Positions 1-64,000 of a stretch of 64,000 nucleotides of DNA are shown piece after piece. Location of the stretch: contig NZ_JAKLWS010000013.1 in assembly GCF_022012475.1 (NCBI RefSeq), positions 1 through 64,000 on the forward strand. The letters run 5' to 3'. The position numbers and the translations under genes were made by a program. How positions within the stretch are numbered: position 1 is the first letter of the stretch; the number at the start of each line of letters is the position of its first letter. Below the pieces are notes generated by a model that saw nothing but the letters and a program-made list of their open reading frames with translations, ran no database searches and was not told the origin of the DNA. This DNA comes from Rhodohalobacter sulfatireducens. GTDB lineage: Bacteria; Bacteroidota; Rhodothermia; Balneolales; Balneolaceae.

Positions 1-81
1 GTCCGACAGGTCCTCGCAGAGTTCGACTTCATGGCAAGGGACTCTTTCAGGAGCTATCGCACTCTGAAAGGACCCTTTTAA
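1..81 (+). CDS. C-terminal fragment of an unidentified protein
   Basis: Frame 1 is open from the first base of the window and ends at a TAA at 79-81, giving 26 residues (starting VRQVLAEFD and ending TLKGPF). The gene begins outside the window. The fragment is too short to assign to a family. It is read in the same direction as the YciI gene, with about 130 bases of AT-rich sequence between them. Confidence 0.45.
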   Translation, partial: VRQVLAEFDFMARDSFRSYRTLKGPF

Positions 82-209
82 TCATAATCTAACCGTTAAA
101 CGCGTATATTGTTATAATTTCAGAATACTAACAATTATTATTGATGAGTTATCTGTCATCTACATTTTTCTGATGGCTGATAGCCTTTTCAATCAGAATC
201 AATATCATT

Positions 210-506
210 ATGCATTACTTACTAATCTATGATTTAGCCCCCGATTACCTCGAACGACGTGGAAAATTTCGCGATGAACACCTGAAAATGGCCTGGGATT
301 CGAATAAAAACGGCAAGCTTGTTCTTGGTGGAGCACTTCAAGATCCGGCTGATCAAGCCTATCTTTTGTTTGAGGACGATTCACCAAATTCAGCGGAAGA
401 GTTTGCGAAAAATGATCCCTATGTTAAAAATGGAATCGTAGATAGCTGGGAAGTCCGTCCCTGGATGACCGTGGTTGGAAAGGATGCGGCAAATCCGGTT
501 CTGTAA
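210..506 (+). CDS. YciI-family protein
   Basis: A 98-residue protein. The start MHYLLIYDLAPDYLERR, the central GKLVLGGALQDP and the C-terminal DPYVKNGIVDSWEVRPW match the compact ferredoxin-like YCII fold. Members are small dimeric proteins, some acting as dehalogenase-like or muconolactone-like enzymes, but most have no known reaction. The length is normal for a stand-alone YciI protein. It stands alone, followed by a palindromic repeat. The family call is secure; the substrate is unknown. Confidence 0.85.
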   Translation: MHYLLIYDLAPDYLERRGKFRDEHLKMAWDSNKNGKLVLGGALQDPADQAYLLFEDDSPNSAEEFAKNDPYVKNGIVDSWEVRPWMTVVGKDAANPVL

Positions 507-513
507 TTTAGTT

Positions 514-670
514 CTCTCCTCTTGAGAGGAGACCGATTAAATAGCGTTTAGCGATTTGATCAGAGGTGTGTTTAACGTTGATTTAGCTTCGAATAATAAC
601 CAAAAACTGATTGCACGTCGAACACACCCCTCGCTATCATGACTACGCTTTTCCCCTCTCAAGAGGGGAG
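514..670. repeat. Imperfect palindromic intergenic repeat
   Basis: The outer arms at 514-531 and 653-670 are both versions of CTCnCCTCTTGAGAGGnG. Inner arms at 562-577 (AGAGGTGTGTTTAACG) and 616-632 (revcomp GAGGGGTGTGTTCGACG) pair around an AT-rich loop. The whole element folds into one long imperfect hairpin. Similar C/G-rich elements lie at 33.4, 33.9 and 39.6 kb. It fills the gap between the YciI gene and mnmD; an open frame running into it from mnmD is coincidental. Confidence 0.7.
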
Positions 671-700
671 CTTTCGATTCATCATTTTATAACTCAAGAA

Positions 701-1498
701 ATGCCTGAAAAAAGCTCAAAACCCATCATCAAAAAAACCGGCGATGGCTCCACCTCTCTCTATTCACCAACATTTGATCAGCTCTACCACAATCCAAATG
801 GCGCGGTGGCCGAAAGCCGACATGTATTCTTTGAGACTAATGGTTTGTTTAAAGCCCTGGAGAAAAGATCATCTCTACATATTTTTGAAGTAGGTTTTGG
901 AACCGGCCTGAATCTGCTCTTGACACTGGATTATCTGCGAAAAATGAATCTCAATACAAAAATCGCATACTACAGCGTGGAAGCTTTTCCGATTGATGCG
1001 GATATCACCGAAGATTTTGAGTTTGCAGACGAACCCGGTCTTCAGAATTCACTGCCCATGTTAAGAACGGTTCTTCAGGATATTTATCCCGGCATGAACC
1101 GAATTCAACTCACTGACCAACTTTCTCTGCATTTTTGGTTCGGCTTTTTTGATGATCTGTTTGAGGAACATGACAAAAAATCCATCATCAATCATAAAAT
1201 AGATTTCATTTTCCAGGATGCCTTTTCACCTGATGTGAATAAAGAGTTGTGGACGCCTGATGTGTTTAAGAAGCTGGCTTCCATTTCTAATGATGACGCC
1301 GTTTTGTCCACCTATTGCGCAGCCTCTGCCGCCCGCGCCGCGATGGCCGTGGCCGGATGGAAAATCGCAAGAGCGCGTGGAGCATTGGGAAAAAGAGAGA
1401 TGACTCTTGCTTCGCTGAATGCAGATAAATTGGTGGATTTTAAGCGCGTAAATGAGAAACGTTTGGCTGAACGGTTTGAGAAAGGAGATTTTGAATAG
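701..1498 (+). CDS. mnmD: tRNA U34 methyltransferase, MnmD/MnmC N-terminal domain type
   Basis: A 265-residue SAM-dependent methyltransferase that by family converts 5-aminomethyl(-2-thio)uridine at tRNA position 34 to the methylaminomethyl form. Visible signs are the motif I-like FEVGFGTGLNLLL, the acidic DAFSPDVNKELWTPDVF segment typical of MnmC N-terminal domains, and a TYCAASAARAAMAVAGW stretch. There is no FAD oxidase domain, so it is the stand-alone MnmD form. The frame is open upstream to a TTG at 611, but those codons lie inside the palindromic repeat; ATG 701, preceded by AAGAA, fits the family length better. It ends in TAG. Confidence 0.85.
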   Translation: MPEKSSKPIIKKTGDGSTSLYSPTFDQLYHNPNGAVAESRHVFFETNGLFKALEKRSSLHIFEVGFGTGLNLLLTLDYLRKMNLNTKIAYYSVEAFPIDADITEDFEFADEPGLQNSLPMLRTVLQDIYPGMNRIQLTDQLSLHFWFGFFDDLFEEHDKKSIINHKIDFIFQDAFSPDVNKELWTPDVFKKLASISNDDAVLSTYCAASAARAAMAVAGWKIARARGALGKREMTLASLNADKLVDFKRVNEKRLAERFEKGDFE

Positions 1499-1552
1499 CC
1501 GCAAAGTCGTGGAGTCGCAAAATGGATTCAATCATTTTTTAATTGTTTAATT

Positions 1553-1583
1553 ATGTCAAATATGACATATTACGATATGTCAT
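1553..1583. promoter_or_regulatory. Candidate operator of the higBA module
   Basis: Three copies of the half-site ATGTCA/TGACAT occur here: ATGTCA at 1553-1558, TGACAT at 1563-1568 and ATGTCA at 1577-1582. The last two belong to a perfect 9-bp inverted repeat, ATGACATAT-tacg-ATATGTCAT (1562-1583). Its place at the 5' end of the toxin gene is where HigA-type antitoxins bind to repress their own operon. The function is inferred; the symmetry is directly visible. Confidence 0.5.
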
Positions 1584-1906
1584 TAAGAGATAAACCGTTA
1601 GTCTGGATTCAGGGAGAAGTGAAAACCCCGCCTTTTTCGGCGGATGCGAGATTGAAAGCTGGTTTTCTACTCAGAAAACTTCAGCAAGGTGAGTTGTTAG
1701 AAATGCCGGACTCGCGACCGATGCCATCGATTGGCAAGAATTGTCATGAGTTGAGAATTAATGATCAGAATAAAACATGGCGAATTATCTATTTCATAGA
1801 TGATGATGCTATCTTAATACTGGATGTCTTTGCAAAGAAAACTCAGAAGACACCCAATGAAGTGATTGACAGATGTAAAAACAGATTAGCTCGTTATAAA
1901 CAGTAG
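1553..1906 (+). CDS. higB: HigB/RelE-like toxin (phage-derived Gp49-like family)
   Basis: Up to 117 residues. The core, with KLQQGELLEMPDSRPMP, GKNCHELRINDQNKTWRIIYF and DAILILDVFAKKTQKTP, is typical of the Gp49-like/HigB RelE-fold toxins, which cleave ribosome-associated mRNA. The toxin-first order with the antitoxin 19 bases downstream is the hig arrangement. ATGs at 1553, 1562 and 1577 are all in frame; because the palindrome covers 1562-1583, the 1577 start would leave the operator largely outside the coding region. It ends in TAG. Activity is not shown by the sequence. Confidence 0.85.
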   Translation: MSNMTYYDMSLRDKPLVWIQGEVKTPPFSADARLKAGFLLRKLQQGELLEMPDSRPMPSIGKNCHELRINDQNKTWRIIYFIDDDAILILDVFAKKTQKTPNEVIDRCKNRLARYKQ

Positions 1907-1925
1907 AATTTTAAAACAGAGCATT

Positions 1926-2252
1926 ATGGATAAAGAAAAACGAAAAGAACTGGAAGAAAAAGGATTTCAGATAGGATCTGCAGCAGAGTTTTTAGGGCTC
2001 ACCCCTGAAGAAGAAGCCTTCATTGAAATTCGCCTTGAACTTAGCAGCCTTATCAAATCCCGTAGAAACAAACTTGGATGGACACAGCAACAGCTTGCTA
2101 CAGCGATTGGATCCAGCCAATCCAGAATTGCAAAAATGGAAGCCGGAGATTCCGGAATCACACTGGATTTAATGATTAAAACATTACTCAAATTGGGTGT
2201 GTCTAAACAGGAGATTGGAAAGTTGTTGGAAGGAAATTTGGAGATGGTTTAG
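1926..2252 (+). CDS. higA: HigA-like XRE-family antitoxin
   Basis: A 108-residue protein with a helix-turn-helix of the Cro/C1 (XRE) type at about residues 40-92: SRRNKLGWTQQQLATAIGSS, then QSRIAKMEAGDSGITLDLMI. The charged N-terminal region (KEKRKELEEKGFQIGSAAEFLGL) is the usual toxin-neutralising part of HigA2-type antitoxins. It follows higB by 19 bases, so the two are probably co-transcribed, and it probably binds the palindrome at the start of higB. It ends in TAG. Confidence 0.88.
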   Translation: MDKEKRKELEEKGFQIGSAAEFLGLTPEEEAFIEIRLELSSLIKSRRNKLGWTQQQLATAIGSSQSRIAKMEAGDSGITLDLMIKTLLKLGVSKQEIGKLLEGNLEMV

Positions 2253-2313
2253 CTTCTTAAAGATTAGACAATACACCTATAATAACAGCTTCCAAATTCT
2301 TTTGAACAGATGC

Positions 2314-2961
2314 TTAGCCATTAGACTCATATACTTTAAAAACAGCCTTTATTACTGGAGTTGGTAGATCAATATCCATATTATTACCATTTAGTGAATC
2401 ACCAATTTCACATTCATCCATGTAGTTATACAGGAGCTGCATTTCATGATTTTCCTCATGATTTGAACATAGATACAAAATAAAGGTGGGATCTTGTAAA
2501 CTTATACTACCTTGCTTTCTGTTACCAATTGCATGATGAGCTTTTATGAATTTTCGAGAATCTAATACAGCCAGTGCTTTACTAAACTTCGAATAGATCT
2601 TCTCATTAAACTCTATGACAGTTGAATTCTATTCTTTTAGTTTCTTGTAAATAAGGTTTGATAATTCCGATATATCTGTATGTAAGTGACTAATGGGAGC
2701 TTCAACTTTTGCTAACCGCTTTTTTAATTGCATGGAATCAATTTCTGCATGTAGCTGAACAAGAGAAGATGATACTGGAAAAGATACCCCTGCAATTCTT
2801 ATTAATGCCAAAAACCAATCTATATTATCATTCATAATTATTTCCTTTTTGTTATCAATTACTCCTAAAAAGCTGTAATCATTAGTAGCAATTTTCAACC
2901 TACATTTTTGGGTATGATTTTTTCTTTTCTTTTTAGCATCATATAATATTTCCACTGGCAC
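2314..2961 (-). pseudogene. Hypothetical protein interrupted by an in-frame TAG
   Basis: The - strand frame from 2961 (or the internal ATG starting MNDNIDWFLALIRIAGV) reaches a TAG at 2629-2631 after YKKLKE, then stays open in the same frame for 104 more codons (NSTVIEFNEKIYSKFSKAL onward) to a TAA at 2314-2316. The two halves read as one protein of about 214 residues: a coiled-coil-like middle (LKKRLAKVEAPISHLHTDI) and a soluble C-terminal domain (KAHHAIGNR, LPTPVIKAVFKVYES). It resembles uncharacterised proteins of accessory regions; no function is assigned. One base change from a sense codon such as GAG or CAG would explain the break. Confidence 0.65.
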
Positions 2962-3031
2962 CTCTCCTCAACTCTTCTCATTTTGCCGAAAGGGTTAGAC
3001 TTTAGATGATTAACAAATCCACAATAAAATA

Positions 3032-3050
3032 ATCGGCTCGGCGAGCCGAT
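3032..3050. repeat. 19-bp perfect palindrome before the kynureninase-like gene
   Basis: ATCGGCTCG-g-CGAGCCGAT is symmetrical around one central base and ends 13 bases before the ATG at 3064. It is GC-rich in an AT-rich gap. It could be a small REP-like repeat or a regulatory hairpin masking translation start; nothing here decides between them. Confidence 0.5.
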
Positions 3051-3063
3051 CTACGGTTATATC

Positions 3064-4239
3064 ATGCAGGAATTTGACGTTTTAGCGAAATCACTTCAGC
3101 CGCACTATTCTCATTTTAATGTAGCCAACCGGCTGCTTTTTACCGGTCACTCGCACCAGGCGTGGCCGGATGAGGCATTTGAGGGGATCCAGGAGTATAT
3201 GCGAATAGTTGCCGACCAAGTGGATAAAAAGTGGGATTTTGGTTTTGAAAAAACGGAAATCATGCGGGACTATCTTCGAAATTATTATGATGACCCCACC
3301 GGAAAGTACTGCCGCGAACAAAATACGCATGTGCTTCTGGTTTCCTGGCTTTCTTCACTCGATTTGAAGAACAAGCCCAAAATCATCACCACCACCGGTG
3401 AGTTTCATTCGATGTACCGTCAGCTTCGGCGACTGGAAGAGGAAGGCCTGGAAATTGTATACCTCCCTCATGAAGATGATAACAAACTTCTGGAGGCTGT
3501 CCGCCAAAACCTGGATGAGCGGACCGCGGCTGTTATGCTTTCCCGTGTCTATTTTGAGACGGCTGAAATCAACACCAAACTTTCGGAGGTTGCACAAGTC
3601 GCAAAAAAGGCAGATGTACCGGTTATGATCGATGATTATCACGGGACGAACGTTGTTCCGCTATCCTTTAAAGAAAAACAGCTGGATCATGTTTACCTGC
3701 TCATTGGAGGATACAAGTACATGCAATGGGGCGAGGCAAACTGCTTTTTAAGATATCCGGAGGATTGTAATCTACGCCCTGTTATTACAGGATGGTTTTC
3801 GGCCTTTGAGCAGTTGGATCATCCAAGAGACGATCAACCCGTTTCCTTTGACGATGGTGACCAAAAATTTGCAACGGCTACCTATGATCCGATTTCTCAA
3901 TTTCGCGGTGCAGCTGTCACAGAATTTTTCCAAAAACAGGGGCTTACACCCGAAGTTTTACGAAAGCAGTATTCCTCTCAGCTCTCATATCTGCGTGACC
4001 TTTTTGATGAAAAGAATTTTGAGGGCTCCGGAATTGAACATGCAAATACGCGTCCCCTAGACGAAACCGGTGGATTTTTGGCGTTGAGATCTGAAAAAGC
4101 CCGAAACCTACGCGCTATGTTACTCGAAAAAAATATTTTTACCGATGCAAGAGATGATATTTTACGGATTGGTCCGGCACCTTATACTACTTCCGGGCAG
4201 TGTGAGGAGGTGATAGATACACTTTTTAGATGTCTTTAG
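3064..4239 (+). CDS. Kynureninase-like PLP-dependent enzyme
   Basis: A 391-residue fold-type I PLP enzyme of the class V aminotransferase superfamily. TGHSHQAWPDEAFEG near the N-terminus, DDYHGTNVVP (the Asp that contacts the PLP ring nitrogen) and GGYKYMQWGEANCF (with the likely Schiff-base Lys) match kynureninase-type enzymes, which hydrolyse kynurenine to anthranilate and alanine. No other tryptophan-degradation gene is adjacent, so the substrate is inferred only. A 19-bp palindrome sits just before the start. It ends in TAG. Confidence 0.7.
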   Translation: MQEFDVLAKSLQPHYSHFNVANRLLFTGHSHQAWPDEAFEGIQEYMRIVADQVDKKWDFGFEKTEIMRDYLRNYYDDPTGKYCREQNTHVLLVSWLSSLDLKNKPKIITTTGEFHSMYRQLRRLEEEGLEIVYLPHEDDNKLLEAVRQNLDERTAAVMLSRVYFETAEINTKLSEVAQVAKKADVPVMIDDYHGTNVVPLSFKEKQLDHVYLLIGGYKYMQWGEANCFLRYPEDCNLRPVITGWFSAFEQLDHPRDDQPVSFDDGDQKFATATYDPISQFRGAAVTEFFQKQGLTPEVLRKQYSSQLSYLRDLFDEKNFEGSGIEHANTRPLDETGGFLALRSEKARNLRAMLLEKNIFTDARDDILRIGPAPYTTSGQCEEVIDTLFRCL

Positions 4240-4429
4240 TCAGAAAAAACAACAGAAAAACCGACAAACCGATTAACTAAAAAAGCGATATTCAAACATT
4301 TAAAAACTTTTCCACTAATCAGTTTCACGATTGCTCGGTCAGTCTGTTTAAAACTTTTTCTGTAAGGTTTTCAGCCTCATTGGTTCTTACAAATGAAAGG
4401 ATGGAACCAGAACTTAAAAGGGAAATCAT

Positions 4430-4829
4430 ATGTACGAAAAAAAATATGACCTTGAAGACCGTTTGATAGACTTTGGAGTTCGAATGATTGAAATTTCAGA
4501 AACAGTTGATCAGAAAAGAAGAGCTGGTCGATATTTATCCGGACAACTGATTCGATCCGGGACATCCCCGGGGATTCCGCAAAGCGATCCCTTCGGGGCA
4601 CTATGGAGAAGCACAGGCTGCAGAGTCAAGAAAAGACTTTATTCACAAGATGAAAGTCATTCTCAAAGAATTGAAAGAGACCAGAGGTAATTTAATAATG
4701 ACCACAAGGGCAAAACTTCATAAATCACCTGAACTTGTTAAAACAGACATCAATGAATGCAGTGAATTAATCGCTATTTTTGTAAAGAGTATTCAAACAG
4801 CAAGAAAAACCGGTATAACAAAAAAATAG
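4430..4829 (+). pseudogene. S23-type four-helix bundle gene, frameshifted
   Basis: The N-terminal half (MYEKKYDLEDRLIDFGVRM, LSGQLIRSGTSP) and C-terminal half (HYGEAQAAESRKDFIHKMK, then SPELVKTDINECSELIAIF, ending TGITKK) are those of the four-helix bundle proteins found in 23S rRNA intervening sequences. They lie in different frames: 28 bases (4571-4598) separate the Pro codon at 4568-4570 from the His codon at 4599. The extra sequence is a GC-rich hairpin. The product as read would be an unrelated tail ending near 4690. Partly similar sequence flanks the gene at 4341-4390 and 4913-4962. Confidence 0.75.
4566..4598. repeat. Palindromic insert inside the S23-type gene
   Basis: CCCC-GGGGAT-tcc-GC-aaa-GC-g-ATCCC-ttc-GGGG can fold into a short GC-rich hairpin. 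It sits where related proteins run straight from SGTSPA into the YGEA motif, and its net length is not a multiple of three. It therefore looks like a small inserted repeat that disabled the gene. Confidence 0.5.
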
Positions 4830-5116
4830 AATCACATACGGAATGATGAAGACAAATTTCAAATTACTATTCAAAAAATTTTTCGGTTTTACGGTTATTC
4901 TGATTCTCTGTTAATCAGTTTAAAAACTTTTTTGTAAGGAATTCTAAATATTTGGTTCATACATATAATGCACATATATTCAACTTAGTTTATTGTTGAT
5001 TAACATCTGACTGATTTTGTGCACTTGATGAAATATAGAAACCGGGGTGACAGGAGGCTGACACCTCTCGTTTTTATTTTCTGATCAAACAAATTTAAAC
5101 TTGAAAACTGAACATT

Positions 5117-6187
5117 ATGGCATCATCCAAAGACGACAGACAAAAAGCGATTGATATAGCAATTGGGCAAATTGAAAAGCAGCATGGAAAAGGAACTGTT
5201 ATGCGCCTGGGCGATCAGACTGATAACGAGGTGCCTACGATTTCTACCGGATCCATCATGGTGGATTATGCCTTGGGCGTAAAGGGAATACCAAGGGGAC
5301 GAGTTACGGAAATCTATGGGCCGGAGGCCAGCGGTAAAACAACCTTGGCACTCCAGGTAATTGCACAGGCCCAAAAAGCCGGAGGATATGCCGCATTTAT
5401 TGATGCCGAACACGCCTTTGATCCGAAGTATGCACGAAATCTCGGGATCAATACCGACGAACTGCTCGTTTCTCAGCCCGACAGTGGTGAGCAGGCACTC
5501 GAAATAACCGAAACGCTAATTCGCTCCGGCGCACTGGACGTCATTGTAATTGACTCAGTTGCCGCCCTGGTTCCACGCGCAGAACTTGAAGGTGAAATGG
5601 GAGATTCTCACATGGGCCTCCAGGCACGGTTGATGTCTCAGGCACTCCGAAAAATTACAGGTGTGGTGAGCAAAACCCGCACGGCTTGTGTATTCATTAA
5701 CCAGGTTCGTGAAAAAATTGGAGTGATGTTCGGAAATCCCGAAACTACCACCGGTGGACGTGCTCTGAAATTCTATTCATCAGTTCGGATCGATATTCGC
5801 CGAATTGGCTCCATCAAAAAAGGAGACGAAGTGATGGGGAACAGAACTAAAGTTAAAATCGCCAAAAACAAGGTGGCTCCACCCTTCAAAGTGGTTGAAT
5901 TCAATATACTCTATGGGCAAGGCATCTCGCGAACGTCCGAAATCCTGGATCTTGCCGTAGAGTACGATATCATTGAAAAACGAGGTAGCTGGTATCGATA
6001 CGGTGGTGAACCGATCGGACAGGGAACCGATGCCGCAATGCAGTTCCTGGAAGAGGAAAAAGAACTTTGTGATAAGATTGAAAAAACCGTTCGGGATAAA
6101 TTGATGCCACCTGAGGAGAAAGTAGAAGATAAATCGAAAGAGAAGAAAAAAGAGAAAGAGAAAGAAAAAGCAGAACAGGATGAGTAA
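5117..6187 (+). CDS. recA: Recombinase A
   Basis: A 356-residue RecA, the ATP-dependent strand-exchange protein of homologous recombination that also triggers LexA self-cleavage. Walker [10 protein letters not shown] is at residues 68-76, Walker [13 protein letters not shown] near 140-151, and the DNA-binding loop region shows [15 protein letters not shown] and [20 protein letters not shown]. The C-terminus is a lysine/glutamate-rich tail ([11 protein letters not shown]), more charged than usual. The 287-base upstream gap holds no recognised SOS box. recX starts inside its last codons, so the two are co-translated. Confidence 0.98.
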
Positions 6188-6878
6188 AACTCAACGGATG
6201 TCCGGCAATTCGAATCCAGATATCGAGAGCAAACTGCCGCTATCCGTTACGAAAATTACTGTTCAAAAAAACAATAGTGACCGATTTTCACTTTTTCATA
6301 ACAAAGAATTCCTGATCGGTATTAGCCGAAAAACGCGGAATGACTTTTCTATCGAGGAGGGCGTCTTAATGACGCTTTCTCTTTTTCGACAACTGAAAGA
6401 TGCTGAGGACCTTGTTGCCATTCGTGAGGCCTGTTTTCGTTATCTTTCGAGAAGAGATCACTCCTCATTTGAACTCAAACAAAAAGTAGCCAAAAAGGGA
6501 TATAAAGAGAGTGATATTGAACAGGTACTCCAAAGTTTAGGAAAAAAAGGGTATCTGAATGATAAATCCTTCGCCGCTAAATTTATTGAGGAGAAGACAG
6601 AACTCAATCAATGGGGTCCAAAAAAAATCCGATCTCATCTCTATAAAAAAGGGATCAACAGGTCAATCATCGAAGAGGTACTCTCCGAAAAAACTGATCA
6701 TTTACAGCAACAACAGATTTGCGTAGATTTGGTAATGAAACGCAAGCGTCATTTTTTGAGGGAAGAGGACGATTACAAGCGAAAACAAAAGATCTACCGA
6801 TATCTGGCAGGACGCGGATTTTCCGGTTCTGTAATTAAAAAATCATTACCTCGTATCACGGAAAAACTCCATGCTTAG
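6180..6878 (+). CDS. recX: RecX regulatory protein
   Basis: A 232-residue protein containing the tandem three-helix repeats of RecX ([54 protein letters not shown] and a last repeat ending [13 protein letters not shown]). RecX binds RecA filaments and limits their extension. The first 60-70 residues form a basic, beta-rich extension longer than in the E. coli protein. Its ATG overlaps the recA end by 8 bases and its TAG overlaps the next gene by 8 bases, which indicates tight translational coupling. Confidence 0.92.
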
Positions 6879-7998
6879 AAATCTCACACTGGAAAAAGTT
6901 GTCAAGTCATTCCTGTTCGCAGCGGGTGTTTTGCTCGTCGGATTGATTTTATACAATTATAGCAGCCTCGCAGTATATGCAATCATTGCATTGATATTTA
7001 GCTATCTTCTGGAGCCCTTTGTGAACCGCATGCAGGCGGCAGGTATGTCCAGAACAGTGGCTATTGCTTTAACGCTGACGACCGTTCTTTTGATTGTGAT
7101 TTGGATCTCCACCAGTATTATCCCCATGGTTGCAAACCGAATGGCCATATTAACTCGTCAGCTTCAAAGCGAAAATTTAGTCATTATTGCCCAACAGGTT
7201 GAAACACACCTCAGAAATTATTTCAACTTTATACCAACCGGGTATCTTGAAGAGAATGTTACCGGTTTTATTGAGGATATATTTAACTTCGGACGGCTCT
7301 CAAATGTTCTTGGCAATGTAATTTCAATTTTCACCAACCTTTTCGCCGCTTTTCTTGTAATTCCGTTTGCCACCTTTTTCTTCCTTAAAGATGGTTATAA
7401 AATTCGCCGAGATCTTATGAAAATGGTTCCGAACAAATATTTCGAAACCACGTTAAGTTTAATCGATAAGATTGAAAGTCGGCTTGGATATTACTTCAGA
7501 AGTGTGCTTTTACAATGCACACTGGTGGGAGTTGCATCATGGCTGGCATTATCGGTTGCAGGTTTAAACAATGCCGGAACTGTTGGAATTATTATTGGTG
7601 TGGCAAATACGATTCCATATTTTGGCCCGGTAATAGGATACCTGATCTCCATCCTTATTTCCATCATAGAAACCGGTGATTTCTCACTGGTGATCCCCTG
7701 TATTCTTGCGGTAATGTTTGCCCAAATATTAGATAATGTAGTTCTTCAACCGCTTATTTTTTCAAAATCGGCAGATATGCATCCCGTGGCCATTCTTTTT
7801 ATCATTCTGATAGGAGCTCAAACAGCCGGAATTCTTGGAATGCTCGTTGCTATACCCATAGCAACGATCATAAAGATTACAGTGAATCAGATTATCTGGT
7901 CTTTCAATAACTACCAGGTGTTTCGGGAAAATAAACGACCTTTCAAACCGATCATTCAAGGATCTGATTTAACTGATATAGATTCGAATGCTGATTGA
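6871..7998 (+). CDS. AI-2E/PerM-family membrane permease
   Basis: A 375-residue integral membrane protein with about seven to eight hydrophobic segments. An N-terminal pair of helices is followed by a soluble region (about residues 95-145), then the conserved PFATFFFLKDG segment and the family signature GVANTIPYFGPVIGYLISIL. PerM/AI-2E transporters include an autoinducer-2 exporter and Na+/H+ antiporters, so the substrate cannot be told. The ATG overlaps recX, and its position in the recA-recX unit is probably a transcription matter only. Confidence 0.88.
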   Translation: MLRNLTLEKVVKSFLFAAGVLLVGLILYNYSSLAVYAIIALIFSYLLEPFVNRMQAAGMSRTVAIALTLTTVLLIVIWISTSIIPMVANRMAILTRQLQSENLVIIAQQVETHLRNYFNFIPTGYLEENVTGFIEDIFNFGRLSNVLGNVISIFTNLFAAFLVIPFATFFFLKDGYKIRRDLMKMVPNKYFETTLSLIDKIESRLGYYFRSVLLQCTLVGVASWLALSVAGLNNAGTVGIIIGVANTIPYFGPVIGYLISILISIIETGDFSLVIPCILAVMFAQILDNVVLQPLIFSKSADMHPVAILFIILIGAQTAGILGMLVAIPIATIIKITVNQIIWSFNNYQVFRENKRPFKPIIQGSDLTDIDSNAD

Positions 7999-8192
7999 CC
8001 GGTAATCTCCCATCATAATCTTTGCTGCTTAACTCATCATTACCATTCGAGTTTCTTTTTTTCTCTTCATCGTCAACTTAGATGGCCGATATTAAAAACG
8101 CAGAATTGGTAATTTTTCAATTTAATGCGTTCTTACTCTTACCACAACGTTAACATCGTGCACCTTTCCAAATTAACGAATGGAAATTCAAC

Positions 8193-8675
8193 ATGATCAG
8201 AGATGTTTCCTTATCCGATGCAAAACGAATCCACGAGATTTACAATGAATATGTGGAAGATTCGCGGATAACTTTTCAGGAAAAGCCCCTCTCTCTCAAA
8301 GAGATAAAAGATAAAATCCAAAAGATTACCAAAGTTTATCCATGGATTGTTTATGAAGAGAATAATCAGGTTGTAGGCTATACATATGCTGACAAGTGGA
8401 AAGAAAAATCAGCTTACCGGTACACTGTTGAAACAAGTATATACCTTGATTCAGGGCATCTCGGAAAAGGTATTGGCTCTAAACTGAAGGGGGCAATGAT
8501 TGAGAAATTGAGAGAAAGAGAATTCCACTGTGTCATCTCCGCCATATCTTTACCAAACCCGGCCAGCATTGCTATGTGCAAAAAATTTGGTTTTCAAAAA
8601 GCAGGGCAACTCCGGGAAATTGGGTACAAATTTGACGAATGGATTGATGTAGGATACTGGCAACTCATTCTTTGA
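8193..8675 (+). CDS. GNAT N-acetyltransferase, phosphinothricin-acetyltransferase-like
   Basis: A 160-residue GNAT enzyme that transfers acetyl from acetyl-CoA to an amino group. IRDVSLSDAKRIHEIYNEYV opens the fold, HLGKGIGSKLKGAMIEKL is the acetyl-CoA loop (Q/RxxGxG/A type), and SAISLPNPASIAMCKKFGF with QLREIGYKFDEWIDVGYWQ matches the Pat/Bar and YncA branch. That branch acts on phosphinothricin-like or methionine-sulfone-type substrates, but the true substrate here is unknown. It is a single gene with its own 190-base upstream gap. Confidence 0.88.
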   Translation: MIRDVSLSDAKRIHEIYNEYVEDSRITFQEKPLSLKEIKDKIQKITKVYPWIVYEENNQVVGYTYADKWKEKSAYRYTVETSIYLDSGHLGKGIGSKLKGAMIEKLREREFHCVISAISLPNPASIAMCKKFGFQKAGQLREIGYKFDEWIDVGYWQLIL

Positions 8676-8743
8676 TTTCCACCCGGATTTGTAACTATCC
8701 TCATTTTTTGTTAGCTAGAAAATAAAATAACGCTAACTAATTC

Positions 8744-9652
8744 TTGAATTACATCCTTGGCTCCGAAAGAAACAAACTAAAGACAACTATAAGACTATTC
8801 ACAGGTATCATTTGCTCTGTTGCTGCTATGAGCACCCTGTTTTATTTCTTCCTGTTTTGGAATCCAATGCGTATTCATGTCATCAATCTTCTGAAATGGG
8901 TTCCGATTCTTATCTGCTTTGTTGCGCTTTACATGAGTGGCAGAATAAATCAAGGCACTTCAAAAAAACTGTTGCCACTGCTTTTTATACCTTTTGTAAT
9001 TTTTGACCTGTTCAATTTTTTCTACCTGCCATTTATTCTCATACTTTTTACAGTCGGAACATTTACTATTCTTCTGACATGTGATGATATACAGCGATAT
9101 TATAGAGTAGGGTTTGCTATCACAATAGTGGGGATTTTTATATACTTCCTCTTGAGCCAACCGCTGATAGTTGAAAAACACAATTTTGGATACGACAAGA
9201 ATGGAGAAATGGTGAATGCAACTGTCCTTTGGGATTTTTCTGATGACCATCCGGACAAACTTCCCAGCCATCCACTTGTTGACAGAAATTCAAATAACTA
9301 CAACTTGGAAGATTTTAGTGGGAAAACCTATTTCGTCTCTTTTTGGGCAACTTGGTGCGGGTCCTGTATTGAAAAGAAACCGGAGCTGGATCAACTGAAG
9401 GCGACCTTCCAAAATAATCCCAACGTGGAGTTTATTGACATCTCGATTGATGAGGATCGAAATCGGTAGCAGGCATTTCTGGAAATGGAGAAACCAGCCG
9501 ATTTACAGCTTATCACTCCGCTCGTGAACCGAACACGCCGAACGCTTGGAATTAGCGCAATTCCACTCCATTATGATGTAAATGCCAAGGATGTTTACAA
9601 AGAATTCTCAACTTTTGAACAAGCAAGTGAGGCTTTAAAACCCAGTGAATAA
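8744..9652 (+). pseudogene. Membrane-anchored TlpA-like thioredoxin protein with an in-frame TAG
   Basis: From TTG 8744, five to six hydrophobic segments are followed by a thioredoxin-like domain: FSGKTYFVSFWATWCGSC (Cys205 and Cys208, a WCxxC redox centre), then VEFIDISIDEDRNR. A TAG at 9467-9469 stops it there, but the same frame continues QAFLEMEKPADLQLITPLV, GISAIPLHYDVN and so on to TAA 9650-9652. That completes the fold, including the cis-proline (IPLHYD). Relatives often have Trp at this place, so TGG to TAG is a likely single change. A shortened product would lack the C-terminal strands and probably be inactive. Confidence 0.75.
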
Positions 9653-9745
9653 AGAGAGGGTTTTGGCAGAAAATAGTTCCAAATAATCCGCTTGATATTC
9701 TTTATCTTTATCGCAGATTTAAATTATCCAAGAATAATCGATTGT

Positions 9746-10321
9746 GTGAAAAAACTGGTAATTTTTGCGTCCGGATCGGGCACAAATATGCAGGCTATCA
9801 TTGATGAGATTGAATCGGGAAAAATTCGGGCAGAAATTGCCGGACTTATCGTCAATAAATCCGAAATAAAAGCTATAAAACGTGCCAGAAAATATAATAT
9901 CCCGGTTTCAATCATTACAGATAAGGATGACGAAACTTTTTCTTCGAAGCTCAATGAACAGCTATCTGAATGGAAACCGGACCTGATAGTGCTTGCAGGT
10001 TTTTTAAAAAAAATTCCGGATTTGATTATCAAAAAGTACCAAAACAAAATCATTAATATACATCCCGCCCTACTCCCGAAATATGGGGGGAAAGGCTTTT
10101 ATGGACTGAATGTTCATCGTGCGGTACTTGAATCCGGCGATAAGGAATCGGGGTGTACGGTTCATTATGTAAATGAAGAGTACGACAAAGGCCCGATTAT
10201 AAGCCAGGAAAAAGTGCCGGTTCACTCAACCGATACACCTGAAAATTTGGCAAAACGAGTTTTAAAAGCGGAACACAAATTGCTTCCTTCAGTCATAAAA
10301 AAATTAATCAATCAACCATAA
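9746..10321 (+). CDS. purN: Phosphoribosylglycinamide formyltransferase
   Basis: A 191-residue GART enzyme that transfers the formyl group from 10-formyl-tetrahydrofolate to GAR, the third step of purine synthesis. KLVIFASGSGTNMQAIID is the phosphate-binding start, and INIHPALLPKYGGKGFYG holds the catalytic Asn and His. SGCTVHYVNEEYDKGPII holds the conserved Asp region. The frame is open from 9692, but GTG 9746 places the start right at the first beta strand as in the family. purH follows after 12 bases. Confidence 0.93.
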   Translation: MKKLVIFASGSGTNMQAIIDEIESGKIRAEIAGLIVNKSEIKAIKRARKYNIPVSIITDKDDETFSSKLNEQLSEWKPDLIVLAGFLKKIPDLIIKKYQNKIINIHPALLPKYGGKGFYGLNVHRAVLESGDKESGCTVHYVNEEYDKGPIISQEKVPVHSTDTPENLAKRVLKAEHKLLPSVIKKLINQP

Positions 10322-10333
10322 TTAACCCTTAAC

Positions 10334-11908
10334 GTGTCTCTTAAACCCCTTTCGTCTTTACCCCAGGAACCTTTGCAGATTAAACGTGCTCTACTCTCCG
10401 TATCCGACAAAACCGGTATTGCCGATTTAGCAAAAACATTACACAATGCCGGAGTGGAAATTGTAAGTACAGGTGGTACCGCCAAAACCATTCGTGATGC
10501 AGAAATCCCCGTAACAGATGTCAGTGAAGTCACAGGATTTCCTGAATGTCTCAACGGTCGTGTTAAAACGCTGCATCCAAAAGTTCACGGTGGAATATTA
10601 GCAAGAACAAGCCACCAGCCGGATAATGATGAGATTGAAGAATTAGAGATCTCTGCGTTTGAACTGGTTGTAGTGAATCTCTATCCGTTCAAAGAAGTTA
10701 TCAAGAATAATGATATTAGCGCTGCTGCTGCAACAGAAAATATCGACATTGGCGGACCTACAATGGTTCGTGCAGCGGCTAAAAACTTTGCTCACGTGTG
10801 TATATTGACAAACCCCGGGCAGTACCGGGAATTTCAGTCTGAGTTTAGTTCAAGTAATGAAATCGGTTACTCAACACGATTGAAATTTGCGAGGAAGGCG
10901 TTTGCACACACAGCGGATTATGATGCAGCAATCAGTCAGTATTTCAATCAACTTGATCAACAGGAATTACCGGTACAGCTCAATCTTTCTATTCCAAAAC
11001 ACGCCGGACTACGATACGGGGAGAATCCACACCAAAAAGCCTCGGTCTATGGACGGCAGAATGATTTTATAGATTGCTTCCACGGCAAGGAACTCAGCTA
11101 CAACAACTACCTTGATATTGACAGCGCCCTTCGGACAATGGCCGATTTTAAGGATGAAGATCCAACTGTGGCGATTTTTAAACATACGGTACCCTGCGGG
11201 ATCTCAACAAAATCGAATTTGAATGAGGCGTATCAACGGGCGTTTGCAACCGACACTGTTTCCCCGTTTGGTGGAATTGTGATTACAAACCGGCCTCTCG
11301 ATTTGGAAACAGCCAAATCAATCGATTCCATTTTTACTGAGATTATACTTGCACCCGAATATGAAGATGGCGTGATTGATTTTCTCAAACAGAAGAAAAA
11401 CCGGCGTTTGATTCGGATAATTGATTTCCCAAATGGAACCAATGATTACTCCATTCGTTCAATCATTGGCGGAGTACTCTATCAACAAATAGACAGTAAG
11501 ATAGTAACTGGCGATGACCTGAAAGTAGTTACAAAACGACAACCAACCGATCAAGAGCTTTCAGATATGCTTTTTGGCTGGAAAGTCGTGAAGCACGTAA
11601 AATCGAACGCCATAGTTTATGCGAAAGAGCAATCTACCTGTGGAATTGGAACTGGGCAAACCAGCCGCGTGGAGAGTTCAGTTATTGCCGTTCGTAAGGC
11701 GATGAACGAAGATCTTTCGTTGAAAGGAAGTGCTATTGCCTCAGACGCATTCTTCCCGTTCGCAGATGGTGTTATTGCAGCTGCTCAATCTGGAGCTACT
11801 GCTGTCATTCAGCCCGGCGGTAGTATTAGAGATGAAGAAGTGATAGAAGCTGCCAATAAAAATAACATGGCCATGGTATTCACCGGGATACGACATTTTA
11901 AACACTAA
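10334..11908 (+). CDS. purH: Bifunctional AICAR transformylase / IMP cyclohydrolase
   Basis: A 524-residue enzyme carrying out the last two steps of IMP synthesis. The N-terminal cyclohydrolase domain shows RALLSVSDKTGIADLAKTL, STGGTAKTI, GRVKTLHPKVHGGIL and NIDIGGPTMVRAAAKN. The C-terminal transformylase domain shows LRYGENPHQKASVYG, FKHTVPCGIS and GIGTGQTSRVESS, ending in FTGIRHFKH as is typical. The GTG start at 10334 lies 12 bases after purN, so the two purine genes form an operon. Confidence 0.97.
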   Translation: MSLKPLSSLPQEPLQIKRALLSVSDKTGIADLAKTLHNAGVEIVSTGGTAKTIRDAEIPVTDVSEVTGFPECLNGRVKTLHPKVHGGILARTSHQPDNDEIEELEISAFELVVVNLYPFKEVIKNNDISAAAATENIDIGGPTMVRAAAKNFAHVCILTNPGQYREFQSEFSSSNEIGYSTRLKFARKAFAHTADYDAAISQYFNQLDQQELPVQLNLSIPKHAGLRYGENPHQKASVYGRQNDFIDCFHGKELSYNNYLDIDSALRTMADFKDEDPTVAIFKHTVPCGISTKSNLNEAYQRAFATDTVSPFGGIVITNRPLDLETAKSIDSIFTEIILAPEYEDGVIDFLKQKKNRRLIRIIDFPNGTNDYSIRSIIGGVLYQQIDSKIVTGDDLKVVTKRQPTDQELSDMLFGWKVVKHVKSNAIVYAKEQSTCGIGTGQTSRVESSVIAVRKAMNEDLSLKGSAIASDAFFPFADGVIAAAQSGATAVIQPGGSIRDEEVIEAANKNNMAMVFTGIRHFKH

Positions 11909-11962
11909 AAAAATCGACTATTTTCTAAAACAAATGTTCGCAACTGCATCACTAATCATGTA

Positions 11963-11993
11963 TTTTTGTGATGCTCTGAATTCAATAATTTTG
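11963..11993 (+). promoter_or_regulatory. Candidate Bacteroidota-type promoter of the mre operon
   Basis: TTTTTG at 11963-11968 and TAATTTTG at 11986-11993 resemble the TTTG (-33) and TAnnTTTG (-7) boxes used by Bacteroidota primary sigma factors. The spacer is 17 bases, slightly short of the usual 19, and the site lies 17 bases before the mreB ATG. This is weak pattern evidence only. Confidence 0.3.
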
Positions 11994-12010
11994 CAAAGTC
12001 AACCAGCCTA

Positions 12011-13075
12011 ATGTCCAAGCATTACACAAAATCAAAACCCCGCAGTAAAAAAGGTCAAAAGAAAAACGGACTCTTCGATTTTCTTTATACCGATATCGCC
12101 ATTGACCTCGGAACGGCTAACACGCTGGTTTATGCGAGAGGACAGGGAATTGTTCTCAATGAACCTTCTATTGTTGCTCTGAATAACAGGAATGAACCTG
12201 TCGCAACCGGTCATGAAGCCCGCTTAATGCATGAAAAAACACATGGAAATATCCGAACGGTTCGCCCCCTTAGAGATGGCGTAATTGCCGATTTTGAAGT
12301 TGCAGAGCAGCTGATCCGGGATATGATTCAAAAAGTGAAAATGAAATGGTATTCCACAACCCGGCAAATGGTGGTCTGTGTACCAAGCGGAATTACCGAG
12401 GTTGAAAGACGAGCTGTTCGTGACAGTGCTGAACACGCAGGTGCCAAAGAGGTTTACCTCGTGGATGAGCCGATGGCAGCTGCAATCGGAATTGGACTGG
12501 ATGTTCATGAACCGGTCGGAAATATGATTGTGGACATTGGCGGTGGTACAACAGAAATTGCAGTCATTGCTTTATCCGGTATCGTACATGCTCAATCTGT
12601 CCGGCTGGGCGGGGATGAATTAAACGATGATATTGTTAACTATTTCAGAAGAAACCACAACTTGCTGATTGGTGAGCGTACATCTGAAAGAATTAAATGT
12701 GAAATCGGATCGGCCGCTCCATTGGATGAAGAGCTTGAGATGATCACCAAAGGACGAGATCTTGTGAATGGTGTTCCACGAACCCGTCAGGTAACTTCTA
12801 AAGATGTAAGAGAAGCTATTTCAGAATCTGTAAATACCATCGTCGAATCCATAACGAAATCGCTGGAACAAACACCTCCCGAACTTTCCGCTGATATTTT
12901 GGATCGTGGAATTATGCTGACCGGCGGAGGCGCCCTGCTCAAAAATCTCGATAAATTGATTATGGAAACCACAGATCTCCCCGTTCACATAGCAGAAGAT
13001 CCGCTTACTGCCGTTGTACGCGGAACCGGAGAAATTCTTGAAGACCTCGATTTTTACAGAACTGTAATTACGTAA
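12011..13075 (+). CDS. mreB: Rod-shape determining actin-like protein MreB
   Basis: A 354-residue bacterial actin that forms membrane-bound filaments directing lateral wall synthesis. Actin-fold nucleotide motifs are visible: IDLGTANTLVYARGQGIVLN (phosphate 1), PVGNMIVDIGGGTTEIAVI (phosphate 2) and RGIMLTGGGALLKNLDKLI (adenosine). A basic tail of about 20 residues (KSKPRSKKGQKK) precedes the core and may help membrane contact. It is the first gene of a mreB-mreC-mreD-PBP2-rodA run with almost no gaps. Confidence 0.97.
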   Translation: MSKHYTKSKPRSKKGQKKNGLFDFLYTDIAIDLGTANTLVYARGQGIVLNEPSIVALNNRNEPVATGHEARLMHEKTHGNIRTVRPLRDGVIADFEVAEQLIRDMIQKVKMKWYSTTRQMVVCVPSGITEVERRAVRDSAEHAGAKEVYLVDEPMAAAIGIGLDVHEPVGNMIVDIGGGTTEIAVIALSGIVHAQSVRLGGDELNDDIVNYFRRNHNLLIGERTSERIKCEIGSAAPLDEELEMITKGRDLVNGVPRTRQVTSKDVREAISESVNTIVESITKSLEQTPPELSADILDRGIMLTGGGALLKNLDKLIMETTDLPVHIAEDPLTAVVRGTGEILEDLDFYRTVIT

Positions 13076-13093
13076 AATTCTCCCTACATGTGA

Positions 13094-13921
13094 ATGCGAC
13101 AATTAACGGATGTTAAAGACTACATCATTACTGCGATTATCCTGTTGCTTGCCATTACCTTGATGGTGAATCGACATGAGGGGGGGCTCCAAAATCTTCG
13201 CAAAGTCTCCATTACTGTTCTTAGCTACCTTGAACAACCGCTTTCCAATTTTCGTATCTATCGTCAGGCTATTTCAACTAACACATACCTGCACAGACAA
13301 AATATTCTTCTTCAAGATGAGTTGAACCGTCTGCGATCCGTAGAAGAGCAAAACCGTGTATTAAGAGATTTGCTGAACCTGCGTGAGGAAAGTGATCTTC
13401 CGTTAATTCCGGTACGTGTTGTTGCAAAAGATTTAGTGAGCATAAACAGTTCCATAACCGTAAACGCAGGTACGGATGATGGCGTAAAAATTGGTATGCC
13501 CGTAATTAATTCCGACGGTTTGATTGGGCAAGTGATCATTGTGGCAAAAGATTATTCACAGGTGTTACCCTATTCTAATTCCATGTTTCGTGTCAGTGCT
13601 CAAATTGAAGAAAACCGTGCCTATGGAATTGTTTCCTGGCCGGCAAGATCGAACCGGGAGCTGCTTTTGCGATTTATCCCCGAAACTGTCCAGGTTGAAC
13701 CCGGACAATATGTTTACACTTCGGGATACAGTAACCAATTTCCGGCGGGAATTCCTGTCGGTGAAGTGACGGAAATTGAATCGGGTGCGGGTATCGAAAC
13801 TCAAACCATTTACCTAGAAGCTTTTGCCGATCTTTCAACTATAGCAGAGGCATTTATCATTGAGTTTGAACCGGATACAACTATACAAAACCTCAATGAA
13901 GCACAGGAGGAGCTGTTTTGA
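13094..13921 (+). CDS. mreC: Rod-shape determining protein MreC
   Basis: A 275-residue single-pass inner-membrane protein. A hydrophobic helix near residues 9-24 (YIITAIILLLAITLMV) is followed by a coiled coil (LLQDELNRLRSVEEQNRVL) and a beta-rich periplasmic domain with SSITVNAGTDDGVKIGMPV and GYSNQFPAGIPVGEV, typical of MreC. It links MreB filaments to periplasmic wall enzymes. Its stop overlaps the mreD start. Confidence 0.95.
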   Translation: MRQLTDVKDYIITAIILLLAITLMVNRHEGGLQNLRKVSITVLSYLEQPLSNFRIYRQAISTNTYLHRQNILLQDELNRLRSVEEQNRVLRDLLNLREESDLPLIPVRVVAKDLVSINSSITVNAGTDDGVKIGMPVINSDGLIGQVIIVAKDYSQVLPYSNSMFRVSAQIEENRAYGIVSWPARSNRELLLRFIPETVQVEPGQYVYTSGYSNQFPAGIPVGEVTEIESGAGIETQTIYLEAFADLSTIAEAFIIEFEPDTTIQNLNEAQEELF

Positions 13922-14394
13922 TTTTATCCGAAAACGTTCGATTGATTTTAATTGGGATCGGAATAGTCGTCATACAAACAGTATTGCTGCGGCATTTTGA
14001 AATTTTTGGTTCAGAAGCTGATTTGGTTCTGGTTTTTCTACTATGGATTTGTGCAAAACAACCCAAAATCAATGCTCTGTTATTTGCCGGGTTTCTTGGA
14101 TTTTCACAGGATGCACTTACCGATCTGTGGGGACTCCATATGTTTTCAAAAACATTGTTGATTTTTATACTACACGGTTATCTGAACCGTATTTCTAACA
14201 CTGGATTTATCTTTTGGCAGGTATTTCTGTTGATACTCGTTTCAGCTATTATTCATAATCTTATTTTTTATGGTGTTAGCCTTTTTTCGGGGCTTTATAC
14301 ATCTATTGGAGTTTTATGGAGTTTTCTGTTGGTAAGTTCGGTATTTACCGCAATCCTTGGAAGTTTTATATATCTGGTACGAGAAGATCTATAA
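13918..14394 (+). CDS. mreD: Rod-shape determining protein MreD
   Basis: A 158-residue, almost wholly hydrophobic protein with four to five membrane helices, matching MreD in size, content and position. It starts at TTG 13918, overlapping the mreC TGA by 3 bases. It is probably part of the MreC-MreD-RodA-PBP2 elongasome. MreD sequences diverge strongly, so the call rests on gene order plus membrane topology. Confidence 0.88.
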   Translation: MILSENVRLILIGIGIVVIQTVLLRHFEIFGSEADLVLVFLLWICAKQPKINALLFAGFLGFSQDALTDLWGLHMFSKTLLIFILHGYLNRISNTGFIFWQVFLLILVSAIIHNLIFYGVSLFSGLYTSIGVLWSFLLVSSVFTAILGSFIYLVREDL

Positions 14395-14406
14395 TTTGAA
14401 ATAGTT

Positions 14407-16245
14407 ATGTCTATAAACAGACAATCACATCGAGTTCGTACTTCGGCCAAAGTTCTTCGTGCCGTACTTGTTATCGGTCTGCTTATCCTTTTGGCACGCA
14501 TTTTCCAACTTCAGATTATTGAGTACGAAACATATACTCCTCTCAGTATGCAAAATTCACTTCGAATGGAGGTGGTCAATCCTGCAAGAGGGCTTATCTA
14601 TGACAAAAACGGCATCATTTTAGTTGAAAATCAACCCATATACTCTATTACCATCACACCTTCGCGATTTAACGAGGAGAAAATTCCGCATCTTTCACAA
14701 CTATTACAGGTTGAAGAGGATTTGGTACGAGAAAGAATGAATGAAGCCCAGCAATATTCCTGGCATCGAACATCACGGCTGTTTACCGAAGTCTCTTTTG
14801 AAACGTTCTCAGCCATCCAGGAAAATCTTTGGCAGCTTCCCGGCATAGGTCACCAAGTTGAGAGTAAGCGTAACTATCCAACCAATGTAAAAGCATCGCA
14901 TGTTATGGGCTACCTGCGAGAGGCCACTCGTGAGGAGTATCTTGCCTCTGAGAAAATTTTGCTGGGTGATAAAATTGGCAAGAGCGGGCTTGAGATGATC
15001 TATGATGATTATCTGCGGGGAGAAGTCGGTACTGAGTATATTCGTGTGAATGCATTTGGTCAAGAACTTGGTTCATACGAGGATGGTATGCTGGACATGG
15101 CTCCCAAGAAAGGGGCAGACCTCATCACTACTCTGGATGCCGAAGTACAGCAACTTTCTGAAGAACTTATGGTAAATAAACGCGGCGGAATTGTTGCCAT
15201 GGACCCTCAGACGGGTGGAGTATTGAGTATGGTTAGCTCACCACAGTACGATCTATCAAAGCTGGCGGGTCGGATGGATTCAGAGTACTGGCAGCAGATA
15301 AACCAAGATCCCCACACCCCACTTTATAATCGAGCAATTTCATCCCGCCAACCTCCCGGTTCAACATTTAAACCATTTATGGGATTGGTTGGCCTGGAGC
15401 TTGGCCTGATCACACCTCAAACCGAAATCTACAATCCCGGGTACTACACTCGCGGTCGGCGATACGGCGATTTAGCTGACCCGGGGAATTACAATCTCGA
15501 AGATGCGATCACCTATTCAAGCAACACCTATTTCTTTTGGATCATGGACCGAATAGCCAGTCGTGGAATGCTTGATTCATGGTCTGAGCTAATTAAGGAT
15601 TTTGGTATCGGACCTAAAAACAACATCGATCTTCCATATGAAGTATCTGGAATCGTGCCAGACAGTACATATATGAATGAACAATTTGGAGACAGGTACT
15701 GGGGGGTTGGTGACCTGATGAGTCTCGGAATCGGGCAGGGTATGGTCTCTGCCTCTCCCCTTCAAATGGCTGTAGCCACTTCAACTATAGCGAATGGTGG
15801 TTATCGCGTTCAACCACATGTAGTCAGTGCCATCAAAGATCGAAGTGGAGAGTTTCAGTACACCAACCCGGTATTTGAAAAGATTGAGTGGCTGAATCCG
15901 AATCAGCTTGAAAACGTGAAACGGGGAATGAGAGGTGTTGTTAGTACCGGTGGCGGACGCTACTACGCTAACCTTGATAGTATTGAAGTTGCTGGTAAAA
16001 CAGGTACGGCCCAAAATCCCTATGGAGAAGATCATGGCTGGTTTATTGCCTTCGCCCCGATGGATAATCCGCAAATTGCCGTGGCTGTGTTGGTTGAAAA
16101 TGCAGGTTATGGCTCCATCTCTGCGGCACCGATTGCATCACTCGTTATCGAAAAATATTTAACGCGAGAACTTAATCGCCAGCGGGTGTTAGACTATGTA
16201 CTTGATTTCAGATCAAAAGAAACACAAACCGCGGAGGTCAACTGA
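14407..16245 (+). CDS. mrdA: Penicillin-binding protein 2 (elongasome transpeptidase)
   Basis: A 612-residue class B PBP that cross-links peptidoglycan during elongation. An N-terminal membrane anchor (VLRAVLVIGLLILLARIFQL) leads into the PBP dimerisation domain. The transpeptidase motifs are present: STFK with the nucleophile Ser319, SSN at 371-373 and KTG at 531-533. It lies between mreD and rodA and overlaps rodA by one base, the standard arrangement. The length is typical and all catalytic motifs are intact. Confidence 0.96.
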   Translation: MSINRQSHRVRTSAKVLRAVLVIGLLILLARIFQLQIIEYETYTPLSMQNSLRMEVVNPARGLIYDKNGIILVENQPIYSITITPSRFNEEKIPHLSQLLQVEEDLVRERMNEAQQYSWHRTSRLFTEVSFETFSAIQENLWQLPGIGHQVESKRNYPTNVKASHVMGYLREATREEYLASEKILLGDKIGKSGLEMIYDDYLRGEVGTEYIRVNAFGQELGSYEDGMLDMAPKKGADLITTLDAEVQQLSEELMVNKRGGIVAMDPQTGGVLSMVSSPQYDLSKLAGRMDSEYWQQINQDPHTPLYNRAISSRQPPGSTFKPFMGLVGLELGLITPQTEIYNPGYYTRGRRYGDLADPGNYNLEDAITYSSNTYFFWIMDRIASRGMLDSWSELIKDFGIGPKNNIDLPYEVSGIVPDSTYMNEQFGDRYWGVGDLMSLGIGQGMVSASPLQMAVATSTIANGGYRVQPHVVSAIKDRSGEFQYTNPVFEKIEWLNPNQLENVKRGMRGVVSTGGGRYYANLDSIEVAGKTGTAQNPYGEDHGWFIAFAPMDNPQIAVAVLVENAGYGSISAAPIASLVIEKYLTRELNRQRVLDYVLDFRSKETQTAEVN

Positions 16246-17495
16246 TGATCAATTCAAAAGAATTTAGCTGGTCGGTTATTGCTATTTGGGTCGCCATATT
16301 TTCAATTGGATTGGCTGCCATCTATAGTGCAACGCAAGGGCCTGTCTCCCAGTTTTTGCCTGAATACATTCAAAATAACTTTTTCAAGCAGGCAATCTGG
16401 ATTGGGTTGTCGATAGTGGTTTTGATTGGACTACAATTTATTTCACCGAGAACATTCCAGGGTGGTGCATACCTTTTTTATGCATTGTGTATTCTATTAA
16501 TGGTCATCACTCTCTTTTTTGGTGTTGAAGTAAGCGGGTCACGGAGCTGGCTTCGAATTGGCCCTCTAAACTTGCAGGTTGGTGAAATCACAAAAATTGC
16601 TACGATCCTTGCAGCCGCTAATTACCTGACCAGCCGAAGGGATATCTCCGCGGAAAATTTAAAAACGGCTCTCACTACCGTTGGGTTCTTCATTCTACCC
16701 GTAATACTTCTTCTCATGCAGAATGAGGCTGGCATTGCCATTGTCTATCTGGCTATTCTGCCCGTTGTACTTTTTTGGTCAGGCCTGCCATACGGTATTT
16801 CACTTTTAATGATTGCCCCTGCCCTTATCGGTTATTTTACGGTTTTAGATTGGATGTGGGGAGCTATCATGGTAGCTATCGTAACAATTGGGATTTTCCT
16901 TCTACAACGCAGAACATGGTTAACAGCAACTTCACTTGTGATGGGCCTTTTGATAGTCGTGGGTACCGAAGTTGCATTAGAACAAGTTCTACAGCCCCAC
17001 CAGCGCGCAAGAATCGAGTCATTCGCCAATCCTACATTAGACCCCCTCGGCGCCGGATGGAACGTCTTACAGGCTAAAACGGCGATCGGTTCCGGCGGCC
17101 TCCAGGGCAAAGGATTCATGGAGGGAACACAAACCCAGCTTCGATTTTTACCCGAACAATGGACCGATTTTATCTTCTGTGTTGTAGGTGAGGAGTTTGG
17201 ATTTATCGGATCATCGCTGGTCCTGATTCTATTCAGCCTACTGTTATTAAAGATGCTTTCGATGGCCATCAACCATAAACACCCATTTGCACAGTTAGTC
17301 ATCGTGAGTGTGACATTCCTGTTTTTTGCTCAATTTATTATCAACATAGGAAGCGCCACGGCGTTGCTGCCAATTATCGGGATTCCACTGCCATTTATGA
17401 GTTATGGAGGATCGGCTTTTCTTACCAACACAATAATGCTGGCGCTCTGCTTAAACCTCGATGCAAATAAGCGTTCATTTAGTATATACAGGTAA
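16245..17495 (+). CDS. rodA: RodA SEDS-family peptidoglycan glycosyltransferase
   Basis: A 416-residue polytopic protein with about ten membrane helices. It carries the SEDS signatures GSRSWLRIGPLNLQVGEITK and, near the C-terminus, IGIPLPFMSYGGSAFLTN. The conserved central motif FLPEQWTDFIFCVVGEEFGF is also present. RodA polymerises lipid II into glycan strands in complex with the adjacent PBP2. It closes the rod-shape operon; the next gene, rnhB, is convergent. Confidence 0.96.
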   Translation: MINSKEFSWSVIAIWVAIFSIGLAAIYSATQGPVSQFLPEYIQNNFFKQAIWIGLSIVVLIGLQFISPRTFQGGAYLFYALCILLMVITLFFGVEVSGSRSWLRIGPLNLQVGEITKIATILAAANYLTSRRDISAENLKTALTTVGFFILPVILLLMQNEAGIAIVYLAILPVVLFWSGLPYGISLLMIAPALIGYFTVLDWMWGAIMVAIVTIGIFLLQRRTWLTATSLVMGLLIVVGTEVALEQVLQPHQRARIESFANPTLDPLGAGWNVLQAKTAIGSGGLQGKGFMEGTQTQLRFLPEQWTDFIFCVVGEEFGFIGSSLVLILFSLLLLKMLSMAINHKHPFAQLVIVSVTFLFFAQFIINIGSATALLPIIGIPLPFMSYGGSAFLTNTIMLALCLNLDANKRSFSIYR

Positions 17496-17576
17496 TGGAC
17501 TCAGTCAACGTATAAAGTTGTTCCAGTTCAAATTTTAAACTTGTTCAATCACTCATCTAATGACGCGTTCTAAACC

Positions 17577-18203
17577 TCAACTATTGGATTCCTTATAAAC
17601 TTTTTCAGTCCTTAATTTGAAACTCTTCCTGTGGTGTTTGGTGTACCCGTGATTTTTTAATCCCTCAAAATGCTCTTTGGTTGGATAGCCAACATTTGTT
17701 TCCCATCCAAAATGTGGATACTCTTTATGCAGTTTCCGCATAAGTTGATCGCGATGAACCTTGGCAAGTATTGATGCCGAAGCAATAGACACCGATTTAT
17801 CATCTCCCTTTACAATACAACTATGAGGAATAACGGATGATGTAAATCGATTCCCATCTACCAAAAGATAATCAGGCTCGGCGCCCACTTCCTCCGAGCA
17901 TCGCATCATAGCACGAATGGAGGCTTTTAAAATATTGATCTCATCAATTTCGCCGGGGGAACACTTTTGCACGGTCCAAAACAGGGCTTTCTCTTTGATC
18001 TCTTCCCTCAACCGAATTCTAGTTTTCTCATCAATCGATTTACTGTCGGCAACGTCTTTACTGATTCTCGAGCATGGTTTTAAAATCACGCCCGCAGCCA
18101 CCACAGGTCCGCAAAGACACCCACGCCCGACTTCATCTAAACCCATAACTCGTTGAAACCCTTGCTCCCAGAGCTTCGTCTCAAATTGATATCGATCCAT
18201 CAA
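17577..18203 (-). CDS. rnhB: Ribonuclease HII
   Basis: A 208-residue RNase HII, which removes ribonucleotides from DNA by metal-dependent cleavage at RNA-DNA junctions. GLDEVGRGCLCGPVVAAGVIL holds the catalytic Asp-Glu pair with the GRG motif, YLLVDGNRF holds the third acidic residue, and SIASASILAKVHRDQLM plus HFGWETNVGYPTKEH are also diagnostic. It is convergent with rodA and divergent from the VWA gene. Confidence 0.96.
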   Translation of the reverse strand: MMDRYQFETKLWEQGFQRVMGLDEVGRGCLCGPVVAAGVILKPCSRISKDVADSKSIDEKTRIRLREEIKEKALFWTVQKCSPGEIDEINILKASIRAMMRCSEEVGAEPDYLLVDGNRFTSSVIPHSCIVKGDDKSVSIASASILAKVHRDQLMRKLHKEYPHFGWETNVGYPTKEHFEGLKNHGYTKHHRKSFKLRTEKVYKESNS

Positions 18204-18328
18204 ACTTCCGTTTCAAATTTCATTAAACAATGGTTACTATTCCTAAGTTGCTAATTCTAAATTAGCATGCAATGATTTGTCCTTTAAAGAGGTTATAAGA
18301 TAAATAAAAAAGTCAGCAGATATCATTT

Positions 18329-19438
18329 ATGCATTTCATCTACTCAGAATGGGACGATAGATTTAATCGATCCGGCAAATCACCTTTTGATACACTTTGG
18401 GATCTATTCCAGGAACTTTTAACCATTTCAGGCGGTGACGTTTCACAGGCACTCCGTTGGCTCAATCAAATTGATGAAGAGTACGAAATTACCGACCAGT
18501 TTGAAGAGGGTTATGGAATCGGAGATTTTATCGATGAGATGAAAGAGCGTGGATACATTCGTTTTGATGAGGAAGAATCGGTGATGATGCCGACTTCGAA
18601 AACAGACCGAAGTATTCGACAGAAAGCACTGGAAGAGATCTTCAATCAACTCAAGAAAGGTGGCGAGGGGCAGCATAAAACCAATTACACCGGCAAGGGC
18701 CTGGAACGACAACCCGAAACCCGTCCGTGGAAAGCCGGTGATGATACCGCCCATATCGACAGTACCGGTACAATGATGAACATGCTGAAACACAGCTCTC
18801 TCGACCAGTTTCAGTTGAGAGAAGATGATCTCCAGGTGTATGATACCGATCACTATACATCGGTCTCCACTGTGCTGTTAATTGACGTAAGCCACTCCAT
18901 GATTCTCTACGGAGAAGACCGGATCACACCTGCTAAAAAAGTGGCCATGGCTCTCTCGGAGCTCATCATGAATAACTATGCCAAAGATTCGCTGGACATT
19001 GTGGCGTTTGGAAATGAGGCCTGGGACATACAGGTGAAAGACCTGCCATATCTGAAAGTGGGCCCTTATCATACGAACACACTACAGGGATTACAGAAAG
19101 CGCGCCATATTCTTCAGCGGAAAAAGTTTTCTAATAAACAGATTTTTATGATTACCGATGGAAAACCATCTTGTATGATTGAAAATGGAAGACTCTATAA
19201 AAACAGCTTTGGCCTTGACCGAAAAATCGTGAATAAAGTGTTGGATGAAGCTGTAGTTTGCAAAAGGGAACAGATAGATATCACCACATTTATGATTGCC
19301 AGGGATCCCTATCTACAGAATTTCGTCCGTGAATTAACGGAAGCTAACAAAGGGCGAGCATACTACTCATCTCTTAACAAATTAGGCGGGTATATTTTCG
19401 AAGATTATATTCGAAATCGAAGAAAGAGAGTACAGTAG
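18329..19438 (+). CDS. von Willebrand factor A domain protein
   Basis: A 369-residue cytosolic protein with no signal peptide. The N-terminal 180 residues are charged and helical. The C-terminal half is a VWA domain with an intact metal-ion-dependent adhesion site: STVLLIDVSHSMILYG (DxSxS), a central threonine (YHTNTLQGLQ) and IFMITDGKPS. This layout resembles VWA partners of MoxR-type AAA ATPases, but no such ATPase is adjacent. The role is therefore unknown; a chaperone-like assembly function is only an inference. It ends in TAG. Confidence 0.8.
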   Translation: MHFIYSEWDDRFNRSGKSPFDTLWDLFQELLTISGGDVSQALRWLNQIDEEYEITDQFEEGYGIGDFIDEMKERGYIRFDEEESVMMPTSKTDRSIRQKALEEIFNQLKKGGEGQHKTNYTGKGLERQPETRPWKAGDDTAHIDSTGTMMNMLKHSSLDQFQLREDDLQVYDTDHYTSVSTVLLIDVSHSMILYGEDRITPAKKVAMALSELIMNNYAKDSLDIVAFGNEAWDIQVKDLPYLKVGPYHTNTLQGLQKARHILQRKKFSNKQIFMITDGKPSCMIENGRLYKNSFGLDRKIVNKVLDEAVVCKREQIDITTFMIARDPYLQNFVRELTEANKGRAYYSSLNKLGGYIFEDYIRNRRKRVQ

Positions 19439-19596
19439 AAACTGATAGCGTTTTTAGCGAAGTGGAAAACCCGTCACATTTTGACTCTCTTAGGGTAATG
19501 GATCCTGATCAAATTCTTTCATTTAACACGCAAATCTTGCATGACCTCTCTTCGTTCGGACTCTGCCAAATTGCTCAAGGTTCAACTCAAAACAAT

Positions 19597-19624
19597 AAAA
19601 AAAGCGACCTGAAATTCAGATCGC
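19597..19624 (-). terminator. Rho-independent terminator after the bamA-skp run
   Basis: On the - strand, a 10-bp stem with one mismatch (GCGATCTGAA/TTCAGGTCGC, arms at 19615-19624 and 19604-19613) is followed directly by seven T residues (19597-19603). It lies about 115 bases after the stop of the last skp gene, in the right direction for it. Confidence 0.8.
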
Positions 19625-19652
19625 CTTTACAATCAAATTAAAAAATTAGATG

Positions 19653-19725
19653 ATGACATTGATGGCGCAAGCGTCCTTGGTCAACGAAGCTTCAGCGTAG
19701 TTGACTCGCTTGTGCCTTTCGTCAT
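19653..19725. repeat. Bulged hairpin / REP-like element in the skp 3' region
   Basis: ATGAC (19653-19657) pairs with GTCAT (19721-19725), GGCGCAAGCG with CGCTTGTGCC (one G-T pair), and GGTCAAC with GTTGACT. The result is a long stem with a one-sided bulge, between the last skp stop and the terminator. The arm GCACAAGCGAG...ACGCTTGCGC, read on the - strand, also occurs in the hairpin at 40529-40564, so this is probably a dispersed repeat. Confidence 0.6.
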
Positions 19726-19738
19726 TCAAGTCAAGAAC

Positions 19739-20299
19739 TTAGATGCCGAGATTCTGCATAACGGCGTCTGTGATATCATATTCAGACTCTACATCGGGTG
19801 ATACATAGAGAATAATCACATCACCTGTGGAAGTTGTCGTATTGAGCACATAATCCAGACCTTGCTCTGAAGCTACGGCATCAATTGCTTCCTGGATCTG
19901 CTGCAACAACGGTGCCATTAATTCTGCACGTCGTTGCTCAATCTCTTGTTGAGCCTGGGATTGCAGCTGTCTGAATTCCTGGTCCAATTGTGTAAGTCGT
20001 TGTTCCTCATCCTGACGAGCTTGCTCAGAAATAACACCTACTTTTTGCTGATACAACTCAATTTCAGATTGAAGTTCCTGTTGTCTTTCAGCAAGTTCAG
20101 TTTGTTTTCTCTCAGCCAAATTCTGGATTCTTTGCCGAACAGCACTCATTTCAGGCATTCGCTGCAGTACAGCCCGAGGATCGACAAAGCCAATTTCCAT
20201 ATCGCCCTCGGCGGCTACCTGTGCCTGCGCTGTTGGAGCAGCCATCAGAGCTGTGAGAATAATAAGCGTTACTATAGAAAGTATATTTAATTTTTTCAT
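19739..20299 (-). CDS. Skp/OmpH-family periplasmic chaperone (third copy)
   Basis: A 186-residue protein with a signal peptide (MKKLNILSIVTLIILTALMAA, cleavage near AQAQ). Then follow the OmpH start IGFVDPRAVLQRMPEM, a long Gln/Glu-rich coiled coil (about residues 45-130) and the C-terminal QGLDYVLNTTTSTGDVIIL strand motif. Skp trimers hold unfolded outer-membrane proteins in the periplasm. It is the last of three tandem paralogues downstream of bamA and the one nearest the terminator. Confidence 0.92.
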   Translation of the reverse strand: MKKLNILSIVTLIILTALMAAPTAQAQVAAEGDMEIGFVDPRAVLQRMPEMSAVRQRIQNLAERKQTELAERQQELQSEIELYQQKVGVISEQARQDEEQRLTQLDQEFRQLQSQAQQEIEQRRAELMAPLLQQIQEAIDAVASEQGLDYVLNTTTSTGDVIILYVSPDVESEYDITDAVMQNLGI

Positions 20300-20316
20300 G
20301 ATACGATTTGATCGAA

Positions 20317-20838
20317 TTAATTTTGAGTAAGTTTGTCAATTACCTGTTGAGTGATATCCGGAGCCCTGTCTGAGGTGTAATAAACGATGGGATCGCCCAT
20401 GTTTGAAGCTCTGTTGAGTACATAATCATATCCCATCTCCTCGGAGACTTCAGCCATCGCTTCTTCCACCCGTACTAAAAGCGGGTTGAAAAGCTCCGTC
20501 TGTCGCTGTTGGATCTGCTGTTGAATACGCTGCTGAAAACTGTTTAGCTCTTGCTGCAATTCGTTAAGCCTTTCTTCTTCCTGTAGTTGCTGTTCCTGGC
20601 TTATATTACCGGCTTCAGCTTGTTCCGAGTATGCAGTCATTTGATCTATCCATTCCTGGTAACGCTGCTGGAAAGCATTTTGACGTTCCTGGATATAGCT
20701 TTCAAGTTCGGCTTGAACCTGTTCGGTTTCGGGCATAGCATCCAAAACAGAATCGGGATTCATTACCGCAACTTTAAGCTGGGCCGAGACTGCAAGCGGC
20801 ACCAGTAAAAGTAATAGAGTAATTGATAATCTTTTCAT
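20317..20838 (-). CDS. Skp/OmpH-family periplasmic chaperone (second copy)
   Basis: A 173-residue protein from ATG 20838, which opens directly into a signal peptide (MKRLSITLLLLLVPLAVSAQ); the frame is open a further 16 codons upstream. The mature part has VAVMNPDSVLDAMPETEQV, a strongly Gln-rich coiled coil (QQRIQQQIQQRQTELF) and MGYDYVLNRASNMGDPIVYY. Glutamine is more abundant than in the other two copies. It lies 17 bases before the third copy and is part of the same transcription unit. Confidence 0.9.
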   Translation of the reverse strand: MKRLSITLLLLLVPLAVSAQLKVAVMNPDSVLDAMPETEQVQAELESYIQERQNAFQQRYQEWIDQMTAYSEQAEAGNISQEQQLQEEERLNELQQELNSFQQRIQQQIQQRQTELFNPLLVRVEEAMAEVSEEMGYDYVLNRASNMGDPIVYYTSDRAPDITQQVIDKLTQN

Positions 20839-20882
20839 AGAGGTTGATTTTTTTAAAGCTCCAAAATTAACATTTATATCTT

Positions 20883-21422
20883 TCAATTTCCTGTTTCATT
20901 GATACCCAGTTCTAACATCACATCATTCGTCAGGTTCCATTCCTCCCGGGTAATCAGGAAGCGGGTATCTTCGGCCCTGTCGAACACAAAATCATATGAA
21001 TCTCTTTCGGCGACACGAGTTAACGCATCAAAAATTAATCTTTGTATAGGCTCGAGCAATTCTTTTTGACGGGTGTAATATTCACCCAGCGGACCAAACT
21101 TTTCTTCAATGTATTGATCCAGTTCTTGTTTCCTTTGTTCGATCTCGTTGAGCCGTTCCTGCCGAATTTCATCAGTAAAGAGTATTTCCCGGGCTTCGAA
21201 TTCACGCTCCAGCTCGGCAATCTCCTCCTCCATTTCATCAATTTCCTGCTGCCAGTTTTCCGAAAGGAGATCTAATCGCTGCTCTATCCCACTGTATTCC
21301 GGCATTTGTTGCATGATGACATCCGAATCTATAAACCCGATTTTTTGATCCTGCGCATCAGCTGCATCAACAATTAAAAACAGAACGAGAACGATCAAAT
21401 ATGTGCATGTTTTGCACGACAT
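20883..21422 (-). CDS. Skp/OmpH-family periplasmic chaperone (first copy)
   Basis: A 179-residue protein from ATG 21422, where the signal peptide begins (CTYLIVLVLFLIVDAADA). The OmpH start IGFIDSDVIMQQMPEYSGI, an acidic coiled coil (EIDEMEEEIAELEREFEARE) and DSYDFVFDRAEDTRFLI follow. It begins one base after the bamA stop, so it is translated right behind bamA. It is more acidic than its two neighbours, which suggests the three paralogues have specialised. Confidence 0.9.
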   Translation of the reverse strand: MSCKTCTYLIVLVLFLIVDAADAQDQKIGFIDSDVIMQQMPEYSGIEQRLDLLSENWQQEIDEMEEEIAELEREFEAREILFTDEIRQERLNEIEQRKQELDQYIEEKFGPLGEYYTRQKELLEPIQRLIFDALTRVAERDSYDFVFDRAEDTRFLITREEWNLTNDVMLELGINETGN

Positions 21423-21423
21423 T

Positions 21424-23943
21424 TTAAAACGGTGCTCCAATGTTAAACAAGAACTCCCATTCGCCCGGATTTAAACCCGGTCCTTCTGTTGAAGCCGGTG
21501 TTCCATCAAGACGGTAACCGTAACTCAGATCAACCAAACCCAAAATGGGCAGATAGATCCTGGCACCAAAACCCGCGGCACGTTTCACTTCAAACGGATC
21601 AAATTCGCTTAAATTATTAAAGGCATTACCGGCATCCATAAAAACATATGGAATTAATTGAATTTGGTCTGAACTAACCGCCGGATAGCGTAACTCCATG
21701 GTATATTTACTGAAAACACGCCCTCCAATCTGGTTTTGATTCTCATCAAGAGGCGAAATCACGCCATCAAATCCACCGGGATACCCCCTCATATCGATAT
21801 TGTCATTCAGGAAGTTTTGCCGCTGTTGTATCTGAGTCCCCCCAAGGAAAAACCGTTGGAAATTACTCCGGTTATTTTCACTGAAATATCCCATATAACC
21901 GTAATCAACCGTACCACTCAACACCAGTTTTTCTACAATATTGTAATGATGCTGATAACCTGTGCGTAACTTATAAAATTGTGCAAAACCCGGAACAGGG
22001 AGTGCAACCTCACCCGAGACGCTGAATTCTGACCCGGCACTCGGTGAAATCGGGTTATTCAAAGAGTTTCTTGATAGTACACTTCGTAGAGTTAAAATAT
22101 CGGCCTGACCGTCTTCAAAGATTCCGCTAAAACCAAGTACATTAAAACGGTTATAGGTAAGAATAAGCCGTCTTGAGAAGTAATCATCCGGCCAGTCCAA
22201 CTGTTTACCTAAACTTACACTGGCTGTAAAAAGCTCATTTCTCCGATCGGGTTGATCTAAACTTGTAAACCGCCGCGTGTTATAGTTCAGGAAGTTATAC
22301 GAGGCACTTACTCCCAGGGAGGTTGGACGTCCTCGCAGCCATGGCTCAGTAAAACTAAAGCTGTAGCTCTGGTAACCGCGTCCCGTTACCTGTACACCCA
22401 GTGAAAGTTTCTGACCGTCGCCGGATGGAATAGGACTCCAGCCTCCGGGTTCAAACATTCGGCCCACCGAAAAGTTGTTGAAGTTTACACGGGCCGATAG
22501 AATCACACCGATCTGACGGCCACCAAAACCACCGGAAAATTCAAAGTTATCTGTTCCCTGGGATTCATCGAGCTGATAAGAGATATCAACTGTACCCTCT
22601 TCACGATTTGGATTTATATCGGGAGTTATTCCTTCCTGTGTGAAATAACCAAGGGTACTCAATTCACGAACGGAACGTATAATTGCTGACCGGCTGTATG
22701 TGTTACCGGGAACTGTTCGCAAGGTTCGGCGAACTACATCATCATGCGTCTTCGTATTTCCACTGAAAGAGACTCTTCGAATCGTGGCGATCTCATCTTC
22801 AATAATCTCAAAAGTAACATCCAGGGAGTCTCCCTCAACAATTTGTATATCCGGATTCACCTGGAAAAACAGGTATCCAATATTGTTGTAGAGACTTGTT
22901 ATGTCTGTCTCATCCTGGCTGAACTCAAGATTTTCGTAGAAGCGGGTTTCGTTGAATACATCTCCTTTTTGGAACTGGAAAAAGTTTGTGAGCTGCTCGT
23001 CGGTATAAACTGTGTTTCCATCCCATTCAAGATTTCGAATTCTGTATTGAGGACCCTCATGGAGTTCAATATCAAAATAGACTCCCTCTTTTCTTCTCCA
23101 ATCATCTACATAAACAGAATCTTCAACAATCCGTACATCGCGATAACCATTATCTCTGTAAAATTGCAAAATATTGCTTTTGCCTTCCTCAAACTCTTCC
23201 TCCGTATATACGTGGCGTTTAAAAATTCTCCACCAGCGGTCTTGTTTAATGGTATCGAACTCCTTTCTTAGTTTCTTGTCATCAAACTGCTCATTTCCTT
23301 CAAAATTGATTTCACGCACTTTTGTACGTTCTCCAGCATCAATTTCAAAAACAAGCCTGAGCCGGTTTCTGCCATCATCCGAAAGCTCTTCACGAATCTC
23401 AATATCCGTATCCCAATAACCTTTCTCCCTGAAAAATCTCCGTATAGTTATGAGAGCCTGTTCGCGAATGGAGTTGGTCACCGCAAATCCTCTTAAAAGG
23501 TTGAGCTGTTCCCTCAGATCACGTCGCTGCGATCGTTTTACTCCGGTAATTTCATACCTTTCAAGGCGTGGTTCCTCTTCAACCCGGATATTTATAATCA
23601 CCTCGTCGGTGCCCACCCTCTCATAACTGATCTGCACATCCGAAAAGATACCGGTTCTGTAGATCTGGCGAATGGCTGAGGATATCTCCTCTCCGGGAAT
23701 TTGTATGGTTTCTCCAATTTCAAGTCCACTGCTATTCAACAGGTAACTCTCGCGGGCTGTAATCAATCCGGTAAGAGTAATATTCCGAATTTGATAATCC
23801 CTTGGAGATATTGAGGTTGGGTCCTGTATCTCAATCGAGGTTGAATCGCTATCCTGCGCAGAGGCGATTTGACTGAGTGAAAAAGCAAAAAACAGTAAAA
23901 ATGTTAAATAGAAGAAGTGCTTGGTATTGAACACGTAATGCAA
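21424..23943 (-). CDS. bamA: Outer-membrane assembly factor BamA (Omp85)
   Basis: An 839-residue Omp85 protein, the core of the outer-membrane protein insertion machine. A signal peptide (LTFLLFFAFSLSQIASAQ) is followed by about five POTRA domains, e.g. YQIRNITLTGLITARESYLL, REINFEGNEQFDDKKLRKEF and IRRVSFSGNTKTHDDVVRRT. The C-terminal 16-strand barrel contains the surface-antigen motif QRFFLGGTQIQQRQNFLND and MDAGNAF, and ends in an aromatic residue (NIGAPF). uppS lies 13 bases upstream and three skp genes follow. Confidence 0.96.
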   Translation of the reverse strand: MHYVFNTKHFFYLTFLLFFAFSLSQIASAQDSDSTSIEIQDPTSISPRDYQIRNITLTGLITARESYLLNSSGLEIGETIQIPGEEISSAIRQIYRTGIFSDVQISYERVGTDEVIINIRVEEEPRLERYEITGVKRSQRRDLREQLNLLRGFAVTNSIREQALITIRRFFREKGYWDTDIEIREELSDDGRNRLRLVFEIDAGERTKVREINFEGNEQFDDKKLRKEFDTIKQDRWWRIFKRHVYTEEEFEEGKSNILQFYRDNGYRDVRIVEDSVYVDDWRRKEGVYFDIELHEGPQYRIRNLEWDGNTVYTDEQLTNFFQFQKGDVFNETRFYENLEFSQDETDITSLYNNIGYLFFQVNPDIQIVEGDSLDVTFEIIEDEIATIRRVSFSGNTKTHDDVVRRTLRTVPGNTYSRSAIIRSVRELSTLGYFTQEGITPDINPNREEGTVDISYQLDESQGTDNFEFSGGFGGRQIGVILSARVNFNNFSVGRMFEPGGWSPIPSGDGQKLSLGVQVTGRGYQSYSFSFTEPWLRGRPTSLGVSASYNFLNYNTRRFTSLDQPDRRNELFTASVSLGKQLDWPDDYFSRRLILTYNRFNVLGFSGIFEDGQADILTLRSVLSRNSLNNPISPSAGSEFSVSGEVALPVPGFAQFYKLRTGYQHHYNIVEKLVLSGTVDYGYMGYFSENNRSNFQRFFLGGTQIQQRQNFLNDNIDMRGYPGGFDGVISPLDENQNQIGGRVFSKYTMELRYPAVSSDQIQLIPYVFMDAGNAFNNLSEFDPFEVKRAAGFGARIYLPILGLVDLSYGYRLDGTPASTEGPGLNPGEWEFLFNIGAPF

Positions 23944-23956
23944 TCTTACCTTCTGT

Positions 23957-24790
23957 TTATGATCTAATTTGGTTTATAACTGATGCGGACATGCTTTTGT
24001 TATGTCCGTTTTTAACTTTCCCGTATCTTCGATCACGTTTTTGAAATGAAAATATTGCCTGGTAGAGTTCATCTCGCCTAAAATCAGGCCAGTAGGTTTC
24101 TGTAATATACAGTTCTGAATAGGCCAATTGCCACAACAGAAAATTACTGATTCTGAACTCTCCGCTTGTCCTAATAATCAGGTCGGGATCAGGAACAGAT
24201 GCAGTTGACAGGAAAGAACCAATTAAATCATCATCGATTTGGTCGGGCGTAATGTTACCCTTTTCAACTTCTTTAGCAATATTTTTTACCGCTTCCTTAA
24301 TATCCCATCGCCCAGAATAGCTCAACGCCAGGCACAACTGCATTCGCTTGTTATCTGCCGTCAGCTCAATCACTTCCTCTAACATCTGTTGACATTTTCC
24401 GGGAAGCCGTTCAGTCTGTCCGATGGTTACAAGTTTAATATCATTTTTATTCAACCGTTCAGCCTCGTTCCTGAGAGTCTGAACCAAGAGTCTCATCAAG
24501 CCGTTAATTTCAGCGGATGGACGATTCCAATTTTCAGTAGAAAAAGCGTATAAAGTCAGATATTCCACTCCAAGTTGAGCGCACGATTCTGTAATATCGC
24601 GAACAGACTCTACCCCGGCTTTGTGGCCAAACAGACGAATGTTTCCTTTTTTCTGTGCCCATCTGCCATTCCCATCCATGATGACTGCAATATGTTTGGG
24701 TATGGCACCAGAAGATTTTACCTGTTGCTGAAGCTTCTTATCCTCTTCTGTTTGCTGATTATCTGTAAGTGATAATGATTTTAAAGACAT
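23957..24790 (-). CDS. uppS: Isoprenyl (undecaprenyl) diphosphate synthase
   Basis: A 277-residue cis-prenyltransferase that makes the C55 lipid carrier for wall and LPS building blocks. IAVIMDGNGRWAQKKGNIR contains the catalytic Asp and diphosphate-binding residues. YLTLYAFSTENWNRPSAEI and LIIRTSGEFRISNFLLWQLA are the other signatures. A polar N-terminal extension of about 35 residues precedes the fold. It sits immediately before bamA, as in many bacteria. Confidence 0.96.
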   Translation of the reverse strand: MSLKSLSLTDNQQTEEDKKLQQQVKSSGAIPKHIAVIMDGNGRWAQKKGNIRLFGHKAGVESVRDITESCAQLGVEYLTLYAFSTENWNRPSAEINGLMRLLVQTLRNEAERLNKNDIKLVTIGQTERLPGKCQQMLEEVIELTADNKRMQLCLALSYSGRWDIKEAVKNIAKEVEKGNITPDQIDDDLIGSFLSTASVPDPDLIIRTSGEFRISNFLLWQLAYSELYITETYWPDFRRDELYQAIFSFQKRDRRYGKVKNGHNKSMSASVINQIRS

Positions 24791-24853
24791 TTTTATGTAA
24801 TTCTTTCCAACTCTCTATATTAGAGGTATTATCATCATATTTCAAGGTGTTTT

Positions 24854-25336
24854 TTAGCCCGATGAACTCTTGATTGACTGCTCAAGAGCAATCATTTCGC
24901 AAAGAGCCAGAGCCGCTTCAGCACCTTTATTTCCCTTTTCTTCGCTGGCCCGTTCCCTGGCTTGGTCAACGGTGTCTGTAGTTAGTACACCAAAAGATAC
25001 CGGTTTTCCTGATGAAAGATTCAGGTCGGTAATCCCACGTGTTACTGAATCACAAACATAGTCGAAATGTGGGGTGCCACCACGAATCACGGCACCAATG
25101 GCTACAACCCCATCCACCTCAAGATGTTCCAGGCACCACTTACATGTAAGTGGAATTTCAAATGAACCGGGACATCTCATAGATGTGATATTTGAATCCT
25201 GAATTCCTTTAGCCTGTAAGGCCTGAACTGCGGCATCCAGCATCTCATCCGTTACAAAAGAGTTCCAGCGGGCAGCCACAACAGCTACTTTAATGTGAGG
25301 CCAATGAATATCTTTTTTCTGTTCTAATACTGTCAT
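24854..25336 (-). CDS. ribH: 6,7-dimethyl-8-ribityllumazine synthase
   Basis: A 160-residue lumazine synthase, the penultimate riboflavin step. VAVVAARWNSFVTDEML, MRCPGSFEIPLTCKW, VAIGAVIRGGTPHFDYVC (with the catalytic His) and FGVLTTDTVDQARERA are all diagnostic. It begins 2 bases after the PHP gene ends, so both are read together. No FMN riboswitch or other rib gene is present nearby. Confidence 0.96.
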   Translation of the reverse strand: MTVLEQKKDIHWPHIKVAVVAARWNSFVTDEMLDAAVQALQAKGIQDSNITSMRCPGSFEIPLTCKWCLEHLEVDGVVAIGAVIRGGTPHFDYVCDSVTRGITDLNLSSGKPVSFGVLTTDTVDQARERASEEKGNKGAEAALALCEMIALEQSIKSSSG

Positions 25337-25338
25337 AA

Positions 25339-26184
25339 TTACTGAACGATCATATTTTTTCGAGATCTTGCTGATCTTTTCAATGCTTCCACAAATTGCA
25401 TTCCAATAGTTACAACGCCTAAATAGGGATCATATTCCGATTTTCCCGAACCGTGAAAATCACTCCCCCCGGTTACCAACAAGTTCCTTGATTTTGCCAG
25501 ATCCAGGTACATCTTTTGAACTTTATAGCTATGGCTTGGATGTATACATTCTATCCCGTCAAACGGGTGTTTCAGCAGATTTATCATCTCATTCTTCGAG
25601 TACATAGGCCCTGGGTGTGCAATCGATAGTATCCCTCCGGCTTCATGCACAACTGAGAGTACATCTTCCAATACAGCATATTCCGTTTTTATCTGTTTAA
25701 TTTTATCATTTGAAAGATAACGTATAAATGCCTCAGATACCGAAGCAACATAACCTTTATTGATTAAAACAGATGCCGCATGTGGCCGACCGATATTTCC
25801 GGGATGCGACTCAGCACGAACTTCAGCATAATCAATATCAATGCCTTCCTTTTTTAAGACATCAACAATCGCCTTCATGCGCTTGCGGCGGGCTTGTTTT
25901 TGATTGGCAATAAGACTGAGAAAGTTGGTATTCTCTTCATCAAAACCATAGGCCAGTACGTGGATTTCTCTCTCATTCCAAACTGTTGAAATCTCCACAC
26001 CTGTAATGAGCTCTATCTCCTTTTCATCGGCAAATTTTTTGGCATCAAGATATCCGTTAATGGTATCATGATCAGTAATTGCGATGACTTCAAGATTTTT
26101 TTTGGAAACTTTCTCGATAAGCTCTTCGGGAGAGAGATCGCCGTCTGAGGCATTTGTGTGTGTATGTAAATCAGCTTTTCCCAA
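25339..26184 (-). CDS. PHP-domain phosphoesterase (RNase AM/YciV-like)
   Basis: A 281-residue PHP-superfamily metallohydrolase. ADLHTHTNASDGDLSPEEL, VIAITDHDTINGY, GVEIST, ILSIAHPGPM and VTGGSDFHGSG supply the His/Asp/Glu residues of a trinuclear metal site. The closest known type is the YciV/RNase AM family, which hydrolyses nucleoside 3',5'-bisphosphate or trims RNA 5' ends. The substrate is not provable from sequence. It is flanked by ctpA (4-base gap) and ribH (2-base gap). Confidence 0.88.
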   Translation of the reverse strand: MGKADLHTHTNASDGDLSPEELIEKVSKKNLEVIAITDHDTINGYLDAKKFADEKEIELITGVEISTVWNEREIHVLAYGFDEENTNFLSLIANQKQARRKRMKAIVDVLKKEGIDIDYAEVRAESHPGNIGRPHAASVLINKGYVASVSEAFIRYLSNDKIKQIKTEYAVLEDVLSVVHEAGGILSIAHPGPMYSKNEMINLLKHPFDGIECIHPSHSYKVQKMYLDLAKSRNLLVTGGSDFHGSGKSEYDPYLGVVTIGMQFVEALKRSARSRKNMIVQ

Positions 26185-26188
26185 ACTA

Positions 26189-27841
26189 TTATGGCCTCAA
26201 CTCGGTGCGATACTGGTATGGGTTATCCAGGAAATCCAACGAGATATTCACAAGTTCATCCAGTTCCAAAACGGCTTTAATTCTCTCTTCATCTTCTTTG
26301 GTTTGAGAGATCCACTCCGCTTTCAATTTCTTATCAATAAATTCTTCATTCTGATAAATTTGGGCAATTTTATAATCTCTCAACAATGCATTTAACTCAT
26401 CTACATTTTGCCTTGCAGATCTTTCCTGCGAAAAATTGTCGATATTTGTTTCCAGCGCTGCCAAGTGCTGATCGACGGGGGTTTCATATGTAAAACCATC
26501 TTCAACCAAATAGGTTGTGAATCGGTCAAATAGATCGGATGGAATTTCCAGCTGGCCTGAGTTCTCAGAATTGGCAAGAAGATCATTTACAAAAAAGAAG
26601 TATCGATTGTTTTTTTGCAAGGCCAGGTCGAGCATGGTGGAGGGTTCTTCCTGGAACTCTATATCAGGTTTAATACCGTTCCCATCGTACACAACACGGC
26701 CGTTCTTTGTTTTAAACGCTCTCCGAAGTGAATCAGGAACAGACCTGTTATTGTCCCCGGAGTTAGAGTGCAGGTACTCAATAGACTGTATGCTTCGCCC
26801 GCTTGGTATGTAGTACTTGGATACCGTGATTTTCAATGATGTATTGTAAGAGAGCGGGCGAACTGTTTGCACTAAACCTTTCCCAAAACTTGTTTCACCC
26901 ACAATCAGTGCCCGGTCCAGATCCTGCAAGGCGCCGGCAACAACCTCCGAAGCACTGGCACTTCCGCTGTTAATTAACACAATCATCGGGAGATCATCAT
27001 ACATAGCCGGTTCTTGCGAAACGAGTGTACTGTTATGAGACTCAAGGCGACCCCTTGTTTCTACGACTGTGACCCCCGGCTCAATAAATTTATCCACCAG
27101 CGAAACAGCCTCATTTAAAAGACCGCCCGGGTTGTTTCTCAGGTCTAAAATCAATCCATCAAATGACCCCGATTGCTCCATCTCAAGAAGTGTTTCCCGC
27201 AGCTCTTCAGATGTTCCCTGTCCAAACCGAACCAACTGGATATATCCAAAATTTTGTTTCTCCCCAATTTTTGCCGCATAGCGAATATTTTTAACCTCAA
27301 TTCGTTCTCTTGTGAGAGTAAAGTCCATTGCCTGGTCGAAACCCGGCCGTTGAACTTTAAGGTCAATTTCTGAGCCAATATCCCCGACGGTAAGCTGCTG
27401 TACCTCTTCGGGAGTCAATCCTTCTACATTCACTCCATCAATCTCTTTGATAATATCACCCGGCCTTAACCCGGCTCGTTGTGCCGGATAACCTTCCAGA
27501 GGTGCAATAATTACAATTTGATCTCCACGATATCCGGCATCGATCCCGATACCGCCGTAGGAACCTGATGAAAGAATCTCCATCTGTCGCTGTTCACCCT
27601 CGTCAATAAAAACGGTATACGGATCCAGCGTCTCCAGCATGGAATTTATGCTGCGCTGCATGAGTGTTTCAGGGCTCACATCATCTACATATTGAATAGC
27701 TACTTCTTTGTAGACATCACTAAAAATGGTGAGATTTTTTTTGATCTGGAAAAACAGATCGCTCTGATAAACAAAGGCCGCAGAGAAAGTTAAAATTGCG
27801 GCCAGTGATATAAATAATATAAGTTTTCGGGCATGCTTCAT
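26189..27841 (-). CDS. C-terminal processing protease (S41, CtpA/Prc type)
   Basis: A 550-residue periplasmic serine protease. An N-terminal signal or anchor helix (LILFISLAAILTFSAAFVY) and a helical region precede a PDZ domain (GLRPGDIIKEIDGVNVEGL). The catalytic domain has DLRNNPGGLLNEAVSLVDKF, INSGSASASEVVAGALQD (nucleophile Ser) and VGETSFGKGLVQT (general base Lys). S41 CTPs cut C-terminal tails of envelope proteins and peptidoglycan hydrolases, which fits the adjacent MltD-like gene 9 bases upstream. Confidence 0.93.
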   Translation of the reverse strand: MKHARKLILFISLAAILTFSAAFVYQSDLFFQIKKNLTIFSDVYKEVAIQYVDDVSPETLMQRSINSMLETLDPYTVFIDEGEQRQMEILSSGSYGGIGIDAGYRGDQIVIIAPLEGYPAQRAGLRPGDIIKEIDGVNVEGLTPEEVQQLTVGDIGSEIDLKVQRPGFDQAMDFTLTRERIEVKNIRYAAKIGEKQNFGYIQLVRFGQGTSEELRETLLEMEQSGSFDGLILDLRNNPGGLLNEAVSLVDKFIEPGVTVVETRGRLESHNSTLVSQEPAMYDDLPMIVLINSGSASASEVVAGALQDLDRALIVGETSFGKGLVQTVRPLSYNTSLKITVSKYYIPSGRSIQSIEYLHSNSGDNNRSVPDSLRRAFKTKNGRVVYDGNGIKPDIEFQEEPSTMLDLALQKNNRYFFFVNDLLANSENSGQLEIPSDLFDRFTTYLVEDGFTYETPVDQHLAALETNIDNFSQERSARQNVDELNALLRDYKIAQIYQNEEFIDKKLKAEWISQTKEDEERIKAVLELDELVNISLDFLDNPYQYRTELRP

Positions 27842-27850
27842 GCACTCAAT

Positions 27851-29827
27851 TTACCTCTTTGTGATCTTCAATGTTTGTCCGGCGTAAATCCGGGAACTGC
27901 TTAAATTATTTTGATTTTTTATGTCATTAACTGTCACACCATAACGATTCGCTATACCTGTTAACGTATCATTTCGCCGAACCGTGTATGTAACAGTGTC
28001 GCCGGAACCGGAAGAACCGCCAACCTGAAGATCAAATATATTTTCACCCGATCGCTGACGCCGCTCAATCTCCTGTTTTTGTGCAAATGCAAGTCCATCA
28101 ACATTATTATAGTAGCTTACACGATTGTTCGGCACATAAACAGTTAATCGCTGACCAACTCGAATCGTATTTCCAATTCCATTCCATGAGCGAATTTGCC
28201 ATGCGCGAACATCATACCACTCTGCTACGTGCCCGATGGTATCCCCACTTTTTACAGTGTAAGTCACACCCGTTGTATTCGAAGGCGCTGATGCTCTTCT
28301 TCGGCTGCTTGACGAAGATGTACCTTGATTGGATGGACGATTTGAGGAGATCTCCTCTTCAGGGCCTGAGGCCACCGGTACAACAATGGTTTGGCCGGGG
28401 TAAATGGTACTGCTCAATCCTTCATTGGTTGCAAAAAGCGAGCGCACGGAGGTTCCATACCTCTGAGCAATATATCCGAGTGTTTCACCACTGCTGACGG
28501 TATGCATGGCTACGTCGGTACTTCTCTCCTCCTGAGGAATCTCCTGGTATGCAGCCAAGAAATCGTCTTTGATACCGGTTGGAATTTTTAAAGGATATTT
28601 TCCGCCGGGAGGTGTGGCCCATCTCAACAGCTCAGGGTTTAAATCTTTCAGTTCTTTAACAGTAATTCCTGCAGCTTCGGCAAGTTTCTCCAATGGCATC
28701 AACCCATCAACTTCAGCTACTTCGTAGGAATAAGCTTCTTGTCCATAGTCTCGCTGGAAACCAAACTCTTCCGGGTTCATAGCAATCATCGTTGCTGCAA
28801 TAAAACCAGGGACATATCCACGAGTTTCGCGAGGTAAATAGGGGTAAGCCACCCAATAATCTTCCTCACCGCCAGCGGCATTTATTGCTCTTCTTAATCC
28901 TCTCGGGCTGATGTTATAATTTGCCATGGCCAGGTGCCAATCGCCCCAAACTTCATAAAGATCTCTCAAGTGTCGAGCTGCGGCTCGCGTTGCTTTGATT
29001 GGATCTTGCCGTTCATCAACCCACCAATTCGCTTCAAGTCCATAAACAGACCCGGTGGCACGAATAAATTGCCACATTCCGACAGCGGCAGCCCAGCTGC
29101 GTGCTGTAGGCACCAAACCACTTTCAATCATAGAAAGATGTACCAACTCGGTGGGGACTCCCTCCTCTTCAAAAATTTCAATCATCATCGGGAAGTAGTA
29201 CTCAGAACGCTCCAGCCAACGCTCCATTACGTCCGGACGTTTTTGGGTATAGTAGATCAAGTGGCGATTCACATGCTGATTTTCAACCAGTGGGACTTCA
29301 GTTTTGTTGAATGTCAGGTTATCGGGCATCGTATATCCTTCAGCAATCCAGTCATCCTCTTCAGAAAACAATTCCTCGCGTATAGCAAAAATCTCTCCTT
29401 CAGCTCCATTTTTCACCTCCTTGATCCCGTAAAACTCACTGTGCTCCGCCATCACTGATCGGTACAATTCAGTAAACCTGCGGTTATTCTGAACTTCAGG
29501 AAAATCGTCCATCATCGACTGTATAGCGGCAAATGCTTTATTGATGTAGTCTTCAGCTTGAACCAAATCTCCCTGCACTTGAGCATCTATCGCCAACACA
29601 TGCATTTTGTAAGCATTTGAAATTCTTCGCAAGACCTCTTTATCAACTTTAGTGACCTGCAATGTATCGGTTTCTACTTCAGCTTCATCCCGGCTGTCAG
29701 TCAACGGGTTTGTGTATGGGAGTAATTTAACGGGCACCTCTGTTTCTGTCTCATCCTGGGCCTGATTTTGTGAGTAAACGATGTTTGTGATCAGGCAAAA
29801 AGAGAGAATTAGGAGGAACTGTTTCAT
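27851..29827 (-). CDS. mltD: LysM-containing lytic transglycosylase, MltD-like
   Basis: A 658-residue secreted peptidoglycan lyase. A signal peptide (MKQFLLILSFCLITNIVYS) leads to a helical region. The SLT domain follows (SMIESGLVPTARSWAAAVGM with the catalytic Glu, WQFIRATGSVYGLEANWWVD, AMANYNISPRGLRRAI). Three LysM repeats come next (near residues 445-490, 525-570 and 612-657; e.g. YTVKSGDTIGHVAEWYDV) that bind glycan. Ser/Arg-rich linkers separate the LysM units. It cleaves glycan strands to leave 1,6-anhydroMurNAc. Confidence 0.93.
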   Translation of the reverse strand: MKQFLLILSFCLITNIVYSQNQAQDETETEVPVKLLPYTNPLTDSRDEAEVETDTLQVTKVDKEVLRRISNAYKMHVLAIDAQVQGDLVQAEDYINKAFAAIQSMMDDFPEVQNNRRFTELYRSVMAEHSEFYGIKEVKNGAEGEIFAIREELFSEEDDWIAEGYTMPDNLTFNKTEVPLVENQHVNRHLIYYTQKRPDVMERWLERSEYYFPMMIEIFEEEGVPTELVHLSMIESGLVPTARSWAAAVGMWQFIRATGSVYGLEANWWVDERQDPIKATRAAARHLRDLYEVWGDWHLAMANYNISPRGLRRAINAAGGEEDYWVAYPYLPRETRGYVPGFIAATMIAMNPEEFGFQRDYGQEAYSYEVAEVDGLMPLEKLAEAAGITVKELKDLNPELLRWATPPGGKYPLKIPTGIKDDFLAAYQEIPQEERSTDVAMHTVSSGETLGYIAQRYGTSVRSLFATNEGLSSTIYPGQTIVVPVASGPEEEISSNRPSNQGTSSSSSRRRASAPSNTTGVTYTVKSGDTIGHVAEWYDVRAWQIRSWNGIGNTIRVGQRLTVYVPNNRVSYYNNVDGLAFAQKQEIERRQRSGENIFDLQVGGSSGSGDTVTYTVRRNDTLTGIANRYGVTVNDIKNQNNLSSSRIYAGQTLKITKR

Positions 29828-29950
29828 AGATCTGTATTTAGTTAACTGGATTTAGGTTTTCCTGATAAGGTTAAGTAGATATTATGGATAAGTCTCTACA
29901 AAAAAGTTGAAAAACGAACCATTTGTCAATTCAATTGTAAAGAATTTTCA

Positions 29951-31630
29951 TCATTTATTATTTGCAGTCCATTTTTGAACTATTGGCCAACGCCGGCCGA
30001 TGCCGAATGCTTTTGAACTGACCTTTAAGATGGGAGCAGCCTGGTATCTTTTAAACTCATTCGCTTCAACAAGGCGAATCACTTTTTTTACCGTCTGTTC
30101 ATCGTAACCATCGTCGATGATAAACTGTGCTCCCTCTTGCAGTTCAATATAACGATAAAGTATATCATCCAACACATCATATTCCGGCAGGCTGTCCGTG
30201 TCTTTTTGATCCGGCCTGAGCTCCGCACTTGGAGGTTTTGTAATGGTTGCTTCAGGTATCACCTCTTTTTCATAATACTCATCATTCAGCCATCGGGCCA
30301 TTTCGTAAACCTGTGTTTTATAGAGGTCGCCAATTACAACGAGCGCACCGTTCATATCTCCGTACAAGGTTGCATAGCCCACTGCATATTCTGATTTGTT
30401 TCCCGTAGTCATCAAAAAATAGCCGAACTTGTTGGCGCACGCCATCAGCAGCACCCCCCGAATTCTGCTCTGTAAATTTTCCTCAGCAACTCCAAACTCC
30501 GTTCCTTTAAAAATGGGTTTGAGCTGTTGATTAAACTCATCAAAAATGGATTGTATCGGAACATCCAACAATTCAATTCCAAGATTTTCGGCAAGCTTTT
30601 CTGAATCGGAAACACTTCCCTCACTTGAAAATGTGCTTGGCATATTGAGTGCTTTCACATTTTCGGCACCCAGAGCCTCGGCAACAATTGTGCAGACCAA
30701 CGCCGAATCGATGCCTCCGCTTAATCCCAAAATCACTTGATCTGCAATTCCGAGTTTATGAACATAATCATACACACCCATTTTTAGCGCCTCAAAAATC
30801 CGTGCCGGCCCTTTTTCAGGATAGGTATCGTTTTGGTGATCAGAGGCAGCCGTAATATTATTTTTATCCAAATTCCAATCAACATCAAACCAACCGGCTT
30901 CAAATGTTTTCATTGTGGCGATCACTTCCGAACCAGAATTTATCGCCATGGAATCGCCATCAAAGAGAACCTCTGTCTGAGCACCTACCTGGTTGCTGTA
31001 AAGAACCGGGAGATTCATTTTTTTAGCATGATTCTGAAGCATCTCTTTACGATTCTCATGCTTTGTCTTGGTAAATGGAGACGCCGAAATATTGATTATA
31101 ATTTGTGCTCCATCCTCCTTCAAAAGAATCGCCGGATCAGTTTCATAGGTATGGTACTGGACTTCATTTTCATTGTACCAGATATCTTCGCAGATGGTCA
31201 CACCGATTTTGTTTCCATCCAATTCAAGGCATTTGAACCTGTCATTTGGCTCAAAGTACCTGAGGTCATCAAAAACATCATAGGTGGGAAGCAGAGTCTT
31301 ATGAGCTTCACCCAACACTTTACCCTCTCTTGCGAGAAGTGCAGTGTTATACATCTGACGTCCAACACCTTCATTCTTCGTGATACTTCCAAATAGAAGG
31401 GCCGTATTTTTTGTGGCATTGATAATCTTTTCATTGTAATGATAGGCCGATCGCTGGAATGCTTTGTTTTCCAAAATATCCTGGGCAGGGTAGCCAATGA
31501 GTACCATCTCGGGCAAAATCAACAGATCAATACCAGCCGATTCAGCCTTTTCGAGTGACTCTAAAATCAATGTAGCATTTGCTTCAAGAGCCCCAACTGT
31601 TGGATTTAATTGCTCGACTCGAATTTTCAT
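29951..31630 (-). CDS. nadE: Glutamine-dependent NAD+ synthetase
   Basis: A 559-residue two-domain enzyme making NAD+ from deamido-NAD+, ATP and glutamine. The N-terminal nitrilase domain (about 1-260) has DLLILPEMVLIGYPAQD, HKTLLPTYDVFDDLRYFEP and VTICEDIW (Glu-Lys-Cys triad). The synthetase domain has VILGLSGGIDSALVCTIV (PP-loop), MTTGNKSEYAVGYATLYGDM and GEFKRY-like ANEFKRYQAAP. ATG 31630 is chosen because it begins the nitrilase fold and abuts the upstream gene; the frame is open to 31732 inside that gene. Confidence 0.96.
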   Translation of the reverse strand: MKIRVEQLNPTVGALEANATLILESLEKAESAGIDLLILPEMVLIGYPAQDILENKAFQRSAYHYNEKIINATKNTALLFGSITKNEGVGRQMYNTALLAREGKVLGEAHKTLLPTYDVFDDLRYFEPNDRFKCLELDGNKIGVTICEDIWYNENEVQYHTYETDPAILLKEDGAQIIINISASPFTKTKHENRKEMLQNHAKKMNLPVLYSNQVGAQTEVLFDGDSMAINSGSEVIATMKTFEAGWFDVDWNLDKNNITAASDHQNDTYPEKGPARIFEALKMGVYDYVHKLGIADQVILGLSGGIDSALVCTIVAEALGAENVKALNMPSTFSSEGSVSDSEKLAENLGIELLDVPIQSIFDEFNQQLKPIFKGTEFGVAEENLQSRIRGVLLMACANKFGYFLMTTGNKSEYAVGYATLYGDMNGALVVIGDLYKTQVYEMARWLNDEYYEKEVIPEATITKPPSAELRPDQKDTDSLPEYDVLDDILYRYIELQEGAQFIIDDGYDEQTVKKVIRLVEANEFKRYQAAPILKVSSKAFGIGRRWPIVQKWTANNK

Positions 31631-31631
31631 A

Positions 31632-33296
31632 CTAATTTTCTTTTTGATAAACTTTTTCTCCGGCAATCCATGTTTCCAATACTTCCGTCTGCCATATTTC
31701 GGAGGCCGGGACTTCAAAGAAATCTCTGTCAATCACAATAAAATCGGCCCACTTTCCGGGCTCCAGGGTTCCAATCAAATGATCCTGGTGAGCAGCATAG
31801 GCGGCATCAATTGTAAACGCGCGAAGTGCTTCAATCCTGCTCAAACTCTGTTCGCTGTACCAACCACCCGGTGGCATACCTCCGTGATCTTTCCTTGTCA
31901 CCGCAGAATATAAACCGTAGAACGGGTTCACATCCTCCACCGGAAAATCAGATCCGGCGGCAATTACGGTGCCCTGGTTCAAAAATTCCTGCCATGCATA
32001 CGCGCCCTGGATTCGTTCTGATCCAACTCTGTCCTCCGCCATATTCATATCGCTGGTGGCATGAGTTGGCTGCATAGATGCGATTAAGTTAAGTTCTTCG
32101 AATCGGGGAATATCCTCCAAATCTACTACCTGGGCATGTTCTATTCGATGCCTGAAATTTTCCTGATCACCCCGTTCATTTTCTAAGTATTCAAACCCAT
32201 CCAAGACCTGCCGGTTTCCCGCATCTCCAATGGCATGAACATTCATTTGATATCCCTGGGTAGCTCCTTTCATCAACATTTGATTCATCTCTTCCTGGTT
32301 ATGAAAGAGCAACCCCCGGTTTCCGGGATCGTCGCTGTAATCATCCAGCATGGCTGCACCGCGGCTGCCCAATGCACCATCAGAATAGAGTTTTACGCTT
32401 CGGAGTGCCAGCATGTCGTCCGCGTAACTGTTAATCGGACCATTATCGGAGAGTGCATCAAATGTATTGCCTGTTCCCGATATCATTGCATAAATTCGCG
32501 TAATAAGCTCATCGTTATCGGCTGTTTGAGTGTATAAATTCCAGGTTTTTTGATCAATTCCCGCATCATGAACCGATGTCAATCCGTGTTTCGACATCTC
32601 TTCCATCGCCAGCCGTAACGCTTCTTTCCTGTCTTCTTGGGTTATTTCGGGAATACTCGTTTCAATGAGATTCATAGCCGAATCAATAAAAACACCTGTA
32701 GCCTCGCCATTATCATTCCGAATAATGCGTCCACCTGTTGGATCTTCGGTGGTCTGATCAATTCCGGCTAATTCCATCGCCCTGCTGTTTGCCCATCCGG
32801 CGTGGCCGTCGATTCGAGTTAAAAAAACGGGTCGACCCGAAACTACTTCATCAAGGTCAGATGCGGTTGGAAATTCATTCTCTTCCCACAAAACCTGGTT
32901 CCAGCCGCGCCCGGTAATCCATTCCCGATCGGGATGGTCGGCTGCAAACGCTTCAATGACCTGAAGTGTCTCATCCAACGATTCAATCCCGGCCACATTC
33001 ACATCCAATTCCTGGATTCCGAGACCCATCACGTGTGCATGGGCATCAATCAATCCCGGAAGCAATGTATTACCGTTTCCATTGAATTGCGCAAAGTCAG
33101 AAAAGGCATCCAGTATCTCCTCATTAGTTCCAGTTGCGAGTATTTTTCCATCAACCACTGCTAACGCTTCAAACTGATGAAGTTCGCTGTTCATGAGTGT
33201 ATATCCGTTCACATTGTGATATACAAATCCGATATCTGTTTGATTGGAGCAGGCGGAGAATAAAAGAAAACTGAATAGTAAAAGTATAAATCGCAT
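31632..33296 (-). CDS. Lipoprotein amidohydrolase (YtcJ-like, amidohydrolase 3)
   Basis: A 554-residue metal-dependent hydrolase exported as a lipoprotein (MRFILLLFSFLLFSACSNQ, lipobox FSAC). TLLPGLIDAHAHVMGLG carries the first metal-binding His residues, followed by TSVHDAGIDQ, MNVHAIGDAGNRQVLDGF, HRIEHAQ and AAGSDFPVEDVNPF with the catalytic Asp. YtcJ-like enzymes are assigned to exocyclic or N-substituted amides, but the substrate is unknown. Its stop lies one base before nadE. Confidence 0.88.
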   Translation of the reverse strand: MRFILLLFSFLLFSACSNQTDIGFVYHNVNGYTLMNSELHQFEALAVVDGKILATGTNEEILDAFSDFAQFNGNGNTLLPGLIDAHAHVMGLGIQELDVNVAGIESLDETLQVIEAFAADHPDREWITGRGWNQVLWEENEFPTASDLDEVVSGRPVFLTRIDGHAGWANSRAMELAGIDQTTEDPTGGRIIRNDNGEATGVFIDSAMNLIETSIPEITQEDRKEALRLAMEEMSKHGLTSVHDAGIDQKTWNLYTQTADNDELITRIYAMISGTGNTFDALSDNGPINSYADDMLALRSVKLYSDGALGSRGAAMLDDYSDDPGNRGLLFHNQEEMNQMLMKGATQGYQMNVHAIGDAGNRQVLDGFEYLENERGDQENFRHRIEHAQVVDLEDIPRFEELNLIASMQPTHATSDMNMAEDRVGSERIQGAYAWQEFLNQGTVIAAGSDFPVEDVNPFYGLYSAVTRKDHGGMPPGGWYSEQSLSRIEALRAFTIDAAYAAHQDHLIGTLEPGKWADFIVIDRDFFEVPASEIWQTEVLETWIAGEKVYQKEN

Positions 33297-33356
33297 ATAT
33301 AAATTTAGGCTTTAAAAATAGTTCTCAATATAAAGAAAAGGGGATCGGAGTACCAC

Positions 33357-33452
33357 GCCGGATGGGAAAATCTCCCTTTAAAGGGGGAAACAGATAAGAA
33401 TAGTTTTCAGAACACAAGATCATCCCCCTGCGCCCCCTTCGAATGGGGAATT
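33357..33452. repeat. C/G-rich palindromic intergenic repeat
   Basis: CTCCCTTTAAAGGGGG and CCCCCTTCGAATGGGGAA are two short self-complementary blocks in a C/G-rich stretch that contrasts with its AT-rich surroundings. The element overlaps the end of the NUDIX gene, whose last codons (SPFEGGAGG) are made from it. It belongs to the same kind of element as those at 514, 33944 and 39561. Confidence 0.5.
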
Positions 33453-33914
33453 TATTATGTGCCGTATATCCGTAAAAAACTCGCCTCCATTTTTGCAGAA
33501 TTCTTTAATAAATGATGGCGCGATTGGAAGATTTTGAGCCTCACTAAATGGAATAAAAGCGAGATCCAAAAGCATTTGCTGATCCGTTTTGAGTTCGGGG
33601 TCTGATCCTTTTTTTAGGTTTCCGCCAATTACTTCACATCGAAAATAAAACTCGATCGCATGATAGGGTTCTTCGATGAACTCATATATCCAGAGCAGTT
33701 GCTTTTTTTTAATTTCAAGTTCTGTCTCCTCTAAAATCTCACGATATAAAGCTTCTTCAAGTGATTCACCTAACTCCACACCGCCACCCGGTGGCATCCA
33801 GATTGGTTCCGGACGAGTTGGTGAGTTTATTTTCGTAAGAAGAATTGACGAGTCTTGCACGATGACCGCACAGGCTCGAACTCTTACTTTATTTGAGAAT
33901 TGGGAGTTGGGCAA
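33420..33914 (-). CDS. NUDIX hydrolase
   Basis: A 164-residue NUDIX enzyme, hydrolysing a nucleoside diphosphate linked to another moiety. The NUDIX box GGGVELGESLEEALYREILE followed by ETELEI is complete except that the final Gly is Glu. The N-terminus RVRACAVIVQDSSILLTKI is standard. The last nine residues (SPFEGGAGG) come from the intergenic repeat, so the stop codon was probably supplied by repeat insertion. The substrate is unknown. Confidence 0.88.
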   Translation of the reverse strand: MPNSQFSNKVRVRACAVIVQDSSILLTKINSPTRPEPIWMPPGGGVELGESLEEALYREILEETELEIKKKQLLWIYEFIEEPYHAIEFYFRCEVIGGNLKKGSDPELKTDQQMLLDLAFIPFSEAQNLPIAPSFIKEFCKNGGEFFTDIRHIINSPFEGGAGG

Positions 33915-33943
33915 TGGATTAGTATTTATTTTACTTTATAAGA

Positions 33944-34078
33944 ACCCATCCCCCAGCCCCTTCCCTATCAGGCAAAAGCAGCCTGACAAGGAAGGGGAGT
34001 TTTAATTATTCCAAAACCAAGAAGCCCCTCCTTGTCCCGACTTTTTTTGGTCGGGATAGGGAGGGGTTTGGGGTGGGT
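33944..34078. repeat. Composite palindromic element with two inner hairpins
   Basis: The terminal arms ACCCATCCCCCAGCCCC (33944-33960) and GGGGTTTGGGGTGGGT (end 34078) are inverted. Inside are two strong hairpins: 33957-33997 (CCCCTTCC...CAGGC/GCCTG...GGAAGGGG) and 34025-34066 (CCCCTCC...TCCCGAC/GTCGGGA...GGAGGGG, loop mostly T). It fills the gap between pyrG and the NUDIX gene. No T-run follows on the pyrG side, so it is not a plain terminator. Confidence 0.7.
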
Positions 34079-34103
34079 CAAACTTCGCGGATCTTCGGAT
34101 TTT

Positions 34104-35840
<1,737 letters not shown>

Positions 35841-35848
35841 TTATTTAT

Positions 35849-36640
35849 TTAGGCAGATTTGCTTAGATATTGATCGGCAACTTCCCGTAAAAGGTCCGGT
35901 TTGTCAGAAAATATTCCATAAGCTCCCATCTCTATCCACTTTTCCATCTGTTTCTTTTTGTTAACCGTATAGATCAGATATCTCTTCCCGAATTCATTAA
36001 GTTGAGCACGCCATTTTTTATTCATTTCCGATCTGCTGCAGTGAAAGTAGTCAGCCCGGTAATCTCTCAAGAGTTTTTCCGGTCCCCGTTTTGAAGAACT
36101 TTTTTTGTGATAGAGTAATCCGGTCAACACTTTCGGTTCTATCGTTTTGATACGCTCAATCGCCCTGTAATCAAAACTGGAGATAATAACGTTCTTTTCC
36201 ATTCCTGTTTTCTGAACCAGTTCTATAACTTTTTCCTCTACTCCGCCCTCAACCAAATCTCCAACCGATTCTTTTTTAATTTCGATGTTTACCATAATTT
36301 TGCCTGAAGCCCACTTCAATACCTGCTCAAGCGAGGGTATCTTTTCACCCTTGTGTTCTATTGAAAACCAATTTCCGGCATCCAATTGATGAAGTTCATC
36401 AATCAGAAAAGATGAAACCAACCCTTTTCCGTTGGAGTGTCGATCGAGCTTCGCATCGTGAAAAACCACGGGCATTCCATCTTTTGAAAGCTGAACGTCC
36501 AATTCAATCATATCCGCCTTCATTTTATGGGCCAGTTTAAAAGCCGCCATGGTATTTTCAGGGGCATATTTACTGGCACCACGGTGAGCAATCACCAGAA
36601 AGTTCTTATCAATAAGCGGTTCAAGAGTTGAACTCGACAT
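35849..36640 (-). CDS. Glycerophosphodiester phosphodiesterase
   Basis: A 263-residue cytosolic GDPD with a TIM-barrel core. FLVIAHRGASKYAPENTMAA, MIELDVQLSKDGMPVVFHD and IMVNIEIKKES provide the His-Glu-Asp-His and metal-binding residues. It hydrolyses glycerophosphodiesters to glycerol-3-phosphate and an alcohol. There is no signal peptide. It is the last gene of a three-gene - strand group with two small membrane proteins upstream. Confidence 0.92.
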   Translation of the reverse strand: MSSSTLEPLIDKNFLVIAHRGASKYAPENTMAAFKLAHKMKADMIELDVQLSKDGMPVVFHDAKLDRHSNGKGLVSSFLIDELHQLDAGNWFSIEHKGEKIPSLEQVLKWASGKIMVNIEIKKESVGDLVEGGVEEKVIELVQKTGMEKNVIISSFDYRAIERIKTIEPKVLTGLLYHKKSSSKRGPEKLLRDYRADYFHCSRSEMNKKWRAQLNEFGKRYLIYTVNKKKQMEKWIEMGAYGIFSDKPDLLREVADQYLSKSA

Positions 36641-36651
36641 AGATCGATCTA

Positions 36652-36972
36652 TCAGGATAGCGATGATTCGGAATCAAGATTTTGCTTCAAATAACTTGCC
36701 AATTCTTCAATTTGATTTTTTTGCCAGTAGAGAAGCACAACATTGAGCACAAAAATAAAGGCGAGAATGTAATACACCCATTCCGGAAACGGACGATATC
36801 CAACGAGGTATCCATAAGCCAAGCCGGTGATTACGACTACATTGAAAATAATCTGGATCCATTTTGATCGATGTTTATTTTTCAGCTTGTCGATCTTATC
36901 CTCATCAGCCAAATCTTCGTGTTTCCGCAGATGAACTCTCTCGTAAACTTCAAACCGCTCTTTTTCATCCAT
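36652..36972 (-). CDS. Small two-helix membrane protein, unknown function
   Basis: A 106-residue protein not recognised as a named family. A charged N-terminal half (ERVHLRKHEDLADEDKIDKL) precedes two hydrophobic helices (IQIIFNVVVITGLAYGYLVG and VYYILAFIFVLNVVLLYW), then a short polar tail. The gap to the GDPD gene is 11 bases and to the next membrane protein 17 bases, so the three are probably co-transcribed. Confidence 0.75.
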   Translation of the reverse strand: MDEKERFEVYERVHLRKHEDLADEDKIDKLKNKHRSKWIQIIFNVVVITGLAYGYLVGYRPFPEWVYYILAFIFVLNVVLLYWQKNQIEELASYLKQNLDSESSLS

Positions 36973-36989
36973 ATCGGTTAGGAGAATAG

Positions 36990-37337
36990 TTAATTTTGAG
37001 AGTCTACAACACGGCGAATTGCCTTATTGACCAACGTATCGAATGATTCATAAGACGATACTACCTGGTAAATCAGGAAACCACCCACCATGCTTGATAT
37101 ACTTCCAAGCAGGGTAAGTACAGCCGAAATCCAAAGTGGTGTTATAAATCCTAAAATGGTTATACTTACCAGTGTTAAACCGCATAGAATTGAAAGAACT
37201 CCTGACAATAGCGGTATAAACGTATGAATATTCGACAGCAGCGATATCAGTCGCCCTAGTAGTCCATTCTTGGATTTGCTAACTTGTAGTTGCAAATTTT
37301 TATAAGACGGGGTTGTTTTTTTAGGTTGATCTGTCAT
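36990..37337 (-). CDS. Small two-helix membrane protein, unknown function
   Basis: About 115 residues from ATG 37337 (MTDQPKKTTPSYKNL); an ATG at 37355 would add six residues. A basic N-terminal tail precedes two long hydrophobic segments (FIPLLSGVLSILCGLTLVSI and ISAVLTLLGSISSMVGGFLI), and a basic tail follows (NKAIRRVVDSQN). It is not recognised as a named family. It is divergent from rlmB and heads the group with the 106-residue protein and the GDPD. Confidence 0.72.
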   Translation of the reverse strand: MTDQPKKTTPSYKNLQLQVSKSKNGLLGRLISLLSNIHTFIPLLSGVLSILCGLTLVSITILGFITPLWISAVLTLLGSISSMVGGFLIYQVVSSYESFDTLVNKAIRRVVDSQN

Positions 37338-37399
37338 TAGATTATATCTTTTCAAGCACCATTACTAAAGTACGAAGTGTTCATCATTAAGAAAAGTTT

Positions 37400-38152
37400 T
37401 TGAATTCATTGGACGAATCAAACGAATTTATTTACGGAAGAAATCCTGTTGAGGAACTGCTCAAGAATCGGGCAGATGAGGTAGAAAAAATTTATATCAA
37501 CAGGAAGCTTAATAAACAAACTTTCTCCACTATTTTGTCTCTTGCTTCTGATAACCGTGTTCCTGTTGCTGAGGTTCCCGGATCTAAACTTTATGAGTTA
37601 GTCGGGAAAGTAAATGACCAGGGAATAGTGGCTGCCATCAGCCAAATTCAGTATGAAGAATTTGAAGATTGGCTTGAACGGATTGAGCCGAATCAAAACA
37701 CGGGTATTTTATTGCTTGATGAGATTGAAGATCCTCATAACTTTGGTGCAATTTTACGAACTGCTGCCGCCTCCGGGATGGATGCGGTAATTGTACCTAA
37801 ACACCGGCAGGCACCAGTCAGTGCAGCAGCTTACAAAACCAGTGCCGGAACCGCTGGACGCATTCCAATTGTACGGGCTGTTAACCTGAACCAGGCGATT
37901 CTGAAACTTAAAGATAACAAATTCTGGATCGCCGGCCTGGATATGGATGGCGATTCACTTCTTTGGGAGCAAACGTTCGACGTTCCTATGGCTTTTGTAA
38001 TCGGAAATGAAGGACGTGGAATGAGACAAAAAACCGGCGAGCACTGCGATTTCCTCCTTTCTATTCCAATGTATAACGGTGTAGAGTCCCTCAACGCATC
38101 GGTCAGTGCTGCCCTGGTTTGCTATGAATGGCGCCGGCAGAAATTGAAGTGA
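37400..38152 (+). CDS. rlmB: 23S rRNA 2'-O-ribose methyltransferase, RlmB/TrmH type
   Basis: A 250-residue SpoU-family enzyme. An N-terminal substrate-binding domain (FIYGRNPVEELLKNRADEVE) is followed by the knotted SAM-binding domain: LLLDEIEDPHNFGAILRTAA (motif 1), FVIGNEGRGM (motif 2) and SIPMYNGVESLNASVSAAL (motif 3). RlmB methylates G2251 of 23S rRNA; the exact site here is inferred. It starts at TTG 37400 and is convergent with the NamZ-type gene. Confidence 0.92.
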   Translation: MNSLDESNEFIYGRNPVEELLKNRADEVEKIYINRKLNKQTFSTILSLASDNRVPVAEVPGSKLYELVGKVNDQGIVAAISQIQYEEFEDWLERIEPNQNTGILLLDEIEDPHNFGAILRTAAASGMDAVIVPKHRQAPVSAAAYKTSAGTAGRIPIVRAVNLNQAILKLKDNKFWIAGLDMDGDSLLWEQTFDVPMAFVIGNEGRGMRQKTGEHCDFLLSIPMYNGVESLNASVSAALVCYEWRRQKLK

Positions 38153-38293
38153 TTAGTGAGAGAAATGGTATTTGGAGAGACATGTTATTTTTAGTGCCAC
38201 TGATAAGTCTTGTATTATTGAATCAATATTTGCTGAACATAATTCTGTATTACTAAGAAAAAATACCATGTCTTAATAACTCCGACTCAACGG

Positions 38294-39538
38294 TTAGTAC
38301 AAAAGGTACTGCTCTCTGCTTTCAAGAAATTCACCCAGTTCAAAATTGATCTCCTCAACAGTAAGCTCTCCGCTCATAAGCTGATCAATCTCGGTTGAGC
38401 CGGCCAACAGGTAGATAAAATCTCTGATTTCATACTCCGAAGTAGATTGAACAAGTGTTGTAAAAATCTTGAGGCCAGTTCTGACCGGATCGAAATCATA
38501 GCCATTCAGCGTAATCTTTACTCCATAACAAACTGTGTCCTGGTGCTTCGGACTGATCGCTACCCCGGGAATGGATTCGGGTGTAAATTCTGTCGCTTCC
38601 ACGGACACATTATTTGTAAGATTATTCAGATCCTCCAAAACTCCGTCAGATAAATAAGTGGCCGGTGCACCAGCTGTTAAAAACGGATCATTTGTTCCTC
38701 GCCCTTCCGATAACGATGTCCCCTCAAAATAAACTGTGCCTAAGTACATAAACGCATGATCGAAGGTTGGTAGGTTAGGTGATGGCGCAACCCAATCAAG
38801 CCCGGTATCCGGCCATTTCATATCGCGGGTCCAGCCATCCATTTGAATGACTCGAACATCCGGCTGAGCGTCCGTATTCAACCAGTTTTCGTCTACTGCC
38901 ATCTCTGCAAGTTCCCCTAACGTCAATCCGTGTGCAACGGGAATCGGGTAGGCTCCCACAAACGACTGGTGTTCATCCTCCATTAACCATCCGCTCACAT
39001 AATCACCGCCTGCTGGATTCGGACGGTCTAAAATCCAAACCGGAATTCCGACATCGGCCGCGGCCTCAATTACCAAACCCATCGTAGCGTTGTAGGTATA
39101 AAATCTCGCACCAACATCCTGCATATCAAAAATGAGAAGATCCACTTCCTCAAGCATTTCGGGAGTTGGTTTTCGGGTATCGCCATAAAGAGAAAAAACC
39201 GGGAGTCCGGTTTCCTGATCAACTCCGTCCTCAATCTTTTCACCTGCACCGGCTTCACCTCGAAATCCATGCTCGGGCGCAAAAAGTGCAGATACATTCA
39301 CATCCAACGCCATAAGCGTGTCCAACATATGAGTATTACCAATCCGGGCGGTGGGGTTCATCACTAATCCAACACGCTGACCGTCCAGTTCATCCAGGTG
39401 ATTTTCAATCAACATTTCGGCGCCGGTCCGCACTTTCATCGGTTCGGCTTCCTCGGCAGTTGTTTCATTTGGTTCGCTGCAAGCGATCATTGAAAAAGCT
39501 ATAAGTGAGAGAAGGAGAAATCGAATTTGGATGGACAT
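38294..39538 (-). CDS. DUF1343/NamZ-family lipoprotein (exo-N-acetylmuramidase type)
   Basis: A 414-residue secreted lipoprotein (FLLLSLIAFSMIACSEPNE, lipobox MIAC). The family block ALFAPEHGFRGEAGAGEKIE, FSLYGDTRKPTPEMLEEVDL, PVWILDRPNPAGGDYVSGW and AHGLTLGELAEMAVDENWL is strongly conserved. The DUF1343 family includes NamZ, an exo-lytic beta-N-acetylmuramidase releasing MurNAc from peptidoglycan ends. That suggests cell-wall recycling, fitting the CtpA and MltD genes nearby, though not proven for this member. Confidence 0.88.
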   Translation of the reverse strand: MSIQIRFLLLSLIAFSMIACSEPNETTAEEAEPMKVRTGAEMLIENHLDELDGQRVGLVMNPTARIGNTHMLDTLMALDVNVSALFAPEHGFRGEAGAGEKIEDGVDQETGLPVFSLYGDTRKPTPEMLEEVDLLIFDMQDVGARFYTYNATMGLVIEAAADVGIPVWILDRPNPAGGDYVSGWLMEDEHQSFVGAYPIPVAHGLTLGELAEMAVDENWLNTDAQPDVRVIQMDGWTRDMKWPDTGLDWVAPSPNLPTFDHAFMYLGTVYFEGTSLSEGRGTNDPFLTAGAPATYLSDGVLEDLNNLTNNVSVEATEFTPESIPGVAISPKHQDTVCYGVKITLNGYDFDPVRTGLKIFTTLVQSTSEYEIRDFIYLLAGSTEIDQLMSGELTVEEINFELGEFLESREQYLLY

Positions 39539-39560
39539 AAAATTTTTTTGATTGATAAGA

Positions 39561-39595
39561 ATCCCCTCCTTCGCAAGGAGAGGTATGGGGTGGTT
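39561..39595. repeat. Short C/G-rich hairpin repeat between ndk and the NamZ-type gene
   Basis: CCCCTCCTT-cgc-AAGGAGAGG followed by TATGGGGTGG is a small hairpin with flanks like those of the larger elements at 514, 33357 and 33944. It lies directly at the ndk stop codon and fills most of the intergenic space. Confidence 0.5.
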
Positions 39596-40025
39596 ACGCC
39601 TTATTCGCTACCACTTCAGATTCAGCAAAGAAATAGTTGGCTTCAATTTTTCCGTTTTCAACAGAGTCGGAACCATGAACGATGTTCTCACCGACACTGT
39701 CCGCAAAGTCAGCACGGATAGTTCCCTCGTCAGCTTCCTCAGGATTGGTTGCGCCAATTAATTCACGGAAATCTGCAATTGCATTCTCTTTTTCTAGTAT
39801 CATCGGTACACACGGGCCGCTGCTCATAAATTCAACCAGTTCACCGAAAAAAGGCCTCTCTTTGTGAACCGCGTAAAATCCACCGGCGGTATCTTCGGTG
39901 AGTTTCGTCATTTTCATCGCTACGATTTTGAATCCCGCTTCCTGAATTCTTTTGGTTACTTCACCGATCAGATTTTTTCGTACACAGTCGGGTTTCAGGA
40001 TCGTCAATGTTCGTTCTACTGCCAT
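39594..40025 (-). CDS. ndk: Nucleoside diphosphate kinase
   Basis: A 143-residue NDK that balances NTP pools through a phosphohistidine. [20 protein letters not shown] opens the fold, FVMSS-like [20 protein letters not shown] binds the nucleotide, and [20 protein letters not shown] holds the catalytic His. The length and motifs are normal. Its upstream side is a 691-base gap rich in repeats. Confidence 0.96.
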
Positions 40026-40128
40026 GGTAAATAGTAATTTTTTTTAATTATCAATTTCTGTGGTTTTTCAAGTCAGGAAAGATACTGTTTAATGCAGAAA
40101 ATCCCGAAATGAGATTAATCGATTCTAC

Positions 40129-40484
40129 ACTTCTTAACATTGCTGTCCAAAACGTTTCTAAAGTTGGAAAGAATCTTTGTTTTTTGAATACATGGTCAGA
40201 TTTGGCGTAATTTTCAAAATTCAACCTCTGCTTGAACAAACCGGGAACTGTCTCAGGCTTTTCCCCAAGGGATACCTTTGGTGCAGCCTGGCGGCAGGAA
40301 TTGGTTCTTCCACCCAGGGCGAGGCCCCGGGCTGTGATGTTTCAGGCTGAAAGCCTGTTACAATGTAGCTTGGGGCAACGCCCCAAGTCTACATGCGGAA
40401 TCCTGCAAACAGGCTGAAAGCCTGAGACAGACTCTACGTCTTCTGATTTCAAAATAAATGTTTTGGACAGTTATGACTTCTTAA
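40129..40484. mobile_element. MITE-like element with 9-bp direct repeats
   Basis: ACTTCTTAA occurs at 40129-40137 and again at 40476-40484. Just inside, CTGTCCAAAAC (40143-40153) and GTTTTGGACAG (40460-40470) form perfect 11-bp inverted ends, with a partial match (CAT/ATG) outside them. No transposase frame exists in the roughly 340 bases between. The structure is that of a non-autonomous transposable element with a 9-bp target duplication. A second, smaller palindromic element is nested within it. Confidence 0.6.
40248..40430. repeat. Nested palindromic element with 13-bp inverted ends
   Basis: CTGTCTCAGGCTT (40248-40260) and AAGCCTGAGACAG (40418-40430) are perfect inverted ends. Inside lie further hairpins: CAGGCTGAAAGCCTG (40343-40357) and CTTGGGGCaaCGCCCCAAG (40369-40387), plus a GC-rich block at 40311-40331. 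There is no coding potential of note. It appears inserted into, or is part of, the larger MITE-like element. Confidence 0.6.
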
Positions 40485-40528
40485 TAAGGTAAGCCCCAAA
40501 ATCAAAAAAAACCTTTTTCTCATAATAT

Positions 40529-40564
40529 CTGAAGCACAAGCGAGACGCTTGCGCTATCCTTCAG
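40529..40564. repeat. REP-like hairpin
   Basis: The outer arms CTGAAG/CTTCAG and inner stem GCaCAAGCG-aga-CGCTTGcGC form a compact hairpin. The inner arms recur in the hairpin at 19653-19725, so it is probably one copy of a dispersed palindromic family. It stands between the MITE-like element and the first mgsA. The remaining sequence from 40565 to 40716 shows nothing recognisable. Confidence 0.55.
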
Positions 40565-40716
40565 CACTTCGATTTTATACCAGTCAGATTTTGCAATCCA
40601 TTATCTAATTTTAGGCCTACGAAATTGTCCAAAATAATTTTGTGATTTTGAGCTCAAGTGACCTTACTTACTGAAACGCTTTTGAATTTCAAACTTCTCA
40701 CAAACAAAATATTCCG

Positions 40717-41205
40717 ATGGCTAAAAAACCACATCCAAGTATTGCATCCCACACCGCCACAATGAAAGAGAAAAAACGAATCGGGCTTGTTGCTCACGAT
40801 TATCGAAAACGAGATCTGATCGACTGGGTCGATTACAATAGCGGCACTCTGAAAGACCACGAGCTTTACGGAACCGGAACAACGGGCGGTTTAATTGAGG
40901 AGAAATTGGGCCTCAAAGTCCACCGCTTTATGAGCGGCCCGCTGGGCGGTGACCTTCAGCTCGGCGCCACAATTGCCGATGGCGATCTGGATATTCTGAT
41001 CTTCTTCTGGGATCCGCTCCAGGCGCAACCCCACGATGTGGACGTGAAAGCCCTGCTCAGAATCTGTATCGTTTACAACATTCCGCTTGCGTGCAACCGG
41101 TCATCTGCCGACTTCCTGATCTCCTCCGAACTGCTGGATAAACCATATGAACGTTTTCTTGTGGATTATGGGGAAAGGTTAAGGAATTTGAAGGTGGAGG
41201 AGTGA
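40717..41205 (+). CDS. mgsA: Methylglyoxal synthase (first copy)
   Basis: A 162-residue enzyme converting dihydroxyacetone phosphate to methylglyoxal and phosphate. KRIGLVAHDYRKRDLIDWV, YGTGTTGGLIEEKLGLKV (phosphate site), SGPLGGDLQLGATIADGDLD (catalytic Asp) and FFWDPLQAQPHDVDVKALLR are characteristic. The start at 40717 adds about 19 residues compared with an internal Met (MKEKKRIGL) that would give the usual length. A copy differing at only three residues from KKPHPSIAS onward lies at 50.4 kb. Confidence 0.95.
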   Translation: MAKKPHPSIASHTATMKEKKRIGLVAHDYRKRDLIDWVDYNSGTLKDHELYGTGTTGGLIEEKLGLKVHRFMSGPLGGDLQLGATIADGDLDILIFFWDPLQAQPHDVDVKALLRICIVYNIPLACNRSSADFLISSELLDKPYERFLVDYGERLRNLKVEE

Positions 41206-41358
41206 GTTGGGTTGTAAGATGCAAGATGCCGGGTACTTGCAATTCTAACCTCGCCGTTTGTTAAGATTATAATTTTAGATGTAGGATACAGTATGGATAT
41301 TCTCGCGTTCTTTCAATGGCATTGAATGGAGGTTAGCCTCCAAAATTTGGACTACGTA

Positions 41359-41503
41359 TTGATGAATTCGTATCAGACTTTTTTTGCCTGATTACTTCAC
41401 TTATAGTTGACCACCCTGACGCAATTGCTCATTTTATTCGGCCAGCATATTCTCTTATGTATGCTCGGTAAAACCCCGTTTTTCGGTGGTAACGAGTTTG
41501 GCG
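41359..41503 (-). pseudogene. Decayed parE-parD junction
   Basis: This stretch aligns with the intact parE/parD junction at about 51175-51335: shared blocks include GTATTGATG-ATTCG-ATCAGA, TTTTGCCTGATT, ACTTATAG-TG-CCA and GCGGATCCATTC. Substitutions and gaps have destroyed both reading frames. It follows the first mgsA just as the intact toxin-antitoxin genes follow the second copy. Confidence 0.65.
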
Positions 41504-41511
41504 CGGATCCA

Positions 41512-41620
41512 TTCAATATCTTCCAGAGATTGGTATCTCTCCTGAGTTATCTCATCCTTTATTTTATCACGTATCTCTTTTGTTTTCGCCCGAAAGATGA
41601 GTTTACCCTTATTAATAATG
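41512..41620 (-). pseudogene. Fragment of the 3' end of the ABC ATPase gene
   Basis: ATCTTCCAGAGATTGGTATC and CTCATCCTTTATTTT, and the following 60 bases, match the region 47250-47355 that encodes the C-terminus of the island's ABC ATPase (QERYQSLEEIFIDV). The fragment is fused directly to the decayed parDE sequence, so it marks a recombination junction. It has no start and no complete domain. Confidence 0.6.
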
Positions 41621-41630
41621 AGTACAAAAA

Positions 41631-41813
41631 TTAATTTGTGCCTGTATTATTTTTGTACTGGCGATAGTAATTGTAGGCAAGAAGAGCAAAAAAAAGAAAG
41701 GAAAATAAATATGTATAAAAACCTATATCAAACATAAAATATAATAGGTTAACTACTACTATTGAAATAGTACTAACTACAGTTATAAATAAATAAATGT
41801 TTTTTCTTTTCAT
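41631..41813 (-). CDS. Small two-helix membrane protein, possible immunity protein
   Basis: A 60-residue protein: MKRKNIYLFITVVSTISIVV starts the first helix, a short loop follows, then a second helix (YLFSFLFFALLAYNYY) and a basic tail (RQYKNNTGTN). It is not in a recognised family. Its size, two-helix topology and place at the end of the export island resemble bacteriocin immunity proteins. That function is an inference; the short length also leaves a chance that it is not a gene. Confidence 0.45.
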   Translation of the reverse strand: MKRKNIYLFITVVSTISIVVVNLLYFMFDIGFYTYLFSFLFFALLAYNYYRQYKNNTGTN

Positions 41814-42018
41814 ATATCTATCTAAAGTCTAATTATCATTTTAAATGCCTGTAACGGGTTTTTTTTACCTGATTACATAACTTATGTTTAACTCTTCTGT
41901 CACAATGACGTCCCTCAATTTTTGTGAAAAAAATACATATGGAACAAAATTTTAAAAACAATAAATGATACATACGAGACTGACCTTCCCAAACCTTATC
42001 GTTCCAGCTTCATTTTTT

Positions 42019-42213
42019 TCACCCGTTGTTCTTCGTTGTATCTATGTAGAAAAAAACCACAAGGACTGCCGAAATTGCTGCAACAAAAACAAACAACTAA
42101 ATCACGCCTTTTGGCTCAAGGAGTTCAAAACTATAAAAAATCAAAGCACAAAAGTTCAAGAGACAGATGATAGAGGCCCAGGGAAAGATTCGTCGTTTTG
42201 TATTGTGAATCAC
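42019..42213 (-). pseudogene. Small membrane protein interrupted by TAG (left copy)
   Basis: From GTG 42213 the - strand reads IHNTKRRIFPWASIICLLN, then CALIFYSFELLEPKGVI, reaches TAG at 42097-42099, and continues in the same frame LFVFVAAISAVLVVFFYID to TGA at 42019-42021. The two hydrophobic segments align with those encoded at 51588-51780. The pair is a duplicated two-helix protein of about 63 residues just behind the exporter gene. Its function is unknown; immunity is possible. Confidence 0.55.
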
Positions 42214-42334
42214 TTTGGGATTGTTTGGATAATATGAATGCAAACTCGTTTTCTGAGTATTCAATAAGTAGTTAGAGAAGAGGCTACAGTTACAAATAGA
42301 AGTGTATATCAAAAAAAGATACTATAATAGTTAG

Positions 42335-44524
42335 TTATGTGTACTCGGTTATATATCTATACCCTCTTGCATAGTAGTTATCATTGGATATCAAATTTTC
42401 ATGGGTTCCAGAATCATGAATTGAGCCATTTTGAAGGATATAAATCTTATCTGTTTGTTTGGCAAGACTGATTCGATGAGTAACCAAGAGCAATCCAATT
42501 TGATTCTTTTTTGCATATCCTTTTAAGATGTTAAGTACTTCCCTTTCTGTATCAAAGTCTATTGCCGAAGTCGATTCATCCAACATAAGAAATGAAGGTT
42601 CTTTATACAGGGCTCTGGCTATAGTAACTAATTGCTTTTGTCCTCCTGAAAGATGTTGTCCGTCTTCACCACAAATGGTAAGATATCCTTGAGGAAGATT
42701 ATCAAGATAAGTGCCAAGACCTGTTTTTTTCAAAAACTGTACGCATCTTTCCGGTTCATTAGGGTCATTACTCAGACAAATATTATCCAACACAGTCGTA
42801 TTAAAAATTTTTTCGGACTGTGATACAACCCCTAATGCTGAGCGCCATTCAGTTATATCCCATTTGCTTATTTTTCGACCGTTAAGTTTAATGTATCCTT
42901 GTTCGGGTTGATAAAAACCCTGCATGATATCCACAAGGGTACTTTTCCCGCTTCCTACCTTACCAAACAATGTCACTGCTTCTCCCGTTGTTAACCTGAA
43001 TTGTATGTTTTTTAAAAGCGGACTTCGGCCTGGAAAACGAAACACCAGGTTCTCTATAGAAAGAACTTCTTTAGATTTCGTTTGAACCATCAAACCATTT
43101 GGGGATTCTGGGTTATACTCTTTCTCCAACGATGAAATTTCAAACAGACGGTTAAATGCGACTTTAGCTTCCTGAATTTGGATGTTTGCAACCATCAAGC
43201 CGGCAAGGGAGGGAATTATAGATCCAGCCATCGTTAGTATGGCCATGAGTTCTCCAAGCAACAGCTTTTCCTGCATTACATAATAAACACCTAAACTGAA
43301 AAAAAGTGAAATGAAAATTGCCACTAATAGTTGTGTAATAAATCCATATTTATTGCCCAATATGGCAAGATCGTATCCTTTAGTTTGATAAATGTCGTAG
43401 ACAGAGTGGATCCGGTCTTTAAAGATTTCTTCTTTATTAAATGATTTTATACTTGAAATACCGGAAATCGAATCAATATACTGTGTTTCGTTCCCCGAAT
43501 GAGCCGCCATCACTTCTTTTTGATTATCAAGAATTTTTGGATGGTAATACCAGGCCGCCAGGAAAAAAAAGAGCATGCTTGATACAGACAACAATCCTAA
43601 TTCGACTGACAATATAAATATGTAAATCGATGAGACGATAACTACCAACAGATTGATAAGGATGTCACCCGTGATTAAGGCAACTGTATTTTTTATCCGC
43701 ATCGAGTCGTTCATTCTGGCTATGAGATCGCCAGTGCTGTATCCTTTAAAATATGTCATCGGGAGGTATATAATTTTTTCAATAAAAGACTTCACTACTC
43801 GAACATTTAAATCTTTACCTTGTCGAGCCATAAAAATACCTCTTATGTAACTGATAAAAGCTTTTGCAATGAGCAGGATTGCCAATGCAAGAGTACCAAT
43901 AAATATTTTCTCTGTTTCATTGTTAGGTAGGAAGTCATCGATCAATTTTTGTGTAAAAACAGCCATTGACAACCCCAGTATTGCTATCACTATTCCCATT
44001 ACACCCGCTATGGTCAAGATCGGAATGTCATCACGGATTAATGACTTGAACCATTTGAACTGGCTTTGAGAAGTACTTTTAGCGGTTTTGAATGTTTTGC
44101 CTGGTGATAAACTAAGGAGTGTCTTAGATTGCCATATCGCCAGCAACTCATCTTCACTATATTCAACAATACCCCATCCCGGATCACCGATAACAAATTT
44201 GCCATCTTCAAACCCATAGTTCACGACAAAGTGTTCCCTTTTTTCATCCTGTATTACATGGAGGATGACGGGATGGTTCAAATCTTTCAGGTTCTCCATA
44301 TCCGCTTCATAGCCGGTTGCATCAAAACCAATTTGTTCGGCTGCCTGATAGAGTCCCAGTAGTGAAGTTCCGTTTAAGGTCGTGCCGCTAATCTCCCTGA
44401 GCCGCTCCTGTGAAACGTGACCGCCATAGTATTTTGTCAACGCGCTTAAACACGCCAGTCCGCATGCATATTCCCCTAACTGCTGAACATGAATTTTCTT
44501 TAAATCTTTTTTAGTGTATTTCAT
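42335..44524 (-). CDS. Peptidase C39-ABC exporter of double-glycine peptides
   Basis: A 729-residue exporter that cuts a leader after Gly-Gly and pumps the peptide out. The C39 domain (1-140) has IHVQQLGEYACGLACLSAL with Gln15 and catalytic Cys21, His98 in EHFVVNYG, and Asp114 in GDPGWG. The ABC membrane domain (about 165-450) has six helices. The nucleotide-binding domain has LFGKVGSGKSTLVD, LSGGQKQLVTIARAL and FLMLDESTSAID. Its start overlaps the glycosyltransferase end by 14 bases. Part of its 3' end is repeated at 51.9 kb. The likely cargo is the peptide at 49.5 kb. Confidence 0.95.
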   Translation of the reverse strand: MKYTKKDLKKIHVQQLGEYACGLACLSALTKYYGGHVSQERLREISGTTLNGTSLLGLYQAAEQIGFDATGYEADMENLKDLNHPVILHVIQDEKREHFVVNYGFEDGKFVIGDPGWGIVEYSEDELLAIWQSKTLLSLSPGKTFKTAKSTSQSQFKWFKSLIRDDIPILTIAGVMGIVIAILGLSMAVFTQKLIDDFLPNNETEKIFIGTLALAILLIAKAFISYIRGIFMARQGKDLNVRVVKSFIEKIIYLPMTYFKGYSTGDLIARMNDSMRIKNTVALITGDILINLLVVIVSSIYIFILSVELGLLSVSSMLFFFLAAWYYHPKILDNQKEVMAAHSGNETQYIDSISGISSIKSFNKEEIFKDRIHSVYDIYQTKGYDLAILGNKYGFITQLLVAIFISLFFSLGVYYVMQEKLLLGELMAILTMAGSIIPSLAGLMVANIQIQEAKVAFNRLFEISSLEKEYNPESPNGLMVQTKSKEVLSIENLVFRFPGRSPLLKNIQFRLTTGEAVTLFGKVGSGKSTLVDIMQGFYQPEQGYIKLNGRKISKWDITEWRSALGVVSQSEKIFNTTVLDNICLSNDPNEPERCVQFLKKTGLGTYLDNLPQGYLTICGEDGQHLSGGQKQLVTIARALYKEPSFLMLDESTSAIDFDTEREVLNILKGYAKKNQIGLLLVTHRISLAKQTDKIYILQNGSIHDSGTHENLISNDNYYARGYRYITEYT

Positions 44525-45917
44525 AATGCGCTTTCAAGTTGCCTGTTCTCTTGCCAGTTAGTTGAAATATTAGTTCAAGAATTTTCTTTTCTTCTGTACG
44601 ATTCGACTCTCTAATCTTTTGTTTCATCCTGCGAAGCGATCTTCTGAACCGTTCCATCCCATCTAAAACAGATCCAATCTTCCGGGAAACAGATCGCGGC
44701 GAAGCCGTTCTAATATTCCCGGTTACCCCAAGATTGTGAAATGCAACCCTGGCACCATTTCCCGGTTGATCTGCTTTTTTATTCATTGGATAGACAATCA
44801 TTGGAACTTCGGCATCAATACACTCTCTGATGGAATTCAGGCCTCCGGCAGTGATCATGATATCCACATTCTCTAACAACTGTTTTTGCGGAACCAATGA
44901 AAATATCCTCAGGTTTTCCGGCGTATCTGACAAATCATTAATATCAAAATGCTCACCGATTGAGAGAATAAATTCAATAGCGGGATGATTTTTTGCTGTT
45001 ATGATGATTTTTCTGAAAAATTTCCTACATATTTTTTCCCGGATCTGAGTTAAAGTTCCCAGAGAACAGTAAATCAACATTTTGTCTTGCCCAAGGTTTT
45101 TCTGTTCTTGAACTTTTTTTAATAAATCAAGCAGGCGCCTGTCTTCAATTTTCTCAAATGAACTATTCTCGTGCTTTCCAAAATAGAACACCTCTGTATT
45201 CATCATGGATCGGGGAAAGTCAAACGCCTTCGGTGAGGTAGAAATCATAGGCAGTTCGCGAATCCCTACTCCAAAACAGCGTTCTTTTTGAATGGTGAGT
45301 TCCGAATCAGGACAAAGACTCCGGAGAACGCTAAGATCTGTTTGACCAAGAGTCAGTACATTATTTTTTAGTTTCTTGAGTGTCCGGCCAACCATGTTTT
45401 TTTTCCAAAGCCATTCTGTAAAACTGTGAGATAGCTTATTATTCGTGGGAATATGTTTTGATTGAAATGGAGGCACTCCCTTTGATTTTAAAGGAGGAAG
45501 CATTGTTTGAACTGCTATGATCGGAATTTGATACTTAGAATAATAGAATGCTTTCTGAGCATAGTGATCATCAAGCAGAATCAAATCGGGCTTTACAGAA
45601 TCTATCATCCGATCATAATCTGATGCCGTTTTCTTGAATTTTTTTTGGATTCTCTTGAATCTTGAACCACCAATGTTCTCCATTATAAATTTTAAGCGGC
45701 CTTTTTCCTCAATTTCAATTCTTGCGGTAGTAAATAAAAATGATGGTATGATATAGTAATCAAATCCTTCGTTTCTAATTATATTCCTGAAATTCTGGAG
45801 TCCTGAAAACCAGATATGCCCCCCCCGGGGAGCGAGGAACCGTGCAAGTGTAATACATGCATTTATATGCCCCGTTGCCGGAAATGGGTCAATCAGTATG
45901 GTACTTTTAACGTTCAT
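44511..45917 (-). CDS. GT1-like glycosyltransferase
   Basis: A 468-residue GT-B fold enzyme. The N-terminal half begins with DPFPATGHINACITLARFLA, like UGT/MGT-type transferases. The donor half has MLIYCSLGTLTQI, RIFSLVPQKQLLENVDIMIT and AGGLNSIRECIDAEVPMIVY followed by PMNKKADQPGNGARV, the nucleotide-sugar binding block of family GT1. ATG 45917 is chosen because the fold starts there and lies 10 bases after the previous stop; the frame is open to 46004. Its place within a peptide export operon suggests it may glycosylate the exported peptide. The acceptor is unproven. Confidence 0.85.
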   Translation of the reverse strand: MNVKSTILIDPFPATGHINACITLARFLAPRGGHIWFSGLQNFRNIIRNEGFDYYIIPSFLFTTARIEIEEKGRLKFIMENIGGSRFKRIQKKFKKTASDYDRMIDSVKPDLILLDDHYAQKAFYYSKYQIPIIAVQTMLPPLKSKGVPPFQSKHIPTNNKLSHSFTEWLWKKNMVGRTLKKLKNNVLTLGQTDLSVLRSLCPDSELTIQKERCFGVGIRELPMISTSPKAFDFPRSMMNTEVFYFGKHENSSFEKIEDRRLLDLLKKVQEQKNLGQDKMLIYCSLGTLTQIREKICRKFFRKIIITAKNHPAIEFILSIGEHFDINDLSDTPENLRIFSLVPQKQLLENVDIMITAGGLNSIRECIDAEVPMIVYPMNKKADQPGNGARVAFHNLGVTGNIRTASPRSVSRKIGSVLDGMERFRRSLRRMKQKIRESNRTEEKKILELIFQLTGKRTGNLKAHYEIH

Positions 45918-45927
45918 GAACTCCTTC

Positions 45928-46452
45928 TCAATTATCTTTTCGAATCGTAGAAAAGAGAAGTTCAGCCTTTGTTTCCCCCCTGAATAACTGAACCAATTCT
46001 CCATCCCCGTTATATAAATAAGTAGAAGGAACGCCCATTATCCCGTAGAATTCCTTTACTCTCTTCTTTACATCTCTCAAAAAAATGAACTCTGTATTCT
46101 CAATAATCTTTAAATCATTTCTAAACTTTTCAATCTCTTTTCGGCTTTCATCTGAGATAAGAATTATTTCAGCGCTTCTTTGAAGTTGAGTGTGTTTTGA
46201 AATATCTGTGATTTCATTTCTGCAATACTCGCACGCCGTATTGAAATAAGTAAACAGAATGGGACCGTCCGAATAAAATTCAAGAGTGGATACTGGCTCT
46301 CCTTCAAGTGTTTCCACCTCCAGATCAGGCCAGTTGGAAATTTTTTCTATTCTGTTTTCACGTTCAAGAAGTTGGTTGGCAATCAAAACCCCCAATAGTA
46401 AAATAGCTGTAACAACCCCGCCAACGATCCATTTTAAAACTGTTTTTTTCAT
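45928..46452 (-). CDS. Membrane-anchored thioredoxin-like protein
   Basis: A 174-residue protein from ATG 46452, where a membrane anchor begins (VLKWIVGGVVTAILLLGVLI). The extracytoplasmic thioredoxin-like domain has PILFTYFNTACEYCRNEITD with Cys74 and Cys77 (CEYC) and the cis-Pro loop IMGVPSTYLYN. It may form or reduce a disulfide; the predicted peptide has exactly two cysteines. The longer frame to 46563 overlaps the upstream gene and is unlikely. Gene gaps of 2 and 10 bases place it in the operon. Confidence 0.85.
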   Translation of the reverse strand: MKKTVLKWIVGGVVTAILLLGVLIANQLLERENRIEKISNWPDLEVETLEGEPVSTLEFYSDGPILFTYFNTACEYCRNEITDISKHTQLQRSAEIILISDESRKEIEKFRNDLKIIENTEFIFLRDVKKRVKEFYGIMGVPSTYLYNGDGELVQLFRGETKAELLFSTIRKDN

Positions 46453-46454
46453 GG

Positions 46455-47141
46455 TTAGCTGATTTGAAGGGTTAAAAAAGTGACGAGAACCAACCACAGA
46501 AGTAACCCGGTTCCATAAGAAGGCAGTACAATGTTGAGGCTCTCGATGAAGTTGGGCTTCCACTGCCTGGACAGAAGCCAGGAGATAATCAAAATGTAGA
46601 AAACTTCGAATAGGTTGAGAGTTTGAAGCGGATAATGAAGCCAGAGGACTACGTTTTCTACACCATAAATACTGATTACAGATAATGGGAAGTAATTCAA
46701 TGATTTTTCAATAGTTAAAGCATCCAGATGCCGAGACAGATTGATGAGATACAATATCTGGGCGAGAATGAAAACAACCTCAGCCAACAAGACTGCTTTA
46801 AAAAAAGTTTTAAACTTAATCTCAAGAGAAGAAAGAACAGTACCTATAGTTATACAAAGAGCAGGAAAGGATATTTTTAAAAATAGAGTAACAGGTATAA
46901 ATACATAGTTTAACCAACCGTAACGCTCACGCATATTTAATACCGCTTCAATAGTTTGATCAGAAAAACTGCGAATATATACTTCATCTCCCAGAATAAA
47001 TTGATCCGATATGTAGGCCAACACCAAATAGATTGCGGTTATACTTACAAAAAGCACTGAAATTGGAATATTATCATAAGCGTAGCTGTCTGTCTCATAA
47101 TCAGGCTGGAAGTCTTTTTTCATGAATATTTTGAAAATCAT
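46455..47141 (-). CDS. Multipass membrane protein, Yip1-like topology
   Basis: A 228-residue protein with five to six hydrophobic helices (e.g. IPISVLFVSITAIYLVLAYI, GTGLLLWLVLVTFLTLQIS). No catalytic motif is seen. Its general pattern resembles Yip1-domain membrane proteins often found in Bacteroidota peptide clusters, but the family call is uncertain. It sits between the ABC ATPase and the thioredoxin-like gene, and its stop is 2 bases from the thioredoxin start. ATG 47141 or 47123 may be used. Confidence 0.7.
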   Translation of the reverse strand: MIFKIFMKKDFQPDYETDSYAYDNIPISVLFVSITAIYLVLAYISDQFILGDEVYIRSFSDQTIEAVLNMRERYGWLNYVFIPVTLFLKISFPALCITIGTVLSSLEIKFKTFFKAVLLAEVVFILAQILYLINLSRHLDALTIEKSLNYFPLSVISIYGVENVVLWLHYPLQTLNLFEVFYILIISWLLSRQWKPNFIESLNIVLPSYGTGLLLWLVLVTFLTLQIS

Positions 47142-47191
47142 ACGTGTTGTACCTCTATTTAAAACTAATTAGCCGAATATGACTTAAACAC

Positions 47192-47974
47192 TCATAACCA
47201 CGACAAACTTGAAGCGGGTTTATCGTCTTCATCTGAAACAACATCAATAAATATCTCTTCCAGGGATTGGTATCGTTCCTGACTTACCTCATCCTTTATT
47301 TTGATACGGATCTCCTCTGTTTTGGTCTGAAAGACAAGCTTTCCCTTGTGAATAATAGCTACCTCATCACAAAATTTTTCTACCGTGTCAAGATTATGTG
47401 AACTTAAAACCACGGTAACGCCTCTGTCCGCCATCAAACGTAATGTATCTTTAATCTGTTTGGCCGAAGTCGGGTCAATTCCTTCCAAAGGTTCATCCAA
47501 AATAAGCAGTTTGGGTTGATGAATAAGTGCTGCCGCCAACGACACTTTTTTCTTCATACCATTCGAATAGGTTTCAATTTGTGATGTTGCACGCCCTTTG
47601 AGATCAAAAAAGGTAAGCAATTCATTTACTCGTTCCTTAATATCGGTCGACTTTAACTCATAAAGTGCTCCACAAAAATGAAGGTATTCGGTTGCTGTTA
47701 GTTTTTCCAGGTAATGAGGATCTTCAAGAACAAATCCAATATCTTTTTTATGTATATAATCATCATGTTCTATTGTTTTCCCGAAAATTTTTGCAATTCC
47801 CTCGGACCTTTTCACAACTCCCGCCAGGATATTTATAATCGTCGATTTCCCAGCACCATTTGGTCCCAATAAACCGAAAACAGTGGAGTGTGGAATTGTC
47901 ATTGACACACCATCCAATGCAACATGGTTGCCCATATACACTTTTTTTAGATCAACCAGTTCAATTATGCTCAT
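47192..47974 (-). CDS. ABC transporter ATPase subunit
   Basis: A 260-residue ATPase with GLLGPNGAGKSTIINILAG (Walker A), YSNGMKKKVSLAAALIHQPK (signature) and LLILDEPLEGIDPTSAKQI (Walker B), ending in a C-terminal region typical of ABC-2 type drug or lantibiotic-immunity ATPases. It overlaps the upstream permease gene by 4 bases, so it probably forms a complex with the two membrane proteins. LanFEG-like self-protection is the favoured inference. Part of its 3' end is copied at 41.5 kb. Confidence 0.93.
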   Translation of the reverse strand: MSIIELVDLKKVYMGNHVALDGVSMTIPHSTVFGLLGPNGAGKSTIINILAGVVKRSEGIAKIFGKTIEHDDYIHKKDIGFVLEDPHYLEKLTATEYLHFCGALYELKSTDIKERVNELLTFFDLKGRATSQIETYSNGMKKKVSLAAALIHQPKLLILDEPLEGIDPTSAKQIKDTLRLMADRGVTVVLSSHNLDTVEKFCDEVAIIHKGKLVFQTKTEEIRIKIKDEVSQERYQSLEEIFIDVVSDEDDKPASSLSWL

Positions 47975-48624
47975 CTTTCTATCAGATTACAATGTTGAAT
48001 GTTAAATTTCTTAATTACCGTCGGCAACACATAAGAATACCACAATCCAAAAGTCGTAATAGAGAATAAGAGGCAGAAGAGCAAGCTGTCAAACCATAGG
48101 TAAAATAAAACATAAGGTATGGTAGCAAAGGGAATCGTTAAGAACATCAAGAGATAGAGCGAAGCATTATTCTCCACAGTTGGTTCCCCTCTTGGAATGA
48201 TACTGATCCTAGTACCCAAGATCATAAACACCGGTATTGATGTAACTAACAAAAGAACCGCACCCTTATATTCTCCTAAGGTGTTCTCAAAGAAAAAAGA
48301 ACTTCCAAACAACAAGAGTGACGGGACAGTAATCATAACGAGTATCCAAACGATGCATTTGGAAAAGAATATTGCACGGATACTCCAGGGAGCCAGACAA
48401 TAATTTATAAACTCCCTTTTTCCGCTGAACACATCTCCGAGAGTAGGTCCTAAAAAGCTGCACCCGAACACAATTACCAATGGTATATTAAAAAATTGTT
48501 GATGTTTATAGATAATTGAAAGCAACATCCCAACAGCTAAACCTATGCCTGTGAGCATAAAAAGCAGACTCATATAACGAATCATTATACTGAACTGGGT
48601 TTTGATATGAATCCACATTACCAC
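47971..48624 (-). CDS. ABC-2 type permease subunit
   Basis: A 217-residue protein with six hydrophobic segments (e.g. MSLLFMLTGIGLAVGMLLSI, LFYLWFDSLLFCLLFSIT). It contains no enzymatic motif. It ends inside the start of the ATPase gene and begins 11 bases after the other permease, so the three form one transporter. The role is inferred from position. Confidence 0.78.
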   Translation of the reverse strand: MVMWIHIKTQFSIMIRYMSLLFMLTGIGLAVGMLLSIIYKHQQFFNIPLVIVFGCSFLGPTLGDVFSGKREFINYCLAPWSIRAIFFSKCIVWILVMITVPSLLLFGSSFFFENTLGEYKGAVLLLVTSIPVFMILGTRISIIPRGEPTVENNASLYLLMFLTIPFATIPYVLFYLWFDSLLFCLLFSITTFGLWYSYVLPTVIKKFNIQHCNLIER

Positions 48625-48635
48625 GGAATTTTTTT

Positions 48636-49367
48636 TTAATGATTAGAAGACGACCATGCCAGAAGTGCCAGAACAGAAGCTAAACTAACAAATAAATAAA
48701 TTATATTAGTCCAAACAATCTGTATATCGTGCATTAATAACCCGAAAAGCCCGTTTCCCACAAAGCTTATAATCGGGAGCTTCGTAAAAATAAACTCTGA
48801 TTCGGTTAAGACTGCCACGAGTATAATACCGATGAATATAAAACCGAGGTTCGTAATATTTTTTCGGTAACGGTATAGCCACTTTCCGGCCACCCAATGA
48901 ATAGCAAGGGTAAAAGCAATAAGATTAGCCCAAAGTAAAATCCAAAAAAATGGGCTAAAAGCCGCTGCTATGTACAGAGAGTGAAATACAAAAAAAAGTG
49001 AACTCACAAGGATGACCGTCGCAAACGTAAATGATTTAATATCTAATACAAGCAAAAGTGAATGAAATTTCAAAAATTTCCATCGGCTTATCGGAAACAC
49101 CCTCAAATGTCTCGGTTCAATCAACGCCTTACTCTGAAATTTCAACAGAGTAGCTAATACGTCGGTCATTACAAGTAGGTATGCCAACAGATTGAAAACG
49201 ATACGCGTCTCTTTCGGACTTCTTTCCGCTACCAAATTCAATGAACCTCCTAAACCGACAAAGAAGAGACAGCTCCCCGCAATCCAAATACTATAGAACC
49301 ACTCACTTTGCCGGATCCGACTGATGAGCTTTTCGTTTGTTTGGTAGAGAATTTTCAGGATTTTCAA
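48636..49367 (-). CDS. ABC-type permease subunit
   Basis: A 243-residue protein with six to seven hydrophobic segments (VFNLLAYLLVMTDVLATLL, ITNLGFIFIGIILVAVLT) and a basic cytoplasmic N-terminus. RHLRVFPISRWKFLKFHSL resembles the coupling region of exporter-type permeases. It follows the terminator after the peptide gene and opens the transporter run 48636-42335. The exact transporter family is uncertain. Confidence 0.75.
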   Translation of the reverse strand: MKILKILYQTNEKLISRIRQSEWFYSIWIAGSCLFFVGLGGSLNLVAERSPKETRIVFNLLAYLLVMTDVLATLLKFQSKALIEPRHLRVFPISRWKFLKFHSLLLVLDIKSFTFATVILVSSLFFVFHSLYIAAAFSPFFWILLWANLIAFTLAIHWVAGKWLYRYRKNITNLGFIFIGIILVAVLTESEFIFTKLPIISFVGNGLFGLLMHDIQIVWTNIIYLFVSLASVLALLAWSSSNH

Positions 49368-49398
49368 AAAATCTTTTTTGAGTATTTATACTTATCTT

Positions 49399-49451
49399 AA
49401 AAAAAAAATGATGGTTACCATGTAAGTAATTTATTTCTACATGGTAACCAT
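49399..49451 (-). terminator. Strong terminator behind the precursor-peptide gene
   Basis: A perfect 14-bp inverted repeat, ATGGTTACCATGTA (49411-49424) and TACATGGTAACCAT (49438-49451), has a 13-base loop. On the - strand it is followed by a run of ten T residues (49399-49408). It begins 7 bases after the peptide stop and lies before the ABC permease, so most transcripts of the peptide should end here. Confidence 0.88.
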
Positions 49452-49458
49452 ACATTCC

Positions 49459-49656
49459 TTACAGGCATTCATATCCTATAGCTAGACCAGCGCCATATCC
49501 GCCTGCAGCAAATCCGATAGCAACCCCCCAGCCGACAGGTCCTGAAAGCGCCGCGACACCACCTAAGAGAGCAATAGTAGCAGCGTGCGCTCCTAAGCAA
49601 CCAATTAAATCTCCACCTTCTATCTGTTCCATTTTTTCTAAACTTAAAGTTCTCAT
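49459..49656 (-). CDS. Double-glycine leader bacteriocin-like precursor peptide
   Basis: A 65-residue peptide. ATG 49656 is fixed by an exact Shine-Dalgarno sequence AAGGAGG at 49663-49669. The leader MRTLSLEKMEQIEGG fits the double-glycine leader pattern (LSxEE...IxGG) cut by C39 exporters. The predicted core is 50 residues, starting DLIGCLGAHAATIALLGG and ending GLAIGYECL. It is Gly/Ala-rich and hydrophobic, with only two cysteines (core positions 5 and 49) that could bridge its ends. The frame is open upstream to 49746, but that lies before the ribosome site. No database match is claimed. Confidence 0.85.
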   Translation of the reverse strand: MRTLSLEKMEQIEGGDLIGCLGAHAATIALLGGVAALSGPVGWGVAIGFAAGGYGAGLAIGYECL

Positions 49657-49758
49657 ATCAATCCTCCTTATTTGGTTAATGTTTAGACCACCCACCAAAT
49701 CTTTTGATGAATGCTTACAAACAAAAAAATTATTGCTATTCACCATAGCAAGTAAAAC

Positions 49759-50265
49759 CTATCCCCAATTTCGGTTTTTTTCTCGCCAATTCAGGTATTC
49801 ATAGAAGCCAAACAGTTTTTTCCATTCTAACCAAGTAAAACTTACATCAGGCTCTTCAGTCAAAAGATACTCTCTTAATTCGCTGAATGTAGTGTTGTAA
49901 TGTCTACTCAAGAACTTATACAAAGCATCACTTGTTTCACCTACACCCGATTCAAAAGCTACTGTTAAACTGGTTACCTCAGCTCCGTTTTTTATGATTA
50001 GGAACACGATGATCTCGAAGCGCACTTCTCGTAAAATAATTTTGGGTGGTTTGTCATATGTAGTCTTCATCTCCTTCTTTAACCAACTCTGTGACACATT
50101 TGCTGCTTTTGCCCATTCTTTCACATACCGAATCGATTCTATTTCATGAATTAAAATCCGAACCACTTTTTCAGCTTTGTTTCCATTCTTTCTATTCATA
50201 CTTTTAAAATATTTCTCGCTTCTGTATTTATTCTCTTCATGCATAGTATTCTGTTCTTGTTGCAC
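49759..50265 (-). CDS. AraC-like DNA-binding regulator
   Basis: Up to 168 residues. The C-terminal part has two helix-turn-helix units of the AraC type: SIRYVKEWAKAANVSQSWLK (first) and AVAFESGVGETSDALYKFL-like VTSLTVAFESGVGETSDALY, then RHYNTTFSELREYLL (second). There is no obvious ligand-binding domain. The first ATG 50265, or later ones at 50244 and 50199, may be the start. It lies directly upstream of the peptide gene in the same direction and is a good candidate for its regulator. Confidence 0.68.
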   Translation of the reverse strand: MQQEQNTMHEENKYRSEKYFKSMNRKNGNKAEKVVRILIHEIESIRYVKEWAKAANVSQSWLKKEMKTTYDKPPKIILREVRFEIIVFLIIKNGAEVTSLTVAFESGVGETSDALYKFLSRHYNTTFSELREYLLTEEPDVSFTWLEWKKLFGFYEYLNWREKNRNWG

Positions 50266-50389
50266 CTATACTCTACTCTGTATGAACCGGAATTTTCAAA
50301 TTCCTTACATTTTTTTCAGAAAACCTATCATTTTTCCAAAAAAATCCAGTAAAAAACCTCATCCAAGTATTGCATCCCACACCGCTACA

Positions 50390-50833
50390 ATGAAAGAGAA
50401 AAAACGAATCGGGCTGGTGGCCCACGATTACCGAAAACGAGATCTGATCGACTGGGTTGATTACAATAGCGGCACTCTGAAAGACCACAAGCTCTACGGA
50501 ACCGGAACAACCGGTGGTTTAATTGAGGAAAAATTGGGCCTCAAAGTCTACCGCTTTATGAGCGGACCGCTGGGCGGTGATCTTCAGCTCGGCGCCACAA
50601 TTGCCGATGGCGATCTGGATATCCTGATCTTTTTCTGGGATCCGCTCCAGGCGCAACCCCACGATGTGGACGTAAAAGCCCTGCTCAGAATCTGTATCGT
50701 TTACAATATTCCGCTTGCGTGCAACCGGTCATCTGCCGACTTCCTGATCTCCTCCGAACTGCTGGATAAACCCTATGAGCGTTTTCTTGTGGATTATGGG
50801 GAAAGGTTAAGGAATTTGAAGACTGAGGAGTGA
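50390..50833 (+). CDS. mgsA: Methylglyoxal synthase (second copy)
   Basis: A 147-residue enzyme with all the motifs of the first copy (GTGTTGGLIEEKLG, SGPLGGDLQLGATIADGD, DPLQAQPHDVDVKALLR). It differs from it at three residues only: E/K in KDHxLYG, H/Y in KVxRFM and V/T in LKxEE. The ATG of the first copy is absent here, so ATG 50390 (MKEKKRIGL) is chosen; it gives the normal family length. A longer frame from 50177 exists but starts inside the divergent regulator. pilB-type genes follow downstream after parDE. Confidence 0.88.
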   Translation: MKEKKRIGLVAHDYRKRDLIDWVDYNSGTLKDHKLYGTGTTGGLIEEKLGLKVYRFMSGPLGGDLQLGATIADGDLDILIFFWDPLQAQPHDVDVKALLRICIVYNIPLACNRSSADFLISSELLDKPYERFLVDYGERLRNLKTEE

Positions 50834-50947
50834 AGCGGGTTGCCGCCGTTCAAAGTTTAAGGTTTTCAGGTTTAAAGTTGCGCATCTTGTTGAGAGACAG
50901 CCTGATCAAAGTAAACCACGAACACAAGGCTGCTAATATCAATTTTT

Positions 50948-51232
50948 CTAAATTTGATTCATATCCTGGCGACCGATTATTGCCATGATCTCGACGGTTT
51001 CATTTTTTACCCGGTAATAAATACCATCCACCCCGCAAACACACCGTCGATATCCTTCACGGATATAATCGACTTTCGGGTAACGGTCAGGATAGCGGGA
51101 AATGATCTCAAACTGCTCAAAAAAATCAAGCAGGTATCTATCCGCCTGCTCTTCTCCAAAATTTCGAACTCCGTATTGATGGATTCGAATCAGATCTTCT
51201 TTTGCCTGATTGCTTAACTTATAGCTGGCCAT
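50948..51232 (-). CDS. parE: ParE/RelE-family toxin
   Basis: A 94-residue toxin of the ParE group. YKLSNQAKEDLIRIHQYGVR, NFGEEQADRYLLDFFEQFE and GYRRCVCGVDGIYYRVKNET are the standard helices and strands. ParE toxins poison DNA gyrase. ATG 51232 is chosen because it begins the fold (MASYKLSN) and overlaps the antitoxin end by 14 bases, the usual coupling. The frame is open to 51274. A decayed relative lies at 41.4 kb. Confidence 0.92.
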   Translation of the reverse strand: MASYKLSNQAKEDLIRIHQYGVRNFGEEQADRYLLDFFEQFEIISRYPDRYPKVDYIREGYRRCVCGVDGIYYRVKNETVEIMAIIGRQDMNQI

Positions 51233-51470
51233 CCCGGCGTAATTGCTGCTTCGATTCGGCCAGGATTTCATCACGGGTTTCTCCGGTGAATCCCCCCCTC
51301 TCTGCAGCGATTAGTTTAGAGCGGATCCATTCTACCTCTTCCTCCCGGTTCCGTGCTCTTCGAACCAAATCGTTAACAAGCTCACTTTTACTTTTATACT
51401 CCATCTTGTCAACCTGGGCCTTTAACCACTCATCGTTAGGTTTGGTAAATGTTATACTTTGTCTTGTCAT
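51219..51470 (-). CDS. parD: ParD-family antitoxin
   Basis: An 83-residue antitoxin with a ribbon-helix-helix N-terminus (RQSITFTKPNDEWLKAQVDK, KSKSELVNDLVRRARNREEE) and a flexible acidic C-terminus that would wrap the toxin. ATG 51470 is favoured by a strong AGGAGGAG ribosome site just upstream (51474-51481). It precedes parE and overlaps it by 14 bases. It is probably autoregulated, as in this family. Confidence 0.92.
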   Translation of the reverse strand: MTRQSITFTKPNDEWLKAQVDKMEYKSKSELVNDLVRRARNREEEVEWIRSKLIAAERGGFTGETRDEILAESKQQLRRDGQL

Positions 51471-51587
51471 TACTCCTCCTCTATTTTGATGCAAAAATAC
51501 ACCAAACCTGCATCATGGACAAGATTAATAACAAAAACTGACCCATCCATGCCCAATCTCTAATCTATTCTAATTCCGGTTTTATCT

Positions 51588-51780
51588 TTACGCCTGTAGT
51601 TCCTTTCTGTATATATGTAGATCAAAAATCAGGGCGCCGGCGAAAACCGCTGCAAAAGATACAAACATATCCTTCACGGTTTTAATACTAAGAAGCTCTG
51701 AGCTATATAAAATCAGGGGCCAAGTTTAAAGCACCGACAATAAATTCCCCAACAAAGATTCGTTGCTTTGTGTTTAGCAT
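51588..51780 (-). pseudogene. Small membrane protein, frameshifted (right copy)
   Basis: From ATG 51780 the - strand reads MLNTKQRIFVGEFIVGALN, then the frame shifts by one and continues LILYSSELLSIKTVKDMFV and SFAAVFAGALIFDLHIYRK to TAA at 51588-51590. The span is 193 bases, one more than a multiple of three. It aligns with the TAG-broken left copy at 42019-42213, so it is the second member of a duplicated pair. Neither copy is intact. Confidence 0.55.
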
Positions 51781-51924
51781 GATGATGTCATTGTATTGTG
51801 TGATCTCCTTTTCTTAATTAATCGAAATTTTCGAAATCCTTACAGTTTTTCCGGGATTATAATCACTCTGATGATAAAGTGAATGTAATTTGGGTAAAGT
51901 CATGCCTGTTTTGGTAGTCAGCCT

Positions 51925-52079
51925 TTAACCGCGTACATAATAGTTCTCATTGGATATCAATTCGTCAAGACTCCCGGAATCACGAATGGAGCTATTTTCA
52001 AGGATATAAATCTTATCTGTTTGTTTGGCAAGACTGATTCGATGAGTAACAAAGAGCAATCCAATTTGATTCTTTTTTG
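51925..52079 (-). pseudogene. 3' remnant of a second C39-ABC exporter gene
   Basis: The - strand encodes KKNQIGLLFVTHRISLAKQ, TDKIYILENSSIRDSGS and LDELISNENYYVRG, then TAA at 51925-51927. This matches the last 50 residues of the intact exporter at 42335-44524 with only a few changes, and about 80 bases of DNA (roughly 51996-52079) are nearly identical. The homology stops abruptly at 52079, so the rest of this exporter copy is deleted. Confidence 0.8.
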
Positions 52080-52488
52080 CCCGTTAAGTTTCCGGCATCA
52101 TCGTCCCAAAATCTTCCTGACTCATCTGTTCTCGGCACGAATTACGTACATCTTTACTGAAAATAAATCCAGCCTCAATACCACCTATGTCGTCACCAAA
52201 CAATTATGCTTTTTTAGAAACCTTATGTCTTATACACGCTATGGGCCTAATATTTTCAGGTAGCTATCGTTTCGTAATTCAAGACACAGCGGACGAAATA
52301 AACAACCGCCAGATCTGGAATATTCTTCTATCCAACGAGATCCGTCTTTTGCAGCTCTTACCCCGGGTTTGACAAGTAGAATGCACCGGTATAAATTGGT
52401 ATTAAAAACGTCTATATTGGGTTTAATTATTTATTAGCTATATTTAATTATCTACATGCTATGCTCTAATCTTTATATTTCGTGATTC
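52080..52488. other. Gap between the exporter remnant and the pilB-type gene
   Basis: This stretch lies between the sharp end of the exporter homology and the TTG start of the pilus ATPase gene. A + strand frame runs through 52263 but shows no recognisable family and begins within the exporter remnant, so it is not called. The last 100 bases are AT-rich and probably contain the promoter of the pilus genes. Nothing else is recognised. Confidence 0.5.
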
Positions 52489-54294
52489 TTGAGCAAACCT
52501 GATTCTACAATGGATACGGCTAAAAAGAATACATTTTTTGTACGAAAACGCCTGGGTGAAGCCCTTGTTGAAAATGGTATCATTACCCATGAGCAGCTTG
52601 AGAAAGCTATAAATACCCATCAGGAAGAACCGGCTTCCATTCGGCGGCGTCTCAGTACAATTATCATAGAAGATTTTGATGCCGACCGCCATGAAGTAAT
52701 GAAGACCATCTCCCGTCTTTATGCCTTCCGGGAAGTATTGCCAAATGGTTCACCCTCCAAGAAGATGATCGGGAATATTCGCAGCATGTTGGATGAAATT
52801 CCCGACGATGTTGTGGATGAGATGATCTACCGGAAAACCGTTCCGTTTAAGGCAGATAAGGATTTGATCATACTGGCTTCTGCTGATCCGACCGATCCCC
52901 AGATCTCTATATTGGCTTCAGAACTTCCGTACAAACTCTATGAACTGACCTACTGCAAGCAGGAAACTGTAGACTTGATCATTAATAAGGTTTATGATCA
53001 AAAGAATGAGTTCCTCCGAATCCTGGATGATATTGAGTTCGAAGAACCTGAAATCACCGAAGAGGATCTGGATGAAGAGGAGCTGGATAAAGAGATCAAT
53101 AAAAGTATGCTTAACTCCCTTGTGGAGGGTATGCTTGTTGAAGCGGTTCGAAAAGGTGCGAGTGATATCCATATCATACCCGGGAAAGAAAATGTGACGG
53201 ATATTCTTTTCAGAATGGACGGGCGGCTCCAGGTTTGGCATTCACAGCCCAACGTAAAACCGGAAGCCCTATCGGCAGTTGTGAAAGATAAAACCATGAA
53301 TGTGGATCGTTTTGAGAGGGATTCAACCCAAGACGGGTATATACAACGGCGTATTGATGCCACCAATATTCGTTTCCGGGTCTCAATCATGCCGATGGTC
53401 GGTGAAGAGTTTGAGCGAAAACTTGAGTCTGTGGTAATAAGGGTTCTGGATGACAGGAAAGTCATTACAGATCTTGACGAGCTTGGCCTGCAGGAGAAAG
53501 CGTATGCAGATTTTAATAAGGCGATTAACCAGCCGTCCGGAATTGTGATTATTACGGGGCCTACCGGATCAGGTAAATCAACCACGTTGGTGGCTGCGTT
53601 GCACTCCGTGATGAGCCCCGAGTTTAATGTATTAACCATTGAGGAACCGGTAGAATACCTGATCAAAGGTGCACGACAGTTAAAGATTTCCGAGAGTATG
53701 ACGTTCGATAATGCCATGCGGGGAATTTTGAGACATGACCCTGATATTGTACTGGTCGGTGAGATTCGAGACCTGAAAACTGCTGAAATTGCCATCAAAC
53801 TTGCAAATACGGGGCACCTGACCTTCTCCACACTTCACACGAATGATGCACCCAGTGCCGTATCCAGGCTCTTTAAGATGGGCGTAGAACCTTTTCTAAT
53901 TGCAAATGCTATTAACCTGGTGATGGCCCAGCGATTGGTGCGAAAGTTATGTAAGCATTGCAAAGAACAATACGATAAAGAGGAGATCAGGCAGCCGGCC
54001 AAAAACCTTGGTTTTAGCGAAGATGAAATTGAGGAAATAACATTTTACAAACCGGTGGGGTGTGAGAAGTGCAACCAGGGGTACGATGGCCGAATCGCTA
54101 TCATGGAGGCGCTCTATTTTGATGACGAAGTAAAAAGAATGATTTTTGATGCAGGAGATGAGATCGATGAAGATGCCCTGCGTAAATATGCTATTAAAAA
54201 TGGCATGCTGACGCTTAGAGCATCGGGACGGAAACGAATTAAAAATGGTATTACTACAATAGAGGAAGTAATGGCCATCACATTGGAAGATTAA
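52489..54294 (+). CDS. PilB/GspE-type assembly ATPase
   Basis: A 601-residue hexameric ATPase that powers pilus or pseudopilus assembly. The N-terminal MshEN-like region (GEALVENGIITHEQLEKAI) precedes the ATPase core: Walker A GPTGSGKST at 357-365, an Asp box (EPVEYLIKGARQLKISE), Walker B GILRHDPDIVLVGEIRD and a His box (TGHLTFSTLHTNDAPSA). A four-cysteine zinc site (CKHC...CEKC) near 485-525 is typical of PilB/GspE. It starts at TTG 52489. It heads the cluster that continues to 60722. Confidence 0.93.
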   Translation: MSKPDSTMDTAKKNTFFVRKRLGEALVENGIITHEQLEKAINTHQEEPASIRRRLSTIIIEDFDADRHEVMKTISRLYAFREVLPNGSPSKKMIGNIRSMLDEIPDDVVDEMIYRKTVPFKADKDLIILASADPTDPQISILASELPYKLYELTYCKQETVDLIINKVYDQKNEFLRILDDIEFEEPEITEEDLDEEELDKEINKSMLNSLVEGMLVEAVRKGASDIHIIPGKENVTDILFRMDGRLQVWHSQPNVKPEALSAVVKDKTMNVDRFERDSTQDGYIQRRIDATNIRFRVSIMPMVGEEFERKLESVVIRVLDDRKVITDLDELGLQEKAYADFNKAINQPSGIVIITGPTGSGKSTTLVAALHSVMSPEFNVLTIEEPVEYLIKGARQLKISESMTFDNAMRGILRHDPDIVLVGEIRDLKTAEIAIKLANTGHLTFSTLHTNDAPSAVSRLFKMGVEPFLIANAINLVMAQRLVRKLCKHCKEQYDKEEIRQPAKNLGFSEDEIEEITFYKPVGCEKCNQGYDGRIAIMEALYFDDEVKRMIFDAGDEIDEDALRKYAIKNGMLTLRASGRKRIKNGITTIEEVMAITLED

Positions 54295-54432
54295 CACAAA
54301 CCACTTCTAAGAACATTCTGGTAAAGCTAAACTGAACAGAGTATATTTAAGCTTTATTTATTAAAATTTATTAATATTCAATTATTCTTATATCTTAATT
54401 AAAGGAACAATACCGTATCAGCGAGAGTCCAT

Positions 54433-54483
54433 GAACAGTTCATTTTCTTTATTATATGATGAACGGTTCTTTAATTTTTTATT
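54433..54483 (+). terminator. Probable terminator after the pilB-type gene
   Basis: GAACAGTTCAT (54433-54443) pairs with ATGAACGGTTC (54459-54469), ten of eleven positions, around a 15-base AT-rich loop. The tract TTTAATTTTTTATT follows. The stem is weaker than the other terminators here, but the T-rich tract is in the right orientation for the preceding gene. Confidence 0.55.
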
Positions 54484-54562
54484 GATACTGTGATATTCCT
54501 CAAATCTCTGGGTACAATTTTTTAACAAAAGAGAATACACAGTTAATTTTTACACGAATTAA

Positions 54563-55081
54563 TTGATTGGCCAAATGGATAGTCGAAAAAAAGACTTACT
54601 GCATCACCCGAGGGTACAGCAAGTGCTGGATTCATCTCCTCTTCTTTTGCGAAAATTTCCGCCGGAAGATTACCGGGAATTTTTGTTATGTGGATCACTG
54701 GAAGAATACAACGCCGGTGAAACTATTGTTTCAGAGAAAGAACATTTTGTAAATGACGGATGGTTAGTTGTTGATGGCAGCGTATCGCTTTTTAAAGAGG
54801 ACGTATATATTGCAAAATTGCATCCCGGTGATTTTATTGGAGAAACATTTTTATTTAAAAACAGGGCGCCTTCAGGCACATTGATCGCCACCCGGCCAAC
54901 AGCGGTTATACGTCTAAAACGGGAAGATGTACTCAAATTCTTTGAAAGCAGGCCGGATCGCCTGTTTAAAATGTTTATCATGAACTTAATTGACCTGCAG
55001 AACCAAAAACTCATTTACGCCGGCAAGAAGCTGCTATATATTCAGAGAAAATTAGCTTATCAAACCAACGAAGATAACTAA
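54563..55081 (+). CDS. Cyclic-nucleotide-binding-domain protein
   Basis: A 172-residue protein from TTG 54563, or 168 residues from ATG 54575. It has a single cNMP-binding beta-barrel: EYNAGETIVSEKEHFVNDGW, VVDGSVSLFKEDVYIAKL and HPGDFIGETFLFKNRAPSGT (phosphate-binding cassette with Gly-Glu). The C-terminal helices lack a DNA-binding domain. It may bind cAMP, cGMP or c-di-GMP. Its position between PilB- and PilT-type ATPase genes (5-base gap to the next) suggests it controls pilus activity. Confidence 0.82.
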   Translation: MIGQMDSRKKDLLHHPRVQQVLDSSPLLLRKFPPEDYREFLLCGSLEEYNAGETIVSEKEHFVNDGWLVVDGSVSLFKEDVYIAKLHPGDFIGETFLFKNRAPSGTLIATRPTAVIRLKREDVLKFFESRPDRLFKMFIMNLIDLQNQKLIYAGKKLLYIQRKLAYQTNEDN

Positions 55082-55085
55082 GGGT

Positions 55086-56309
55086 ATGACTACGATTGTG
55101 GATGACGATATTCAGACACTATTCGATAAAACCCTCTCGGGTGTTCCTGATGAATTACGTGGGGTAGATCTAATTCAATACCTCGTAAACACTCTATATG
55201 AACTCTCTTCGGCCGAGAGAAACGTGATGCGGGATCATATAGAGGAATATCTAGACCGAATGCAGAAGATGGAAGCATCTGATATTGATTTGGGAGGAGA
55301 TGGCTGCTTTGGAAAAGTTTGGTATCGGATTCATGGTACAAAAAAACCATGGGAAAAGAGTCAGCAGTATACTTTACTTGAGACGAATATATTAATACTT
55401 AACTTATTGAGTGACGAGCAGATGGAGCATCTACTCGTAAACAGAAGTATCGACTTTTCATACTCTCTGTCTACAAACCGGGATCGCAGGTATCGTGCTA
55501 CCGTCTATTTTGATATGGATAACCTGGCGATGAATATGCGCCAGATCAATAATGAAATTCGTCCATTTAAAGGGTTAAATTTACACCCGGAAGTTGCACG
55601 ATATTTAAGTTTAAAATATCTTAAATATGGTTTAACCTTAGTAACCGGGATCACAGGTTCGGGTAAATCAACAACACTTGATACCATCATTGATGCGAAT
55701 AACCGCTCGGTTAGAGGACATATTGTAATTGTTGCGTCACCCATTGAGTTGGTTCACAAACCTCAAAAATGTATCATTAGACACAGGGAAGTTGGAAGGG
55801 ATGTAGAGTCATTCAGGGATGGAATCGTTCAAGCGATGCGGCAGGATCCTGATATTGTCGTTATTGGTGAGTTAAGAGACGATGTTGCAATCAGAAATGC
55901 GTTGGAAGTTACAGACTCGGGACATAAAGTGTTTTCTACGCTGCACACGGCTTCGGCTATGGAAAGTATAGACAGAATTATCGGTGAGACGCCACTCAAT
56001 GAACAGGAACGGGTTCGTGTTCGTCTTGCCGACGTTTTAACGTGTGTTATCAGCCAGAAGCTTGTCAATACACTTGAGGGGACAAGAGTACTTGCCAAAG
56101 AGGTACTTGTAGCTACTCCACCGGTTCGAGCTGCTATCCGGAACGATAACGTGTCTGAAATATACCAAATGCTGAACGAGGGAAGCCAGTATGGAATGCA
56201 TACACTCGAACAGGATTTGGTGCGACTGGTGAAACAGCGAATTATCAGCACTGATGAAGCGATCAATCAAGCGAATAATAAAACCCGAATTAAACAACTT
56301 TTAAAATAA
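55086..56309 (+). CDS. PilT-type retraction ATPase
   Basis: A 407-residue ATPase of the PilT/PilU group. The core has Walker A GITGSGKST at 188-196, RHREVGRDVESFRDGIVQAM, the Walker B-like QDPDIVVIGELRDDVAIRNA and the His box SGHKVFSTLHTASAMESIDR. The N-terminal PAS-like region is longer than in E. coli or Neisseria PilT. PilT enzymes drive pilus depolymerisation. It lies 5 bases after the cNMP-binding protein gene and 13 bases before the PilM-like gene. Confidence 0.9.
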   Translation: MTTIVDDDIQTLFDKTLSGVPDELRGVDLIQYLVNTLYELSSAERNVMRDHIEEYLDRMQKMEASDIDLGGDGCFGKVWYRIHGTKKPWEKSQQYTLLETNILILNLLSDEQMEHLLVNRSIDFSYSLSTNRDRRYRATVYFDMDNLAMNMRQINNEIRPFKGLNLHPEVARYLSLKYLKYGLTLVTGITGSGKSTTLDTIIDANNRSVRGHIVIVASPIELVHKPQKCIIRHREVGRDVESFRDGIVQAMRQDPDIVVIGELRDDVAIRNALEVTDSGHKVFSTLHTASAMESIDRIIGETPLNEQERVRVRLADVLTCVISQKLVNTLEGTRVLAKEVLVATPPVRAAIRNDNVSEIYQMLNEGSQYGMHTLEQDLVRLVKQRIISTDEAINQANNKTRIKQLLK

Positions 56310-56321
56310 CCAAGCTCCGCA

Positions 56322-58583
56322 TTGGCTAAGAAAGAATATATTGGACTTACATATGAAGAGAACAGGCTTCGTATGGCTCGTCTTCGAACTACCAAAAACG
56401 GCCTTGAACTTGTAGAAGTCGATACAGTCGACCTTCCGCACCCCATCACCACTGTTTCTGATTCCGGGCTCGGTGACCTGGATTTTTCTGAAGATTACGA
56501 AGAGATCTTTGAAATGGATGACCCTACATCTTCGGAGACGGTTACAGGTTTTGAAGATTTAGACGAAACAGAAGAATCTTCCCGGGAAGAAACCGACACT
56601 TCCGACCTGGAAGAAAGCTTCGATATGACCAAGACGGAGGATGAGGCGGATATCGAGCGGGAGAATGAACAACTGCTCGCGGACTATCTCACACAATACG
56701 GCAAGCGAAAAGTACGTATTGGAACTCATATACCCTTCGGGCGCACCACATTCCAGGTACTGAAAAATGTGGATCCCGGTTCCATGAAAAAGAATGAACG
56801 TCTTGAGTTCTTTCGTGAAAAACTGCAAACAACCCCAGATGAAGAGATAAATCCTGACCAATATTCCTGGGTTCAGCTTGACGACAAGACCTGCTTGCTC
56901 GCCCATTATGCCGACGATAACAGCTTCCTGAACCTGATTGAGCTATCCGAAACATATCTCAATAAGAAAGTATTAATCCAGGAACGACTACCCGATGAAG
57001 CTATTTGGGCAGGCCTTGCCCGCGTAAACTATACGTTGGGGACTGACGACATCACAGGACTAATTGCTATTGGTACCCATTCAAGCCGTATTATTTTTAT
57101 GAAGGGAGAACAGATTGTGAACGTTATTCCAATTATCACTGATGGTGAAGAGTCAAATGATGTACTGAACACCATATTCAGTAAAATTCTCTTTGAAATT
57201 GATAAAGGGGATCTTCCGAAAATTACGCGTTTACTTCTTGTCCGAAGTGCAAAGTTAAGTGAAAAGGCCAAGAGATATTTTGACCAGCAGTTTGAGGACG
57301 TTGATGTTGATTATCTCACACTTGACAGTAAACACCTGAATTATACCGATGAAATTTTAGACTCGCCGGTTTATTTACAGCCCTATTTAACATCAATTGG
57401 TGCAGCTTGGGCAGCCAGTAAAATTCATGAAAAGGAGTACTCAGACCTCTCCTTACTCCCTGAATATATTCGGGAAAAGCAGAGGGTATTAAAACTGGAA
57501 TGGCATGGAATTGCAATATTAATACTCATCGCTTTAACGCCCCTCTACCTAAATTATCTTTACCAGGCCAAATCAAGCCAGCTCACCGATTTACAGCAGG
57601 AAATTCAGATTTTGGACAATCAAATTGAAGAACTTCGGCCAACGGCAACTATGACTGAAGATCTGATGAGTGAAATTTCTATCCTGAATGCCGAAAATGA
57701 ACGCTTGTTGGAGCTTGCGCAGTATAATCAACAATGGTCGGAAACTTTTAGAATTTTAAACGAAGGAATTGCTGATATCCCTAATGTTTGGTTGGAAAAT
57801 CTCTCAACTGCAGATAATAACAGCTTAAACTTTAATGGATATTCCATGAATCGCTCACAAATTCCTGAGTTTGCATCGATCTTTACTGATGCGAATATCC
57901 AACAAGTTTCTCAAACTGAAATGAGAGGGGCTACGGTCTATTCTTTTGGGATGCGTGTGAACAATATCAGACAGGATATTGAACCATTCCTGCAGGAGAT
58001 GCCTGAACAAAGCTTTGATACTGAACAAGGATCAGAGGTAGAAATCAATTTCTCCTCGAATGAACTCTCCGAAGATATGCCAGCGGAAGAGATAGCTGCA
58101 CCCGTATCAGAATCTCAATCATCAGCAATGAGCAGCTCCTCTCAAAGCCCGGAAATTGAACAAACTGAGGTTAGTGAAATCGCAGAATCTGAACCTATGG
58201 GTTCTGGTATAGAACCCAATGGTGACGATAATGAACAAACTGACAATAACCCAGCATCTTTTAAGGAACCCCCCATTATAAACAGCCGTTCACAGTCTTC
58301 TTTCGGTCTCATGGGGCCTGAAAATCAGATGCTTGAGGGAGCGTACACCATTGTCTTGCACTCCATAACAGATGAGCAGCGCGCAGGCCGGGAGGTTGAA
58401 ATTCTAGAGGAAGAAGGCTATAAGGCTACACTATGGGACGTGGTTCTTGAAGACAACAAAAGATGGTGGCGTATAGGCGTCGGTCAATTTCAAACTGTCT
58501 CAGCAGCTCTTGAAGCGGTGCAGGAGTTACCCCGGGCCTACAGGGAGCGTAATTTTATCATACGGATCCGGGAGGGGCGGTAA
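56322..58583 (+). CDS. PilM/PilN-like pilus assembly protein with a SPOR domain
   Basis: A 753-residue protein starting at TTG 56322. An N-terminal region of about 380 residues has actin-like PilM/GspL features (KEYIGLTYEENRLRMARLR, LIAIGTHSSRIIFMKGEQIV) and an acidic insert near 60-110. One membrane helix (HGIAILILIALTPLYLNYLY, about 393-412) is followed by a PilN-like coiled coil, a Ser/Glu-rich linker, and a C-terminal SPOR domain (about 670-753; YTIVLHSITDEQRAGREVEI, RWWRIGVGQFQTVSAALEAV) that binds denuded glycan. This PilM-PilN-SPOR fusion is unusual. Confidence 0.75.
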   Translation: MAKKEYIGLTYEENRLRMARLRTTKNGLELVEVDTVDLPHPITTVSDSGLGDLDFSEDYEEIFEMDDPTSSETVTGFEDLDETEESSREETDTSDLEESFDMTKTEDEADIERENEQLLADYLTQYGKRKVRIGTHIPFGRTTFQVLKNVDPGSMKKNERLEFFREKLQTTPDEEINPDQYSWVQLDDKTCLLAHYADDNSFLNLIELSETYLNKKVLIQERLPDEAIWAGLARVNYTLGTDDITGLIAIGTHSSRIIFMKGEQIVNVIPIITDGEESNDVLNTIFSKILFEIDKGDLPKITRLLLVRSAKLSEKAKRYFDQQFEDVDVDYLTLDSKHLNYTDEILDSPVYLQPYLTSIGAAWAASKIHEKEYSDLSLLPEYIREKQRVLKLEWHGIAILILIALTPLYLNYLYQAKSSQLTDLQQEIQILDNQIEELRPTATMTEDLMSEISILNAENERLLELAQYNQQWSETFRILNEGIADIPNVWLENLSTADNNSLNFNGYSMNRSQIPEFASIFTDANIQQVSQTEMRGATVYSFGMRVNNIRQDIEPFLQEMPEQSFDTEQGSEVEINFSSNELSEDMPAEEIAAPVSESQSSAMSSSSQSPEIEQTEVSEIAESEPMGSGIEPNGDDNEQTDNNPASFKEPPIINSRSQSSFGLMGPENQMLEGAYTIVLHSITDEQRAGREVEILEEEGYKATLWDVVLEDNKRWWRIGVGQFQTVSAALEAVQELPRAYRERNFIIRIREGR

Positions 58584-58586
58584 TAG

Positions 58587-59456
58587 ATGAAATACAGCAT
58601 TCGAAATACAATTATCCTGTTGTTAACACTCATTATTATGGTCGGAGGTGGTTGGCTCTATATCCACAACCGGTTTGATGAAGAGATCGCCACAACACAA
58701 ACAACACTAAATGAAAAAAGGGCAGAACTTGAGGAGGTTCAAAATCTGGCAAATCAATTTTCTTCAGCCCAAGCAAATTATAATGAGGTGATTTTTACTC
58801 GCATGAATCACCCTAAAGAACTCTTTGCCTCGCATAGCTCGAGTAATCTTTATGACTACCTGCAAGAAATTAATGAAGATATTTCGTTTACTGAATTGAA
58901 TTATTCTTTTTCCGATTCGGTACTAAATGAAGATCATGGGGTTATAAATGCAACTCTTAACGGAGAAGGTAACTATAGTAATCTTACTAATTTTCTCTAC
59001 AGGATTGAATATAGCCGGCCGATTATTCAGATTCGAGCTTTGCAATTAAACAATATTGAAGAACTGGAAAGTCTGAACAGGGTTACTTTTGAAATTAATC
59101 TCAGTGCCTATTACAGAAGAGGAAATTGGACAAGTTACCGGGCAGAACTCAATACATCCTCACCACTCGGCAGTATACAGTATAACCCATATTATCCACT
59201 TATCAGACCGATACCGCCAAATGAAGAAAATTTACCGAATGTTGAAGCAAGCCGTTTGATTGCATTGACCGGCAGAACTGCCCATATCATTGATCAGACA
59301 GGTGTACTAAAAAGACTTACTATAGGAGATCGGGTTTACTTAGGAAGACTTAGTAATATCAACCTGGATGCCCGGGAAGTAATTTTTCAATTAAATCGAG
59401 GGGGTATTGCTGATACAGTTACCCTCACATTTTCTCAATCACAAGACAATTCTTAG
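58587..59456 (+). CDS. PilO-like inner-membrane pilus protein
   Basis: A 289-residue protein with one N-terminal membrane helix (NTIILLLTLIIMVGGGWLYI), then a coiled coil (TTLNEKRAELEEVQNLANQF) and a ferredoxin-like domain (GEGNYSNLTNFLYRIEYSRP, IIQIRALQLNNIEE). This is the layout of PilO/GspM proteins. A C-terminal part (TGRTAHIIDQTGVLKRLTIG) resembles PilP-type beta domains. It starts 3 bases after the PilM-like gene and links to the secretin 12 bases on. Confidence 0.75.
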   Translation: MKYSIRNTIILLLTLIIMVGGGWLYIHNRFDEEIATTQTTLNEKRAELEEVQNLANQFSSAQANYNEVIFTRMNHPKELFASHSSSNLYDYLQEINEDISFTELNYSFSDSVLNEDHGVINATLNGEGNYSNLTNFLYRIEYSRPIIQIRALQLNNIEELESLNRVTFEINLSAYYRRGNWTSYRAELNTSSPLGSIQYNPYYPLIRPIPPNEENLPNVEASRLIALTGRTAHIIDQTGVLKRLTIGDRVYLGRLSNINLDAREVIFQLNRGGIADTVTLTFSQSQDNS

Positions 59457-59468
59457 AAATTTCCCAAC

Positions 59469-60722
59469 ATGAAAAAACTAAAACTACTTTCCGTTTTCAT
59501 ACTCGTGTTAGGTTTTCAAATGGCGGTTGGCCAGGATCGTATGCCGGTAAGGGAATATACAAATCCGGACGAATTGGTTGTTCTCTCGCAAGATGTTTCA
59601 TTTAACCAGGCTATGACCATTCTCGAGGAACTCTCTATTGAGTTCAAAGATAAAATTTTTGTCAATCAAACTGAATACGATGGGCCTATTGGAGTAGAAA
59701 TTCCGCAAATGCACTGGGAAGATGCTTTAAATAGAATAGCTGAATATAATAATATGTATGTCACGGAATATCCCAAGTACTATGAGATACAGAGTATTCC
59801 CATGGATCAACAACAGGGACAAACAGGTGACGGTGATGAAGAAGAAGAACAAGAAGTTCAAGTGAACTTTGGCTCAAGGGAGATTAAGATTTCTGCAACG
59901 TTTTTTCAAGGTGACCGAAATTTTGTTCGTGAGCTGGGAATTGACTGGTCTACTGTTAGAAATGGCGAGGTAAGTGTAGAAACTGCAACAGCAGTGGATG
60001 TTCAACGCGAACTTTTTGATGTAGAAATCAATTGGAGTGATATCTTTTCCACCGGAACTTGGGAGATAACATCACTTTTCAGGGCACTTGAGGAGAGTGG
60101 AAATGGAGAAGTATTGTCCTCTCCCTCCATTAAAGTACTTGATGGTCGGACTGGAAATATCCAGGTCGGGCAGGATTTTTCAATAAAGCAGCGTGACTTT
60201 GCCGGAAATATTACGGACGAATTTTTTAGTACGGGTACGATTTTAAACGTTACTCCTAATATTTACTATAATGAAGAGGGAGCACCGTTTATTTATATGA
60301 CGGTAGAAACAGAACGCAGTACTGCACAACCAGATCCTGTCAGTACAATCGTGAACAAACAAGAAGCAACTACCGAAGTTTTGATGTTAAGCGGGGAAAG
60401 CACTGTAATAGCCGGACTCTATGAAACAGAGGTTACCACAACTCGCAGAGGAGTTCCCATATTGAAAGATCTGCCTGGATGGTTTCTCGGCCTGAAATAT
60501 CTCTTTGGCTATAACTCAACAGAACATACTGTACAAGAACTTGTTGTTCTGCTAAAGGTGGAGCTTATTCCAACTCTTGAAGAGCGCTTAAACAGCGATG
60601 ATGGATACAGAGGACGACCGGAGCTATTGGATGAACAAAGAAGAGAATTCAAAGAAGAGATTGAACAAATGCAAAGTCAACAATCCCTTGATGAATCTAT
60701 GAATAGTGGGGTGGAGAACTGA
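59469..60722 (+). CDS. Type IV pilus / type II secretion secretin
   Basis: A 417-residue outer-membrane secretin, short for the family. A signal peptide (LLSVFILVLGFQMAVGQ) is followed by an STN/N0-like domain (VSFNQAMTILEELSIEF) and the secretin core: VLSSPSIKVLDGRTGNIQVG, STGTILNVTPNIYYNEEGAP, SGESTVIAGLYETEVTTTRR and GVPILKDLPGWFLGLKYLFG. It has few N domains. It forms the exit pore for the pilus or pseudopilus. It is the last gene of the + strand cluster, convergent with the pilin-like operon. Confidence 0.9.
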   Translation: MKKLKLLSVFILVLGFQMAVGQDRMPVREYTNPDELVVLSQDVSFNQAMTILEELSIEFKDKIFVNQTEYDGPIGVEIPQMHWEDALNRIAEYNNMYVTEYPKYYEIQSIPMDQQQGQTGDGDEEEEQEVQVNFGSREIKISATFFQGDRNFVRELGIDWSTVRNGEVSVETATAVDVQRELFDVEINWSDIFSTGTWEITSLFRALEESGNGEVLSSPSIKVLDGRTGNIQVGQDFSIKQRDFAGNITDEFFSTGTILNVTPNIYYNEEGAPFIYMTVETERSTAQPDPVSTIVNKQEATTEVLMLSGESTVIAGLYETEVTTTRRGVPILKDLPGWFLGLKYLFGYNSTEHTVQELVVLLKVELIPTLEERLNSDDGYRGRPELLDEQRREFKEEIEQMQSQQSLDESMNSGVEN

Positions 60723-60901
60723 TCTTTTTGGACTCTCAGGACTAATCATTTATGAGCAAAATCAGGAATAAAGTTTACTCTGAGTAGTGTTTGTTTATTA
60801 CTTTCAAATTTGGTTAGTGTAAGTACCGGATTTAAAGCTTTTCAAATAACAACTATTCTTCTTTGTGATACTTCACTTCAAGTTCAAAAATATTCCCGGT
60901 T

Positions 60902-61618
60902 TTAGCATCCGGGTGGACGTGTCCACGGTGGCCCTGTGCAATCCAGTTCCTCTCCATCATCATTTTCTCCAGATCCTCCAGAATTACCACCGTTATCTTC
61001 ACCTCCACTATTATCATTCCCACCACCAGAACCAGAACCGCCTGAACCTCCAGACCCCGGAGGCCCTCCTGTAATAGATAGCCGATGTACATTTCTCAGA
61101 TAAATCTCATTTTCCGCAAACGCTCTAACCGTTTCTACATCTCCACGTGTAGAGGCATGATGATCCGGATCACTCTCCGTCTCAATTTCAATATTTAAGT
61201 AATAAGGAATTGGTTCACCCACAGGTTTTCTTTCCAGGTCAAACATCAAAGATGAGAGGCTCGACGGGTATCTGATTGTATCTGGAGTTGAGGGTGAGAC
61301 ACTGCTCTTACTGATGATTTCGAGGTTCTTTCCAGATCGCTGGATGGTAATAGTATCAGTTGTTACACTTACAAATGTTAAAACTGAATCCGGAGTTGCA
61401 GGATCTGCGGGATTTACTATTTGATTGGCCATTTTCAGCTCTTCCTGGATCACCCGAGAGGTAACTTCGGCAAAAGTCTGCATGTTGGTGGTAAGCTGAT
61501 TATCAAGTGATGTTTCCATGATAAAAGAATTCAACTGGAACACTACAATAACTAGCAGACCCACTATAATTGGCGGAATAATAAAATCAAGTTGAATACC
61601 CATACTCTCTCCTAACAA
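60902..61618 (-). CDS. Anchored surface protein with Gly-rich tail, pilin-like context
   Basis: A 238-residue protein; ATG 61618 or 61603 may be the start. An N-terminal hydrophobic helix (IIPPIIVGLLVIVVFQLNSF) is followed by a soluble domain, then a low-complexity tail of Gly, Ser, Asn, Asp and Glu (about 189-226, e.g. GSGGSGGSGSGGGN). It ends in CTGPPWTRPPGC with two cysteines. No family is recognised. It is the last gene of the - strand operon 63399-60902 next to the secretin, so a pilus-associated or secreted role is inferred. Confidence 0.7.
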   Translation of the reverse strand: MLGESMGIQLDFIIPPIIVGLLVIVVFQLNSFIMETSLDNQLTTNMQTFAEVTSRVIQEELKMANQIVNPADPATPDSVLTFVSVTTDTITIQRSGKNLEIISKSSVSPSTPDTIRYPSSLSSLMFDLERKPVGEPIPYYLNIEIETESDPDHHASTRGDVETVRAFAENEIYLRNVHRLSITGGPPGSGGSGGSGSGGGNDNSGGEDNGGNSGGSGENDDGEELDCTGPPWTRPPGC

Positions 61619-62035
61619 TTAATTTAAATTCACCACACCCGTTCTAAGCTCGGCTTTCATTTCAAGAGAATTATCAACCTCTTCATAAACTCTTATTGTA
61701 GCCCATCTACCATTCTGTCCATGGTCTAATTCTACCTCGTTTGATAGTTCAACCGTTGCGTGAAAAACTCGTCCAACCTGAGATGTATCTGTTCTTCGTG
61801 AACTGGGATCCGTTTCATCATCCAATCCCCCAAGCTGAGCATCCAATTGACTATACTTATAAGCATAGGATTGAACCTCCTCACTCAGATCTCGCCCAAA
61901 GTTTACTGCATCGTTCATCATTTGCATATCAACTGTTGTCTCTACAGAACTCACATACATACGTTGTATATTGAGTGAGATATATCCCAGCAAAACCAGT
62001 GAAGCTAACGTTAAGAATATTTGACCGGTTGACAT
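61619..62035 (-). CDS. Pilin-like anchored protein
   Basis: A 138-residue protein with one N-terminal hydrophobic helix (IFLTLASLVLLGYISLNI) and a short soluble domain of mixed helix and strand (VEEVQ-like GRDLSEEVQSYAYKYSQ, then RVFHATVELSNEVELD). The layout fits minor pilins or pseudopilins without a clear prepilin peptidase site. It ends one base before the next - strand gene and starts 14 bases after the large protein. The function is unknown. Confidence 0.7.
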   Translation of the reverse strand: MSTGQIFLTLASLVLLGYISLNIQRMYVSSVETTVDMQMMNDAVNFGRDLSEEVQSYAYKYSQLDAQLGGLDDETDPSSRRTDTSQVGRVFHATVELSNEVELDHGQNGRWATIRVYEEVDNSLEMKAELRTGVVNLN

Positions 62036-62049
62036 CTATTTTTCTCTTC

Positions 62050-63399
62050 TTAATTCCAATACGTAACTGAGAACGTGGGTGCGCCTCCACCATTGCCATC
62101 TAAGTCAGGTAAATCTGTATCTAAATTTTCTTCATAAACCCATGTTCCACCAGTTGATCTATAACTATCTGAAACAACAAAGCCTCTTAAATTTCCACCC
62201 CCCTTAAATTGCACATAAGCATTTGGAGCATAAAAAGCACTAACACCTTCAAACCCTCCTGCTACCTCAAGATCATCACCGCCAGATATTAGATTCCCTT
62301 TAAATTTACTGCCTCCGGTAAACTTTGCATCAGCACTCTCTATATAAAGGTTCCCATTAAAATACTGGCCCCCAGCGAGCCTAAACTCATTGGAGCCTCC
62401 ATAATATGTCATTAGTTGACTTGTTTCACCATTACAAGGAGAAGCACTCCACTGAGCATTACAGTTTAGTGAACTTCCTGCACCAAAATTGATATCGTTA
62501 TAAACATATAATTCAACTTTTCCGGTTCCCACAAAATTTATATGCCCATTCTTAACATCAAGATTGCCAACATAAATTTTCCTGTTTTGATCACCTACGT
62601 GAATATTCATACTCCGATTTTGATTTACAGAAATTTCAGGTATGTAATATCCGGTGTATTGATTGGCGTAAAAATCAGTCGGATCATTCCACTTTTCAGT
62701 TTCGAATGAAGAACCTGTAGGTAAAACGGGTAAATCTGGAAAATCTGGTAATTCATATTCATAAGGTGTATCCAATGCAAAAACTTCCCCTTGAACTCCA
62801 CCATGCCAGTTGGGTTTATTAACAATATCATCCGGATTGCCTCCGGGGCCTATTGCCAAATTGCCTGTTATCCCTGCTCCGCCGTTCATGGATACTGCAC
62901 CGGGACTTGCACTATTCGTTGAAGCATTCCCCTGGATAGTACCGCTGCCTGACAAGGTAATATCTTCTTCTGCGTGAACAGCCGTATCAATTGGAGGCCA
63001 GACAAAACCTCCACCGGTAGTTTTAACCAAACCAATCCTCACTTGGTAAACTGATTCTTCAAACCTTCCGGTAGATCGAATTGTCAACAACGTATCTCCT
63101 TGATTTGTTGTCGTAACATTGTATTCACCATGCATCTCCACCCAGTCTTCAAAATCACTCGAAGAAGGATATGAATAGGTGCTATCGGGGTCAGGGTTGA
63201 AAGGACTTCCACTTGGGTCGCTTCGAATATCATTTATAGCAACCATCGCAGCACTTTGTGCAATATTGTATGCCTGATTTTCACTGTGTGTTTGTACAGT
63301 CCTGGTATTTGACATAAATACAGCATTCCGCAACGCGCTCGAATAAGTCAGCATGGAAAAGATAAGAGCCGAAACGATAAAAATGGCGTATTTACCCAT
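62050..63399 (-). CDS. Anchored PilX-like surface protein with repetitive beta region
   Basis: A 449-residue protein with an N-terminal hydrophobic helix (YAIFIVSALIFSMLTYSSAL) and a PilX-like helix (NQAYNIAQSAAMVAINDI). A long Gly/Asn-rich beta region (about 160-430) follows with short repeated strands (ITLSGSGTIQGNASTNS, GAGITGNLAIGPGG, FTGGSKFKGNLISGGDDLEV). It resembles polymer-forming, beta-helical surface proteins. No catalytic motif is seen. It heads the three-gene - strand operon; a PilX/adhesin role is inferred. Confidence 0.72.
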   Translation of the reverse strand: MGKYAIFIVSALIFSMLTYSSALRNAVFMSNTRTVQTHSENQAYNIAQSAAMVAINDIRSDPSGSPFNPDPDSTYSYPSSSDFEDWVEMHGEYNVTTTNQGDTLLTIRSTGRFEESVYQVRIGLVKTTGGGFVWPPIDTAVHAEEDITLSGSGTIQGNASTNSASPGAVSMNGGAGITGNLAIGPGGNPDDIVNKPNWHGGVQGEVFALDTPYEYELPDFPDLPVLPTGSSFETEKWNDPTDFYANQYTGYYIPEISVNQNRSMNIHVGDQNRKIYVGNLDVKNGHINFVGTGKVELYVYNDINFGAGSSLNCNAQWSASPCNGETSQLMTYYGGSNEFRLAGGQYFNGNLYIESADAKFTGGSKFKGNLISGGDDLEVAGGFEGVSAFYAPNAYVQFKGGGNLRGFVVSDSYRSTGGTWVYEENLDTDLPDLDGNGGGAPTFSVTYWN

Positions 63400-63656
63400 A
63401 AAAGCCTCTATCTATTAAATAGAATAGTTGTTTTCTTACTCTAATTGATTGTTATTATCTGTGTTAGTAAGAACATTTTAAAAAATTGTACCTTTTCATT
63501 AATGAACATCACCCCAAGTTAGTCCCTAATATTAAAAAAAGTTAACATAAATAACTAATTCTATTAAAATGTACGACTTTTTTAATCTATTTAATCATTA
63601 TTTCTTTTTAAACAATCAATAAATGAATTATATGTTGATTTCATTTAAACTTCCTG

Positions 63657-64000
63657 ATGAGTCCATTTTCAAATAGATACGAAGAATCTTTTTTAATAGA
63701 TGAACTTTTTTCAAAAATGTTAAAATGTACTCTTTGTAGTAGCTCAGATACACATCATCTTCATACTAATAATCTTTACAATTATCACATTTGCCGAGTT
63801 TGTGATCTTGTTTTTGTAGATCCCATGGAACGTCTGGATCCGTCGAGTGAGAAACAACGTTACGATCAGCACGAAAATGACCCGGAAGATGAAGACTACA
63901 GAGATTTTTTAAGCCAACTCTTCATTCCGCTCATTAATAAGTTAAAACCACAAAGTTACGGTCTGGATTACGGCGCCGGCCCCGGTCCTACACTCAGTGT
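63657..64000 (+). CDS. Zinc-ribbon class I methyltransferase (partial)
   Basis: The gene runs off the right edge; about 114 codons are visible from ATG 63657, or ATG 63717 with 20 fewer. A CxxC pair (LKCTLCSSSDTHH) and a second pair (YHICRVCDLVFVDP) form an N-terminal zinc ribbon. The SAM-binding motif I follows (YGLDYGAGPGPTLSV). The layout is that of class I SAM methyltransferases that modify small molecules or sugars. It is divergent from the pilin-like operon; the 257-base gap between them holds only AT-rich promoter-like sequence. Confidence 0.75.
   Translation, partial: MSPFSNRYEESFLIDELFSKMLKCTLCSSSDTHHLHTNNLYNYHICRVCDLVFVDPMERLDPSSEKQRYDQHENDPEDEDYRDFLSQLFIPLINKLKPQSYGLDYGAGPGPTLS

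Follow-up and report, generated by a model that had tools for sequence, protein, structure and literature searches.

Bacteroidetocins (class IIf), peptides of Bacteroidota that kill Bacteroidetes, are encoded by a four-gene region that comprises a five-span transmembrane protein, the peptide, a thiol oxidoreductase and a C39 ABC exporter (Coyne 2019, PMC6671954). Loss of the transmembrane gene weakens toxin activity in this system, Coyne et al. found no immunity gene in the regions, and the string "glycosyl" has no hits in the accessible text of their paper (PMC6671954). Few glycosylated ribosomal peptides are known, and those named in the accessible text of a 2021 paper are the glycocins, NAI-112 and cacaoidin (PMC8068269). 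In the glycocin systems (thermoglycocin, orniglycocin, sublancin and glycocin F), a precursor and a glycosyltransferase (GT) are accompanied by a C39 exporter and a thioredoxin-like protein (PMC12457901). We found no description of a C39-linked GT1 enzyme in the accessible portions of the open-licence literature.

The locus considered here lies in a stretch of 64,000 nucleotides from Rhodohalobacter sulfatireducens (contig NZ_JAKLWS010000013.1, positions 1 to 64,000), hereafter the window. We read its operon as a bacteroidetocin-type (class IIf-like) cassette with an added GT1 enzyme, and assign this explanation, taken as a whole and including the mechanism proposed below, a probability of just over one half. 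The initial annotation, which had missed the bacteroidetocin type of the host operon, listed the minus-strand genes at 41631–50265; all are present with matching identities, and some of the starts have been trimmed. The 65-residue precursor (49459..49656, minus strand) most likely starts at 49656, behind an AGGAGG motif, as judged from that motif and the homologues, and would consist of a 15-residue double-glycine leader, MRTLSLEKMEQIEGG, followed by a 50-residue Gly/Ala-rich core with cysteines at positions 5 and 49. These dimensions (15, 50 and 2) fall within the 15–16 residue double-glycine leader, 35–50 residue core and at least two cysteines that characterize bacteroidetocins, a likeness by description in which both share a 15-residue double-glycine leader and at least two cysteines (PMC6671954, in its accessible part), although bacteroidetocins A and B have four cysteines (PMC6671954). 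The match to the class IIc bacteriocin model (Bacteriocin_IIc, PF10439; E 0.01) reaches 16.3 bits versus a Pfam cut-off of 27.1.

The three remaining components of a bacteroidetocin region occur together in the operon. A multipass membrane protein (46455..47141, minus strand), defined by homologue alignments and an AlphaFold model, has about five spans by our reading of the predicted structure; the model used was computed from 27 sequences (pLDDT 89.5) and replaced a poor first model from seven sequences (pLDDT 59). A weak Yip1 match occurs in 4 of the 27 family members, and one cysteine is invariant in all seven close homologues (7/7). A DsbB/VKOR-like role of this protein in a disulfide relay was considered and set aside, there being no VKOR match and no Foldseek hit to the PDB, among 28, with an E-value better than 1.4. 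Next to it lies a membrane-anchored CxxC thioredoxin, that is, a thiol oxidoreductase (45928..46452, minus strand; AhpC-TSA, 1.8e-12 in Pfam), whose CxxC motif is invariant in 9/9 sequences. The C39 peptidase-ABC exporter (42335..44524, minus strand) matches PF03412, PF00664 and PF00005, and its identity is further supported by the exporter trees. The more likely starts of the GT (45917) and the thioredoxin (46452), chosen from alignments of homologous proteins, imply that these two reading frames probably do not overlap. The 14-base overlap reported earlier between the GT and the exporter is exact, with the GT stop at 44511 and the C39 ATG at 44524.

The window has three elements that the four-gene bacteroidetocin region lacks (PMC6671954, as far as its accessible text goes), namely the GT, a regulator and a second ABC set. 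The AraC-like regulator (49759..50265, minus strand) matches HTH_18 of Pfam below cut-off (E 2.9e-5), and homologues of it (29–32%) lie close to the cassette at three other loci (L040, L041 and L043). The ABC set comprises two ABC-2-like permeases (48636..49367 and 47971..48624, minus strand), named by their position next to a DrrA-like ABC ATPase (47192..47974, minus strand). The latter, a candidate for self-protection, is 58% identical to its counterpart in the same genus (L044) and matches TIGR01188 with 227 bits and a lantibiotic-protection model at 4e-50, both below cut-off. Neither the permeases nor the multipass protein matched any Pfam or NCBIfam family. The absence of lanthipeptide, lasso, radical-SAM and YcaO biosynthetic enzymes noted earlier holds among the listed Pfam and NCBIfam matches of the ten locus proteins, with the NCBIfam matches of the two ABC proteins being the best 25 only. 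The tenth of these, a 60-residue reading frame (41631..41813, minus strand) with no Pfam or NCBIfam match, may be no gene.

SunS-like glycocin glycosyltransferases belong to family GT2, and the macrolide and UDP-glucosyl glycosyltransferases act on small molecules. The enzyme of the window (44511..45917, minus strand) is of the GT1 type: it matches UDPGT, TIGR01426 and EryCIII-like models, and its Pfam matches up to E 1 are only UDPGT, EryCIII-like and GT28, with no Glycos_transf_2. Among PDB chains, UDP-glycosyltransferases and OleD-type enzymes come closest to it, and none of the 38 PDB sequences that match it up to E 0.01 is named SunS. Judged by these Pfam models and PDB names, it resembles UDP-glucosyl and macrolide GTs, unlike the glycocin type; it shares its family with YjiC and OleD and, at the inspected positions other than one histidine, the C-terminal motif, but sits in a peptide-export operon. 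A glycosylated bacteriocin, in an arrangement different from that of known glycocins, had been suggested by the initial annotation, and the C39 exporter and thioredoxin-like protein of glycocin clusters do occur here; we rejected membership among the glycocins on account of the GT family and of the cysteine pattern, two cysteines that are common to GT-free relatives. The glycosylated lanthipeptides NAI-112 and cacaoidin are ribosomal peptides that carry sugar, as proposed for the window, but their cores are of the lanthipeptide type, and for cacaoidin the GTs are listed under families GT-2 and GT-4 (PMC8068269, accessible text). No relative of the window GT was found in viral contigs.

In a tree of 46 GTs (the window and 45 of 67 loci), the window GT and five other Bacteroidota GTs form one side of a single branch with an SH-aLRT of 94, just below the 95 mark of the tool and from a quick tree without bootstraps; this set of six had been defined from gene context ahead of the tree, and none of 500 shuffles reproduced so tight a clustering (0/500). 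The tree omits a fragment (L097) and 21 weak, partial or near-duplicate loci removed by eye (L075, L079, L082, L088, L092, L095, L098, L100–L106 and L108–L114); apart from L097, none of these omitted loci has a C39 hit. In addition, three long fusions (L065, L077 and L094) were trimmed to their C-terminal 480–520 residues. A C39 domain, sought up to about 10 kb on each side of the GT, was found at 6/6 loci of the group, at 6/8 of its sister group of eight GTs and at 2/32 of the other rows. Many loci are short contigs, so that missing C39 hits make these lower bounds; the 67 loci are also biased towards C39 and double-glycine contexts, because the four non-window source rows of the scan patterns all lie there. 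From GT stop to C39 start, the distances at the six loci are −14, −17, +11, −11, +33 and −1 bases. One of them (L050) has the same gene order as the window (precursor, multipass protein, thioredoxin, GT, exporter) without the ABC set. A search of the phylum with the window GT alone gave eight further places in seven other genomes, four of the eight having a C39 domain within about 10 kb (L011 was not extended). GT-linked operons are sparse: the window's is the only one among 128 genomes of its order, and Parabacteroides has the only one among 393 genomes of its own, plus one broken GT copy.

The recurrence of the GT beside double-glycine peptides and C39 exporters, which the initial annotation had taken as a sign of a modified-peptide system, thus holds for the nearest relatives, with the same overlap or a short gap, and fails for the distant ones, mostly found elsewhere; glycosylation itself is an extrapolation from this context. 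By regular expression, double-glycine reading frames lie close to the GTs in 3/5, 6/9 and 1/31 cases, or in 2/5, 5/9 and 0/31 after by-eye removal of spurious-looking ones (L066, L068 and L086), counts in which L064 and L069 are near-copies, the peptide of L051 was missed, and antisense or off-target peptides (L040:3143 and L151:2056) were not counted. The precursors at GT-linked loci vary widely and no acceptor residue is conserved; the search gave none at L049 and none convincing at L066.

Five genomes of the same family, one of the same genus, hold the cassette without the GT. The window exporter nevertheless groups with GT-linked exporters (SH-aLRT 99) in a tree of 24 rows, which omits a fragment (L049), two split exporters (L151 and L152) and the exporters of L064, L069, L096, L097 and some further loci. 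Placing it with same-family exporters was rejected (p-AU 5e-13) for a group picked with the first exporter tree already in view, in 16 rows that further omit L013, L158, L047, L014, L015, L016, L053 and L060. The exporter tree repeats the GT grouping for four of the six members, the C39 protein of L013 falls outside the other GT-linked exporters, and both the window GT and the window exporter are on long branches. In contrast, the multipass protein stays with its own family (60% to L040, 33% to L050), a history separate from the exporter's. From these placements the GT looks like an add-on inherited together with the exporter.

The GT–C39 pairing, recurring in distant relatives, suggests sugar-coated killer peptides. 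The precursor would be made with its 15-residue leader, and the cytosolic GT would glycosylate the core, with Thr12, Ser23 or a tyrosine as the most likely site. The exporter, encoded by the overlapping gene, would then cleave after Gly-Gly and export the core, and the membrane-anchored thioredoxin, with help from the multipass protein, would form a Cys5–Cys49 disulfide; self-protection may fall to the DrrA-type ABC transporter. Since GT-free relatives likewise have paired cysteines, a disulfide is the more likely fate of Cys5 and Cys49, and S-glycosylation of both was ranked low.

An unlikely but still sizeable alternative is that the GT leaves the peptide untouched and glycosylates another substrate (lipid, envelope glycan or target protein) for self-protection or surface change, in which case its coupling to the exporter would make protection and export rise together. 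The GT does follow the exporter gene more closely than it follows any one type of peptide, its weak matches include, far below cut-off, self-immunity macrolide GTs such as OleI, and the search of Coyne et al. for immunity genes found none in the regions of bacteroidetocins (PMC6671954, accessible text). However, a DrrA-type ABC transporter is already present in the window, and the sister GTs adjoin peptides of quite different maturation (grasp-with-spasm peptides, and Cys-rich peptides with VKOR), which tailoring of the peptide fits better than protection does.

Slightly less probable is a decaying or inactive GT, with the operon yielding an unmodified, disulfide-bonded bacteroidetocin-like peptide. 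In the C-terminal motif HGGxNSxxEC...P...DQPGN, the histidine, kept in 42 of 47 GTs, is replaced by Ala386, an alanine seen only in the window GT. Similar peptides also occur in GT-free relatives: a relative of the L050 peptide (27/40 positions) is present in GT-free L043, so peptides of this type can do without the enzyme. The locus, moreover, lies within a decayed tandem duplication (described below). Yet the GT frame is open along its full length, the other inspected motif positions are kept and the exporter overlap is preserved. A GT that is here by chance, with some unrelated small molecule as its substrate, is improbable, since a C39 gene directly adjoins the GT in all six members of the group and four of them also come together in the exporter tree, even if more distant relatives lie mostly in other contexts such as NRPS-like genes (by eye).

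On the peptide-tailoring reading we would tentatively, at somewhat worse than even odds, go further and propose that glycosylated bacteriocins have arisen in a second, independent form: in Bacteroidota, bacteroidetocin-type peptides would receive their sugar from a GT1 enzyme that moves together with its own dedicated C39 exporter as an exchangeable module, and sister GT1 enzymes would decorate double-glycine peptides of graspetide-type and Cys-rich kinds throughout the phylum. A GT1 group that recurs next to double-glycine peptides in these Gram-negative bacteria would bring a further enzyme family into peptide glycosylation and hint at how very hydrophobic bacteriocins stay soluble or get aimed. 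A GT–exporter module in an otherwise ordinary cassette is also a natural experiment, with related peptides with and without the GT.

Finally, the operon had been described as an island between two mgsA copies. The first copy (40717..41205, plus strand; MGS-like domain, PF02142) and the second (50350..50833, plus strand; PF02142) are 94.5% identical, the latter having lost its original ATG, for which another start could serve. A decayed parDE remnant (41338..41524, minus strand) is 74% identical to 51154–51342, within a second copy whose parE-parD frames are open (50948..51494, minus strand; PF05016 and PF03693), and what is left of another C39-exporter 3' end (51923..52080, minus strand) is 87% identical to 42357–42514. 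Judged from these alignments, the apparent island is the scar left by a tandem duplication that has otherwise decayed, and import of the whole block as a mobile island was set aside in its favour. With a GC content of 0.38–0.39, the GT and exporter genes are not unusual among the genes of the operon, the others having 0.36–0.39 except for the precursor (0.48).

The entire gene run proposed in the initial annotation, from the regulator through the C39 exporter, is present (42335-50265, minus strand). Read in the direction of transcription, it starts with genes for an AraC-like regulator and a double-glycine precursor, continues with two ABC-2-like permeases and their DrrA-like ATPase neighbour, then a multipass membrane protein (MEMB) and a CxxC thioredoxin, and ends with a GT1-like glycosyltransferase (GT) and a C39-ABC exporter. 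MEMB and the two permeases match no Pfam or NCBIfam family. The precursor is, as claimed, a double-glycine peptide with two cysteines, but its reading frame as first listed is too long: AGGAGG lies six bases 5' of the ATG at 49656, which sets the leader at exactly 15 residues (MRTLSLEKMEQIEGG). The core then has 50 residues, among them Cys5 and Cys49 but neither lysine nor arginine, and a GRAVY of 1.26. Homologues place the starts of the GT and the thioredoxin at 45917 and 46452, and the GT and C39 genes do overlap by 14 bases. A 60-residue hydrophobic ORF 3' of the exporter (41631-41813) matched no family.

This basic gene set is already published as the bacteroidetocin type, to which the GT is an addition. 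According to Coyne et al. (PMC6671954), the bacteroidetocin region encodes a five-transmembrane protein, a small peptide whose GG leader spans 15 residues and which has two or more cysteines, a thiol oxidoreductase and a C39 ABC transporter. Activity is attenuated when the peptide, transmembrane or oxidoreductase gene is lost; in E. coli these four genes are sufficient, and protection comes from neither accessory gene. All structural features examined in our operon fit this account, the match being one of described features rather than sequences. A search of 77 family genomes, the window's own among them, gave exporter relatives at 42-44% identity in five others, the next best lying near 30%. 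All five loci (L040-L044) carry MEMB (48-58% by tblastn), thioredoxin and exporter in the same order, the thioredoxin of L044 being split into two frames; none contains a GT within the stretch read, and four have double-glycine precursors, the L044 stretch starting at a contig end. The MEMB profile matched in 27 of 394 genomes of the phylum and in 16 of 393 genomes of Parabacteroides' order. Sixteen MEMB loci read further out (the window, L040-L044, L050 and L150-L158) gave a C39 match in 15, a thioredoxin in 14 and a GT in two (the window and L050), and 20 MEMB places in Parabacteroides' order gave a thioredoxin match in 16, a C39 match in 10 and a GT in none within flanks of ~1.5 kb. Even cysteine counts are usual in peptides of MEMB loci but no rule: 18 of the 19 predicted at the 16 loci have two or four (the third of L043 has one), and further peptides from the 20-place set (L169, L175) have three, one and none. 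MEMB itself (46455-47141; alignment A6) represents a family spread across the phylum; its AlphaFold model is confident, its best PDB match has E 1.4, and 4 of 27 members match Yip1 weakly. The same genome holds a second bacteriocin-like locus (L046; G000:C105:185000-204900), with an HlyD-like protein (by eye), a double-glycine peptide and a C39 exporter that shares 28% identity with that of the window; similar loci, with exporters at ~30%, occur elsewhere in the family too.

By family models and PDB sequences, the GT (44511-45917) resembles UDP-glucosyl and macrolide glycosyltransferases, and its close relatives are scarce: besides its own, the window's order holds one at E below 1e-30 (G049, whose 8.8-kb contig lacks a C39 match), and 393 genomes of Parabacteroides' order hold two copies at E below 1e-60, of which one is broken. 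Scanning named genomes yielded 67 GT loci, 14 with a C39 domain in the stretch covered. A quick 46-row tree puts all six GTs that lie directly 5' of a C39 gene (the window; Bacteroidetes MAGs L048 and L049; Bacteroidales L050; Bacteroidia L051; Parabacteroides L066) together on one side of a single branch (SH-aLRT 94, slightly short of the tool's 95 mark), and none of 500 shuffles scored as low. Their sister group of eight rows (93) has C39 nearby in six and convincing cysteine-rich double-glycine peptides in five; one row lies in a grasp-with-spasm graspetide locus above NCBI's cut-off (L014/L089), and L059 and L068 have no C39, cysteine-rich double-glycine peptide or graspetide locus nearby. 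Among the other 32 rows, two have C39 (L057, L096) and many adjoin NRPS-like or other genes (by eye). The expected recurrence of the GT beside double-glycine peptides and C39 exporters thus holds for near relatives but not for distant ones. VKOR-thioredoxin fusions (L016:10288-11967, which also carries a C39 domain, and L015:10635-11786) stand beside a GT and cysteine-rich double-glycine peptides, and two Lunatimonas loci (L055, L058) have short signal-like cysteine-containing peptides (by eye) beside a GT1 gene, that of L058 having no Pfam or NCBIfam match. In the open-licence literature searched, no C39-linked GT1 enzyme came up. One published account, which mentions fragilis and P. distasonis strains, has glycosyltransferases in two of nine clusters; since the passages describing them leave the GT family unnamed, these may overlap with the present group.

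Apart from the observed gene content of L048 and L051, the mechanism is our inference, modelled on glycocins: the precursor would be the GT's substrate in the cytosol, the exporter would then cut after Gly-Gly and export the core, and the thioredoxin would afterwards close a Cys5-Cys49 bond. In L048 and L051, a GT and an exporter occur with no MEMB or thioredoxin match (in 16.0 of 22.3 kb and a whole 10.8-kb contig, respectively), and the precursor has one cysteine in the former and none in the latter. These split cases suggest that the cysteines track with the thioredoxin rather than with the GT, which would make serine, threonine or tyrosine the likelier sugar acceptors. Several points weigh on this reading. 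The histidine of the HGG motif, which contacts the donor diphosphate, is alanine in the window GT alone of 47 (histidine in 42); a GT-free locus, L043, encodes a peptide (15713-15928) resembling that of the GT-bearing L050 (143-334) from distant Bacteroidota, with 27 of 40 core positions alike by hand count; no acceptor motif emerges across the precursors, and L049 yielded none; and the GT could instead serve immunity. For these reasons, we place peptide glycosylation as the operon's function barely above even odds (about 0.52).

The exporter and GT appear to share a history. The window exporter groups with the GT-linked exporters of L048, L050 and L051 (SH-aLRT 99), and forcing it among the GT-free exporters of its family was rejected (p-AU 5e-13, for a group picked once the first tree was known). 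The C39 protein of L013, taken as one place with L066, is an exception: it has 389 residues and no ABC match and falls far outside this group. The window MEMB, in contrast, sits with its own family (95). The simplest reading is that a resident cassette had its native exporter replaced by a GT-exporter pair originating in another Bacteroidota line, a strong reading though not a certain one, because the window's exporter branch is long.

The operon had been placed between two mgsA copies, and both are present (40717-41205 and 50350-50833; 94.5% identity, with homology from 50350 and no original ATG in the second), but the flanks read as a decayed tandem duplication of ~9.6 kb whose second unit was probably stripped of nearly the whole operon. 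Behind each mgsA lie parDE (left decayed, 41338-41524; right an open-frame parE-parD toxin-antitoxin pair, 50948-51494; 74% identity) and the 3' end of a C39 exporter (left the whole gene, right a 158-base remnant; 87% identity). A 104-base piece of the left flank (41516-41619) matches the 3' part of the ATPase gene (47253-47356) at 80% identity, pointing to further rearrangements. In the same-genus locus L044, a gene recognised by eye as mgsA-like lies ~12 kb away from the cassette, so mgsA could be a long-standing neighbour.
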